Origin: an uncultured bacterium
GTDB taxonomy: Bacteria; Actinomycetota; Actinomycetes; S36-B12; CAIYMF01
DNA length: 38,105 nucleotides
NCBI GenBank assembly: GCA_903927265.1
Contig: CAIYMF010000285.1
Location: 1-38,105, forward strand
Direction: 5' to 3'
The notes beneath the pieces were generated by a model. The model was not told where the DNA came from and did not search any database. It saw only the letters and a program-made list of their open reading frames with translations. The translations under genes were made by a program, and so were the position numbers. The stretch's first letter is position 1; every line of letters begins with the position of its first letter. Shown one piece after another: positions 1-38,105 of the stretch.

Positions 1-1
1 C

Positions 2-97
2 CCCAACAAAGACAGCCAACCCCGCGGCCTCAAACCAGGACCCAAACCCGGCAACAAAAAAGGCGGCATGCCCAAGGGATACAAGTTCAAAAAATAA
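2..97 (+). CDS. C-terminal end of an unidentified protein (5' truncated by window edge)
   Basis: An open frame enters the window at base 2 and ends at TAA (95-97), giving 31 residues rich in Lys, Gly and Pro and ending in the basic run KGYKFKK. The rest of the gene lies outside the window, so the family cannot be named. Low-complexity basic tails occur on nucleic-acid-binding and ribosome-associated proteins, but that is only a general association. A hairpin begins 3 nt after the stop, which supports a real gene end here. Confidence 0.4.
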   Translation, partial: PNKDSQPRGLKPGPKPGNKKGGMPKGYKFKK

Positions 98-99
98 GT

Positions 100-136
100 A
101 AGTCCCGAGACATCCCATAAGGATGTCCCGAGACTT
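100..136. terminator. Imperfect inverted repeat between converging genes
   Basis: Arms 100-115 and 121-136 can pair at 14 of 16 positions around a 5-nt loop (CATAA). It sits between the end of the plus-strand gene (stop 95-97) and the 3' end of the minus-strand tRNA-Ala, so it could terminate both. There is no strong T-run after the stem, so termination is inferred from position and structure. Confidence 0.55.
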
Positions 137-143
137 CACAGTG

Positions 144-216
144 TGGAGCTGAGGGGACTCGAACCCCTGACCCCCTGCATGCCATGCAGGTGCGCTACCA
201 GCTGCGCCACAGCCCC
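144..216 (-). tRNA. tRNA-Ala (anticodon GGC)
   Basis: Read on the minus strand, the 73-nt sequence folds as a cloverleaf. The acceptor stem is GGGGCTG / CAGCTCC, the anticodon stem is CCTGC / GCAGG with loop ATGGCAT (anticodon GGC), and the T-loop is TTCGAGT within GGGG/CCCC pairing. No CCA is encoded. It decodes GCC and GCU, very common codons in this GC-rich genome. Confidence 0.95.
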
Positions 217-230
217 TTACAAGCGTCGTC

Positions 231-236
231 AGCATA
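231..236 (-). promoter_or_regulatory. Candidate -10 box for tRNA-Ala
   Basis: TATGCT on the minus strand fits the actinobacterial TANNNT -10 pattern and lies 14 nt upstream of the tRNA 5' end. No clear -35 hexamer is seen at 17 nt, so this is a weak call. Confidence 0.35.
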
Positions 237-283
237 CCCGAGAGCGTCGGTGACGATCGAATCGGCCGTCGCCACGTGACCTC

Positions 284-931
284 TCAGCGATCGTCGGCCA
301 ACGGTGGCTCAGGAAGTGAGCCCGCGTTGTACTCAATCAGTCGCCACAAACCCGTCTCGGGCCTCTCCACGAGAACACTCCACGCACAGTTGCTCAGCAC
401 GCCCAACGACGCCCAATGCGACACCGGCAGCCCCATCAAACGACCGATCGCCGCACGCGCCGCACCTCCATGGGTGGCAACCACGACCGTGGAACCATCC
501 GGCACCATCGCCAGATGCCGCTCAAGGGATGCGACCACGCGATCGGCGATCTCGACTCGAAGTTCACCGTCACCACCGGGGCGCACTGTGTCGTCACCTT
601 CAGACCACGCGGCCCACGACGCACCGAATTGCTCCTGAATCTCCCTTCGCTCCAGCCCTTGCCACTGACCAGCGTACGTTTCGCGCAGGCCCACGTCGGT
701 CACAATCTGCAGCCCCGTCAGCGCGGCCAAGGCGCCGGCTGTTTCATAGGCCCGCGAGAGATCACTGGAAATCAACAGGGCTGGAGCCAGTTCGGCCAAG
801 AGCGGTGCAGCACGAAGCGCCTGCGCCCGTCCGACCTCATCGAGGGGAACGTCAGTCTGACCTTGAAACCGGGTGCTGGCATTCCATTCGGTGCGACCGT
901 GGCGCCAGAACACCACTCGCTTGCTGGTCAT
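284..931 (-). CDS. Histidine phosphatase family protein (phosphoglycerate mutase-like)
   Basis: A 215-residue cytosolic protein of the histidine phosphatase superfamily. The phosphohistidine motif RHGRTEWN is at residues 10-17 (catalytic His11). The acid residue lies in RETYAGQWQGLE, and the second catalytic His is in ATHGG near residue 154. Length is typical of the small cobC/GpmB-like branch. Its ATG overlaps the rsfS stop by 4 nt (ATGA), so the two are translationally coupled. In actinobacteria this gene commonly follows nadD, an LCP gene and rsfS, as here. The substrate cannot be told from sequence: sugar phosphate, 3-phosphoglycerate-like and nucleotide phosphates are all possible. No frameshift or missing key residue is visible. 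Confidence 0.9.
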   Translation of the reverse strand: MTSKRVVFWRHGRTEWNASTRFQGQTDVPLDEVGRAQALRAAPLLAELAPALLISSDLSRAYETAGALAALTGLQIVTDVGLRETYAGQWQGLERREIQEQFGASWAAWSEGDDTVRPGGDGELRVEIADRVVASLERHLAMVPDGSTVVVATHGGAARAAIGRLMGLPVSHWASLGVLSNCAWSVLVERPETGLWRLIEYNAGSLPEPPLADDR

Positions 932-1329
932 GCGTCGGCGATGGGGTCCGATTCAACGGACTCCGGTAGTTCAATGCCCGGAAGTTCAATCATCGGGCAG
1001 TCTTTCCAGAGCCGCTCAAGTCCGTAGAACGAGCGTTCTTCGACATGCTGCACATGCACCACGAGTTCGAGGTAGTCAAGCAGAACCCAGCGCCCACCGC
1101 GCTCACCCTCGCGTCGCACGGGGTCGAGGTCGATCGCATCGAGTGCTTCCTCAATTCCGTCGACTACAGCACGCACCTGGCGGTCGCTCGCGGCCGAACA
1201 TACGAGGAAGACGTCGGTGATGGCCAACCGATCACTCACATCGAGGGCGATGATGTTGGTTGCCATCTTGTCGACGGCAGCCTGAGCGGCGAGGTTGGTG
1301 ATGTGCAGGGCGCGGTCAGTCGCGGTCAC
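928..1329 (-). CDS. rsfS: Ribosome silencing factor RsfS
   Basis: 133 residues matching the RsfS/DUF143/Iojap family along its length, including ALDVSDRLAITDVFLVCSA and the C-terminal WVLLDYLELVVHVQ and ERSFYGLERLW segments. RsfS binds ribosomal protein L14 and blocks 30S-50S joining, lowering translation when nutrients are short. The GTG start at 1329 is supported by an AAGGA ribosome binding site 8 nt upstream. The gene lies 66 nt after the LCP gene and overlaps the phosphatase start by 4 nt. The order nadD - LCP - rsfS - phosphatase is a standard actinobacterial cluster. The C-terminal extension PGIELPESVESDP is acidic and looks unstructured. Confidence 0.95.
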   Translation of the reverse strand: MTATDRALHITNLAAQAAVDKMATNIIALDVSDRLAITDVFLVCSAASDRQVRAVVDGIEEALDAIDLDPVRREGERGGRWVLLDYLELVVHVQHVEERSFYGLERLWKDCPMIELPGIELPESVESDPIADA

Positions 1330-1395
1330 GCGTGTTTCCTTACTGAGACTGGGAAAAGCGCGGCTGCGCCTGTCTTCAGCCTCTCACAGCGCGGT

Positions 1396-2688
1396 TTAGG
1401 CCTTCGGCGTGGGTTCGGGGCTCAAGGTCGGTTCGGCAGACGGAGCGACCGCTGGCCGATAGTCGGCACCGAGCACCACGGTGACGTCTGCGGTGTTGGG
1501 CGGACCGCTTGACGCCTTCATCGCCGTCAACGGGAGTTTCAATGCCTTCGCAACGTCGTAGGCCCAGGAGCCTGCACCGGCCACCCCCTCGCGATACGTC
1601 ACCGTCGAGGTAGCGACTCCGACCTTGGGTGCGGTTCCGCCCGTGAGGTACACCATTCCGGCAGCTTCCAGCGGTGCACGCGCCGTCGTTCCCATTCCGA
1701 CCCGGGACGTTCCGTTGAATACCAACGCCCGCACCGGCACCTCCGCGCTCGGCACCAATTCAAGCTCGGCGAAGTCAGCCGACATCAGCGTTTCAGCGGC
1801 CACGAAATCCAGACGCTCAGCGCGGGCCGGACCCAGGGTGACCGGATTGACGGGCAGTACCCGGTGCTCGACTCTGTTCGTGTCGACTGCAGAACGCAGG
1901 CGCAGGAGCAACTCGCTCATCTGATCAACCGGAATCGTGACGCGCGACAATGAACCAAGTGAACCCAGCAGCAGTTCGACATGAGAGGCATCGGCGGGAA
2001 GGCGGAGCAGCACCTGCCGCATCACTTCGGTGAATCGGGCCATCCGGTCGGCCTCGGACTCACCTCGCTGCCGAGTGAGCACATAGGCCGCGGCAGTCGT
2101 GCCGTCGAGTTGTTGAATGCCCGGCAGCAAGGGCACCAAGACACTGCCATCCTCGGCTCGGAAAACCACGGGCGTCTGCACATCAAGGTAAATGCCGCCG
2201 ATCGAGTCGACCAATCCAGCAAGCGCGAGTCGATCAAGCGCCCATGTGGCGTCCACCGTGACACCCAGCATGTGTGACAAAGACTCCTGCGACGCGAAAG
2301 CGTTGGTGCTGGCGGCGGTGGCTTCCAGCAGGGTCTGGGGTCCGCCGGGCACATCAACCAACAACCGCGGCGCAATCGCGACAAACGATCCCTTCTGTGG
2401 ATCGAGGGTCGTCACCATCAGGGCGTTCGCTTGCGCTAACCCCTCGTCGTCACGAATCTGAATGAGCAGGCTCTGCTGATTAGGCCCCACGGGCGTCGGC
2501 GACGGGCTGGCTGTCGAGGTGGCGGTCGCGGTCGCGGTAGGTGAAGGCGAGGGGGTAGGCGTCGGTTCAGAGCCTCGCGTCAGCAGCGCACGCCCACCCA
2601 CGATCAGTAACGCCGCGACAACCATGGCAACCAGCAACGACAGCATCGCGCGCCACGGCGAATGGCGAATCTCGGGCTCGTCAGCCAC
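1396..2688 (-). CDS. Divergent LCP (LytR-CpsA-Psr) protein with LytR_C domain
   Basis: 430 residues from the GTG at 2688, chosen because a GAGGG site lies 4 nt upstream and longer frames would run deep into nadD. It overlaps the nadD stop by 8 nt. Layout: cytosolic N-terminus, one membrane helix at about 14-35, a Thr/Pro/Ser linker (about 38-68), an LCP-like domain (about 73-260), then a LytR_C domain (about 310-400) and a Pro-rich tail. LCP enzymes attach polymers such as teichoic acids or arabinogalactan to peptidoglycan outside the membrane. The usual R-x-D and SIPRD elements are not recognisable: the matching stretch reads [10 protein letters not shown]. The later region [14 protein letters not shown] keeps Arg and Asp residues. 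It may therefore be non-catalytic or have a changed substrate. Confidence 0.8.
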
Positions 2689-3295
2689 CGGACCCTCGCG
2701 ACTGGCGGTAGAGAGCACGCTTGGCGATGTACCGCTCAACTCCGTCGGGAACGAGGTAGGCGATCGGCTCGCCCACATTCACCCGACGCCGAATGTCGGT
2801 GCTTGAAATCGCGAGGGCTGGAACTTCGACGAGCGACACCGAACCCTCAGCCAGTCCCGGATTCGACAGCACGTGACCGGGGCGCGACACCGCAATCAGG
2901 TGAGCGAGCCTGAGCACCTCATCGGGATCACGCCAGGTGAGAATCTGCTCGAGCGCGTCGGCGCCCGTGATGAAGAACAGGTCAACGCCATCGCCACGTT
3001 CTGATCGAATATCTCGCAGCGTGTCAACGGTGTAGGTCGGCCCGTCACGGTCGATATCGACCCGACTGACAGTGAAGCGAGAGTCGGCGGCCGTCGCGAT
3101 GACGGTCATCAAATAGCGATCTTCCGCGGCCGACACGCCCGCCTTCTGCCACGGGTCTCCGGTGGGCACGAACACGACTTCATCGAGCTCGAACCGGAAC
3201 GCAATTTCCGAGGCCGCCACGAGGTGCCCCTGGTGTACAGGGTCGAAAGTGCCGCCCATCACTCCCAGGCGGCGCGTCGTCGTCGTGGCTCCCAC
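2681..3295 (-). CDS. nadD: Nicotinate-nucleotide adenylyltransferase
   Basis: 204 residues of the NadD family. It transfers AMP from ATP to nicotinate mononucleotide to make deamido-NAD, a step shared by de novo and salvage NAD synthesis. The nucleotide-binding motif [11 protein letters not shown] is at residues 14-24 and the family signature ISSTDIRRR is near residue 165. The GTG start at 3295 lies 6 nt downstream of a TAGGCT box, so the message is probably leaderless. The stop overlaps the start of the LCP gene. First gene of the nadD-LCP-rsfS-phosphatase unit. Confidence 0.95.
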
Positions 3296-3301
3296 AGGGT
3301 C

Positions 3302-3307
3302 AGCCTA
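3302..3307 (-). promoter_or_regulatory. -10 box of a probable leaderless nadD promoter
   Basis: TAGGCT (TANNNT) on the minus strand with 6 nt to the nadD GTG, placing transcription start at or next to the start codon. No Shine-Dalgarno sequence is present before nadD. Confidence 0.55.
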
Positions 3308-3328
3308 CGGTCACCTACTGGCGTTGAG

Positions 3329-4606
3329 TCACGGGCGCAGGTGCCCGTCACCCACCACCACATACGTGGTGCTCGTCAGTTCGGCCAGCCCCATCGGTCC
3401 GCGGGCGTGCAACTTCTGGGTTGAGATGCCAATTTCGGCGCCGAACCCAAATTCGCCACCGTCGGTGAAGCGCGTGGAGGCATTGACCATGACCGCCGCC
3501 GCATCAACACCGGCAATGAACCGGTTGGCGGCCGATTGCGAACCCGTGACAATCGCTTCCGTGTGCCCACTCGACCAACGCCGAATGTGTGCCAACGCGG
3601 CATCCAGCGAATCGACCACTCCCGCCGCAATGTCGAGCGAGTAGTACTCGGCCGCCCAGTCGACGTCTGTGACCGGCTCGAATGCGACTTCGGAGGCAGA
3701 AGCAGCCAGGGCAATTCGGTCGTCACCGTGAACAGTGACGCCCTTCGCCTTGAGTGCCTCAAGTACCGCCGGCAGGAACCGGTCAGCGATCGCTTCATGC
3801 ACCAGCAGAGTCTCGGCCGCGTTGCACACGCTCACCCGCTGGGTCTTGGAGTTCAGCACGATCGCCACTGCCATGTCGATATCGGCACTGGCATCGACGT
3901 AGACGTGGCAGTTTCCGACGCCTGTCTCAATGACCGGCACTGTCGACCCTTCAACCACACTGCGAATCAGGCCTGCTCCCCCGCGCGGAATGAGGACGTC
4001 GACCAATCCGCGCGCGGTCATCAAGTAGCCGACCGATTCATGGGAATCACCGGGTACCAACGTGATCGCATTGGCAGGAAGCCCCGCAGCAGCAATGGCT
4101 GCGCGCATCACATCGACCAACTCCTCATTGGTAGCCCGCGCCGACGACGACCCGCGCAGCAATGCCGCATTGCCACTCTTCAGGCACAGCACCGCGGCAT
4201 CGACAGTCACATTGGGACGGGCTTCGTAAATCATGCCCACCACTCCCAACGGCACCCGTACCTGACGCACCTCAAGGCCGTTGGGAAGTCGATATCCGCG
4301 CACCACATCGCCGACTGGATCTGGCAGGGCCGCCACGTCACGCACCGCATCTGCAATCACTGCAATGCGCGCAGCATCGAGAGTGAGCCGGTCGATGATC
4401 GCGGCATCGGTGCCTGCGTCTCGAGCGCGCTCAACATCGCCGTTGTTAGCCGCCACAATGCGATCAGTGGCCTCCACGAGTGCATCAGCCACTGCGAGCA
4501 ACGCGTGGTCTTTGCGGTCTCGAGTAAGAATCCGAAGTTCGGCAGCGGCCTCACGCGCACCTGATGCCGCCGCAAGTACCGCCCGCTGTTCGTCCGACTG
4601 ATCCAT
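3329..4606 (-). CDS. proA: Glutamate-5-semialdehyde dehydrogenase (gamma-glutamyl phosphate reductase)
   Basis: 425 residues, full length for ProA. It reduces glutamyl-5-phosphate with NADPH to glutamate-5-semialdehyde in proline synthesis. The catalytic Cys is Cys261 in the motif [12 protein letters not shown], and [21 protein letters not shown] is the conserved cofactor-side segment. It follows proB in the same direction with 32 nt between them. A TAGCCT box 7 nt before the ATG suggests its own leaderless promoter in addition to any read-through from proB. No ribosome binding site is visible. Nothing unusual in the coding sequence. Confidence 0.96.
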
Positions 4607-4613
4607 GCGTCCA

Positions 4614-4619
4614 AGGCTA
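4614..4619 (-). promoter_or_regulatory. -10 box of a probable leaderless proA promoter
   Basis: TAGCCT on the minus strand, 7 nt before the proA ATG and inside the short proB-proA gap. It fits the same TANNNT plus 6-7 nt spacing seen at nadD, ndk, folC, valS and the radical SAM gene. Confidence 0.5.
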
Positions 4620-4638
4620 CTGCCCAGCGGGCGCGGCC

Positions 4639-5769
4639 TTACTGACCCAGCAAGACGAGGTCGTCGCGATGCACCACTTCGCGCGCATATTCAGATCCGA
4701 GTTCACGGCCAAGCTCACGAGTTGACCGGCCGAGCAGCGCAGGCAACTCGGCACTGTCGTAGCTCACGAGCCCACGAGCGATGACAGTGCCCGAAGGACC
4801 CACGATGTCGACCGGATCGCCCGCACTGAACTCACCTTCGACACCCGTGATGCCGGCAGGTAGCAGCGACTTTCCGGAATCGACTAAGGCCGCCACCGCA
4901 CCGGCGTCGACGACCACCCGCCCCTGCGGTGCACTGGCATGCGCCAGCCACAGCAATCGCGTCGATCGGCGCCGCGATTGCGGATGGAAATAGGTTCCGA
5001 CAATTTCGCCTGCGAGTGCCGCCTGCACCGCATCAGCACGACACAGCACGACGGGAATACCCTCACCCGTCGCGATACGCGCTGCCTCAATCTTGGTCGT
5101 CATACCACCGAGGCCAACCGCACTGCCGGTTCCTCCGACCTCAACTTGTTCAAGGTCGGCCGCCGATCGAACCTCATGGATCAACCGACTTCCCTCACGT
5201 GACGGCGGGCCGTCGTAAAGGCCGTCGATATCGGAGAGCAACACGAGCACATCAGCGCGCACGAGGTGCGCCGCGAGCGCCGCGAGTCGGTCGTTGTCGC
5301 CAAAACGAATTTCATTTGTGGCCACCGTGTCGTTTTCATTGACGATCGGAACCACGTGCAGATCGAGCAGTCGATTCAGAGTGCTCTGCGCATTGCGATA
5401 GTGACCGCGGCGCGTGACATCTTCGGCAGTGAGCAGCACTTGTCCGACGGTGATTCCGTGAACTTCAAATGCGTGCGAGTACAGGGCCATCAGTTTACCC
5501 ATGCCCACACTCGCTGCTGCCTGCTGACTTCCGAGGTCACGTGGTCGGCGGGTCAGTCCGAGTGCAGGAAGGCCGGCCGCGATAGCTCCGCTGGATACCA
5601 GCACTACTTCGGCTCCGGCCGCACGTCGCGCGGCTACGGCGTCAGCAAGTCGTTGCACGCTGGCGGGATCGACTCCACCTTCGGACGAGGTGAGCGACGA
5701 CGAGCCGATCTTGACCACGATTCGATGGGCAGACGCGACTGCGTCGCGCATGGTTTTCGCAGTGGCCAT
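4639..5769 (-). CDS. proB: Glutamate 5-kinase
   Basis: 376 residues from the ATG at 5769. It phosphorylates glutamate at the gamma carboxyl, the committed step of proline synthesis, and is usually feedback-inhibited by proline. The amino acid kinase domain begins at VVKIGSSSL near residue 18 and includes the [17 protein letters not shown] loop and the LLSDIDGLY segment. The C-terminal 100 residues form a PUA domain ([22 protein letters not shown] onward). A longer frame opens upstream, but it would overlap obg. The chosen ATG sits 5 nt after the obg stop and gives the usual length. proB and proA together make glutamate-5-semialdehyde. Confidence 0.95.
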
Positions 5770-5774
5770 CGAAC

Positions 5775-7316
5775 TCACCGATCCTGATCCCAGGACGTGC
5801 CACCGGTCTCGCCAACCCATTCAACTTCAACCTCGAGGTCGTCGATCGCATCTTCATCGAGGTCATCGGTCTGAGTGCCCTGAGTGCCCACGGTGCCATC
5901 GTCCTCGCTGATGGCCTCACCTGCGTGCGCGGCACGCCGCTCGGCTGTCGTGCGTCGATGACTGCGATCAAGTCGCGCGTCTTCACCTCGGCGCGTCATG
6001 AGCACCTCAGCGCCCGCGCCGACTGTCGGGTCAAAGTCGAACACCACCGCATTGTCATCGGCTCCGATGAGCACCTCGTCGCCTCGAACAGCGCCTGCGG
6101 CCGCCAGTGCATCCTCAACACCGAGGCGGGCAAGGCGATCGGCAAGGTAACCCACAGCCTCGTCATTGGAGAAATCGGTTTGGCGCACCCAACGCATGGG
6201 CCGCTCACCGCGCACCCGGAACCGGTCGCCTTCACGGGTCACGGTGAAGCCCGAATCATCGACGGCAACGGGGCGCACCACCACGCGGGGAGCAACAGCT
6301 CCCTGGGTGACAACACGCGCTGCATTGACCATGAGCGCCATCGCGAACGCTAATTCGCGCAATCCTTCGTGCGAGACTGCCGACACGATGTGAACGTCGT
6401 AGCCACGCTCGGCCAACAGCGGCGCGACAAGTTCGGCGAGCTCACGTGCTTCCGGCACGTCGACCTTGTTCAGCACCACCAATCGAGGCCGGTCTTCCAG
6501 TCCAGAACCGTAGGCAGTGAGTTCAGCCTCGATGACGTCGAGATCGGTGAGTGGATCGCGACCAGGATCGAGAGTGGCGCAGTCAAGAACGTGAACGAGT
6601 CCGGCGCAGCGTTCGACATGGCGCAGGAATTCCAGACCCAATCCGCGGCCCTCACTGGCACCGGGAATCAGGCCAGGGACATCAGCCACGGTAAACACAA
6701 CGTCGCCTGCCGTCACGACGCCGAGATTCGGCACCAGTGTGGTGAAGGGGTAGTCGGCGATCTTGGGCCGAGCGGCCGACATGGCAGCGACCAGACTGGA
6801 CTTACCCGCGCTGGGAAATCCGATCAAGCCAATATCGGCAACGGTTTTGAGTTCAAGAACGAGGTCAAGTGCATCGCCGGGCTCACCGAGCAACGCGAAG
6901 CCGGGGGCCTTACGGCGCTGTGAGGCAAGTGAAGCATTTCCGAGGCCGCCGCGACCTCCGCGTGCGGCGACAAAACGCGTGCCGTCGCCCACGAGGTCGG
7001 CGATCACCTCGCCATCGGAAGTCGACACCATAGTGCCGGCTGGTACGGGCAATTCGATGTCTCCACCATCGGCGCCGTTGCGGTGGTCACCGTGACCGGG
7101 CTTGCCGGAGGTGGCCTTGCGATGCGGGAGATGGTGGTAGTCGAGCAACGTGGTCACGCTGGGGTCGACCACCAGAACGATGTCGCCACCGTTGCCACCG
7201 TTACCCCCATCGGGGCCACCGAGTGGCTTGAACTTTTCGCGTCGCACCGACGCGCAACCGTGACCACCGTCTCCGGCAGCCACGTGCAAGATCACACGAT
7301 CAATGAAGGTAGCCAT
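5775..7316 (-). CDS. obg: GTPase Obg/CgtA with extended acidic C-terminus
   Basis: 513 residues. Obg is an essential GTPase involved in 50S assembly and the stringent response. The glycine-rich Obg fold covers residues 1-158. The G domain has G1 GFPSAGKSS (166-174), the switch FTT (191-193), G3 DVPG (212-215) and G4 NKVD (283-286). An OCT domain follows at about 345-425. The last 85 residues are highly charged and acidic ([24 protein letters not shown]) and probably disordered; such tails are common in actinobacterial Obg. The gene follows rplU-rpmA in the same direction, the classic bacterial order, with a 74-nt gap, and proB starts 5 nt after its stop. Confidence 0.97.
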
Positions 7317-7390
7317 CAGGTGCCATCAACTTCCGCGGGGCTGCCAGCCGATCGGTTAAAGCGCCAGCGGTGGAGCAGCCCCAGATTTGG

Positions 7391-7645
7391 TCAGTCAGAA
7401 CTGACGATGTTGATGACGCGACGGCCGCGGTGAGTGCCGAACTCAACCTTGCCCGCCGTGAGAGCGAACAGAGTGTCGTCACCGCCCCGGCCAACGTTGA
7501 CACCCGGGTGGAAGTGCGTGCCGCGCTGGCGAATGATGATCTCGCCAGCGTTGACCTGCTGACCACCGTAGCGCTTCACTCCCAGACGCTGGGAGTTGCT
7601 GTCGCGACCGTTTCTGGTGCTGGACGCACCCTTTTTGTGGGCCAT
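7391..7645 (-). CDS. rpmA: 50S ribosomal protein L27
   Basis: 84 residues beginning [15 protein letters not shown] after Met, the standard L27 N-terminus without a cleavable extension. L27 lies near the peptidyl-transferase centre and its N-terminus contacts the tRNA acceptor end. The motif [17 protein letters not shown] is fully conserved. It lies 4 nt after rplU and upstream of obg, forming the rplU-rpmA-obg unit. Confidence 0.98.
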
Positions 7646-7649
7646 GAGG

Positions 7650-7964
7650 TCACTTTCCCGTCGAGATGCCGGTGACCTTCACCGAGGTCAGGTCTTGGCG
7701 GTGACCCTGACGACGGCGGTAGCCGGTCTTGTTCTTGTATCGGAGGATGCGGATCTTCTCACCACGGCTGTGCCCGACGACCTCAGCGGTGACGGTGGCA
7801 GCCGACAGAACCGAACTGTCAGTGGTGACGGCGTCGCCGTCGACCAGCAGCAGCACGGGAAACTCAACGGTGGAACCAGGCGCACCCTGAAGGCGATCGA
7901 GGACGACGACGTCGCCTACCTCAACCTTTTCCTGGCGGCCGCCTGCGCGGACAATGGCATACAC
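7650..7964 (-). CDS. rplU: 50S ribosomal protein L21
   Basis: 104 residues, the full length of L21 ([17 protein letters not shown] at the start, RRRQGHRQ near the C-terminus). L21 is a 23S rRNA-binding protein of the large subunit. The ATG at 7964 is preceded by a clear GAGGAG site 7 nt upstream. It is the first gene of rplU-rpmA-obg. The 159-nt leader region up to the RNase gene must hold its promoter. Confidence 0.98.
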
Positions 7965-8020
7965 CGGTGACTCCTCGTGGTTGCTAATTCGTTCGGATGC
8001 TGGATGTGACGGGCACTGCT

Positions 8021-8045
8021 ACGACTCGTGATGACGACTCGTGAT
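8021..8045. repeat. Two direct copies of a 12-bp sequence upstream of rplU
   Basis: ACGACTCGTGAT occurs at 8021-8032 and 8034-8045, with a related GCGACTCATG at 8060-8069. It lies in the 159-nt gap between the RNase E/G gene and rplU, 57-81 nt upstream of the rplU start. It could be a binding site or part of an mRNA leader. Nothing else was recognised in this gap apart from a weak GC-rich hairpin just after the RNase stop. Confidence 0.5.
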
Positions 8046-8123
8046 TACCAGTCATGATCGCGACTCATGCAGGGCCGACGACGGCACCGAGAGACAAGAC
8101 TACTGCAAGCCCCTCGGGGCCGG

Positions 8124-10436
8124 TCAAACTGGCTCCTCCACGGGGGGTTCGGGAGCCGATGTTTCGGGTTCAGCCGGCGTCGAGACCGCGGCCATCACGT
8201 CAGCCGGATCGGCCCCTGATTTGCCCTTCGCCTTCGATTTGCGTGCCTGCGGACCTGCCTTGGCGGGACGGCTAGAGCTGCCGCCTTCCGCAGGAGGAGT
8301 GACCGGATCCATCTGAATGCGCACTCCACGTCCATTGCAGTGCTCACACGACTCGGAGAAGGTCTCGAGCAATCCTTGCCCGATGCGCTTGCGGGTCATC
8401 TGAACCAGCCCCAGTGAGGTAATTTCAGCCACCTGGTGCTTGGTGCGGTCGCGCCCCAGACACTCGACCAAGCGGCGCAACACCGCGTCGCGGTTACTTT
8501 CGAGCACCATGTCGATGAAGTCGACGACGATGATTCCGCCGATATCGCGCAACCGCAGTTGGCGAACGATCTCTTCGGCGGCCTCAAGGTTGTTACGGGT
8601 CACCGTCTCCTCAAGGTTGCTTCCGCCTTGGCCGGTGAACTTCCCCGTGTTGACGTCGACGACGGTCATTGCCTCGGTGCGGTCGATGACCAGCGAACCA
8701 CCCGACGGCAGCCACACCTTACGGTCGAACGCTTTCGTCAACTGCTCTTCAACGCGGTAGTGACCGAACACTTCGTCGGCACCTACCCACTTCTCGAGTC
8801 GCTCGCCCAGATCGGGAGCTACGTAAGTGACGTACTGCTGCAACGTGTCCCACGAATCGCTTCCGGCGACAACGAGTTTGGTGAAGTCTTCGTTGAAGAT
8901 GTCGCGCACGACGCGGATGGCGAGGTCAGGCTCGCCGTACAACAACGTGGGCGGCGTGACAGTGGTCGACTTCTCAGCGATGTCTTCCCACTGAGCCGCG
9001 AGCCGCGACACGTCGCTCTGCAATTCGGCTTCGCTGGCGCCTTCGGCTGCCGTGCGCACGATCACGCCTGCTTCGCCGGGAACGATCTCCTTGAGCACGC
9101 GCTTGAGTCGCGACCGCTCGGTGTCGGGGAGTTTGCGCGAGATGCCGGTCATACCGCCACCGGGAACATAGACCAGGTAACGACCGGGCAAACTGATCTG
9201 GCTCGTCAGGCGTGCCCCCTTGTGACCCATCGGGTCCTTGGTGACCTGCACGAGCACCGGATCACCCGATGCCATCGCAAACTCGATGCGCTTGGGCTGA
9301 CCGTCGAGTGCGGCGGCATCCCAGTTGACTTCACCGGCGTAGAGCACAGCATTGCGACCGCGGCCGATGTCAACGAATGCCGCTTCCATGCTCGGAAGAA
9401 CGTTCTGCACGCGGCCAAGGTAAACGTTACCCACCATCGACCCGCTGGAACCGCGGTCGACGTAGTGCTCGACGAGAATGCCGTCCTCGAGTACGGCGAT
9501 CTGGGTGCGGCCGTCCTTCTCGCGCACCACCATCACCCGTTCGACATCTTCGCGGCGAGCAAGGAACTCGGCCTCGGAAAGAATGGGTGCCCGTCGACGC
9601 CCGGCCTCACGACCATCGCGACGACGCTGCTTCTTGGCTTCGAGCCGCGTGGAACCACGTACCGCGGTGACCTCATCACGGGGCGCACGCACGCGCACCA
9701 CAGTGTTCGGCGGGTCATCGGTCGAGGCGTCATCATCGCCGCCAGTCCCCCGACGACGACGGCGACGACGGCGACGAGTCGAGGCCGACTCATCGTCTTC
9801 TGCGGGCTCCTCGGAAGACTGCGCCTCGTCTGTGGACTCGTCGTCCGAAGACTCCGAAGTTGCCGCGTCACCGCCACCTGAACTCTTGCGACGACCACGT
9901 CCACCGCGGCGGCGGCGACGACGAGCCGCCTCACCTTCGGGTGCGTCGCCGGTTGTAGCCGCATCAGCGGGCGACTCGTCGGCCGACTCAGTGGAAGCTT
10001 CCTCCACCTCAACCGCCGCCGCCGGAGCCGCTGCGGCACGCTTACGCTTGGGAGCAGGGGCCGCTTCAGGAGCCTGGAAGAGCACCGGCACGGTGGGGGT
10101 CAGGTCGGTTGCGTCCACAGCAGCAGCAGTCGTCGCCTTGGCGCGAGTGCGCTTCGCCGCGGTCGGTGCGGGGGCCACCTCGGGGGCCTGCTCGGCAGGC
10201 TCAGCCGACTTCTTCTTGGCCGTGGACTTCTTGGCCGTTGACTTGGTCGCCGAGGACTTGGTAGCGGTCTTTTTGGCGGGCTTGGCTGCCGCATCGACAG
10301 GGACCTCGGCCACGATCTCAGCGGAGGCTGCCGCCACGGGCGGTCCCGCAGGGCGGGACGCAGCTCGGCGGCGTCTGGGTGCGGCGGGTGCAGCGTCGCC
10401 ACTGTCGGTGGTGGAAGTGTTCTCGTCGTCGAGCAC
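8124..10436 (-). CDS. rne: Ribonuclease E/G family endoribonuclease with long disordered N-terminus
   Basis: 770 residues from the GTG at 10436, chosen because AGGAG lies 4 nt upstream; a GTG eight codons earlier has no ribosome binding site. Residues 1 to about 280 are low complexity: an Ala/Lys stretch (KKSTAKKKSAEPA), Arg-rich blocks (RRRRRGGRGRR and nine Arg near 221) and an acidic Ser/Asp/Glu stretch between them. An S1 domain follows at about 330-410. The RNase E catalytic core has VVDVNTGKF and GGIIVVDFIDM carrying the metal-binding Asp residues, and the zinc-link CEHCNGRG is near the C-terminus. It processes rRNA and tRNA and starts mRNA decay. Having the disordered part at the N-terminus is typical of actinobacterial RNase E. 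It lies upstream of rplU-rpmA-obg. Confidence 0.93.
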   Translation of the reverse strand: MLDDENTSTTDSGDAAPAAPRRRRAASRPAGPPVAAASAEIVAEVPVDAAAKPAKKTATKSSATKSTAKKSTAKKKSAEPAEQAPEVAPAPTAAKRTRAKATTAAAVDATDLTPTVPVLFQAPEAAPAPKRKRAAAAPAAAVEVEEASTESADESPADAATTGDAPEGEAARRRRRRGGRGRRKSSGGGDAATSESSDDESTDEAQSSEEPAEDDESASTRRRRRRRRRGTGGDDDASTDDPPNTVVRVRAPRDEVTAVRGSTRLEAKKQRRRDGREAGRRRAPILSEAEFLARREDVERVMVVREKDGRTQIAVLEDGILVEHYVDRGSSGSMVGNVYLGRVQNVLPSMEAAFVDIGRGRNAVLYAGEVNWDAAALDGQPKRIEFAMASGDPVLVQVTKDPMGHKGARLTSQISLPGRYLVYVPGGGMTGISRKLPDTERSRLKRVLKEIVPGEAGVIVRTAAEGASEAELQSDVSRLAAQWEDIAEKSTTVTPPTLLYGEPDLAIRVVRDIFNEDFTKLVVAGSDSWDTLQQYVTYVAPDLGERLEKWVGADEVFGHYRVEEQLTKAFDRKVWLPSGGSLVIDRTEAMTVVDVNTGKFTGQGGSNLEETVTRNNLEAAEEIVRQLRLRDIGGIIVVDFIDMVLESNRDAVLRRLVECLGRDRTKHQVAEITSLGLVQMTRKRIGQGLLETFSESCEHCNGRGVRIQMDPVTPPAEGGSSSRPAKAGPQARKSKAKGKSGADPADVMAAVSTPAEPETSAPEPPVEEPV

Positions 10437-10449
10437 GATGCTCCTGTCA

Positions 10450-10479
10450 GCTACGCGCACCGTAGGGCGTTCGCGTAGC
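10450..10479 (-). promoter_or_regulatory. Perfect inverted repeat just upstream of the rne ribosome binding site
   Basis: The 8-bp arms GCTACGCG and CGCGTAGC flank a 14-nt loop. The structure ends 13 nt before the preferred GTG and directly before the TGACAGGAGC ribosome binding site. In the mRNA it would form a stable stem beside the start region. A control role is inferred. Confidence 0.5.
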
Positions 10480-10565
10480 AGGTCTGGTGGACCGGGGCAC
10501 CCCTCGGTCGGGCTGGTTTCGCGCCGAGTGTCCCCGGCGCGGAAGTCTTCGGTGCGCCTTGAAGT

Positions 10566-11321
10566 TCAGGCGCCGACGGTTGGCTCGTCTCGATCAGGCA
10601 GAAGCGGGTCCTGCACCGTTCGAGCGTTCTCGTCGAGTGGCCCCTGCGCCAGCCGTGTGATCCGTGGTGGGATCGGCGGCGCCAGGTCGGCGACTGCAGC
10701 GAGAGCAGCGAGTACGTCGTCGGGTCGAACGGACGGGGTGCCGTGCCGTACGACCAACCTCAGTATCGCACACCCCTCCGGATCACCCTCACCGGAACAC
10801 TCCGCGAGCTCCACTACCGGACCGCGCGCGTCAAATCGCCGGAGCCCGCCTTTGGTCATCCGCTGAACCTCGACCTCGTCGACTGCAAGGAAGGCCTGCG
10901 CAGCCGCGCGCGCGACGTCGGGCTCAATTCCGGGTAACTCCAAGCGCCACTCCCCCGCCTCGAGTCGCGTCGCAAGATCACTCGTGCGCGTCACGACGAC
11001 GTCCATGATCTCCATGCCGTCGGGAAGGGTCGCGTTGAGAGCGGCCTGCAGCGCCTGCGGATCACACTCCTGTAGTACGCCGATCTCAAGGTATTCGGCC
11101 TCGCTGCTCGTGCCGGTCGGCACCGCGTTCGCATACGAGATCTTGGGGTGGGGGTGAAAGCCCGCGCTGAAGGCCATCGGCACCCCGACACGACGCAGTG
11201 CACGTTCGAAGGAACGTGCGCAGTCGCGGTGCGAGGCGAAACGCATGCGACCGCGTTTGGCGTAGCGCATCCGCAACTTCTGCACGGGAGGGACGATTTC
11301 GCGTCCGGGTGATCGCGCCAT
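10566..11321 (-). CDS. TIGR03936-type radical-SAM-associated protein (DUF2344)
   Basis: 251 residues of the DUF2344 family. It opens with a basic segment and the conserved LRMRYAKRGRMRFASHRDCARSFERALRR, then MAFSAGFHPHPKISYANAVPTGTSSEAEY, which is characteristic of this family. Members are encoded next to, or fused to, TIGR03960 B12-binding radical SAM proteins, and both are usually beside rne. The biochemical role is not established; a tRNA or rRNA modification step is often suggested from the neighbourhood. It starts 3 nt after the radical SAM stop, so the two are co-translated. No catalytic motif can be named. Confidence 0.9.
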   Translation of the reverse strand: MARSPGREIVPPVQKLRMRYAKRGRMRFASHRDCARSFERALRRVGVPMAFSAGFHPHPKISYANAVPTGTSSEAEYLEIGVLQECDPQALQAALNATLPDGMEIMDVVVTRTSDLATRLEAGEWRLELPGIEPDVARAAAQAFLAVDEVEVQRMTKGGLRRFDARGPVVELAECSGEGDPEGCAILRLVVRHGTPSVRPDDVLAALAAVADLAPPIPPRITRLAQGPLDENARTVQDPLLPDRDEPTVGA

Positions 11322-11324
11322 CGC

Positions 11325-13295
11325 TCAGGCCTGAGTCGCCAGGAGTGGCGCAGGGCTGATCGGTTCGAGCGGAATCAGCACACGACCGGTGGGTCCGACC
11401 TCAATCGCGGTTCCCATCTGGTCGCATACACCGCAATCAAAGCACGGCGTCCACCGGCAATCGTCGACCTCAACTTCGTCGAGAGCGTCCTGCCAGTCCT
11501 GCCAGAGCCATTCCTTGTCGAGTCCGGAATCGATGTGGTCCCACGGCAGTACTTCATCGTGCTGACGTTCTCGCGTGGTGAACCAGGCGACGTCGACACC
11601 TGTGCCTTCCAGCCCGCGCTCGGCGGCCGTCATCCAGCGATCGAACGAGAAGTGCTCGCTCCAGCCATCAAAACGCGCGCCGTCACGCCAGGCCTGTTCA
11701 ATCACGCGGCCCACCCGGCGATCGCCGCGCGACAGCAAACCTTCGACGATTCCCGGCTTGCCGTCGTGGTACCGAACACCAATTGCCTTCCCGAACTGAC
11801 GGTCGGCGCGGATCTCGTCGCGCAGCAGCGCCAGTCGCGCGTCGGTTTCTTCATGCCCCAACTGCGCGGCCCATTGGAACGGCGTGTGTGGCTTGGGAAC
11901 GAACCCGCCGATCGACACCGTGCAGCGAATATCGCGACTGCCTGACACTTCACGTCCTACTCGAATCACTTCGCGGGCGAGGCGAGCGATCTGCAAGACA
12001 TCCTCATCGGTTTCGGTCGGTAGACCGCACATGAAGTACAGCTTGACCTGACGCCACCCAGCCGCGTATGCCGTCGTGACAGTGCGCACGAGGTCTTCTT
12101 CCGTGACCATCTTGTTGATGACGGCACGAATGCGCTCGCTGCCACCCTCGGGCGCAAATGTGAGTCCGCTACGTCGGCCGTTGCGCGACAACTCGTTGGC
12201 AAGATCGACATTGAACGCATCGACGCGCGTACTCGGAAGCGACAGCGACGTGTTCGAACCCTCGTAGCGGTCAGCAAGTCCCTTGGCGACTTCACCAATC
12301 TCGGAGTGATCAGCACTCGACAGCGAAAGCAGCCCGACTTCCTCAAAGCCAGTGGCCGCCACGGCTGCTTGCACCATCTCGCCGATTCCAGTGATCGACC
12401 GTTCGCGCACTGGCCGAGTGATCATGCCGGCCTGACAGAACCGACACCCGCGCGTGCAGCCGCGGAAGATTTCAACCGACGCACGTTCGTGCACCGTTTC
12501 TGCAATGGGAACCAGGGGCGTGCGCGGGTAGGGCCACGCGTCAAGGTCAGTCAATGTTGACTTCGCGACGCGCCACGGAACATCCGGTCGGCTAGGCACT
12601 ACTCGACGGATACGGCCATCGGGTAGGTATTCAACGTCGTAGAAGCGCGGTACGTACACGTGGTCGAGTGCTGCGAGAGAAAGCAACAAGCCGTCACGCC
12701 CGCCGGGTCGGCCGCCATTTTTCCACGCGCGTACTGCCTCGCTGATGGCCAAGACGACGGTTTCACCATCGCCGGCAACAGCGATGTCGACGAAGTCAGA
12801 GATGGGCTCGGGGTTAAAGGCAGCGTGCCCACCGGCCACCACCACGGGGTGAGCTTCGGTGCGATCAACGCTGTGCAGCGGTATGCCCGCCAGGTCGAGT
12901 GCCTCGAGCATGTTGGTGTAGCCGAGTTCGGTTGAGAAGCTCACACCGAGGACGTCGAATGCTGCCACGGGTCGGTGCGATTCGAGGGTGAACTGTGGTA
13001 CACCGTTCTCGCGCATGAGCGCGGCGAGATCAGGCCACACCGCATACGTGCGCTCGGCGAGCGTGCCGTCCTGCTCGTTGAGCACTTCGTAAAGAATCTG
13101 CAGCCCCTGGTTGGGCAATCCGACCTCGTAGGCATCTGGGTACATGAGCGCCCAACGCACGTCAGCGGAACCCCACTCGCTCACCTGAGCATTCACTTCA
13201 CCGCCGACGTACTGCACGGGCTTTTGCACCCGCGGCAACAATTGCTCAAGTCGATCGAAGACGGGGGCACAGGGATCGGGAATCGTTGCGGTCAC
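11325..13295 (-). CDS. TIGR03960-type B12-binding radical SAM protein
   Basis: 656 residues. The N-terminal half carries a cobalamin-binding-like domain (WALMYPDAYEVGLPNQGLQ to about residue 190). The radical SAM core has the iron-sulfur motif C280-TRG-C284-RF-C287. A C-terminal Cys-rich stretch (CRWTPCFDCGVC) may bind a second cluster. The family is widespread and its reaction is not settled; pairing with DUF2344 and position next to RNase E suggest an RNA-linked modification. The GTG at 13295 lies 7 nt after a TAGTCT box and has no ribosome binding site, so a leaderless message is likely. The downstream DUF2344 gene is 3 nt away. Confidence 0.92.
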   Translation of the reverse strand: MTATIPDPCAPVFDRLEQLLPRVQKPVQYVGGEVNAQVSEWGSADVRWALMYPDAYEVGLPNQGLQILYEVLNEQDGTLAERTYAVWPDLAALMRENGVPQFTLESHRPVAAFDVLGVSFSTELGYTNMLEALDLAGIPLHSVDRTEAHPVVVAGGHAAFNPEPISDFVDIAVAGDGETVVLAISEAVRAWKNGGRPGGRDGLLLSLAALDHVYVPRFYDVEYLPDGRIRRVVPSRPDVPWRVAKSTLTDLDAWPYPRTPLVPIAETVHERASVEIFRGCTRGCRFCQAGMITRPVRERSITGIGEMVQAAVAATGFEEVGLLSLSSADHSEIGEVAKGLADRYEGSNTSLSLPSTRVDAFNVDLANELSRNGRRSGLTFAPEGGSERIRAVINKMVTEEDLVRTVTTAYAAGWRQVKLYFMCGLPTETDEDVLQIARLAREVIRVGREVSGSRDIRCTVSIGGFVPKPHTPFQWAAQLGHEETDARLALLRDEIRADRQFGKAIGVRYHDGKPGIVEGLLSRGDRRVGRVIEQAWRDGARFDGWSEHFSFDRWMTAAERGLEGTGVDVAWFTTRERQHDEVLPWDHIDSGLDKEWLWQDWQDALDEVEVDDCRWTPCFDCGVCDQMGTAIEVGPTGRVLIPLEPISPAPLLATQA

Positions 13296-13302
13296 AGGCG
13301 TG

Positions 13303-13308
13303 AGACTA
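13303..13308 (-). promoter_or_regulatory. -10 box of a probable leaderless radical SAM gene promoter
   Basis: TAGTCT on the minus strand, 7 nt before the GTG of the TIGR03960 gene and within the 18-nt gap to rodA. It implies that the radical SAM - DUF2344 pair can be transcribed apart from the elongation cluster. Confidence 0.5.
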
Positions 13309-13313
13309 ACGGT

Positions 13314-14483
13314 TCATTCGCGAGAGCGCAGATGCACGTTCTGCAGCAGCCCGATCGCGATCCAACTGGCGAACATCGACGTTCCGCCATAACTGATGAA
13401 CGGTAGGGGCACACCGGTGACCGGCATGATGCCCACATTCATGCCCAAGTTTTCAAAGGACTGAAAGCCAATCCATGCCACGACTCCGGTGGCGACCAGG
13501 CGGCCGAACAGGTCGCTGGCGCGCAAGGCAATCATCACGCCGCGCCAGAGAACCACGGCCAGCAAGCCGATGATCACGATCGATCCGATGAATCCGAGTT
13601 CCTCTCCCACAACTGAGAAGATGAAGTCGCTCTCGTTGACCGGCACGAACTTTCCTTGAGTTTGAGCCCCATGAAAGAGCCCCTGTCCTAGAAATCCGCC
13701 ATTGCCGATGGCGATGCGTGCTTGCGCCACGTTAAATCCGCCAGTCTTTGCACTGGCCTCGGGATCGATGAAAGACGTGAGGCGTGCAATCTGATACGGC
13801 TTGAGTACAAACTTCCAGGCGAGCACCGCGACGATGCCTCCACCGGCGAGTAAGCCCACAACCCAACGCGCGGGCGCCCCTGACACAGCGACCATGGCAA
13901 TGATGATCGAACCCATCACCAACACTGTTCCGGTGTCGTTCTGGCGCAGCACGAGGAAGACCGGAACCGCAGCGACCGCCAATGCGAGCACGACATCGCC
14001 ACCGCGGGGCTCATCTTGAGCATTGCGCTTCTCACCCAGGATGAATGCAAGGGCCAAGATGATCGCGACCTTGGCGAACTCGCTGGGCTGCAAGGTGAAC
14101 CCACCCGGCAGTCGGATCCACGCCTTGGCACCGGCGATCTCGACACCGACGAGCAACACCACCACCAGCCCCAGCATCGACAGCACATACAGGAACGGCG
14201 TGTACGCGCGTAGTTGCGGGTAAGCGATTCGGGATATCGCCACACCGAGCACGATGCCAATGGCCATGTTGAGCAGGTGCCGCTTGAAGAAGTAGAGCGG
14301 ATCTCCCGCCGAGACGGCCATATCGGCCTTGCTCGCCGACCACACCAACACCGAGCCGGCGATGGAGAGCACGGCGGCTGCCGTCCAGAGAATCCAGTCG
14401 TACGAGCGCCACCAACCGCCGTAATCTCGGAAACCGAGCGGATTCATGCGCGTCGACTCCGCTGTCGGCAGGTGCAGACTCAC
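13314..14483 (-). CDS. rodA: Peptidoglycan glycosyltransferase RodA (SEDS family)
   Basis: 389 residues with about ten membrane helices, of the FtsW/RodA/SpoVE family. RodA polymerises lipid II during lateral wall growth together with PBP2. Conserved stretches include KAWIRLPGGFTLQPSEFAKVA, VPVNESDFIFSVVGEELGF with the invariant E and D positions, and near the C-terminus VPLPFISYGGTSM. Its ATG overlaps the PBP2 stop by 4 nt. It lies last in mreB-mreC-mreD-PBP2-rodA and is more likely RodA than FtsW because of this context. No gaps or frameshifts are visible. Confidence 0.95.
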   Translation of the reverse strand: MSLHLPTAESTRMNPLGFRDYGGWWRSYDWILWTAAAVLSIAGSVLVWSASKADMAVSAGDPLYFFKRHLLNMAIGIVLGVAISRIAYPQLRAYTPFLYVLSMLGLVVVLLVGVEIAGAKAWIRLPGGFTLQPSEFAKVAIILALAFILGEKRNAQDEPRGGDVVLALAVAAVPVFLVLRQNDTGTVLVMGSIIIAMVAVSGAPARWVVGLLAGGGIVAVLAWKFVLKPYQIARLTSFIDPEASAKTGGFNVAQARIAIGNGGFLGQGLFHGAQTQGKFVPVNESDFIFSVVGEELGFIGSIVIIGLLAVVLWRGVMIALRASDLFGRLVATGVVAWIGFQSFENLGMNVGIMPVTGVPLPFISYGGTSMFASWIAIGLLQNVHLRSRE

Positions 14484-16582
14484 GAGGACGCGCTCTTCTC
14501 CGGATAGGTGAGTGAGCCGTCCTTACCAATCTTGGGCAAGTTGGGGTTCGGTGTTCCTCCGACCAGAACACTGAGTGAGGGATCGACCGTGCCACCGCGA
14601 ATTCCGAAAATGGCCTCATAGATTTTTCGCACACTAGGCCCCACCGTGGTTGAACCGGTCTCTCCTTGGTTCACCATCATCACCACAGCGTACTTCGGCT
14701 TATTGGCAGGCGCATACGACGCAACCCACGTCGCGGGGTCCTTGCCCACCTGCTGACCGGATCCGGTCTTCGAGGCGATCGGGATCTGAGCGAGGGGGAA
14801 GCCTTGGAAGTCGCGGGCCGCGGTGCCGTCAGTACTGACACCAATGAGTGCCTTTTTAACGTACGCCAAAACCGCTGGCGGCACACCGAGTCTTCCGGCC
14901 ACCTGCGCCTTGGTGGTTTCGATGACCTCACCGCTGCTACTGATAATCGCCTTGGCAATGCGCGGCTGCCATACCGTTCCACCATTGGCGATGGCCGAGT
15001 AAACCACCGCCATCTGCAACGGGGTCACCACAGTGTCACCCTGTCCGATCGCGAGGTTGACCGCGTCGCCACCGCGGAACTTGTTGCCACCGAAACAGTT
15101 GTCTTCATCGACGGCTCGCTGAATGGGAGTGCGTGCAGGATCGGTGCGACGAGCGCACCAGATGTCCTTGTATCGCTCCCAGTTGGCCTTCTTGAATTCG
15201 CGACCACCCACGCGGCCGGCCGCCTCGTTCGGCAGATCGATTCCGGTCGGTCGACCCAGGCCGGCGGCACGCGCCACGGTCTCGATGGCGTCCTGCGCCT
15301 GAGGGGTCGGGCTTGAGCCACCGTCTTTAAGCCACATGCGGTAAGCGAGGTCGTAGAACACCGTGTTGCACGAGACCTCAATGGCCCGCTGAACGGTGAT
15401 CGGACCAAAAGCCTGTGATTCGTTGTTCTTGAACTTCTGCTTGGCCACCTCGAAGTACGAACCACAGTTGTACTTTCCATTGAGCTTGTAGCCCGACTCG
15501 CCCGCAGCAATCGCTGAGACCGGCTTGAACGCCGACGCCGGAGGGTAGAGACCCTGAGTGGCGCGAGGCACGAGTGGGTAGCCGCTGGCCTCCGACGTGA
15601 GTGAGAGGTATTCCTTCTTGTTAATGCCGCCCGACCAGACTTCCGGGTCGTAACTGGGGAACGACGCCATGGCGAGCACCTGACCGGTCGTGACATCCAT
15701 GACGACAGCGGCGCCCGAGTCACCCTTCTTGCCCTGTTGGCGTGCCCGGAAAACGGCATTGCGCAGTTGGTCTTCGACCACCTTCTGCAGTTTGGCATCG
15801 ATACTCGTGACTACGAAGTTGCCCGGAACAGGCTGGCTTTCATCAAGGACGCCAGTGATGGCACCCGAGCGATCGATCGCCAACTTCTTGATGCCGGGCT
15901 TTCCGCGCAACTGGGCGTCGTACTGGTCTTCCAGTCCGGCGCGACCCACCAGATCGGTGCGGGAGAGTTGGCGGCCCTGTTCGTCCTGACCTTCAACCAG
16001 TGCTTCGAGTTCGGAGTCCTTGACCGGGCCCAAGTAACCGAGCATCGCGGCGGCATTGACATCGAATGGCTTGGGGTAGATGCGCACCGAGTTCAGTTCG
16101 GCCTTAATACCGGGAAACAGGCCACGCTGCTCCATGATTTGCAGCGCGATATCAGTCGGAACATCCTTGGCGACCGGGATGGGTTGGTAGGGAGAACCAT
16201 TCCAACAGATCGGCGGCTTCTTGGCTTCGGGCGTTCCGCACAATTGCAAACGATCTTGGAGGTCGAGATACGTCGTGCCCAGGACACTGGCCAAGCGGGC
16301 CAACACCTGCTTGCCGCCATCCTTCTGCCGTACCACCGTCGTGCGATCGACCGTGACGACCAAAGTGGTGCGGTTCGACACGAGAGGGCGACCCTGCTGA
16401 TCGAGAATCAGCCCTCGCACGGACGGGGTGTACGCCTCGCGCACGCGATTGTTGGCGGCCGCTTCCTGGAATGAACTACCCGACACCACCTGAATGACAA
16501 ACAGTCGTCCGAGAACCGTGAGTAACAAACTAAGAATGAGCACAGAAAGCACAACCAGCCGTACGTTCGACGTGGTCGTCAC
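14480..16582 (-). CDS. mrdA: Penicillin-binding protein 2 (elongation transpeptidase)
   Basis: 700 residues. One N-terminal membrane helix (about 8-32) is followed by a dimerisation/pedestal domain. The transpeptidase domain has the catalytic S350-AFK, the SCN motif at 404-406 and KTG at 605-607. It cross-links new peptidoglycan in the rod (elongasome) complex with RodA and MreBCD. The GTG start at 16582 has GGGAG 9 nt upstream. It overlaps rodA by 4 nt and lies 110 nt after mreD. Two Cys residues at 115 and 126 could form an extracytoplasmic disulfide; this is an inference. Confidence 0.95.
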   Translation of the reverse strand: MTTTSNVRLVVLSVLILSLLLTVLGRLFVIQVVSGSSFQEAAANNRVREAYTPSVRGLILDQQGRPLVSNRTTLVVTVDRTTVVRQKDGGKQVLARLASVLGTTYLDLQDRLQLCGTPEAKKPPICWNGSPYQPIPVAKDVPTDIALQIMEQRGLFPGIKAELNSVRIYPKPFDVNAAAMLGYLGPVKDSELEALVEGQDEQGRQLSRTDLVGRAGLEDQYDAQLRGKPGIKKLAIDRSGAITGVLDESQPVPGNFVVTSIDAKLQKVVEDQLRNAVFRARQQGKKGDSGAAVVMDVTTGQVLAMASFPSYDPEVWSGGINKKEYLSLTSEASGYPLVPRATQGLYPPASAFKPVSAIAAGESGYKLNGKYNCGSYFEVAKQKFKNNESQAFGPITVQRAIEVSCNTVFYDLAYRMWLKDGGSSPTPQAQDAIETVARAAGLGRPTGIDLPNEAAGRVGGREFKKANWERYKDIWCARRTDPARTPIQRAVDEDNCFGGNKFRGGDAVNLAIGQGDTVVTPLQMAVVYSAIANGGTVWQPRIAKAIISSSGEVIETTKAQVAGRLGVPPAVLAYVKKALIGVSTDGTAARDFQGFPLAQIPIASKTGSGQQVGKDPATWVASYAPANKPKYAVVMMVNQGETGSTTVGPSVRKIYEAIFGIRGGTVDPSLSVLVGGTPNPNLPKIGKDGSLTYPEKSASS

Positions 16583-16607
16583 GATGTGCAGCTCCCAGCC
16601 CGGTTGC

Positions 16608-16623
16608 GGCCCGATGCCGGGCC
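16608..16623. other. Small GC-rich hairpin in the mreD-PBP2 gap
   Basis: GGCCCG and CGGGCC pair perfectly around the 4-nt loop ATGC, about 26 nt upstream of the PBP2 start. There is no T-run, so it is not a clear terminator. It may adjust read-through or message stability inside the operon. Confidence 0.35.
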
Positions 16624-16692
16624 TGTCCTCACTACGGTACGACGACCGACGGGCCGCTGTCCGTTCCCCCTTGCCATCCGATTATCGAACAA

Positions 16693-17202
16693 TCACATGG
16701 ACAGTCGAGGTTCCAAAAATCGATCGATCGCAGCAAGGGCAGGAAACACCAGCGCCGCGAGGATCACCGCGTAGACCGCCTCGGTGAGAGCAAGCCCCGG
16801 AACCTCACCCCACGAGACTCTCGGATCGCCCAGCAAGGTTCCGATTGCCGCCCGGCCAACTACGATTCCCACACTGATCAGCGCCACCGTGATCAGCGAA
16901 ATGGCGACCACCCCGCCGGTTCGCTCGGCGACCACACCCATGAGGTACCCCGCAACCGCCAGCAACAGCGCGGTCAGCCCGAAGTAGCCCATGGAGGGCG
17001 GAATGAGGTCGAGGAGCAAGCCCGCCGCAAAACCCACACCTGCGCCCGTCGTAGGTCCGCGCACCGCCCCGAATGCCAGCACTACCACCAGAACGAGGTC
17101 AGGGGTGGCGCCAGGAAGACCCAGACGTGACAGCAGGGTCACTTGAAGCAAGACCGCGCCCACCACGGCGAGCACCGAGACAAGCAATCGCCCGAGCGTC
17201 AC
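16693..17202 (-). CDS. mreD: Rod shape-determining protein MreD
   Basis: 169 residues with four or five predicted membrane helices and no large soluble domain, as expected for MreD. MreD links MreC to RodA/PBP2 in the elongasome. The family-like stretch LVLVVVLAFGAVRGPTTGAGVGFAAGLLLDL is present. The GTG start overlaps the mreC stop by 4 nt. The family is poorly conserved, so the call rests mainly on hydrophobicity, size and position between mreC and PBP2. Confidence 0.9.
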   Translation of the reverse strand: MTLGRLLVSVLAVVGAVLLQVTLLSRLGLPGATPDLVLVVVLAFGAVRGPTTGAGVGFAAGLLLDLIPPSMGYFGLTALLLAVAGYLMGVVAERTGGVVAISLITVALISVGIVVGRAAIGTLLGDPRVSWGEVPGLALTEAVYAVILAALVFPALAAIDRFLEPRLSM

Positions 17203-18251
17203 CTGGCTGACGCCGCAGGCGAGGCCCCGTCACCCGTGGGCTTGGCTGAAGGTTTCGGCGTGGTCGTCGGGGTTGGCTTGGCAGACACTGACGGCTTCGC
17301 TGCCGCGCTTGTTGACGCCTTCGGCGCCGGTGAGCCCGATGGCACGGGGATGGTCGCCGACGCCGAAGGCGTCGCTGAGGACGTGGGCTCGGGGGAAGGC
17401 ACGAGAACCGAATCTCGCGGATTATCACGCGGCGGCTCAATCACCACGGCAACGATGTCGAGGGTCGACACATTGACGAACGGCTTGACCTTCGCTAGAC
17501 GTGTGAGCTGCCCAGGTGTTCCGCTGACTTCGGTGACTTCACCGATAGGCACTCCCGGAACATACGGCTTACCGGCTTTCGAACCGAAGGTGACGATGCG
17601 ATCGCCCGCTTTAAGAGGTCCGTACGGGTCAAGCAGTTGAAACTCGAGTTCGGACTCATTTCCAGTGCCGCTCACAAAACCGATCTCACCGGCACCTTCC
17701 AGTCGCCCGCCCACGGAAGCCGTGGCATCAACGAGCAGCACGACAACACAGGAAGTCGAGGAGACCGCCACGACCCGACCAGCAAGTCCACCCAACGCGA
17801 GGACTGTCATGTCCGCTGAAATGCCGTCGCGCTGACCTATGTCGAGCGTGACGGTTCGCGCAAATCCCTGGCTTGATCCGATTCCGATTACTTGGGCAGG
17901 TACCACCCGGTACTGGCCCGCCGCACTCATTCGCAGCAGATCATTGAGTTCGGTCATCCGATGCTGCGCATCGCCACTCGCGCCACTGTCACGCAAACGC
18001 TGCACCTCGGTTTCCAAGGTCGCAATTTGCTCATCCTTCGACCCACCCGAGGTGAGGTTGTCGACAAATCCGCGCACGGGCGAGGTAAATGACGAGGCGG
18101 CGTTTTCCATCGGACCCAGCACCGAGCCGGTGATCTTCTTGACTCCTCCGAGAGGGCCGTTCGCGTCGGCCCGCAGGTCGATCGCAATGAAACTAAATGC
18201 GATGAGCAACAGAACACCGAGGATGATCCTCGGGCGCCGGCTCTCGCGCAT
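17199..18251 (-). CDS. mreC: Rod shape-determining protein MreC
   Basis: 350 residues from the ATG at 18251, supported by AAGGAG 8 nt upstream. Layout: a short basic N-terminus (RESRRPR), a membrane helix (about 8-26), a coiled-coil (about 65-100, EQIATLETEVQRLRDS), then the two beta-barrel MreC core with AQVIGIGSSQGFARTVTLDIG, and a long Ser/Pro/Thr/Ala-rich tail (last 85 residues). MreC is the extracytoplasmic scaffold that activates PBP2 and RodA. It overlaps mreD by 4 nt and follows mreB by 138 nt. The low-complexity tail is a common actinobacterial feature. Confidence 0.94.
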   Translation of the reverse strand: MRESRRPRIILGVLLLIAFSFIAIDLRADANGPLGGVKKITGSVLGPMENAASSFTSPVRGFVDNLTSGGSKDEQIATLETEVQRLRDSGASGDAQHRMTELNDLLRMSAAGQYRVVPAQVIGIGSSQGFARTVTLDIGQRDGISADMTVLALGGLAGRVVAVSSTSCVVVLLVDATASVGGRLEGAGEIGFVSGTGNESELEFQLLDPYGPLKAGDRIVTFGSKAGKPYVPGVPIGEVTEVSGTPGQLTRLAKVKPFVNVSTLDIVAVVIEPPRDNPRDSVLVPSPEPTSSATPSASATIPVPSGSPAPKASTSAAAKPSVSAKPTPTTTPKPSAKPTGDGASPAASAR

Positions 18252-18389
18252 GGTCAGACTCCTTGACGACGGAACTCGATTCGGGTACTCCACAAGACTG
18301 TCACGAACCGGCCCTGATGACCGGTAGCGCCCCCCAGGTCAACGAACGAGGAACCGAGGGAGTGCCGAACAAGGCCCGGCGTGATACGC

Positions 18390-19418
18390 CTAGTGGCGAG
18401 GCTCGCTGATGAGTACCTGCTGGAGCGCCTCAAACTCTTCGACACACTTACCCGAGCCCATCGCCACGCAATCGAGGGGTGATTCGGCGATGACAATCGG
18501 CATGCCGGTTTCGTGACGCAGTCGCTCATCAAGACCCTTGAGCAGTGCACCACCGCCCGTCAGTACGATGCCGCGGTCCATGATGTCGCCCGAAAGTTCC
18601 GGCGGCGTGCGATCGAGGGTTGTCTTGACGGCATCGACGACGGCGCTGACCGGTTCGTCGATCGCGCGGCGGATTTCTTCAGCGGTGACAACGATGGTGC
18701 GAGGAAGGCCCGACACGAGGTCGCGCCCGCGGATTTCAGCGTGCGGCTCATCGGGGGTCGGGAACGCCGATCCGATGGCCATCTTGATTTCCTCGGCAGT
18801 GCGCTCACCGAGCATCAAGCTGTATTCCTTCTTGACGTACGTGATGATCGCATTGTCGAGTTCGTCGCCACCCACACGAATCGACAGACTCGTCACGATT
18901 CCACCGAGCGAGATCACAGCAACCTCAGTGGTTCCACCACCAATGTCAACGACCATGTTGCCGGTGGGCTCATGCACGGGAAGGCCGGCACCAATCGCTG
19001 CGGCCATGGGCTCTTCGATGATGAACACCTTGCGCGCACCCGCGGCGTAGCCTGCGTCTTTCACAGCGCGCTGTTCGACACCGGTGATACCGGAGGGAAC
19101 GCACACCACAAGGCGTGGCTTCGCGAGGTGACGGCGCTTGTGCACTTTTTGAATGAAGTAGCGCAACATGCGCTCGGTGGTATCGAAGTCGGCGATGACG
19201 CCGTCCTTGAGCGGACGGATGGCCACAATGTTGCCGGGCGTGCGGCCGATCATGCGCTTGGCCTCAGAGCCTACGGCCAAGATGCCACCGCTGGTCTGGT
19301 TGATGGCCACCACAGAAGGCTCATTCAGTGCGATACCGCGGCCACGTACATACACCAGAGTGTTTGCCGTGCCGAGGTCCACCGCCATGTCACGGCCAAT
19401 GAACGAGTTGGCGGACAT
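18390..19418 (-). CDS. mreB: Rod shape-determining protein MreB (actin-like)
   Basis: 342 residues starting at [19 protein letters not shown] after Met, the usual MreB N-terminus. The frame is open a further 24 codons upstream, but homologues do not have that extension. Actin-fold nucleotide sites are visible: [10 protein letters not shown] (phosphate 1), [17 protein letters not shown] (phosphate 2) and [12 protein letters not shown] (adenosine motif). MreB polymerises under the membrane and guides wall synthesis in rods. No strong ribosome binding site precedes the ATG; a TACGAT box at about 40 nt upstream may be the promoter. It is the first gene of mreBCD-PBP2-rodA. Confidence 0.95.
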
Positions 19419-19567
19419 GGGCGAGAAGAAGCCTGCTGAACGGGATGCCACAGCCCTATCGTAGTTCGTCAGCGGGGCGTTGACGACCACTAGAGGAACA
19501 AACTTCCCAATTCGGGCGGAACTGCTTCATTCAAGGAATGTAGGTCTCATCGCGGCCCACTCACACG

Positions 19568-19624
19568 AAAATCTGCCGTCTTGGTAGTTTTCGAGCCTAG
19601 AAAACCACCAAGACGGCAGATTTT
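19568..19624 (-). terminator. Strong Rho-independent terminator after ndk
   Basis: Arms of 25 nt (19568-19592 and 19600-19624) pair with one mismatch around a 7-nt loop. The stem begins and ends with A4/T4, so each strand leaves a T-run. It starts 8 nt after the ndk stop. Because the stem is almost symmetrical it could also block antisense transcription coming from mreB. Confidence 0.9.
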
Positions 19625-19631
19625 CCCTCGA

Positions 19632-20039
19632 TCAGAGTGAGGGGAAGAACAGCGTGATCTCACGAGCGGCCGACTCGGGTGAGTCAGATCCGTGCGTCAC
19701 GTTGTTCTGCATCTCACTGGCCAAGTCGCCGCGGATGGTGCCGGGGGCGGCGTTGACCGGGTTGGTGGCACCCATCATCGAGCGCCAGGACACGATCACG
19801 TCTGGGCCTTCAACGACGGCCGCGAGGAGCGGGGCCGAGGTGATGAAGTCGACCAGTTCACCGAAGAACGGCTTGCCGGCGTGCTCGCCGTAGTGTTCCT
19901 CAGCAATCTCGCGAGTGAGGGTGCGCAATTCAAGGGCAACGAGGCGGAAGCCTTTGCGCTCAATGCGACTGAGGACCTCTCCCACGAGGCCACGCTCGAC
20001 GCCATCAGGCTTGACAAGGACAAGGGTGCGTTCAGTCAC
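19632..20039 (-). CDS. ndk: Nucleoside diphosphate kinase
   Basis: 135 residues, normal length. It moves the gamma-phosphate from ATP to nucleoside diphosphates through a phospho-histidine. The active-site His is H116 in NVTHGSDS, and the N-terminal [19 protein letters not shown] is typical. The GTG start lies 6 nt after a TAGGGT box that itself overlaps the stop codon of the preceding DUF4233 gene, so ndk appears to have its own leaderless promoter inside the folC-DUF4233-ndk unit. A strong terminator follows. Confidence 0.97.
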
Positions 20040-20045
20040 GGCGTG

Positions 20046-20051
20046 ACCCTA
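20046..20051 (-). promoter_or_regulatory. -10 box of a probable leaderless ndk promoter
   Basis: TAGGGT on the minus strand, 6 nt before the ndk GTG. Its first three bases are the TAG stop codon of the DUF4233 gene. No ribosome binding site precedes ndk. Confidence 0.5.
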
Positions 20052-20375
20052 TCGCGGCGCGTGTCGCGCTCGGTCTGCGCGGGTACCTAATCGCACGGCG
20101 GCAAACCAGAGCAACGCGAAAACAGCCCCGAGAACGAACATCACCGGCACGAGGAATCCGGTGGCGATGACCAACGCTTGCAGTACCCAGCCCACGGCAG
20201 GACCTTGTGGGCGAGCGACGGCACCGAGGGCGAGAATGCACAGAATCGCAAGCCCCACGAACACCACCACGACCATCGTGGTGCTTTGGCTGCGCGAGAC
20301 CGTGAGCGCAACAGGAATCGCCAGCAACAACATGATTGCTTCAAGTGCCAGAACCGTTGATCCGAGAACTCTCAT
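20049..20375 (-). CDS. DUF4233 small membrane protein
   Basis: 108 residues with about three or four membrane helices (RVLGSTVLALEAIMLLLAIPVAL at the start; later VGLAILCILALGAV and QALVIATGFLVPVMFVLGAVFALLWF) and a short basic C-terminus. Proteins of this family (DUF4233) lie between folC and ndk in many actinobacteria, which is exactly the position here. Function is unknown. The ATG overlaps the folC stop by 4 nt, so expression is coupled to folC. Confidence 0.88.
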   Translation of the reverse strand: MRVLGSTVLALEAIMLLLAIPVALTVSRSQSTTMVVVVFVGLAILCILALGAVARPQGPAVGWVLQALVIATGFLVPVMFVLGAVFALLWFAAVRLGTRADRARHAPR

Positions 20376-21748
20376 GCGTCGTCGCCCGCCAGCAGCATGC
20401 GCGCCTCGGCTGCAGTGACCACTGATCCAGTCACCAACACCCCGGCACCTGAGCCACCAGTTTCAGTTGCTGACTCGTCAGCGCGCGCGATCGCAAGTTC
20501 GAGTGCATCGGGAATGGAGTCGGCCACACTCACCCGATCCTCGCCAAACACTGAGCGAGCAACCTCTGCCAGCGCGTCGACCGGAGTCGCGCGTGGTGAC
20601 TGACTGCGAGTGACGATCACTTCGTCGAGCACCGGCTCGAGGGCTTCGAGCATCGCGCGCGAGTCCTTATCGGAAAGCACGGCAACGATGCCGACCAGAT
20701 GCGAGAACGTGAACGAGTCACCCAGCGCATCGGCCAATGCCCGTGCACCGTGCGGGTTGTGCGCGGAATCAAGAAGGACCGTGGGTGAACGTCGCACGAT
20801 CTCAAGTCGCCCGGGAGATACCACCGACGCGAATCCTTCGCGCACGATGTCGAGGTCGAGGGTGCGCGTTCCGTCGGAAAGGAACGCCTCGACCGCCGCT
20901 AGCGCGAGGCCTGCATTTTCGGCTTGGTGTGCTCCGTGCAACGGCAGCAGAAGTTCGGGATAGACCGTCACCCCTTCAGAAGTCGTCGTTTGCAGGGTCA
21001 GCAGTTGACCGCCGACAGCAACCTCACGCTCAACCACACCGAATTCGACTCCCTCGCGCAGTGGTTCAGCGCCCACAGCCACGCAGCGCGCAATCAGGAT
21101 TTCAGCAGCCTCTACGGGCTGGGCCGCGAGTACAGCAGTGGCTTCGGGCTTGATGATGCCCGACTTCTCCAATGCCACGGCCGCGATTGTCGGACCGAGG
21201 TATTCGGCGTGGTCGAGGTCGATGGGCGTCACGATTGATACCTGCCCATCGACGACATTGGTGGCGTCCCAGGTGCCACCCATGCCGACCTCAATGACCG
21301 CAACGTCAACGGGTGCATCAGCGAATATCGCCAGCGCAAGGCCGGTGATCACTTCGAAATACGACATCGCTGGACCGCCCGCGGTGACCGATTCGGCGTC
21401 GACAATCTCGATGTAGGGCTGAAGTTCTTCGTATGCCTCGATGAAACGCTCATCGGAAACGGGTTCACCGGAGAGTTGAATGCGTTCGGTCACGCGAGCC
21501 AAGTGAGGGCTCGTGTATAGACCGGTACTCAGGCCGAACGCGCGCAGCAGCGATTCGGTCATTCGTGCGGTCGACGTCTTGCCATTGGTACCGGTGACGT
21601 GAATGACGCGGTAGGTGTGCTGCGGATCGCCGAGAAGCTCCATCAACCGGGCGATGCGCGACAGACTCGGCTCGATCTTGGTCTCGGGCCACCGCGACAT
21701 CAGGTCTGCATGAAGTCGCTCTAATGGGGACAGGTCATCGACGCTCAC
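20372..21748 (-). CDS. folC: Bifunctional folylpolyglutamate synthase / dihydrofolate synthase
   Basis: 458 residues from the GTG at 21748 (SVDDLSPLERLHADL after the start). The P-loop is VTGTNGKTST near residue 56. The Mur-ligase-type central domain has EVGMGGTWDATNVV, and the C-terminal ligase domain contains DSAHNPHGARAL. FolC adds glutamate to folates and also joins glutamate to dihydropteroate. The frame is open further upstream, but that would run into valS. A TAGGCT box 7 nt before the GTG points to a leaderless message. It is divergent from valS with 37 nt between the starts. Confidence 0.93.
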   Translation of the reverse strand: MSVDDLSPLERLHADLMSRWPETKIEPSLSRIARLMELLGDPQHTYRVIHVTGTNGKTSTARMTESLLRAFGLSTGLYTSPHLARVTERIQLSGEPVSDERFIEAYEELQPYIEIVDAESVTAGGPAMSYFEVITGLALAIFADAPVDVAVIEVGMGGTWDATNVVDGQVSIVTPIDLDHAEYLGPTIAAVALEKSGIIKPEATAVLAAQPVEAAEILIARCVAVGAEPLREGVEFGVVEREVAVGGQLLTLQTTTSEGVTVYPELLLPLHGAHQAENAGLALAAVEAFLSDGTRTLDLDIVREGFASVVSPGRLEIVRRSPTVLLDSAHNPHGARALADALGDSFTFSHLVGIVAVLSDKDSRAMLEALEPVLDEVIVTRSQSPRATPVDALAEVARSVFGEDRVSVADSIPDALELAIARADESATETGGSGAGVLVTGSVVTAAEARMLLAGDDA

Positions 21749-21755
21749 GGAAGCG

Positions 21756-21761
21756 AGCCTA
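21756..21761 (-). promoter_or_regulatory. -10 box of a probable leaderless folC promoter
   Basis: TAGGCT on the minus strand, 7 nt before the folC GTG. It faces the valS box at 21773-21778 within the 37-nt divergent gap. Confidence 0.55.
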
Positions 21762-21772
21762 ACGGCGCTGCC

Positions 21773-21778
21773 TAGGAT
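21773..21778 (+). promoter_or_regulatory. -10 box of a probable leaderless valS promoter
   Basis: TAGGAT on the plus strand, 7 nt before the ATG at 21786. The two divergent -10 boxes are only 11 nt apart, so the -35 region of each lies inside the other gene's transcribed region. Confidence 0.55.
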
Positions 21779-21785
21779 GGGCCGC

Positions 21786-24362
21786 ATGGAGCAGAGCGCA
21801 CAGCCGACCGGACTGCCGGACAAACCGACCATCGATGGCATCGAGGACCGCTGGTCGGCGGCGTGGGAAGACACCGGCATCTACCGCTTCGACGCGTCAA
21901 CGGCCCGAGCCGACACCTACTCCATCGACACGCCCCCGCCCACGGTTTCCGGGTCACTGCACGTCGGTCACGTCTTTTCCTACACCCACACCGACCTGAT
22001 CGCCCGATTCCAACGCATGCGCGGCAAGAACGTGTTCTACCCCATCGGCTGGGACGACAACGGCCTTCCCACCGAGCGACGGGTGCAGAACTTCTACGGA
22101 GTGCGCTGCGATCCGTCGATTCCATTTGACCCGAACTTCGCTCCCCCTGCCGAGCCAGGCAAAGATCAACTCCCCATTTCGCGCGGAAACTTCATCGCGC
22201 TGTGTGAAGAACTCACCGAAGAAGACGAGAAGGCCTTCGAACACCTCTTCCGTCGACTCGGTCTGTCGATCGACTGGGGTCGCACGTACCAAACCATCGA
22301 CTCCAACGCGCGAAGCGTGTCTCAGCGCGCATTCTTGCGCAACCTCGCACGCGGAGAGGCGTACCAAGCAGAGGCGCCCACCCTGTGGGACGTCACCTTC
22401 CGAACTGCCGTTGCTCAGGCCGAGCTTGAGGATCGCGAACGCCCCGGCGCCTACCACCGCATTGCCTTTGCCCGTGCCGGAAACGACCCCGTGCACATCG
22501 AGACCACGCGACCTGAACTGCTGTCGGCTTGCGTCGCTCTGGTCGCTCACCCCGACGACGAGCGGTACCAAGAACTGTTTGGTACCACCGTCACCACGCC
22601 TGTGTTCAAGGTCGAGGTGCCCGTTGTGGCGCACCCGCTCGCCGATCCCGAAAAAGGGTCTGGCATCGCGATGATCTGTACGTTCGGTGACCTCACCGAC
22701 GTCATCTGGTGGCGCGAATTGCAGCTGCCCACTCGCCCGGTCATTGGTTGGGATGGTCGCATTCTTCCGGAAGTTCCTGAATGGATTACCGATCCCGCGG
22801 GGCAAACCGCGTACGAGTCGATCATCGGAACGACGGCCTTCACTGCGAGCGAGCGCACCGTCGCGATGTTGCGCGAGTCGGGTGATCTCATTGGCGATCC
22901 GCGTGCGATCACACACCCGGTGAAGTTCTTCGAAAAGGGAGATAAGCCGCTCGAAATCGTCACGACCCGTCAGTGGTACCTGCGCAACGGTGGCCGCGAC
23001 CTTCCGCTCCGCGAGCAACTCCTCGCCCGCGGGCGCGAACTGAACTGGCACCCCGACCACATGCAGGTGCGCTACCGCAACTGGGTCGAAGGTCTCAATG
23101 GCGACTGGCTGGTATCACGTCAGCGCTTCTTCGGTGTGCCAATTCCGCTGTGGTATCTGCTCGATGAGCACGGCCTGCCCCAATGGGATTCACCGCTCAC
23201 CCCGGCCGAAGCCGATCTTCCGATCGATCCGTCCTCTGACTGCCCGGCCGGTTTCACCCAAGCACAACGCGGTCAGGCCAACGGCTTCATCGGCGACACC
23301 GATGTGATGGACACCTGGGCAACCTCGTCACTGTCACCTCAGATCGCGGGCGGCTGGGAGAACGACGCGCAACTGTGGGCTGCTGTGTGGCCCTACGACC
23401 TGCGACCGCAGGCGCACGAGATCATCCGCACCTGGCTGTTCTCCACCGTGGTGCGCGCCCATCTCGAGGAAGACTGCCTGCCCTGGACTGACGCGGCCAT
23501 CAGCGGCTGGATTCTGGACCCCGACCGCAAGAAGATGTCGAAGTCGAAGGGCAATGTCGTCACACCGATGGGCCTTCTCGACGAGCACGGATCCGACGCG
23601 GTGCGCTACTGGGCGGCCAGTGGACGTCCCGGAACTGACACCGCCTTCGACGTGGGCCAGATGAAGATCGGTCGCCGATTGGCAATCAAGATTCTCAACG
23701 CCTCGAAGTTTGGCCTCACCCTCAACGCTCAGGTCACCACCGATCCTGCTGACATCACCGAGCCGCTCGACCGAGCCCTGCTGGCACGGCTGGCCACGGT
23801 GGTCACTGACGCCACCACCTCATTTGAGGGGTACGACTACACGCGCGCACTCGAGGCCGCCGAAACGTTCTTCTGGGACTTCACCGACGACTACGTCGAA
23901 CTGGTCAAGGAGCGGGCGTACGGCGCCCAGGGTGAACAGGCACAGCGTTCAGCCCTGATGACCCTCGGAGTGGCCCTCGACACCCTGCTGCGCCTGTTCG
24001 CACCCTTCCTGCCGTTCGTCACCGAGGAAGTCTGGTCGTGGTGGCGGCCGGGCTCGGTGCATACGGCCACCTGGCCTCAGGCCGATGCGATCCGGGCGCT
24101 TGCTGCTGACGGCGATCCGGGGCTACTCGGTACTGCCGCCTCGGTACTCAGCGCCGTGCGCAAGACCAAATCCGAGGCCAAGGTATCGATGCGCCATCGC
24201 GTGCGGATCACCACCGTGCGGGGCCCTGCGAACGAAATTGCGCGAGTCGAGGCAGCCCGAGGCGACCTGCTGGCCGCTGGTTCGATCGGCCTGTTGGAGC
24301 TCAGCGCCGCCGAAGCGTCGGTCGAGGTGACGGTCGAATTGGAACCTGCTGCAGACAACTAG
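21786..24362 (+). CDS. valS: Valyl-tRNA synthetase
   Basis: 858 residues, class I aminoacyl-tRNA synthetase. The HIGH-type motif is PPTVSGSLHVGH (near residue 48), the tRNA-editing CP1 region covers about 190-370 (GIAMICTFGDLTDVIWW), and the KMSKS loop is KKMSKSKGN near residue 580. An anticodon-binding helical domain follows, with only a short C-terminal segment. It charges tRNA-Val and clears mischarged Thr. I chose the second ATG (21786), because it lies 7 nt after a TAGGAT box and the first (21777) is inside that box. It is divergent from folC. Confidence 0.96.
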   Translation: MEQSAQPTGLPDKPTIDGIEDRWSAAWEDTGIYRFDASTARADTYSIDTPPPTVSGSLHVGHVFSYTHTDLIARFQRMRGKNVFYPIGWDDNGLPTERRVQNFYGVRCDPSIPFDPNFAPPAEPGKDQLPISRGNFIALCEELTEEDEKAFEHLFRRLGLSIDWGRTYQTIDSNARSVSQRAFLRNLARGEAYQAEAPTLWDVTFRTAVAQAELEDRERPGAYHRIAFARAGNDPVHIETTRPELLSACVALVAHPDDERYQELFGTTVTTPVFKVEVPVVAHPLADPEKGSGIAMICTFGDLTDVIWWRELQLPTRPVIGWDGRILPEVPEWITDPAGQTAYESIIGTTAFTASERTVAMLRESGDLIGDPRAITHPVKFFEKGDKPLEIVTTRQWYLRNGGRDLPLREQLLARGRELNWHPDHMQVRYRNWVEGLNGDWLVSRQRFFGVPIPLWYLLDEHGLPQWDSPLTPAEADLPIDPSSDCPAGFTQAQRGQANGFIGDTDVMDTWATSSLSPQIAGGWENDAQLWAAVWPYDLRPQAHEIIRTWLFSTVVRAHLEEDCLPWTDAAISGWILDPDRKKMSKSKGNVVTPMGLLDEHGSDAVRYWAASGRPGTDTAFDVGQMKIGRRLAIKILNASKFGLTLNAQVTTDPADITEPLDRALLARLATVVTDATTSFEGYDYTRALEAAETFFWDFTDDYVELVKERAYGAQGEQAQRSALMTLGVALDTLLRLFAPFLPFVTEEVWSWWRPGSVHTATWPQADAIRALAADGDPGLLGTAASVLSAVRKTKSEAKVSMRHRVRITTVRGPANEIARVEAARGDLLAAGSIGLLELSAAEASVEVTVELEPAADN

Positions 24363-24449
24363 CCACAGGGCTCAAGTTTTTCCCCCCGATCTGCCGATAG
24401 CACCAGTGAGCCGGGATCTGCCCGGGTCGTAATGCACGCGGGAGGACCA

Positions 24450-25109
24450 ATGGGCAGGAAGAGTTCCACGACGGACGAGACGTCGGGGATACGCCCAGCA
24501 GAGGTGTCCAATGCGGCGACGATCCTTCCCGGCGTACCGCTGCCAGACAGCGCAGCGGTCGTCACCCCGCCACCGGTGCGTCAGGAAACCCCGACGCCCG
24601 CCCTCACGCAGTTGCCCCCACCGGCCGTTCCAGTTCCGATTCCAGTTCCTGCAGTGGCCTCACCGTCGATCACGCTCGCCAGCCTGCCCGCACCCAAGGC
24701 ACCCGTCTTAGTGGGCGCCATGGCGTCCAACGGATCTTCCTCTGCCAGCGCGGGTCCGACGGCACTGCTCACCTTGCCGGCCCCCCAAGGGACACCGGTC
24801 GCACTCGCTGAGCCTGCCGAAGTTGGCCACTACGTGCCCACCCACCGCATCGACACCAAACCAGGTAAGGCGCCCAAGCCGGCCAAGGCTGACAAGCCCG
24901 CAAAAGCAGTAAAAACCCCGAGGGCGCCCAAGCCGGCCAAAGCCGCGCAGTCTCAAACTCCTGTCGCTGTAATCTCGCCCGCGTCGGTCGAGCAGGCCGA
25001 CAGTGGCTCACAGCGCCGATTGCTGATGCTGATCGCAATCGTGATCGTGGTGGCGGCACTGGCCGCTTACTACCTGATGGTGCTGCTGCCCGGGATGTCG
25101 GGCGAGTAA
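24450..25109 (+). CDS. Tail-anchored Pro/Ala/Lys-rich protein of unknown function
   Basis: 219 residues from the ATG at 24450, preceded by GGGAGGA at good spacing. Residues 1-125 are rich in Pro, Ala and Val without a recognisable fold. A basic stretch with repeated (K/A)PKPAKA-type words covers about 138-170. A single hydrophobic helix (LLMLIAIVIVVAALAAYYLMVLL) sits at the very C-terminus, so the protein is probably inserted as a tail-anchored membrane protein with its bulk in the cytosol. I do not recognise the family. It lies alone on the plus strand, 87 nt after valS, and its stop is 4 nt from the clpX stop (convergent). Confidence 0.75.
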   Translation: MGRKSSTTDETSGIRPAEVSNAATILPGVPLPDSAAVVTPPPVRQETPTPALTQLPPPAVPVPIPVPAVASPSITLASLPAPKAPVLVGAMASNGSSSASAGPTALLTLPAPQGTPVALAEPAEVGHYVPTHRIDTKPGKAPKPAKADKPAKAVKTPRAPKPAKAAQSQTPVAVISPASVEQADSGSQRRLLMLIAIVIVVAALAAYYLMVLLPGMSGE

Positions 25110-25113
25110 TAAC

Positions 25114-26400
25114 TCAGGCGGTCTTATCGCGACGTTCGCGACGGGCCGGAGTTTCGCGGGGCACCAACGTCGGGTTGACGTTGTTGGCGACCACTTCACC
25201 GGTAATGACCACGCGGGCTACGTCGTCGCGGCTCGGCACGTCGTACATGACGTTGAGTAACACCTCTTCGAGGATCGCCCTCAGTCCACGTGCGCCGGTA
25301 CCACGCTTGAGTGCCTGAGCAGCAATTGCTTCGAGCGCATCCTCGCTGAATTCGAGTTCGACGCCATCGAGCTCAAACAACTTCTGGTACTGACGCACCA
25401 GCGCGTTGCGCGGCTCGGTGAGCACCTTCACGAGTGACTCAGAATCAAGGGCCGTCACCGAGGTGAACACGGGCAAGCGGCCGATGAACTCGGGAATCAT
25501 GCCGTACTTGAGCATGTCCTCGGGCATCACACGACCGAAGATGTTGTGCGGGTTGGTCTCGGAATCAGTTTCGTCAGAGATGCTGACGGTGAAGCCCAGC
25601 GACTTCTTGCCGATGCGTGCCTCGATTACCTTGTCGAGCCCGGCGAACGCGCCACCGACGATGAACAGCACATTCGTGGTGTCGATCTGAATGAACTCCT
25701 GGTGCGGGTGCTTGCGGCCACCCTGCGGCGGAACTGACGCCGTGGTTCCTTCGAGAATCTTGAGCAGCGCCTGCTGCACTCCTTCGCCGCTGACGTCGCG
25801 GGTGATCGAGGGGTTTTCGCTCTTGCGCGCGATCTTGTCGATTTCGTCGATGTAGATGATTCCGGTTTCGGCCTTCTTGACGTCGTAGTCGGCTGCCTGA
25901 ATCAGTTTGAGCAGAATGTTCTCAACGTCTTCGCCCACGTAGCCGGCTTCAGTCAGCGCCGTGGCGTCAGCAATCGCGAACGGAACATTGAGCATGCGAG
26001 CCAACGTTTGCGCCAGCAGCGTCTTGCCCGAACCGGTGGGACCGAGCAGCAAGATGTTCGACTTCGACAGTTCAACGGAGTCTTCGCGGGGGCGTTCGCC
26101 GGCGCCTGACTGCACTCGCTTGTAGTGGTTGTACACCGCCACTGCCAGTGCCTTTTTGGCCACGTCTTGGCCGATGACGTACTGGTCAAGGAATTCGTAG
26201 ATCTCGCGCGGCTTGGGCAGTTCAGTGAACGTGACCTCGGAGGACTCCTGTAGCTCCTCTTCAATGATCTCGTTGCACAGATCGATGCACTCGTCGCAGA
26301 TGTAGACGCCGGGGCCGGCGATTAGCTTTTTGACCTGCTTCTGGCTCTTTCCGCAGAAGGAACACTTGAGCAGATCACCGCTCTCGCCGATGCGTGCCAC
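25114..26400 (-). CDS. clpX: ATP-dependent Clp protease ATP-binding subunit ClpX
   Basis: 428 residues, full length. The N-terminal zinc-binding domain has C13-SF-C16 and C35-DE-C38. The AAA+ core carries Walker A GPTGSGKT near residue 120, Walker [14 protein letters not shown], a sensor region, and the IGF-type ClpP-docking loop in the GARGL-containing C-terminal half. ClpX unfolds substrates and feeds them to ClpP. The GTG start has GGAGGT 6 nt upstream. In most actinobacteria clpX directly follows clpP2; here 3 kb of other genes lie between. Confidence 0.97.
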
Positions 26401-26529
26401 GTGAACCTCCGGGTAATGGACGGGCGGGGAGTACCCGTCGGGGAGACGTTACCCGCGTGGACCGTCAAATGGGGCGCGAATCACCGTCGCGCCGAGGCAT
26501 TTCGCCAAGGGCAGATTTTCCGGCTTCCC

Positions 26530-27216
26530 TCACATCTGCCACCACACGCTCGACCAGTCCATCGGTTCGAGCGCTGAGGTGACCTTGCGATCGACTCGAA
26601 CGGCGTCGACCAATTGCTGCCACGAGGGATGGTTGTAGTCGTCAACGATCACGATGCCACCCGGCGGCACCCGTCGACACAGAACTTCGAACTCTTCACG
26701 ATTCAGTGGCGGGCAACTCTGCGTGACGTGAAGCACTGCAATCGGAGTGTCGCCGGAATCGATCTGATTCGCTGAGTCGATCGTCGTGACGTTTCCGAGA
26801 ACGCCACTTTCGCGTGCGTGCGAAATGAGGGCGACAATCCAGTCGGTGTGTCGCTGGGCCATCCCAGCGTGGGAATCGACGGTCGCGCGGGCAACCTGCG
26901 ACTCTCGCTCACTCTCTGGCTGAGAGGCGCCGTCGGCAAACGTAACCAGGCCGAGTTCGGCAAGTTGGCCGGCGAACACGATGAGGTCGCGTTCGAGTAC
27001 CTCGCGCTCGACCGCGAATTCCTTCATCAGCACCTGCACCGCGCCCTCGATGGTGGGTGCGGCACTCAGCGCTTTCCACATCGCCATCCCCACACGGTCA
27101 AACGAGGTGGGCCGCAGGGTGTGCAGATTGACCACCACTCCCCCGACATCAAGGTCCTCGGTCACCGTGTCGGGGTTAGCGACCACGCGAGACTCAGCGC
27201 GGACTGTGGAGGCCAT
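26530..27216 (-). CDS. PqqD-like (RiPP recognition element) protein fused to a truncated TylF-like methyltransferase domain
   Basis: 228 residues from the ATG at 27216. Residues 10-92 match the PqqD / HPr-rel-A pattern: a short beta part (VVVNLHTLRPTSFDRVG), then MWKALSAAPTIEGAVQVLMKEF and a helix ending LAELGLV. PqqD-type domains bind leader peptides of ribosomally made natural products. Residues 155-228 resemble the C-terminal half of TylF/MacO-type O-methyltransferases (IAVLHV, then VPPGGIVIVDDYNHPSWQQLVDAV at 183-206). The SAM-binding glycine-rich motif expected before this is missing, so methyl transfer is doubtful. A GATACT box 6 nt upstream and the inverted repeat 27248-27269 form its likely control region. 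It is divergent from the glycosyltransferase gene. The name is a motif-level call. Confidence 0.7.
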   Translation of the reverse strand: MASTVRAESRVVANPDTVTEDLDVGGVVVNLHTLRPTSFDRVGMAMWKALSAAPTIEGAVQVLMKEFAVEREVLERDLIVFAGQLAELGLVTFADGASQPESERESQVARATVDSHAGMAQRHTDWIVALISHARESGVLGNVTTIDSANQIDSGDTPIAVLHVTQSCPPLNREEFEVLCRRVPPGGIVIVDDYNHPSWQQLVDAVRVDRKVTSALEPMDWSSVWWQM

Positions 27217-27247
27217 GTCAGCAGTATCGACGAGTCCTCGACGCCGT

Positions 27248-27269
27248 GACACCGTAGTTCCACGGTGTT
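27248..27269 (-). promoter_or_regulatory. Palindromic motif, copy 1 (RRE gene promoter)
   Basis: ACACCGT-AGTTCC-ACGGTGT (arms 27249-27255 and 27262-27268) is a perfect inverted repeat. The same sequence recurs at 28449-28470 and, diverged, at 28780-28801. On the minus strand it ends 19-20 nt upstream of the GATACT box (27223-27228) of the RRE gene, so it covers or touches the -35 position. It is probably an operator for an unidentified regulator. Confidence 0.7.
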
Positions 27270-27294
27270 CGACTCCCTTGGGGATGCGTAGGGT

Positions 27295-27314
27295 GAGTGG
27301 CGAGAAAGCCACTC
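27295..27314. promoter_or_regulatory. Perfect hairpin in the RRE-glycosyltransferase divergent gap
   Basis: GAGTGGC (27295-27301) and GCCACTC (27308-27314) with a 6-nt spacer GAGAAA. It lies 86 nt before the glycosyltransferase start. It may be a second operator or a leader-RNA stem. No T-run follows. Confidence 0.4.
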
Positions 27315-27400
27315 TGGTCGACGACCACTAGTAACGAAGACTCCTGAGCGACTGCGGGCACACACAAGCGCCACAGAACAGATGGGTACAGGCTGACACG

Positions 27401-28414
27401 GTGCGAGTAACCGACACAGGCGAACCGCCCGCGATCAGTGTGTTGATCGCGGTTCACAACCGCTTCGAATGGCTGGCCGCTGCGCTCGCCAGTGTGCGTC
27501 GGCAGTCGGTAACCGACTTCGAAATCATCGTCGCCGATTCCAGCACCCTCGATGGCGTGGGCGACTATCTGGCCCACCTTGCCTCACTCGACTCTCGCAT
27601 CACAGTTGTGACCAGCCCCAGTCCGCTCTCCGCACCCGAGGGGCGCAACCTCGCACTACTGCATGCCCGCGCACCGTTGATCGCCCTACTCGACTCCGAC
27701 GACGTCATGCGTCCCGGACGCCTGGCGCAGCAAGTCGCGGTGCTGCGCAACAATCCCGAGGTCGTGCTGGTGGCTAGCGACTTTAGGCGCATCGATCAGT
27801 GGGGTATCCACGTACCGCCACAGTCACCTGATGAGGTCCTGCCTCTGCCCATGCGCGACCTCACCGTGAAGTGGCGCCTGCCTTTCGACACACCCCTGGG
27901 ACCAACCTCGATGATTCGCGCACACGACCTGCGCGCCATCGGCGGCTTCGATAATTCATATCCACTCAGCGACGACTGGAGTGCGGCGTGGCAACTCAGC
28001 GAGCGCGGCGCGTTGCGCGTGCTCCCCGACGCGCTCAGCGACTGGCGCAGGTACTCCCGCCAGAGCAGCATCGTCCATCGGCGGCGCACCATGGTCGAGA
28101 TGCACCTGCTGACCTCACGCATCGTGTATTCGCGATTGGGCCACTGGTTTGGCCCTAACGTGCCCGCCCTCGGTCCCGACGCTTCCTCACAGCTGCCAGC
28201 TGACCAAGAGGAACTGCTGCGCGAACTGCTCGACCACGCCCTCACACACTGGGCGCCGAACGCAGACGAGCGCAATGAACTCGAGGGCGAGTGCGAGCGC
28301 CTCATCGCGATGGGCAGGCGCAGAAAGGCCGAGTCACAGTCGGAGTCGCACCGACTCTCCACGACGCTACCGCCGGCCCCGTGGGCACCGAACGAGGGCC
28401 ACCGCGCGACTTAG
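27401..28414 (+). CDS. Family 2 glycosyltransferase
   Basis: 337 residues with a GT-A fold. The N-terminus ISVLIAVHNRFEWLAAALASVRRQ is the UDP-binding entry of GT2 enzymes. The metal-binding DxD is D98-SDD in LIALLDSDDVMRPG, and the acceptor/catalytic region includes SMIRAHDLRAIGGFDNSYPLSDDW near 180-195. The last 60 residues are charged and probably helical. No membrane helix is seen, so it is cytosolic. It starts with GTG; a CAGGCT box lies 6 nt upstream, a weak match to a leaderless promoter. Substrate unknown. Its neighbours, an RRE protein and leader-like small peptides, suggest a role in peptide glycosylation, but an ordinary cell-envelope role is equally allowed. Confidence 0.9.
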   Translation: MRVTDTGEPPAISVLIAVHNRFEWLAAALASVRRQSVTDFEIIVADSSTLDGVGDYLAHLASLDSRITVVTSPSPLSAPEGRNLALLHARAPLIALLDSDDVMRPGRLAQQVAVLRNNPEVVLVASDFRRIDQWGIHVPPQSPDEVLPLPMRDLTVKWRLPFDTPLGPTSMIRAHDLRAIGGFDNSYPLSDDWSAAWQLSERGALRVLPDALSDWRRYSRQSSIVHRRRTMVEMHLLTSRIVYSRLGHWFGPNVPALGPDASSQLPADQEELLRELLDHALTHWAPNADERNELEGECERLIAMGRRRKAESQSESHRLSTTLPPAPWAPNEGHRAT

Positions 28415-28448
28415 TGGGGTAGCCCGCCGAGCCCAATCTTTCCCACTC

Positions 28449-28470
28449 AACACCGTAGTTCCACGGTGTT
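28449..28470 (+). promoter_or_regulatory. Palindromic motif, copy 2 (upstream of peptide 1)
   Basis: AACACCGT-AGTTCC-ACGGTGTT, perfect 8-bp arms, identical in its central 20 bases to copy 1 at 27249-27268. It lies 31 nt upstream of a TATCGT box; 12 of those 31 nt are a tandem duplication (28469-28492), leaving 19, the distance seen at the other copies. Confidence 0.75.
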
Positions 28471-28492
28471 TCAGCAAGGGTTTCAGCAAGGG
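28469..28492 (+). repeat. 12-bp perfect tandem duplication between operator and -10 box
   Basis: TTTCAGCAAGGG occurs twice head to tail. It sits between the palindromic motif and the TATCGT box and adds 12 nt, about one helical turn, to the spacing. Confidence 0.85.
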
Positions 28493-28501
28493 TTTCGTGT
28501 A

Positions 28502-28507
28502 TATCGT
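28502..28507 (+). promoter_or_regulatory. Candidate -10 box for peptide gene 1
   Basis: TATCGT (TANNNT). The same hexamer occurs downstream of the third motif copy at 28822-28827. No -35 match is present at 17 nt, which fits an activator-dependent promoter. The predicted leader is about 40 nt. Confidence 0.45.
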
Positions 28508-28553
28508 CAAACTACCCGCCGCACGGCGAATCAACGTGAAGGCGACAACCACC

Positions 28554-28706
28554 ATGATCCGCCACCCCGAGCCTCACGAAATTGCATTCCGGGGATTCTT
28601 CGGTCAATCGGTGCCCATCCGGGGATTCTTTGGTCAATCGGTGACCTACGGTGGCGGCGGCGAGGTGACCGCGGCCCGCAGCGCCGTCGGTCAGTTGGAC
28701 TCGTAA
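28554..28706 (+). CDS. Small peptide with two tandem RGFFGQSV decapeptides (candidate precursor peptide 1)
   Basis: 50 residues, ATG 28554 to TAA 28706. It begins IRHPEPHEIA after Met, then carries two in-frame 10-residue units, FRGFFGQSVP and IRGFFGQSVT, followed by YGGGG and EVTAARSAVGQLDS. A GAAGG element lies 11 nt upstream. Its leader resembles those of the two VSGG peptides downstream. A second copy with the same codon count lies at 29037-29189. The 30-bp DNA unit also occurs, reverse-oriented, at 32471-32760. I do not recognise the family. It may be a multi-core precursor peptide or merely a dispersed repeat that happens to be open. Confidence 0.5.
   Translation: MIRHPEPHEIAFRGFFGQSVPIRGFFGQSVTYGGGGEVTAARSAVGQLDS
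28589..28648 (+). repeat. 30-bp tandem repeat (2 units) inside peptide gene 1
   Basis: Units 28589-28618 and 28619-28648 share the core CCGGGGATTCTT(C/T)GGTCAATCGGTG. The period is a multiple of three, so the reading frame is kept. Confidence 0.85.
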
Positions 28707-28710
28707 CCGA

Positions 28711-28749
28711 TCAGGAAGCGCTGGCATCACCCGAGCCGATAACCGCATC
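28711..28749 (-). pseudogene. Embedded copy of the clpP2 3' end (fragment 1)
   Basis: The stretch starting TCAGGAAGCGCTGGC repeats the minus-strand end of clpP2 (29427 onward), including its stop codon and the Ser-Ala-Ser residues before it. Similarity fades after about 40 nt. It follows the peptide 1 stop directly, so it marks the border of a duplicated segment. Confidence 0.6.
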
Positions 28750-28779
28750 TGCGGGCTATCGCGCGGGTCGTTCCAACAC

Positions 28780-28801
28780 TACTCCGAAGTTCCACTGTGA
28801 T
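28780..28801 (+). promoter_or_regulatory. Palindromic motif, copy 3 (upstream of peptide 2, diverged)
   Basis: 17 of 22 positions match AACACCGT-AGTTCC-ACGGTGTT, with the centre AGTTCCAC intact. It ends 20 nt before a TATCGT box, the same geometry as the other copies. Confidence 0.55.
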
Positions 28802-28821
28802 TCATTAGCGATGTCAGGGTC

Positions 28822-28827
28822 TATCGT
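28822..28827 (+). promoter_or_regulatory. Candidate -10 box for peptide gene 2
   Basis: TATCGT in the context CTATCGTC, like 28502-28507. It would give a leader of about 49 nt before the ATG at 28883. Confidence 0.45.
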
Positions 28828-28882
28828 CTTCATCGTGAGCTAACGCTTCGACCAGTGAATCAAACAGAAGGAGACAGCCACC

Positions 28883-29005
28883 ATGGGCCCTAGCCCCGAG
28901 TCAGGTGCCACCAACTACCCCGGCGCACCCGCCGCAGCCCACGCCGACGACGCACTCACCGACGACGACCTTGAGATCGTCTCCGGCGGCCTTGTAGCGC
29001 GCTGA
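28883..29005 (+). CDS. Leader-type small peptide ending VSGG-LVAR (candidate precursor peptide 2)
   Basis: 40 residues, ATG 28883 to TGA 29005, with a strong GAAGGAG site 9 nt upstream. The order is a short variable N-terminus, ATNYPGAP, an Ala-rich linker, DDALTDDDLEIVSGG, then only LVAR. The stretch L-T-D-D-(D/E)-L-x-x-V-S-G-G is the pattern of double-glycine leader peptides of bacteriocins and other ribosomal peptides, where cleavage or recognition occurs at GG. Its sister at 29285-29407 is also 40 residues and shares ATNYPGAP and DDALTDDDL-(E/D)-(I/V)-VSGG but ends RVRL. Conserved leader with changed tail supports a precursor role. The four-residue tail is far shorter than usual cores. 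Confidence 0.72.
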   Translation: MGPSPESGATNYPGAPAAAHADDALTDDDLEIVSGGLVAR

Positions 29006-29070
29006 ACGGCGCAGCAACGCAAGGAAGACAACCACCACGATCCCCCACCCCGAGCCTCACGAGATTGCAT

Positions 29071-29130
29071 TCCGGGGATTCTTTGGTCAATCGGTGACCG
29101 TCCGGGAATTCTTTGGTCAATCGGTGCCCT
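29071..29130 (+). repeat. 30-bp tandem repeat (2 units) in the second copy
   Basis: Units 29071-29100 and 29101-29130 share TCCGGG(G/A)ATTCTTTGGTCAATCGGTG, the same family as 28589-28648. Confidence 0.85.
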
Positions 29131-29193
29131 CTCGAGGCGGCGCCGAGGTAAGCGCTGCTCGCAGCTCCGACGATCAGTGGGACTCGTCACCGG

Positions 29194-29220
29194 TCAGGAA
29201 GCGGTGGCCTTACCCGAGCC
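29194..29220 (-). pseudogene. Embedded copy of the clpP2 3' end (fragment 2)
   Basis: TCAGGAAGCG(G)TGGCCTTAC and the following CCGAG match the clpP2 end at 29427-29453 with three differences. It is placed, as fragment 1, straight after the RGFFGQSV frame. Confidence 0.6.
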
Positions 29221-29284
29221 CTACGCTTGTGGATGGCGTCAAAGTACCCGCCGACCAGCGCATCAGAGCGAAGGAGACACCACT

Positions 29285-29407
29285 ATGAGTCCTCACGAAA
29301 AGCCAGACGCCACCAACTACCCCGGCGCACCGGAAGCACCCGTGACTGACGACGCACTCACCGACGACGACCTTGACGTCGTCTCCGGCGGCCGCGTCCG
29401 CCTGTAA
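29285..29407 (+). CDS. Leader-type small peptide ending VSGG-RVRL (candidate precursor peptide 3)
   Basis: 40 residues, ATG 29285 to TAA 29407, with GAAGGAG 9 nt upstream. It shares with peptide 2 the segments ATNYPGAP and DDALTDDDL-D-V-VSGG, while the tail after GG is RVRL, basic and unrelated to LVAR. Its 5' flank (CGACCAG, ATCA, GAAGGAGACA) is alike too. There is no palindromic motif right before it, so it is probably read from the peptide 2 promoter. It ends 19 nt before the clpP2 stop on the other strand. As with peptide 2, the mature product, if cleaved after GG, would be a tetrapeptide; alternatively the whole peptide is modified. Confidence 0.72.
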   Translation: MSPHEKPDATNYPGAPEAPVTDDALTDDDLDVVSGGRVRL

Positions 29408-29426
29408 ACGCGCTGCGCATTGCCGG

Positions 29427-30068
29427 TCAGGAAGCGCTGGCCTTACGCGAGGCGATGACCTCGTCGATGATGCCGTACTCCTTGGCCGCGGCGGCCGTGA
29501 GGATCTTGTCGCGCTCGATGTCCTTTTCGATCTGCTCAGGAGTCTTGCCCGTGTGGAAGGCGATGATGCCTTCCATCTCGGCACGCATGCGCAGAATCTC
29601 GTTGGCCTGAATCTCGACGTCGGACGCCTGACCGCCGCCCTCGGTGTAGGGCTGGTGGATGAGGATGCGAGCATGCGGAAGCGCGAATCGCTTACCGGGG
29701 CTACCGGCCGCGAGCAGCACCGCAGCAGCCGACGCCGCCTGCCCCAGACACACCGTCTGCACATCAGGCTTGACGAACTGCATGGTGTCGTAGATCGCCG
29801 TCATGGCGGTGTACGAGCCACCGGGTGAGTTGATGTAGATCTGAATATCGCGGTCGGGGTCAAGTGATTCGAGGCACAGCAACTGCGCCATCACGTCGTC
29901 GGCCGACGCATCGTCGATCTGCACGCCGAGGAAGATGATGCGCTCTTCGAAGAGTTTGGTGTAGGGGTTGTGCACGCGCTCGCCGTTGGCGCTGCGCTCA
30001 CGGAACTCCGGCAGGATGTAGCGCGACGAGGGCGCGGTGTAGGCACTGCTCGGGGTGTAGATGCTCAT
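29427..30068 (-). CDS. clpP2: ATP-dependent Clp protease proteolytic subunit ClpP2
   Basis: 213 residues from the ATG at 30068, with GAGGAG 10 nt upstream; an in-frame ATG at 30086 that overlaps the clpP1 stop (ATGA) is an alternative. Serine protease of the ClpP family: catalytic Ser in [11 protein letters not shown], His in [10 protein letters not shown] and Asp in IERDKILTA. It starts [21 protein letters not shown], like actinobacterial ClpP2. It forms a mixed tetradecamer with ClpP1 and works with ClpX or ClpC. It is coupled to clpP1 upstream. Short copies of its 3' end lie in the island beyond its stop. Confidence 0.95.
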
Positions 30069-30082
30069 GTTCTGCTCGCTCC

Positions 30083-30688
30083 TCATGCCTGCGCCCCAAT
30101 AACACTGTCGATGATTCCGTATTCCATAGCCTGCTCGGCCGTGAACCAACGGTCGCGATCGGAGTCGGCCTCGATCTGGTCGAGGGTCTGTCCGGTGTGC
30201 CCGGCAATGAGCTCGGCCATGCGCTTCTTGATGAACAGCATCTGCTCAGCCTGAATCTTGATGTCCGAGGCCGTACCGCCGAGCCCACCGAGCGGCTGGT
30301 GCATCATGATGCGCGCGTTGGGCGTAGCCGACCGCTTTCCGGCGGCACCGGCGCACAACAGGAACTGCCCCATGGACGCGGCCAGTCCCATGCACACGGT
30401 GGCGACGTTGTTGGGAATGAGTTGCATCGAGTCGTAGATCACCATTCCGGCGCTGATCGAGCCACCGGGTGAGTTGATGTAGAGCGTGATGTCTTTAGCG
30501 GGATCGTCGGCCGCCAGAACCTGCAACTGCTTGGCGATGCGGTTGGAGTTGTCGTCGCGCACCTCGCCCTCGAGCCAGATAATGCGCTCGCGCAGGAGGC
30601 GTTCGTCGATCATGTCGCCGAAGCCGAAGCCGCTGCCACTCGGCGCGCGCAATTCCGGAACCATCAGGGACGGTCGCTCAATGCTCAC
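30083..30688 (-). CDS. clpP1: ATP-dependent Clp protease proteolytic subunit ClpP1
   Basis: 201 residues from the GTG at 30688, supported by GGGAG 7 nt upstream; longer frames lack support. Catalytic residues are visible: Ser in [11 protein letters not shown], His in IMMHQPLGG, and Asp in the [13 protein letters not shown] stretch. [20 protein letters not shown] is conserved. Partner of ClpP2 in the mixed protease. It follows tig by 141 nt, a gap long enough for its own promoter. In related bacteria this promoter is bound by ClgR; I did not find a clear ClgR box. Confidence 0.95.
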
Positions 30689-30829
30689 AGTGCTCTCCCG
30701 ATACGTAAGAGGAGACCGGCTCACCGGCCTGTCATCCGACCCTAACGAACAACGACGGCCGCCACATTCCGCAGCCCCCGAATGTTCGCCCACGGCACAA
30801 CGCCCGAAGCGTCGCCCCGTCGCGCCCGA

Positions 30830-32179
30830 TCAGTCGTCGGACTCGCCTTCGGTGCTCTCGTCCTCGATCTCGTCTTCAGCCAACTCTTCTTCAACCGGCG
30901 GTTCGAGCGGAGCATCGAGCACGCTCAGGTCGACCGGGTTTCCGGACGCATCAGTGATGACCGCGTTTTCCAGGACGACCTGCAGTGCCTTGCCGCGGCG
31001 CACATCGGCAACCGCCAGCGGCACCTGACCAGCGCGCACGAGCATGTCAGCGAATTCCTGCGGCGGCATGCCGTAGCGAGGTGCCTGCTGAACCAGCCAC
31101 GCCGACAACTCGCCTTCGCTGACCGACAGTTCCTCGGTGTCAGCGATGCGGTCGAGGATGAACTGGCTCTTCATCGCGAAGCGCGCCTGCTTCTCAACCT
31201 CGGCGCGGTGCTCGTCGTCGTCGGTGTGACCCTCGTGGCCCTCGGCAAAGTGGTCGTCGATTTCCTGGGCGATGACGCCTTCGGGAAGCGGGATGTCGAC
31301 GAGGTCGAGGAGCGCTTCGTGCAACGTGCCGCGCGCTTCGACTCCCTGCTGCAGCAGTGCGATGCGCTCAAGGCGACGACGCTGGTCGTCCTTCAACTCG
31401 TCGACCGTGTCGAATTCACTGGCCAACTGTGCAAACGAGTCATCAAGTTCGGGCAAGGTGCGCTCGCGCACTCCGGTGACCGTGACCTCAACGCGCAGCG
31501 GCTTTCCGTCGAACTCGCCCACCTCGGGGGTGAAGATGAATTCGCGAGTTTCGCCAGGCTCAGCGCCACGAACGGCGTCGTCAAAACCGGGAAGCATGCC
31601 GTCGGTGCCGAGTTCGTACGACAGTGAACTGGCCGACAGGTCATCGAGAGCCTCGTCGCCGTCGAAGCCGGCCAGATCGACGAGCAGCACGTCGCCGTCG
31701 ACGCTGGCGCGCTCGACCAAGGTGAGGGTGCCGAACATCGAGCGGAGGCGATCGACCTCGGCCGCGACGTCGTCGTCGGAGACCGAAGCGTCTTCAACAC
31801 TGACCGGGATGCCCTTGTACTCGGGCAGGTCAAACTCGGGGCGCACGTCGACCTCAGCGGTGAAAGACAACTGCTCGCCATCGACGATGTCAGTGACCTC
31901 GATATCAGGGCGACCAATCGCCGCGATTCCCGATTCGCGGACCGCACTCTCGTACGCCATCGGCACTGCATCGTTGACGACCTCTTCGAGGACGGCCCCG
32001 CGACCGAAGCGCTGGTCGATTACGCGAGCCGGCACCTTGCCCTTACGGAAGCCCGGAATAGTGACCTGAGACGAGATGCGCTTGTACGCCGCATCCATCG
32101 CCCCCTGCAACTCGTCGAACGGCACCTCAATGGTGAACTTGACCCGCGTGGGTGACAGGGTCTCGACATCGTGCTTCAC
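30830..32179 (-). CDS. tig: Trigger factor (ribosome-associated chaperone)
   Basis: 449 residues from the GTG at 32179, with AAGGAG 9 nt upstream; the frame is open further but would run through tRNA-Pro. The ribosome-docking signature GFRKGKVP is at 43-50. A FKBP-type peptidyl-prolyl isomerase domain covers about 160-245, and the C-terminal chaperone arms follow, ending in a very acidic tail (EEELAEDEIEDESTEGESDD). It binds nascent chains at the ribosome exit. It heads the tig-clpP1-clpP2 unit, and tRNA-Pro lies 25 nt upstream in the same direction. Confidence 0.95.
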   Translation of the reverse strand: MKHDVETLSPTRVKFTIEVPFDELQGAMDAAYKRISSQVTIPGFRKGKVPARVIDQRFGRGAVLEEVVNDAVPMAYESAVRESGIAAIGRPDIEVTDIVDGEQLSFTAEVDVRPEFDLPEYKGIPVSVEDASVSDDDVAAEVDRLRSMFGTLTLVERASVDGDVLLVDLAGFDGDEALDDLSASSLSYELGTDGMLPGFDDAVRGAEPGETREFIFTPEVGEFDGKPLRVEVTVTGVRERTLPELDDSFAQLASEFDTVDELKDDQRRRLERIALLQQGVEARGTLHEALLDLVDIPLPEGVIAQEIDDHFAEGHEGHTDDDEHRAEVEKQARFAMKSQFILDRIADTEELSVSEGELSAWLVQQAPRYGMPPQEFADMLVRAGQVPLAVADVRRGKALQVVLENAVITDASGNPVDLSVLDAPLEPPVEEELAEDEIEDESTEGESDD

Positions 32180-32204
32180 AGGGACGGTCTCCTTGGTTGG
32201 TTGG

Positions 32205-32277
32205 TCGGGGCGGGGAGAGTCGAACTCCCGATCTCCTGCCCCCAAAGCAGGCGCGCTAGCCACTACGCTACGCCCCG
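32205..32277 (-). tRNA. tRNA-Pro (anticodon UGG)
   Basis: 73 nt on the minus strand. Acceptor stem CGGGGCG / CGCCCCG with discriminator A, anticodon stem CCTGC / GCAGG, loop TTTGGGG (anticodon TGG), T-loop TTCGACT. No encoded CCA. A TACACT box (32296-32301) is a likely -10. It is just upstream of tig. Confidence 0.94.
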
Positions 32278-32295
32278 GCTGATTGGCGCTCGCCC

Positions 32296-32301
32296 AGTGT
32301 A
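32296..32301 (-). promoter_or_regulatory. Candidate -10 box for tRNA-Pro
   Basis: TACACT on the minus strand, 18 nt before the tRNA 5' end. The -35 position is not obvious. Confidence 0.35.
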
Positions 32302-32356
32302 GGGGAGGGTGAGGCGCCGACCTGACACTGGTGCCGCGACTTGGCCCGACCGTGGC

Positions 32357-32362
32357 TAGACT
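32357..32362 (+). promoter_or_regulatory. Candidate -10 box for tRNA-Gly
   Basis: TAGACT (TANNNT) on the plus strand, 17 nt before the tRNA 5' end. No good -35 hexamer was seen. Confidence 0.35.
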
Positions 32363-32379
32363 GCATCTGCGTTCCACTC

Positions 32380-32453
32380 GCGGGTGTAGCTCAATGGTAG
32401 AGCCCCAGCCTTCCAAGCTGGCCATGCCGGTTCGATCCCGGTCACCCGCTCCA
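32380..32453 (+). tRNA. tRNA-Gly (anticodon UCC), CCA encoded
   Basis: Acceptor stem GCGGGTG / CACCCGC with discriminator T, anticodon stem CCAGC / GCTGG with loop CTTCCAA (anticodon TCC), T-loop TTCGATC, and the CCA end is encoded at 32451-32453. It is divergent from tRNA-Pro and is followed by a repeat array. Confidence 0.95.
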
Positions 32454-32470
32454 ACACATCAAGGCCCGGT

Positions 32471-32760
32471 CACGCAAGAGCCCCGCTGCGGGCACCTTGT
32501 GACCAAAGAATCCCCGTACGGGCACCTCTTGACCAAAGAATCCCCAGTCCGGAAATCTCCTGACGGCGCCCCGGAGGTCATCTCTCCCCGAAGGTCATCT
32601 CTCCCAGCAGGTCATCTCTCCCCGAAGGTCATCTCTCCCAGCAGGTCATCTCTCCCCGAAGGTCATCTTGTGACCAAAGAATCCCCGTACGGGCACCTCT
32701 TGACCAAAGAAGCAGGAAGGGAGGTGGCCGTTGCGCTGAGGATCCTCGGACGGGCATCTG
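32471..32760 (-). repeat. Array of the 30-bp RGFFGQ repeat family, in a 383-nt gene-free stretch
   Basis: The gap 32454-32836, between tRNA-Gly and the GGDEF gene, holds no convincing gene. It carries at least four good copies of the unit GACCAAAGAATCCCC...CGGGCACCTC (starts near 32501, 32531, 32672, 32702) and diverged copies at about 32471 and 32731. The spacing is 30 bp. A 45-bp segment (32496-32540) is repeated perfectly at 32667-32711. On the minus strand, in one frame, the unit reads VPVRGFFGQ, the same as peptide gene 1, but starts and frames are broken here. CCCGTACGGG within the unit is a 10-bp palindrome. Confidence 0.85.
32576..32668. repeat. 17-bp tandem repeat, five full units and a partial one
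   Basis: Units GGTCATCTCTCCCCGAA and GGTCATCTCTCCCAGCA alternate, giving a 34-bp higher-order period. The array lies between the two perfect 45-bp repeats. The lack of spacers rules out a CRISPR array. Confidence 0.9.
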
Positions 32761-32836
32761 TCCCCCCGGAAAACTATGCGCCGTGGCGACGCGGGACCCC
32801 GTCAACGCAATAAGTAGCCGCAATGAGCAGCCGGAA

Positions 32837-34432
32837 TTAGTCGTCGAGGTGGTCGGAGCAGAACCGCCCATACCCCTCGGACTTTGCCCGGTAGAGCGCC
32901 CGATCGGCCAGTTGCATGAGCGTGGCCACGTCGTCATTTTCGGCGCTGCGATGCGAGCAACCCACACTGACTCCGACCGAATGCCCGGGGGCCACGTCGG
33001 AAAGATCGATCGCGGCCAGTGCCGTCACGATGTGTTCGGTGACCCCGCGCGCCTGCACAGCCTCAGCACCGGGCAGCACCACGGCAAACTCGTCGCCACC
33101 GAGTCGCGCAATGAGCGCTGAATCTGGGCAGGCGGCCACCAGGGTCAGGCCCGCACGCTTCAGCACCTCATCGCCCACCAGATGCCCATACTGATCGTTG
33201 ATGGACTTGAACCTGTTCAAGTCGAGCATCAGCAGTGAGTAGATACCAGTTCCGAGGTCGCTGACCGCAGCGTCGAAACCGCGGCGATTGAGCAAATTGG
33301 TGAGCGGGTCAATAACGGCCTGATGTTCAAGCTCAGAACGGCGATCTAGCTCGGTGGCCGCTTCACGGGCGAGTCGTTCAACTTCAAAGCCGGCGAGCAG
33401 TTCGGACACTCGGCGATCGAAGGTGGAGGTGCGATGGCCACGTTCGGCATCGCGGGCGAGTCGGGTTTGCTCGAGGGCCGCCGGTAGATTGCCCACTTCT
33501 TCTTCAATCCCGGCAAGTAGGTCGCGAGCCCGGAACTCAATATCGGCATATCCCTCGGCAACCGAGAGTGCCACTGCCTTCTCGAGTTCACCTCTCGCGG
33601 TCTCGATGTCACCCAACGCGTAGTGCACGCTACCCAGACGGAACAGCAAGCTGGGGAAGTGGCCGAACAAGTCGAGGGCTTGCGTGTAACTCTCGAGCGC
33701 ATCCTGCGGGCGCCCCTCTCCGCGAAGGCAATCGCCCAACGACACCAACGCCTCGCCTTCGAATAACGCCAATCCGTCGCGACGCGAAATCAGGAGCGCT
33801 TCTTCAACAGCATGCCGTGCCTCAACAGGTCGGCCGAGAACATTGAACGCCTCACCGAGTTCGACCAGCGAGCCGCACAGCAGTGGGGTGTCGCCCTCAC
33901 TTCGGCCCCACCGAATAACGCGCTCAGCGGTGCGGGCAGCGCCTTCGGGTTCCTCAGCCCAGAACAGCACGCGCGCCAGCCGAAGATCGGCCCAGGCCAA
34001 CATCGGCTTATCCCCGAGCTCGCGCAGAATCTGTTTGGCCGCCAGCAGGTGTTCAATGCCTGAGTGGAAAGACCCCACCGTGCCGAATGCGTAGCCGAGC
34101 ACCACTTGGGCGCGCGCTGCAATGTGGGGAAAACCCAAGCCTTCGGCATCAATCATGGCCTCGTCGGCCAATCGCATGGCCTCGGCCTTCGGGCCGGGCA
34201 GCAGCGTAATCGCGTCGGCCGCAACGACATCGGCCATCACAGCAGCCGCAAGGTCACCCGACTCCTCAGCCACATCACCCATCGCGAGAGCAAGGGCGAG
34301 GGATCGGTCCAACTGATTACTCAGTAGCAGCCAATCCCAGACGCTATTCCACGCCGCAAGTCGCTCGGCGGCCGGTTGCGTCACATCTTCGGCGACAGCA
34401 GCCGCGCGCTCGTTCAACTCGTCCTGTGCCAT
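32837..34432 (-). CDS. Cytosolic TPR-repeat diguanylate cyclase (GGDEF)
   Basis: 531 residues. The first 340 consist of helical TPR-like repeats (for example LRLARVLFWAEEPEGAARTAERVIRWG and ALVSLGDCLRGEGRPQDALESYTQALDLFG), followed by a short coiled-coil linker (about 345-370). The GGDEF domain runs 373-528, with the intact signature GGDEF at 445-449 and DLNRFKSINDQYGHLVGDEVL, so it should make cyclic di-GMP. No RxxD inhibitory site is seen five residues before GGDEF. No membrane helix is present. The TPR part probably senses a protein partner. It stands alone after a lipoprotein gene (62-nt gap). Confidence 0.93.
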   Translation of the reverse strand: MAQDELNERAAAVAEDVTQPAAERLAAWNSVWDWLLLSNQLDRSLALALAMGDVAEESGDLAAAVMADVVAADAITLLPGPKAEAMRLADEAMIDAEGLGFPHIAARAQVVLGYAFGTVGSFHSGIEHLLAAKQILRELGDKPMLAWADLRLARVLFWAEEPEGAARTAERVIRWGRSEGDTPLLCGSLVELGEAFNVLGRPVEARHAVEEALLISRRDGLALFEGEALVSLGDCLRGEGRPQDALESYTQALDLFGHFPSLLFRLGSVHYALGDIETARGELEKAVALSVAEGYADIEFRARDLLAGIEEEVGNLPAALEQTRLARDAERGHRTSTFDRRVSELLAGFEVERLAREAATELDRRSELEHQAVIDPLTNLLNRRGFDAAVSDLGTGIYSLLMLDLNRFKSINDQYGHLVGDEVLKRAGLTLVAACPDSALIARLGGDEFAVVLPGAEAVQARGVTEHIVTALAAIDLSDVAPGHSVGVSVGCSHRSAENDDVATLMQLADRALYRAKSEGYGRFCSDHLDD

Positions 34433-34494
34433 GGTTCAACATCCTGACACAGGACGAGTCCGCCCACGATGCATCACGCCGCCTTGGCCAGGAA

Positions 34495-34911
34495 TCAGCC
34501 CGTAACGGTGACGGCGACCGTTGACGTCGTTCCGTCAGCGGCAACGATGGTCACCGTGGCGTTACCGGCCTTGAGCGCCTTCGCGCCGGGGTTGAACACA
34601 GCGCTTCCGTCGTCCTTGCCCTGCGTCACCTCGAGCACGTCAGAGTTGTCGGTGCTGATCTTGGTCTTGGCGGGGTTGGGCTGGTTGAACACGATGGTGT
34701 CGCCGACCTTGGCGGTGGCGGTGGTGGCTCCGGGCTCCACCATGACGGGCGGCAGCACATTTCCTCCGATTTCAGAGCTACTCGCTGATGAACTAGCAGA
34801 CGATGACGATCCGGATGACGAGCTGCTCGAGCATCCAGCGACGGCCACGGCAACCAGCGCAGCGGCTCCAGCGACAGCAACAATGCGAGCGGTACGGGAC
34901 GTGGTGTTCAT
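34495..34911 (-). CDS. Secreted lipoprotein with Ig-like (BIG2-type) domain
   Basis: 138 residues. Signal peptide with a lipobox ending VAVAGC (Cys27), followed by a Ser-rich linker (SSSSSSGSSSSASSS) and a small beta-rich domain: VEPGATTATAKVGDTIVFNQ, then TDNSDVLEVTQG and KALKAGNATVTIVAADG, the pattern of bacterial Ig-like BIG2 domains. It is probably anchored on the outer face of the membrane. GAGGAG lies 7 nt before the ATG. The partner is not known; no enzymatic motif is seen. Confidence 0.8.
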   Translation of the reverse strand: MNTTSRTARIVAVAGAAALVAVAVAGCSSSSSSGSSSSASSSASSSEIGGNVLPPVMVEPGATTATAKVGDTIVFNQPNPAKTKISTDNSDVLEVTQGKDDGSAVFNPGAKALKAGNATVTIVAADGTTSTVAVTVTG

Positions 34912-34975
34912 AAGGTCTCCTCAGCGGGGGTGAAACGTCATCTAGAACGACGGTCGAGAGCTCTCGTTAGTTCCT

Positions 34976-35419
34976 TCAGGATGTCAGGGCGATCGCCCAC
35001 CCCGTGGCATCTGCCGTGCGAAACGCCGCAACCGCGTCATGACCCGAGGTCGAGCTGAATCCCAGCGCGAGAACGGGTTCTCCATCGGTGATGGCAATGT
35101 CGAGATCAGGCACCACGGTGGTCGACTGGGCGAAGCGCAGCGGGCGCGACATCGTCAGTGTTCCGGCTGCTGAATGGAACAGGACCGTATGGTCATCCAT
35201 CCACAGTCCGCCATTGCCGGTGACGGGAGGCTGATCGTGGTCATTGTGGCCAAGGCACACCACGGGGGCTCGTCGAGTTGCCGTAGGCAAGGCATCTGGA
35301 AGTGCGAGGTAGGGCAGGCCGCTTCCGCCACGGCGCAGAGAAAAGAGCGCGCTGGCGGCCCAGACAATCATCACACTGAAGCCGACAGCTCCCAGCACAA
35401 TGATCACAGATCTAGCCAT
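34976..35419 (-). CDS. Membrane-anchored extracytoplasmic protein of unknown function
   Basis: 147 residues. One hydrophobic helix (SVIIVLGAVGFSVMIVWAASALF) at 4-27 and then a soluble part, probably outside the cell, with two Cys-free beta-like stretches (GGLWMDDHTVLFHSAAGTLTM and LDIAITDGEPVLALGF). I do not recognise the family. The start lies 4 nt after the LtrA stop, so it is probably co-expressed with LtrA. No catalytic motif was found. Confidence 0.7.
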   Translation of the reverse strand: MARSVIIVLGAVGFSVMIVWAASALFSLRRGGSGLPYLALPDALPTATRRAPVVCLGHNDHDQPPVTGNGGLWMDDHTVLFHSAAGTLTMSRPLRFAQSTTVVPDLDIAITDGEPVLALGFSSTSGHDAVAAFRTADATGWAIALTS

Positions 35420-35423
35420 GCAG

Positions 35424-36590
35424 TTATGGTGCCACGGTTTCGGCCGAGGGCGTCGGGACGGCGCGCTGCAGCACCATAAGAAGGAGCATCAGGGCAGCCG
35501 CGATCGACAGCGACACCCAGCCGCCCAGCATGGTTCCGAGCGGAATCAGCACCATCATCACAACCGCCAGTGCCACGCGTCGGCGATTGACCACTCCCGT
35601 GGTGCGCCAACGGAATAGCACGAGAGTGAGCAGATAGACGGCAAGTCCACCGAAGAACGCCGCCGAGACAACTAGAGAAAGCGGAACTGCGGGCTCGGTG
35701 AGCGCCGTGAAGACACCGAGCGACACCACGATGTCAGCGGAAAACATCACCAGGTGCAGCAGCGAATAGTTGAACCGCGCCATGCCATTTAGTCGCGGAC
35801 CCGGTGGTAGCGACGCCAGCCGACGTTCTGCGGCATCAGCGGTTCCGTCGAAGTAGGCCGACCAGAGGCCCACGACCAGACAGACAGCTGCCATCGCCAG
35901 GGTGGCCGACGCGGCAGACACCCCCGCGTGCGTGGTTCCCATTCCAATGGCAAGTACCGATTCGCCCAGCGCCAAGATGATGATCAGCGCATGTCGTTCA
36001 GCGAAGTGGCTCGCTGAGAGATTCCATCCGATGGAGCCAACGCCGGCCGGAATCAGGTAGTCGGCCAGAACCGCCAGTGTCCAGAGCAGGTACTGGGCCG
36101 GACCATGCATGAAGGCACCCGTTACGAGCAGCGCTACGGCTACGACTCCTCCGATGGCGTTACGTCCGGCAGTGGCACGAAAACGTTCGTCTCCCCCACT
36201 CGCCATCCATCCGAGCACCACGTGAGTGATGCGGATGACTGCGTAGGCACCGGCGAAGAGCAACGCCGTTCCCCCGTGGAAAGCCCCGGGAATCGCCACG
36301 GCCAACAAAAGGAATGCACCGAGTGCGATGAAGATCGAGATCCGGGTCACGGCATTGCGTGGATCGAGTGCACTTGTCAGCCAGGCAAAGCCCGTCCAGC
36401 CGCGCCACAACAAAGCCAGCATGAGCAATCCCGAGGCAAGACTGAGCCAGGTCGGCTCTTCCTCGATCACCAATTCAGTGGTCTGGCTGACGGCGAAGAC
36501 GAAGACGACATCGAGCAACAACTCCAGCGGAAAGACCCGGTCGTTCGAACGCAACGGAAGGGTAAATCGACTTCCCGACTGTTCGCTCAT
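35424..36590 (-). CDS. LtrA family membrane protein (low temperature requirement A)
   Basis: 388 residues with about ten membrane helices. It begins FTLPLRSNDRVFPLELLLDVVFVFAVSQTTELV, the characteristic LtrA start with charged residues in the first helix, and has HFAERHALIIILALGESVLAIG in the middle, the second family hallmark. The LtrA family was named after a Listeria cold-growth mutant; its biochemical role is unknown. The ATG at 36590 is preceded by a GGGGGT element. The next gene follows within 4 nt. Confidence 0.9.
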   Translation of the reverse strand: MSEQSGSRFTLPLRSNDRVFPLELLLDVVFVFAVSQTTELVIEEEPTWLSLASGLLMLALLWRGWTGFAWLTSALDPRNAVTRISIFIALGAFLLLAVAIPGAFHGGTALLFAGAYAVIRITHVVLGWMASGGDERFRATAGRNAIGGVVAVALLVTGAFMHGPAQYLLWTLAVLADYLIPAGVGSIGWNLSASHFAERHALIIILALGESVLAIGMGTTHAGVSAASATLAMAAVCLVVGLWSAYFDGTADAAERRLASLPPGPRLNGMARFNYSLLHLVMFSADIVVSLGVFTALTEPAVPLSLVVSAAFFGGLAVYLLTLVLFRWRTTGVVNRRRVALAVVMMVLIPLGTMLGGWVSLSIAAALMLLLMVLQRAVPTPSAETVAP

Positions 36591-36666
36591 CGGTGAACCC
36601 CCGCCGTTGACATGCTCGACATCGTGTCACGGGAACGACCACCTTGATGGTCAACGCGCAGGAGGG

Positions 36667-37476
36667 CTACCGCCGTTGGCAGCGCGGACACCAATACAAC
36701 GTGCGACCCTGCATCTGCTCAAGGCGCACTAACGAACCACAGACGAAGCAGCGTTGCCCATCGCGGCGGTAGACGTACACCTCTCCCCCGTGCCGATCCT
36801 CGCGCGGCGCACGTCCCATGACCTCCGGTTCGTGTTCGGGCCGCACCGTGTCGATCCGACCGTCACGCACTCCCAATCGCATCAACGTGACGAGGTCATC
36901 CCACAGGCCGTCAAATGTCTTCCTTCGCACCGCACGTGATTCGCGATAGGGGTTCACGCGCGCACGAAAGAGCACTTCAGCTCGATAGATGTTTCCGACC
37001 CCAGCGAAGGTGCGCTGATCCATGAGTAGTGAACCGATGGACGAGCGGCTTGTCTGCAGTCGCACCCACGCGCGCTCGGGATCGGCATCGGTGCGAATCG
37101 GGTCAGGTCCGAGTCGGTCGATGACAGCGGCCACCTGTTTCTGGCTCATCAATTCGCATGCTGTCGGTCCTCGCAGGTCTGCGTAGCTCCCGTTGCCCTC
37201 GACTCGCATCCGCACTAGACCCACAGGTTCCGGTGCCGGCGAACGACCGAATGCGACTTTGCCGTAGAGCCCGAGGTGTACGTGCACGGCTCGGTCATCG
37301 TCGAAGTTCAGGAACAGGTGCTTGCCGTAGGCATCCGTATCGACCAGAGACCGTCCGATAAGCAGCGCAGCTGAATCAGCGAATCGACCTTGGGGACTGG
37401 TGACAGAGACGGCTGATCCGGCGAACGCGGCGTCGTACTCGCCCGCCAGCCGATGGATGACATGACCCTCGGGCAC
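36667..37476 (-). CDS. Fpg/Nei family DNA glycosylase (endonuclease VIII-like)
   Basis: 269 residues from the GTG at 37476 (PEGHVIHRLA after the start). Pro2 is the Schiff-base nucleophile, Glu3 the acid and Lys52 in DAYGKHLF the beta-turn residue. The helix-2-turn-helix region has RSSIGSLLMDQRTFAGVGNIYRAEVLFRA. A zinc finger closes the protein with C243, C246, C263 and C266. PEGHxIHR points to the actinobacterial Nei2/endonuclease VIII branch rather than MutM. It removes oxidised pyrimidines from DNA. It starts 1 nt after the rpiB stop, with no clear ribosome binding site, so translation is probably coupled. Confidence 0.92.
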   Translation of the reverse strand: MPEGHVIHRLAGEYDAAFAGSAVSVTSPQGRFADSAALLIGRSLVDTDAYGKHLFLNFDDDRAVHVHLGLYGKVAFGRSPAPEPVGLVRMRVEGNGSYADLRGPTACELMSQKQVAAVIDRLGPDPIRTDADPERAWVRLQTSRSSIGSLLMDQRTFAGVGNIYRAEVLFRARVNPYRESRAVRRKTFDGLWDDLVTLMRLGVRDGRIDTVRPEHEPEVMGRAPREDRHGGEVYVYRRDGQRCFVCGSLVRLEQMQGRTLYWCPRCQRR

Positions 37477-37477
37477 G

Positions 37478-37945
37478 TTAAACGAGAGGGGGAATAACGC
37501 CCGTGGCTTCGTACGAGGCCAGCTTGCCGATTCGCCGAATGTGCCGTTCACCCTGACTGAAAGGGGTGGCGATGAACACATCAGCGAGCCTGAATGCAGT
37601 CGCCTCGTCATGCATGCGAGCACCGATGCCCGCGACGTTCGCGTCATTGTGTTCCCGCGCCAGTTGCGCCGTTTCCTCACTCCAGATGAGCGCCGCACGA
37701 ACGCCCTTCACGCAGTTCGCTGCGATCTGTTCGCCGTTGCCTGATCCGCCGATGACGAATCCCAGACTTCCGGGATCGGCCACGACTGCTTCGGCAGCAG
37801 CGATGCACGGGCCGGGATAGTCGTCGTCGGCGTCGAACACGAGAGCACCGTGATCGACAACCTCATGTCCCTGTTCGGCAAGATGCGCCGCGAGGGCGTT
37901 CTTCAACTCGAATCCGGCATGGTCACTTCCCAGATGTACGCGCAT
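37478..37945 (-). CDS. rpiB: Ribose-5-phosphate isomerase B
   Basis: 155 residues of the RpiB/LacAB family. It interconverts ribose-5-phosphate and ribulose-5-phosphate. GSDHAG is at 6-11 and IGGSGNGEQIAAN at 65-77. Glu72 takes the place of the catalytic Cys found in E. coli RpiB, as in the Mycobacterium type. The order partial gene - rpiB - nei is shared with mycobacteria. The start is ATG; a CACACT element 7 nt upstream is a weak candidate for a leaderless promoter. Confidence 0.96.
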   Translation of the reverse strand: MRVHLGSDHAGFELKNALAAHLAEQGHEVVDHGALVFDADDDYPGPCIAAAEAVVADPGSLGFVIGGSGNGEQIAANCVKGVRAALIWSEETAQLAREHNDANVAGIGARMHDEATAFRLADVFIATPFSQGERHIRRIGKLASYEATGVIPPLV

Positions 37946-38006
37946 GCGCAGCAGTGTGTCAGGTCACGAGAAGCGACACGCGGCAGGTGCCCGGATTGAT
38001 CGTTGC

Positions 38007-38105
38007 TCAGTCGAAAACGAGATCTTCGGTACGCCTGCGCTTCAACTCGTAGAAGCCAGGGATCTTGACGAGAACGAGTGCGGCATCCCATGCCTGCACC
38101 GCGAG
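38007..38105 (-). CDS. C-terminal end of a gene, possibly a DsbA-like mycothiol-dependent reductase (truncated)
   Basis: A minus-strand frame enters from the right edge and ends at TGA (38007-38009), giving 32 residues. It includes VLVKIPGFYELKRRRTEDLVFD; a similar ending (FFELKR-RT) is what I recall from Rv2466c-type DsbA-like reductases, which lie next to rpiB in mycobacteria. The call rests on that resemblance and the neighbourhood; the catalytic part is outside the window. 61 nt separate it from rpiB. Confidence 0.5.
   Translation of the reverse strand, partial: LAVQAWDAALVLVKIPGFYELKRRRTEDLVFD

Follow-up and report, generated by a model that had tools for sequence, protein, structure and literature searches.

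The window, a 38,105-nucleotide stretch of DNA from an uncultured lake actinobacterium, contains between clpX and clpP2 two genes for 40-residue peptides, P2 and P3, which, to judge from their sequences and those of their relatives, probably serve as precursors from which very short modified or secreted peptides are made. In each, a leader with a double-glycine site is followed by four residues, LVAR in P2 and RVRL in P3, and the genes lie in an island that also encodes an RRE domain fused to a truncated TylF methyltransferase and a GT2 family glycosyltransferase. The chances appear about even that this island is a pared-down, lineage-specific RiPP locus of lasso-peptide derivation, in which the RRE would bind the precursors, which might then be glycosylated before cleavage after GG and export; we infer the cleavage, the export, and any signaling or antimicrobial role of the product.

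The Island between clpX and clpP2

The features of the island and its borders, with positions in the window, are as follows.

25114-26400, minus strand: clpX
26401-29426: the island between clpX and clpP2, ~3 kb
26530-27216, minus strand: fusion of an RRE (PqqD-type; PF05402, E 2.4e-9) with a truncated TylF methyltransferase (C-terminal part of PF05711, E 3.4e-8)
27401-28414, plus strand: GT2 family glycosyltransferase (PF00535, E 1.6e-22; DSDD motif kept)
28497-28553, plus strand: apparent relic, the upstream element of a lost precursor copy joined to spacer (element of repeat family D3 at 28497-28547; ATG not conserved)
28517-28737, plus strand: spacer repeat copy 1 (84% identical to 29000-29220; contains GATTCTTTGGTCA)
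28868-28873, plus strand: ribosome-binding site of P2, AAGGAG (from sequence; kept in the copies in L014, a contig of the sister genome)
28883-29005, plus strand: putative precursor peptide P2, 40 aa, MGPSPESGATNYPGAPAAAHADDALTDDDLEIVSGG followed by the tail LVAR
29000-29220, plus strand: spacer repeat copy 2 (from the repeat comparison)
29271-29276, plus strand: ribosome-binding site of P3, AAGGAG (from sequence)
29285-29407, plus strand: putative precursor peptide P3, 40 aa, MSPHEKPDATNYPGAPEAPVTDDALTDDDLDVVSGG followed by the tail RVRL
29427-30149, minus strand: clpP2

The initial annotation had described two 40-residue open reading frames with a VSGG leader, the tails LVAR and RVRL, and strong ribosome-binding sites; the coordinates and sequences were reproduced exactly, and AAGGAG lies ~9 nucleotides before the ATG of both genes. 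The leaders of P2 and P3 end in DDALTDDDLEIVSGG and DDALTDDDLDVVSGG, respectively, and have in common ATNYPGAP and DDALTDDDL(E/D)(I/V)VSGG. A further peptide implied by the initial annotation, with its ATG at 28554, looks like a relic instead; in place of the ATG, ACG stands at the corresponding position of the spacer copy that follows P2 and of the sister genome. The peptide array thus appears to turn over, one copy in the window being a probable relic and the copy that lies between the RRE and GT genes in the sister, with the tail YRI, being absent from the window.

The RRE and GT2 genes are the only enzyme genes between clpX and clpP2. The island is found only in this genus. Of the rest of the family, 11 genomes have clpP2 immediately beside clpX, one further genome (G003) has an unrelated permease gene between the two, and one contig ends too early to show the arrangement. 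A functional link of the island to Clp is not indicated.

Conservation of the Leaders and Variation of the Tails

Besides that of the window, the collection contains one genome of the genus, G001, a Lake Pavin actinobacterial MAG, and its contig JAPLAU010000028.1 (G001:C5, here L014) carries the island with three orthologous peptide copies.

L014, 5184-5065: copy with the tail YRI, between the RRE and GT genes
L014, 3907-3785: copy with the tail LVAR
L014, 3422-3294: copy with the tail RPILTR

P2 (profile E 3.5e-26) has the same tail as its L014 ortholog, and the site in L014 that matches P3, beside clpP2, has RPILTR. There are 21 invariant columns across the five peptides (two in the window and three in L014), and their tails are of 3-6 residues, not always the four noted initially. 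Homologs of the leader had been proposed as a test of the precursor role, and when the five-peptide profile was run against the order (166 genomes) and the class (395 genomes), its strong matches were confined to the two genomes of the genus, with none beyond them; weaker matches at the class and order levels were judged to be chance or NHLP/Nif11 leaders. Only weak matches (E at least 3) were obtained from plasmids, and no relatives were found in viral contigs.

The initial annotation had regarded frameshifts, or a lack of dN/dS constraint, as evidence against its proposal. No frameshift or stop is present in the RRE gene, the GT gene, or any of the five leaders, at a neighboring dS of ~0.3, but the dN/dS of the whole leader between copies is 0.3-1.0, only weakly below 1 and of low power with so few sites, and constraint is seen in the motif blocks, inside which synonymous changes are present. 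The peptides are real and conserved and probably constitute a RiPP-type precursor array. That they are non-coding chance open reading frames within a repeat array would fit the location of the copies in tandem DNA repeats, but it is extremely improbable in view of the ribosome-binding sites, the fit of the leaders to an independent protease consensus, the synonymous changes in the motif block, and the occurrence elsewhere in the order of similar peptides encoded by different DNA; the peptide reading frames are not chance.

DNA similarity between the copies ends directly after the GG codons, and the four distinct tails have 3, 4, 4, and 6 residues. Given the local DNA, the probability of meeting a stop within six codons is ~0.15 per locus, and four distinct tails of no more than six residues would arise by chance with a probability of ~5e-4 assuming independence; it should be noted that the tails RVRL and RPILTR are at equivalent positions and perhaps not independent, so that the true chance is less extreme than this. 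Of the tails, only LVAR is common to both species, and it is followed by equally conserved DNA. Therefore, with tails no better conserved than the DNA that follows them, conservation does not demonstrate selection on the tail itself. Elsewhere, copies of a GG peptide with the tail DVREIW in two genomes (G126 and G127) are mutually too close to show tail conservation.

The RRE-TylF Protein and the Glycosyltransferase

The RRE-TylF protein has 228 residues from the ATG at 27216, and a longer form from a GTG at 27312 is possible. Its PF05402 match is over the cut-off and places an RRE domain beside short precursor genes, the arrangement of an RRE-dependent RiPP locus. In the AlphaFold model, which has a mean pLDDT of 64 and is confident only in the RRE and in the final Rossmann portion (the middle was left uninterpreted), the RRE part best matches the lasso RRE TbiB1 (5v1v, TMt 0.82) and also matches the leader-bound lasso RRE 6jx3, like 5v1v. 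Alignment to full-length RRE-TylF proteins indicates that the window protein and its sister are without the SAM-binding segment (GDFVETGVWRGG) and the DGD motif; on this evidence the window protein cannot be a working methyltransferase of the TylF type.

The full-length proteins are encoded within lasso-type clusters on contigs C99, C313, and G001:C27 of the same genomes and in G032, and when 395 genomes of the class were sampled, matches over both domains came from only three, all of one order. These clusters contain an Asn-synthetase-type cyclase, a B2 protease, a stand-alone RRE, an HprK-like kinase, a nucleotidyltransferase, and tandem precursors of ~40 residues. The island GT2 is 35-38% identical to the glycosyltransferases beside full-length RRE-TylF in the lasso clusters of the same genomes, and the RRE and GT2 of the island have apparently been recycled from such clusters.

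Between the two species, dN/dS is 0.36 for RRE-TylF, 0.24 for the GT, and 0.036 for clpX, with the RRE-TylF and GT frames intact in both; these two genes are maintained but fast-evolving. Such rates bear on the main alternative, that this is a decaying RiPP locus, in which cores of normal length have been cut short by deletions and frameshifts, the leaders are alike through recent duplication and gene conversion, and RRE-TylF is degenerating; a short tail may be an outcome of decay. Several segments have gone from the TylF domain, one peptide copy is apparently already a relic and the YRI copy lost from the window, RVRL and RPILTR differ by indels at the same position, the tails of P2 and P3 look mutually frame-shifted, leader dN/dS reaches ~1, and the value for the RRE gene, far over that of clpX, counts against the main RiPP reading. 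Decay is less easily reconciled with the intact frames of the RRE, the GT, and five leaders at a neighboring dS of ~0.3, with the ribosome-binding sites kept in all copies, with the dN/dS of the GT, and with short tails in every copy (~5e-4 if stops are random and independent), and it appears unlikely though by no means negligible.

A Double-Glycine Site and a C39 Exporter

With positions numbered backward from GG, the leader carries L(-12), an acidic residue at -8, L(-7), and V(-4), of which the three hydrophobic residues are present in all five peptides. In the C39 protease LahT, V-4, L-7, and L-12 of the leader sit in a hydrophobic groove, and for ComA the consensus reads L(-12)-x3-E(-8)-L(-7) (PMC6363468). 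Each of the two genomes encodes one C39 peptidase transporter, in an NHLM-type exporter (PF03412, E 7.8e-34 and 1.5e-33); for that of the window's genome (G000), TIGR03796 is the top family (E 3.5e-233) though under the equivalog cut-off, and the gene adjoins an NHLM ABC2-like gene. There is no C39 transporter gene in the island, the exporter being encoded elsewhere in the genome, on contig C99.

The peptides resemble C39/PCAT (AMS) precursors, including the NHLP/Nif11 families with the NHLM exporter, in L(-12)/L(-7)/V(-4)/GG, in conservation that ends at GG, in their hypervariable tails, and in the NHLM-type C39 exporter of the genome. However, they have no nitrile-hydratase or Nif11 domain, the leader is only ~36 residues, the exporter lies outside the island, and the tails have 3-6 residues, whereas those of the NHLP-Burk family average 26 (PMC2887384). 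Membership in NHLP/Nif11 was rejected on the lack of any nitrile-hydratase or Nif11 Pfam or NCBIfam match.

A search for the leader-end pattern recovered further short GG-leader peptides in the same genomes, with the motif [DE]LSxxELxxVxGG and hypervariable cores of 12-27 residues; this survey, made with patterns and profiles alone, was not exhaustive. Contig C256 of G000 (L118:1456-1876) encodes MADLDPIESELPSDELSNDELSDVAGG followed by AVVFGGTTGGKLPGTMSGTTGGTF, plus one neighbor, and contig C8 of G001 (L119:1456) a counterpart with the tail FPKSDTRVTGSGG behind the same acyl-CoA-ligase-type gene; neither has a RiPP enzyme gene beside it. Two short GG-leader peptides are encoded on G000:C203 (L116). 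In G130, DEALTDDELSQVAGG followed by AELPIAPVGEAV is encoded between an NHLM ABC2-type gene, which directly precedes it, and a methyltransferase gene, the product of which is 57% identical to one near the G000:C203 peptides. This Methyltransf_24 family protein recurs near short GG-leader peptides (L159 in G130:C294 and L124:8265-8972 in G000:C203). A GG-leader peptide of G120:C74 (L141), MVSDPHDINYDDVPDLTDKELDAVVGG followed by EGLTLELPNGLFDCSNV, also has YxxxP, and no RRE gene was noticed in the 10.5-kb contig that encodes it.

Across the order, similar GG peptides have predicted cores from six residues up. With such longer-core relatives in these genomes and the order, the window peptides are the short extreme of a local double-glycine family, and the 3-6-residue tails the end of a continuum rather than an isolated oddity. 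The statement in the initial annotation that cores of four residues are far shorter than any double-glycine product known to it holds in degree, but in this order predicted cores of small size form a graded series (6, 8, 10-13 ... residues). Its interpretation as a whole is partly supported; the conserved-leader, variable-core pattern is largely supported by the architecture, the GG site, and the RRE neighbor, and is backed by the sister species, the exporter, and the longer-core relatives.

The C39 motif and exporter would also serve unmodified secreted signals, LVAR, RVRL, YRI, and the like being released by the C39/NHLM exporter with the RRE and GT2 as hitchhikers from lasso clusters. All tails are basic or aliphatic, and the C256 peptides of the same genome occur without RiPP enzymes beside them; however, the RRE and GT2 are kept with the peptides in both species, one G001 peptide gene lies between them, and the island has no receptor or regulator gene. 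Release of unmodified signals is, on this evidence, quite improbable.

Proposed Roles of Leader, RRE, and Glycosyltransferase

In the lasso-derived RiPP reading, the leader would have two parts, an N-terminal block, ATxYPGAP, and a C-terminal block, LTDDDLxxVSGG, containing the C39 double-glycine site. Where GG peptides of the same genomes have no RRE alongside, the YPGAP block is missing; this absence, together with the derivation of the RRE from lasso clusters, suggests that ATxYPGAP, in which the spacing is YxxxP, not YxxP, is bound by the adjacent lasso-type RRE. The dead methyltransferase part may be a remnant or an adaptor, the RRE protein probably serving as a leader-binding adaptor, most likely for the GT2, which may glycosylate the leader or tail. 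The only C39 exporter of the genome, of NHLM type, is the likely enzyme for cutting after GG and exporting the 3-6-residue tail, possibly glycosylated.

A stronger proposal, which must be regarded as doubtful, is that chimeric leaders and a dead methyltransferase-RRE acting purely as a GT adaptor yield glycosylated peptides of 3-6 residues, the shortest known double-glycine products. If it is true, double-glycine exporters can deliver tri- to hexapeptides, lasso tailoring modules can be detached and put to use in a different RiPP class, and an enzyme that has lost its activity can be retained as an RRE adaptor. The finding also draws attention to short orphan peptides with GG leaders throughout this order of actinobacteria, which are easily overlooked because of their small size.

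Comparison with Known RiPP Systems

The RRE domain, TylF remnant, and GT2 of the island are homologous to those of the lasso clusters in the same genomes (33-38% identity), and tandem precursors of ~40 residues occur in both, but the island has no lasso cyclase or B2 protease, its methyltransferase is dead, and the core is far too short for a ring. The lasso leader motif that binds the RRE, YxxPx[L/V/I/F/A], is absent from the island peptides, in which YPGAP corresponds to YxxxP, and the tails of 3-6 residues contain no Asp or Glu acceptor for a ring of 7-9 residues. Membership in the lasso class was rejected on core length, leader motif, and the missing cyclase (C) and B2 genes.

Glycocins have a GG-type leader, a GT2-type glycosyltransferase, and a C39 exporter (PMC12457901). 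The island peptides are like them in these respects but have short tails without Cys, an RRE, and a GT with no detectable match to a solved glycocin GT. A PDB sequence search with the GT2 matched chondroitin/heparosan synthases and similar enzymes and no glycocin GT, and glycocin membership was rejected for want of a SunS-like GT match in that search and of Cys in the tails.

The very short tail and the presence of an RRE and GT2 would also suit a carrier-peptide scaffold, whose end residues are processed without cleavage at GG, as in mycofactocin or the aminoacyl-tRNA-dependent pearlins. Mycofactocin has MftB and MftF, which resemble the RRE and GT2 at the domain level only. The GT scores 47 bits against the MftF model, for which the cut-off is 280 bits, the leader fits a C39 site, and the island contains no radical SAM enzyme, peptidase, or amino-acyl ligase gene; processing of this kind is very unlikely. 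The mycofactocin-like processing offered as an option in the initial annotation lacks its main feature, the radical SAM enzyme, and membership was rejected in the absence of MftC from the island and of an MftA family match for the precursor.

Linear polyphosphorylated peptides (LPPs) are likewise RRE-dependent and non-lasso, share lasso machinery, and occur with lasso clusters in the same genome, and they provide a precedent for lasso-related RREs that serve a different RiPP in genomes also holding lasso clusters (PMC13381572). The island differs in having no HprK kinase, NTP transferase, or SpI-like peptidase, and in its leader and protease type. Biarylitides, with a five-residue precursor, are a precedent for very short RiPP cores and resemble the island peptides in having very few core residues, whereas they are P450-dependent and without a GG leader (PMC13417212).

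Lasso-Type Clusters and Repeats

Full-length RRE-TylF lies next to GT2 in the lasso-type clusters at L018:7118-8317, L017:2422-3477, L016:6866-8119, and L019:6890-8158, and tandem arrays of 3-5 lasso-like precursors (e.g. MTEREPYSKPAEPVLVGSVEMSEVTYSGSGSDLSIYSSLV) are at L016:9052-9569, L017:4608-5346, L018:9304-9852, and L019:4904-5748. The cores of these arrays mostly share (Y/F)xGSGxD, in which the ring acceptor position is unusual if T is at -2. A further cluster with RRE, HprK-like, GT2, and nucleotidyltransferase genes and without a recognized precursor is at L045:98-3490 (G000:C11) and in L046 (G001:C9).

Rfam gave no match in the island. The repeat GATTCTTTGGTCA, which is absent from ten other stretches of the two genomes, occurs in the window at 28594, 28624, 29077, and 32512-32683 (minus strand) and in L014 at 3683-3713 and 141. 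Its copies, which often come in pairs spaced by ~30 bp, are located in the peptide spacers and around 32.5 kb.
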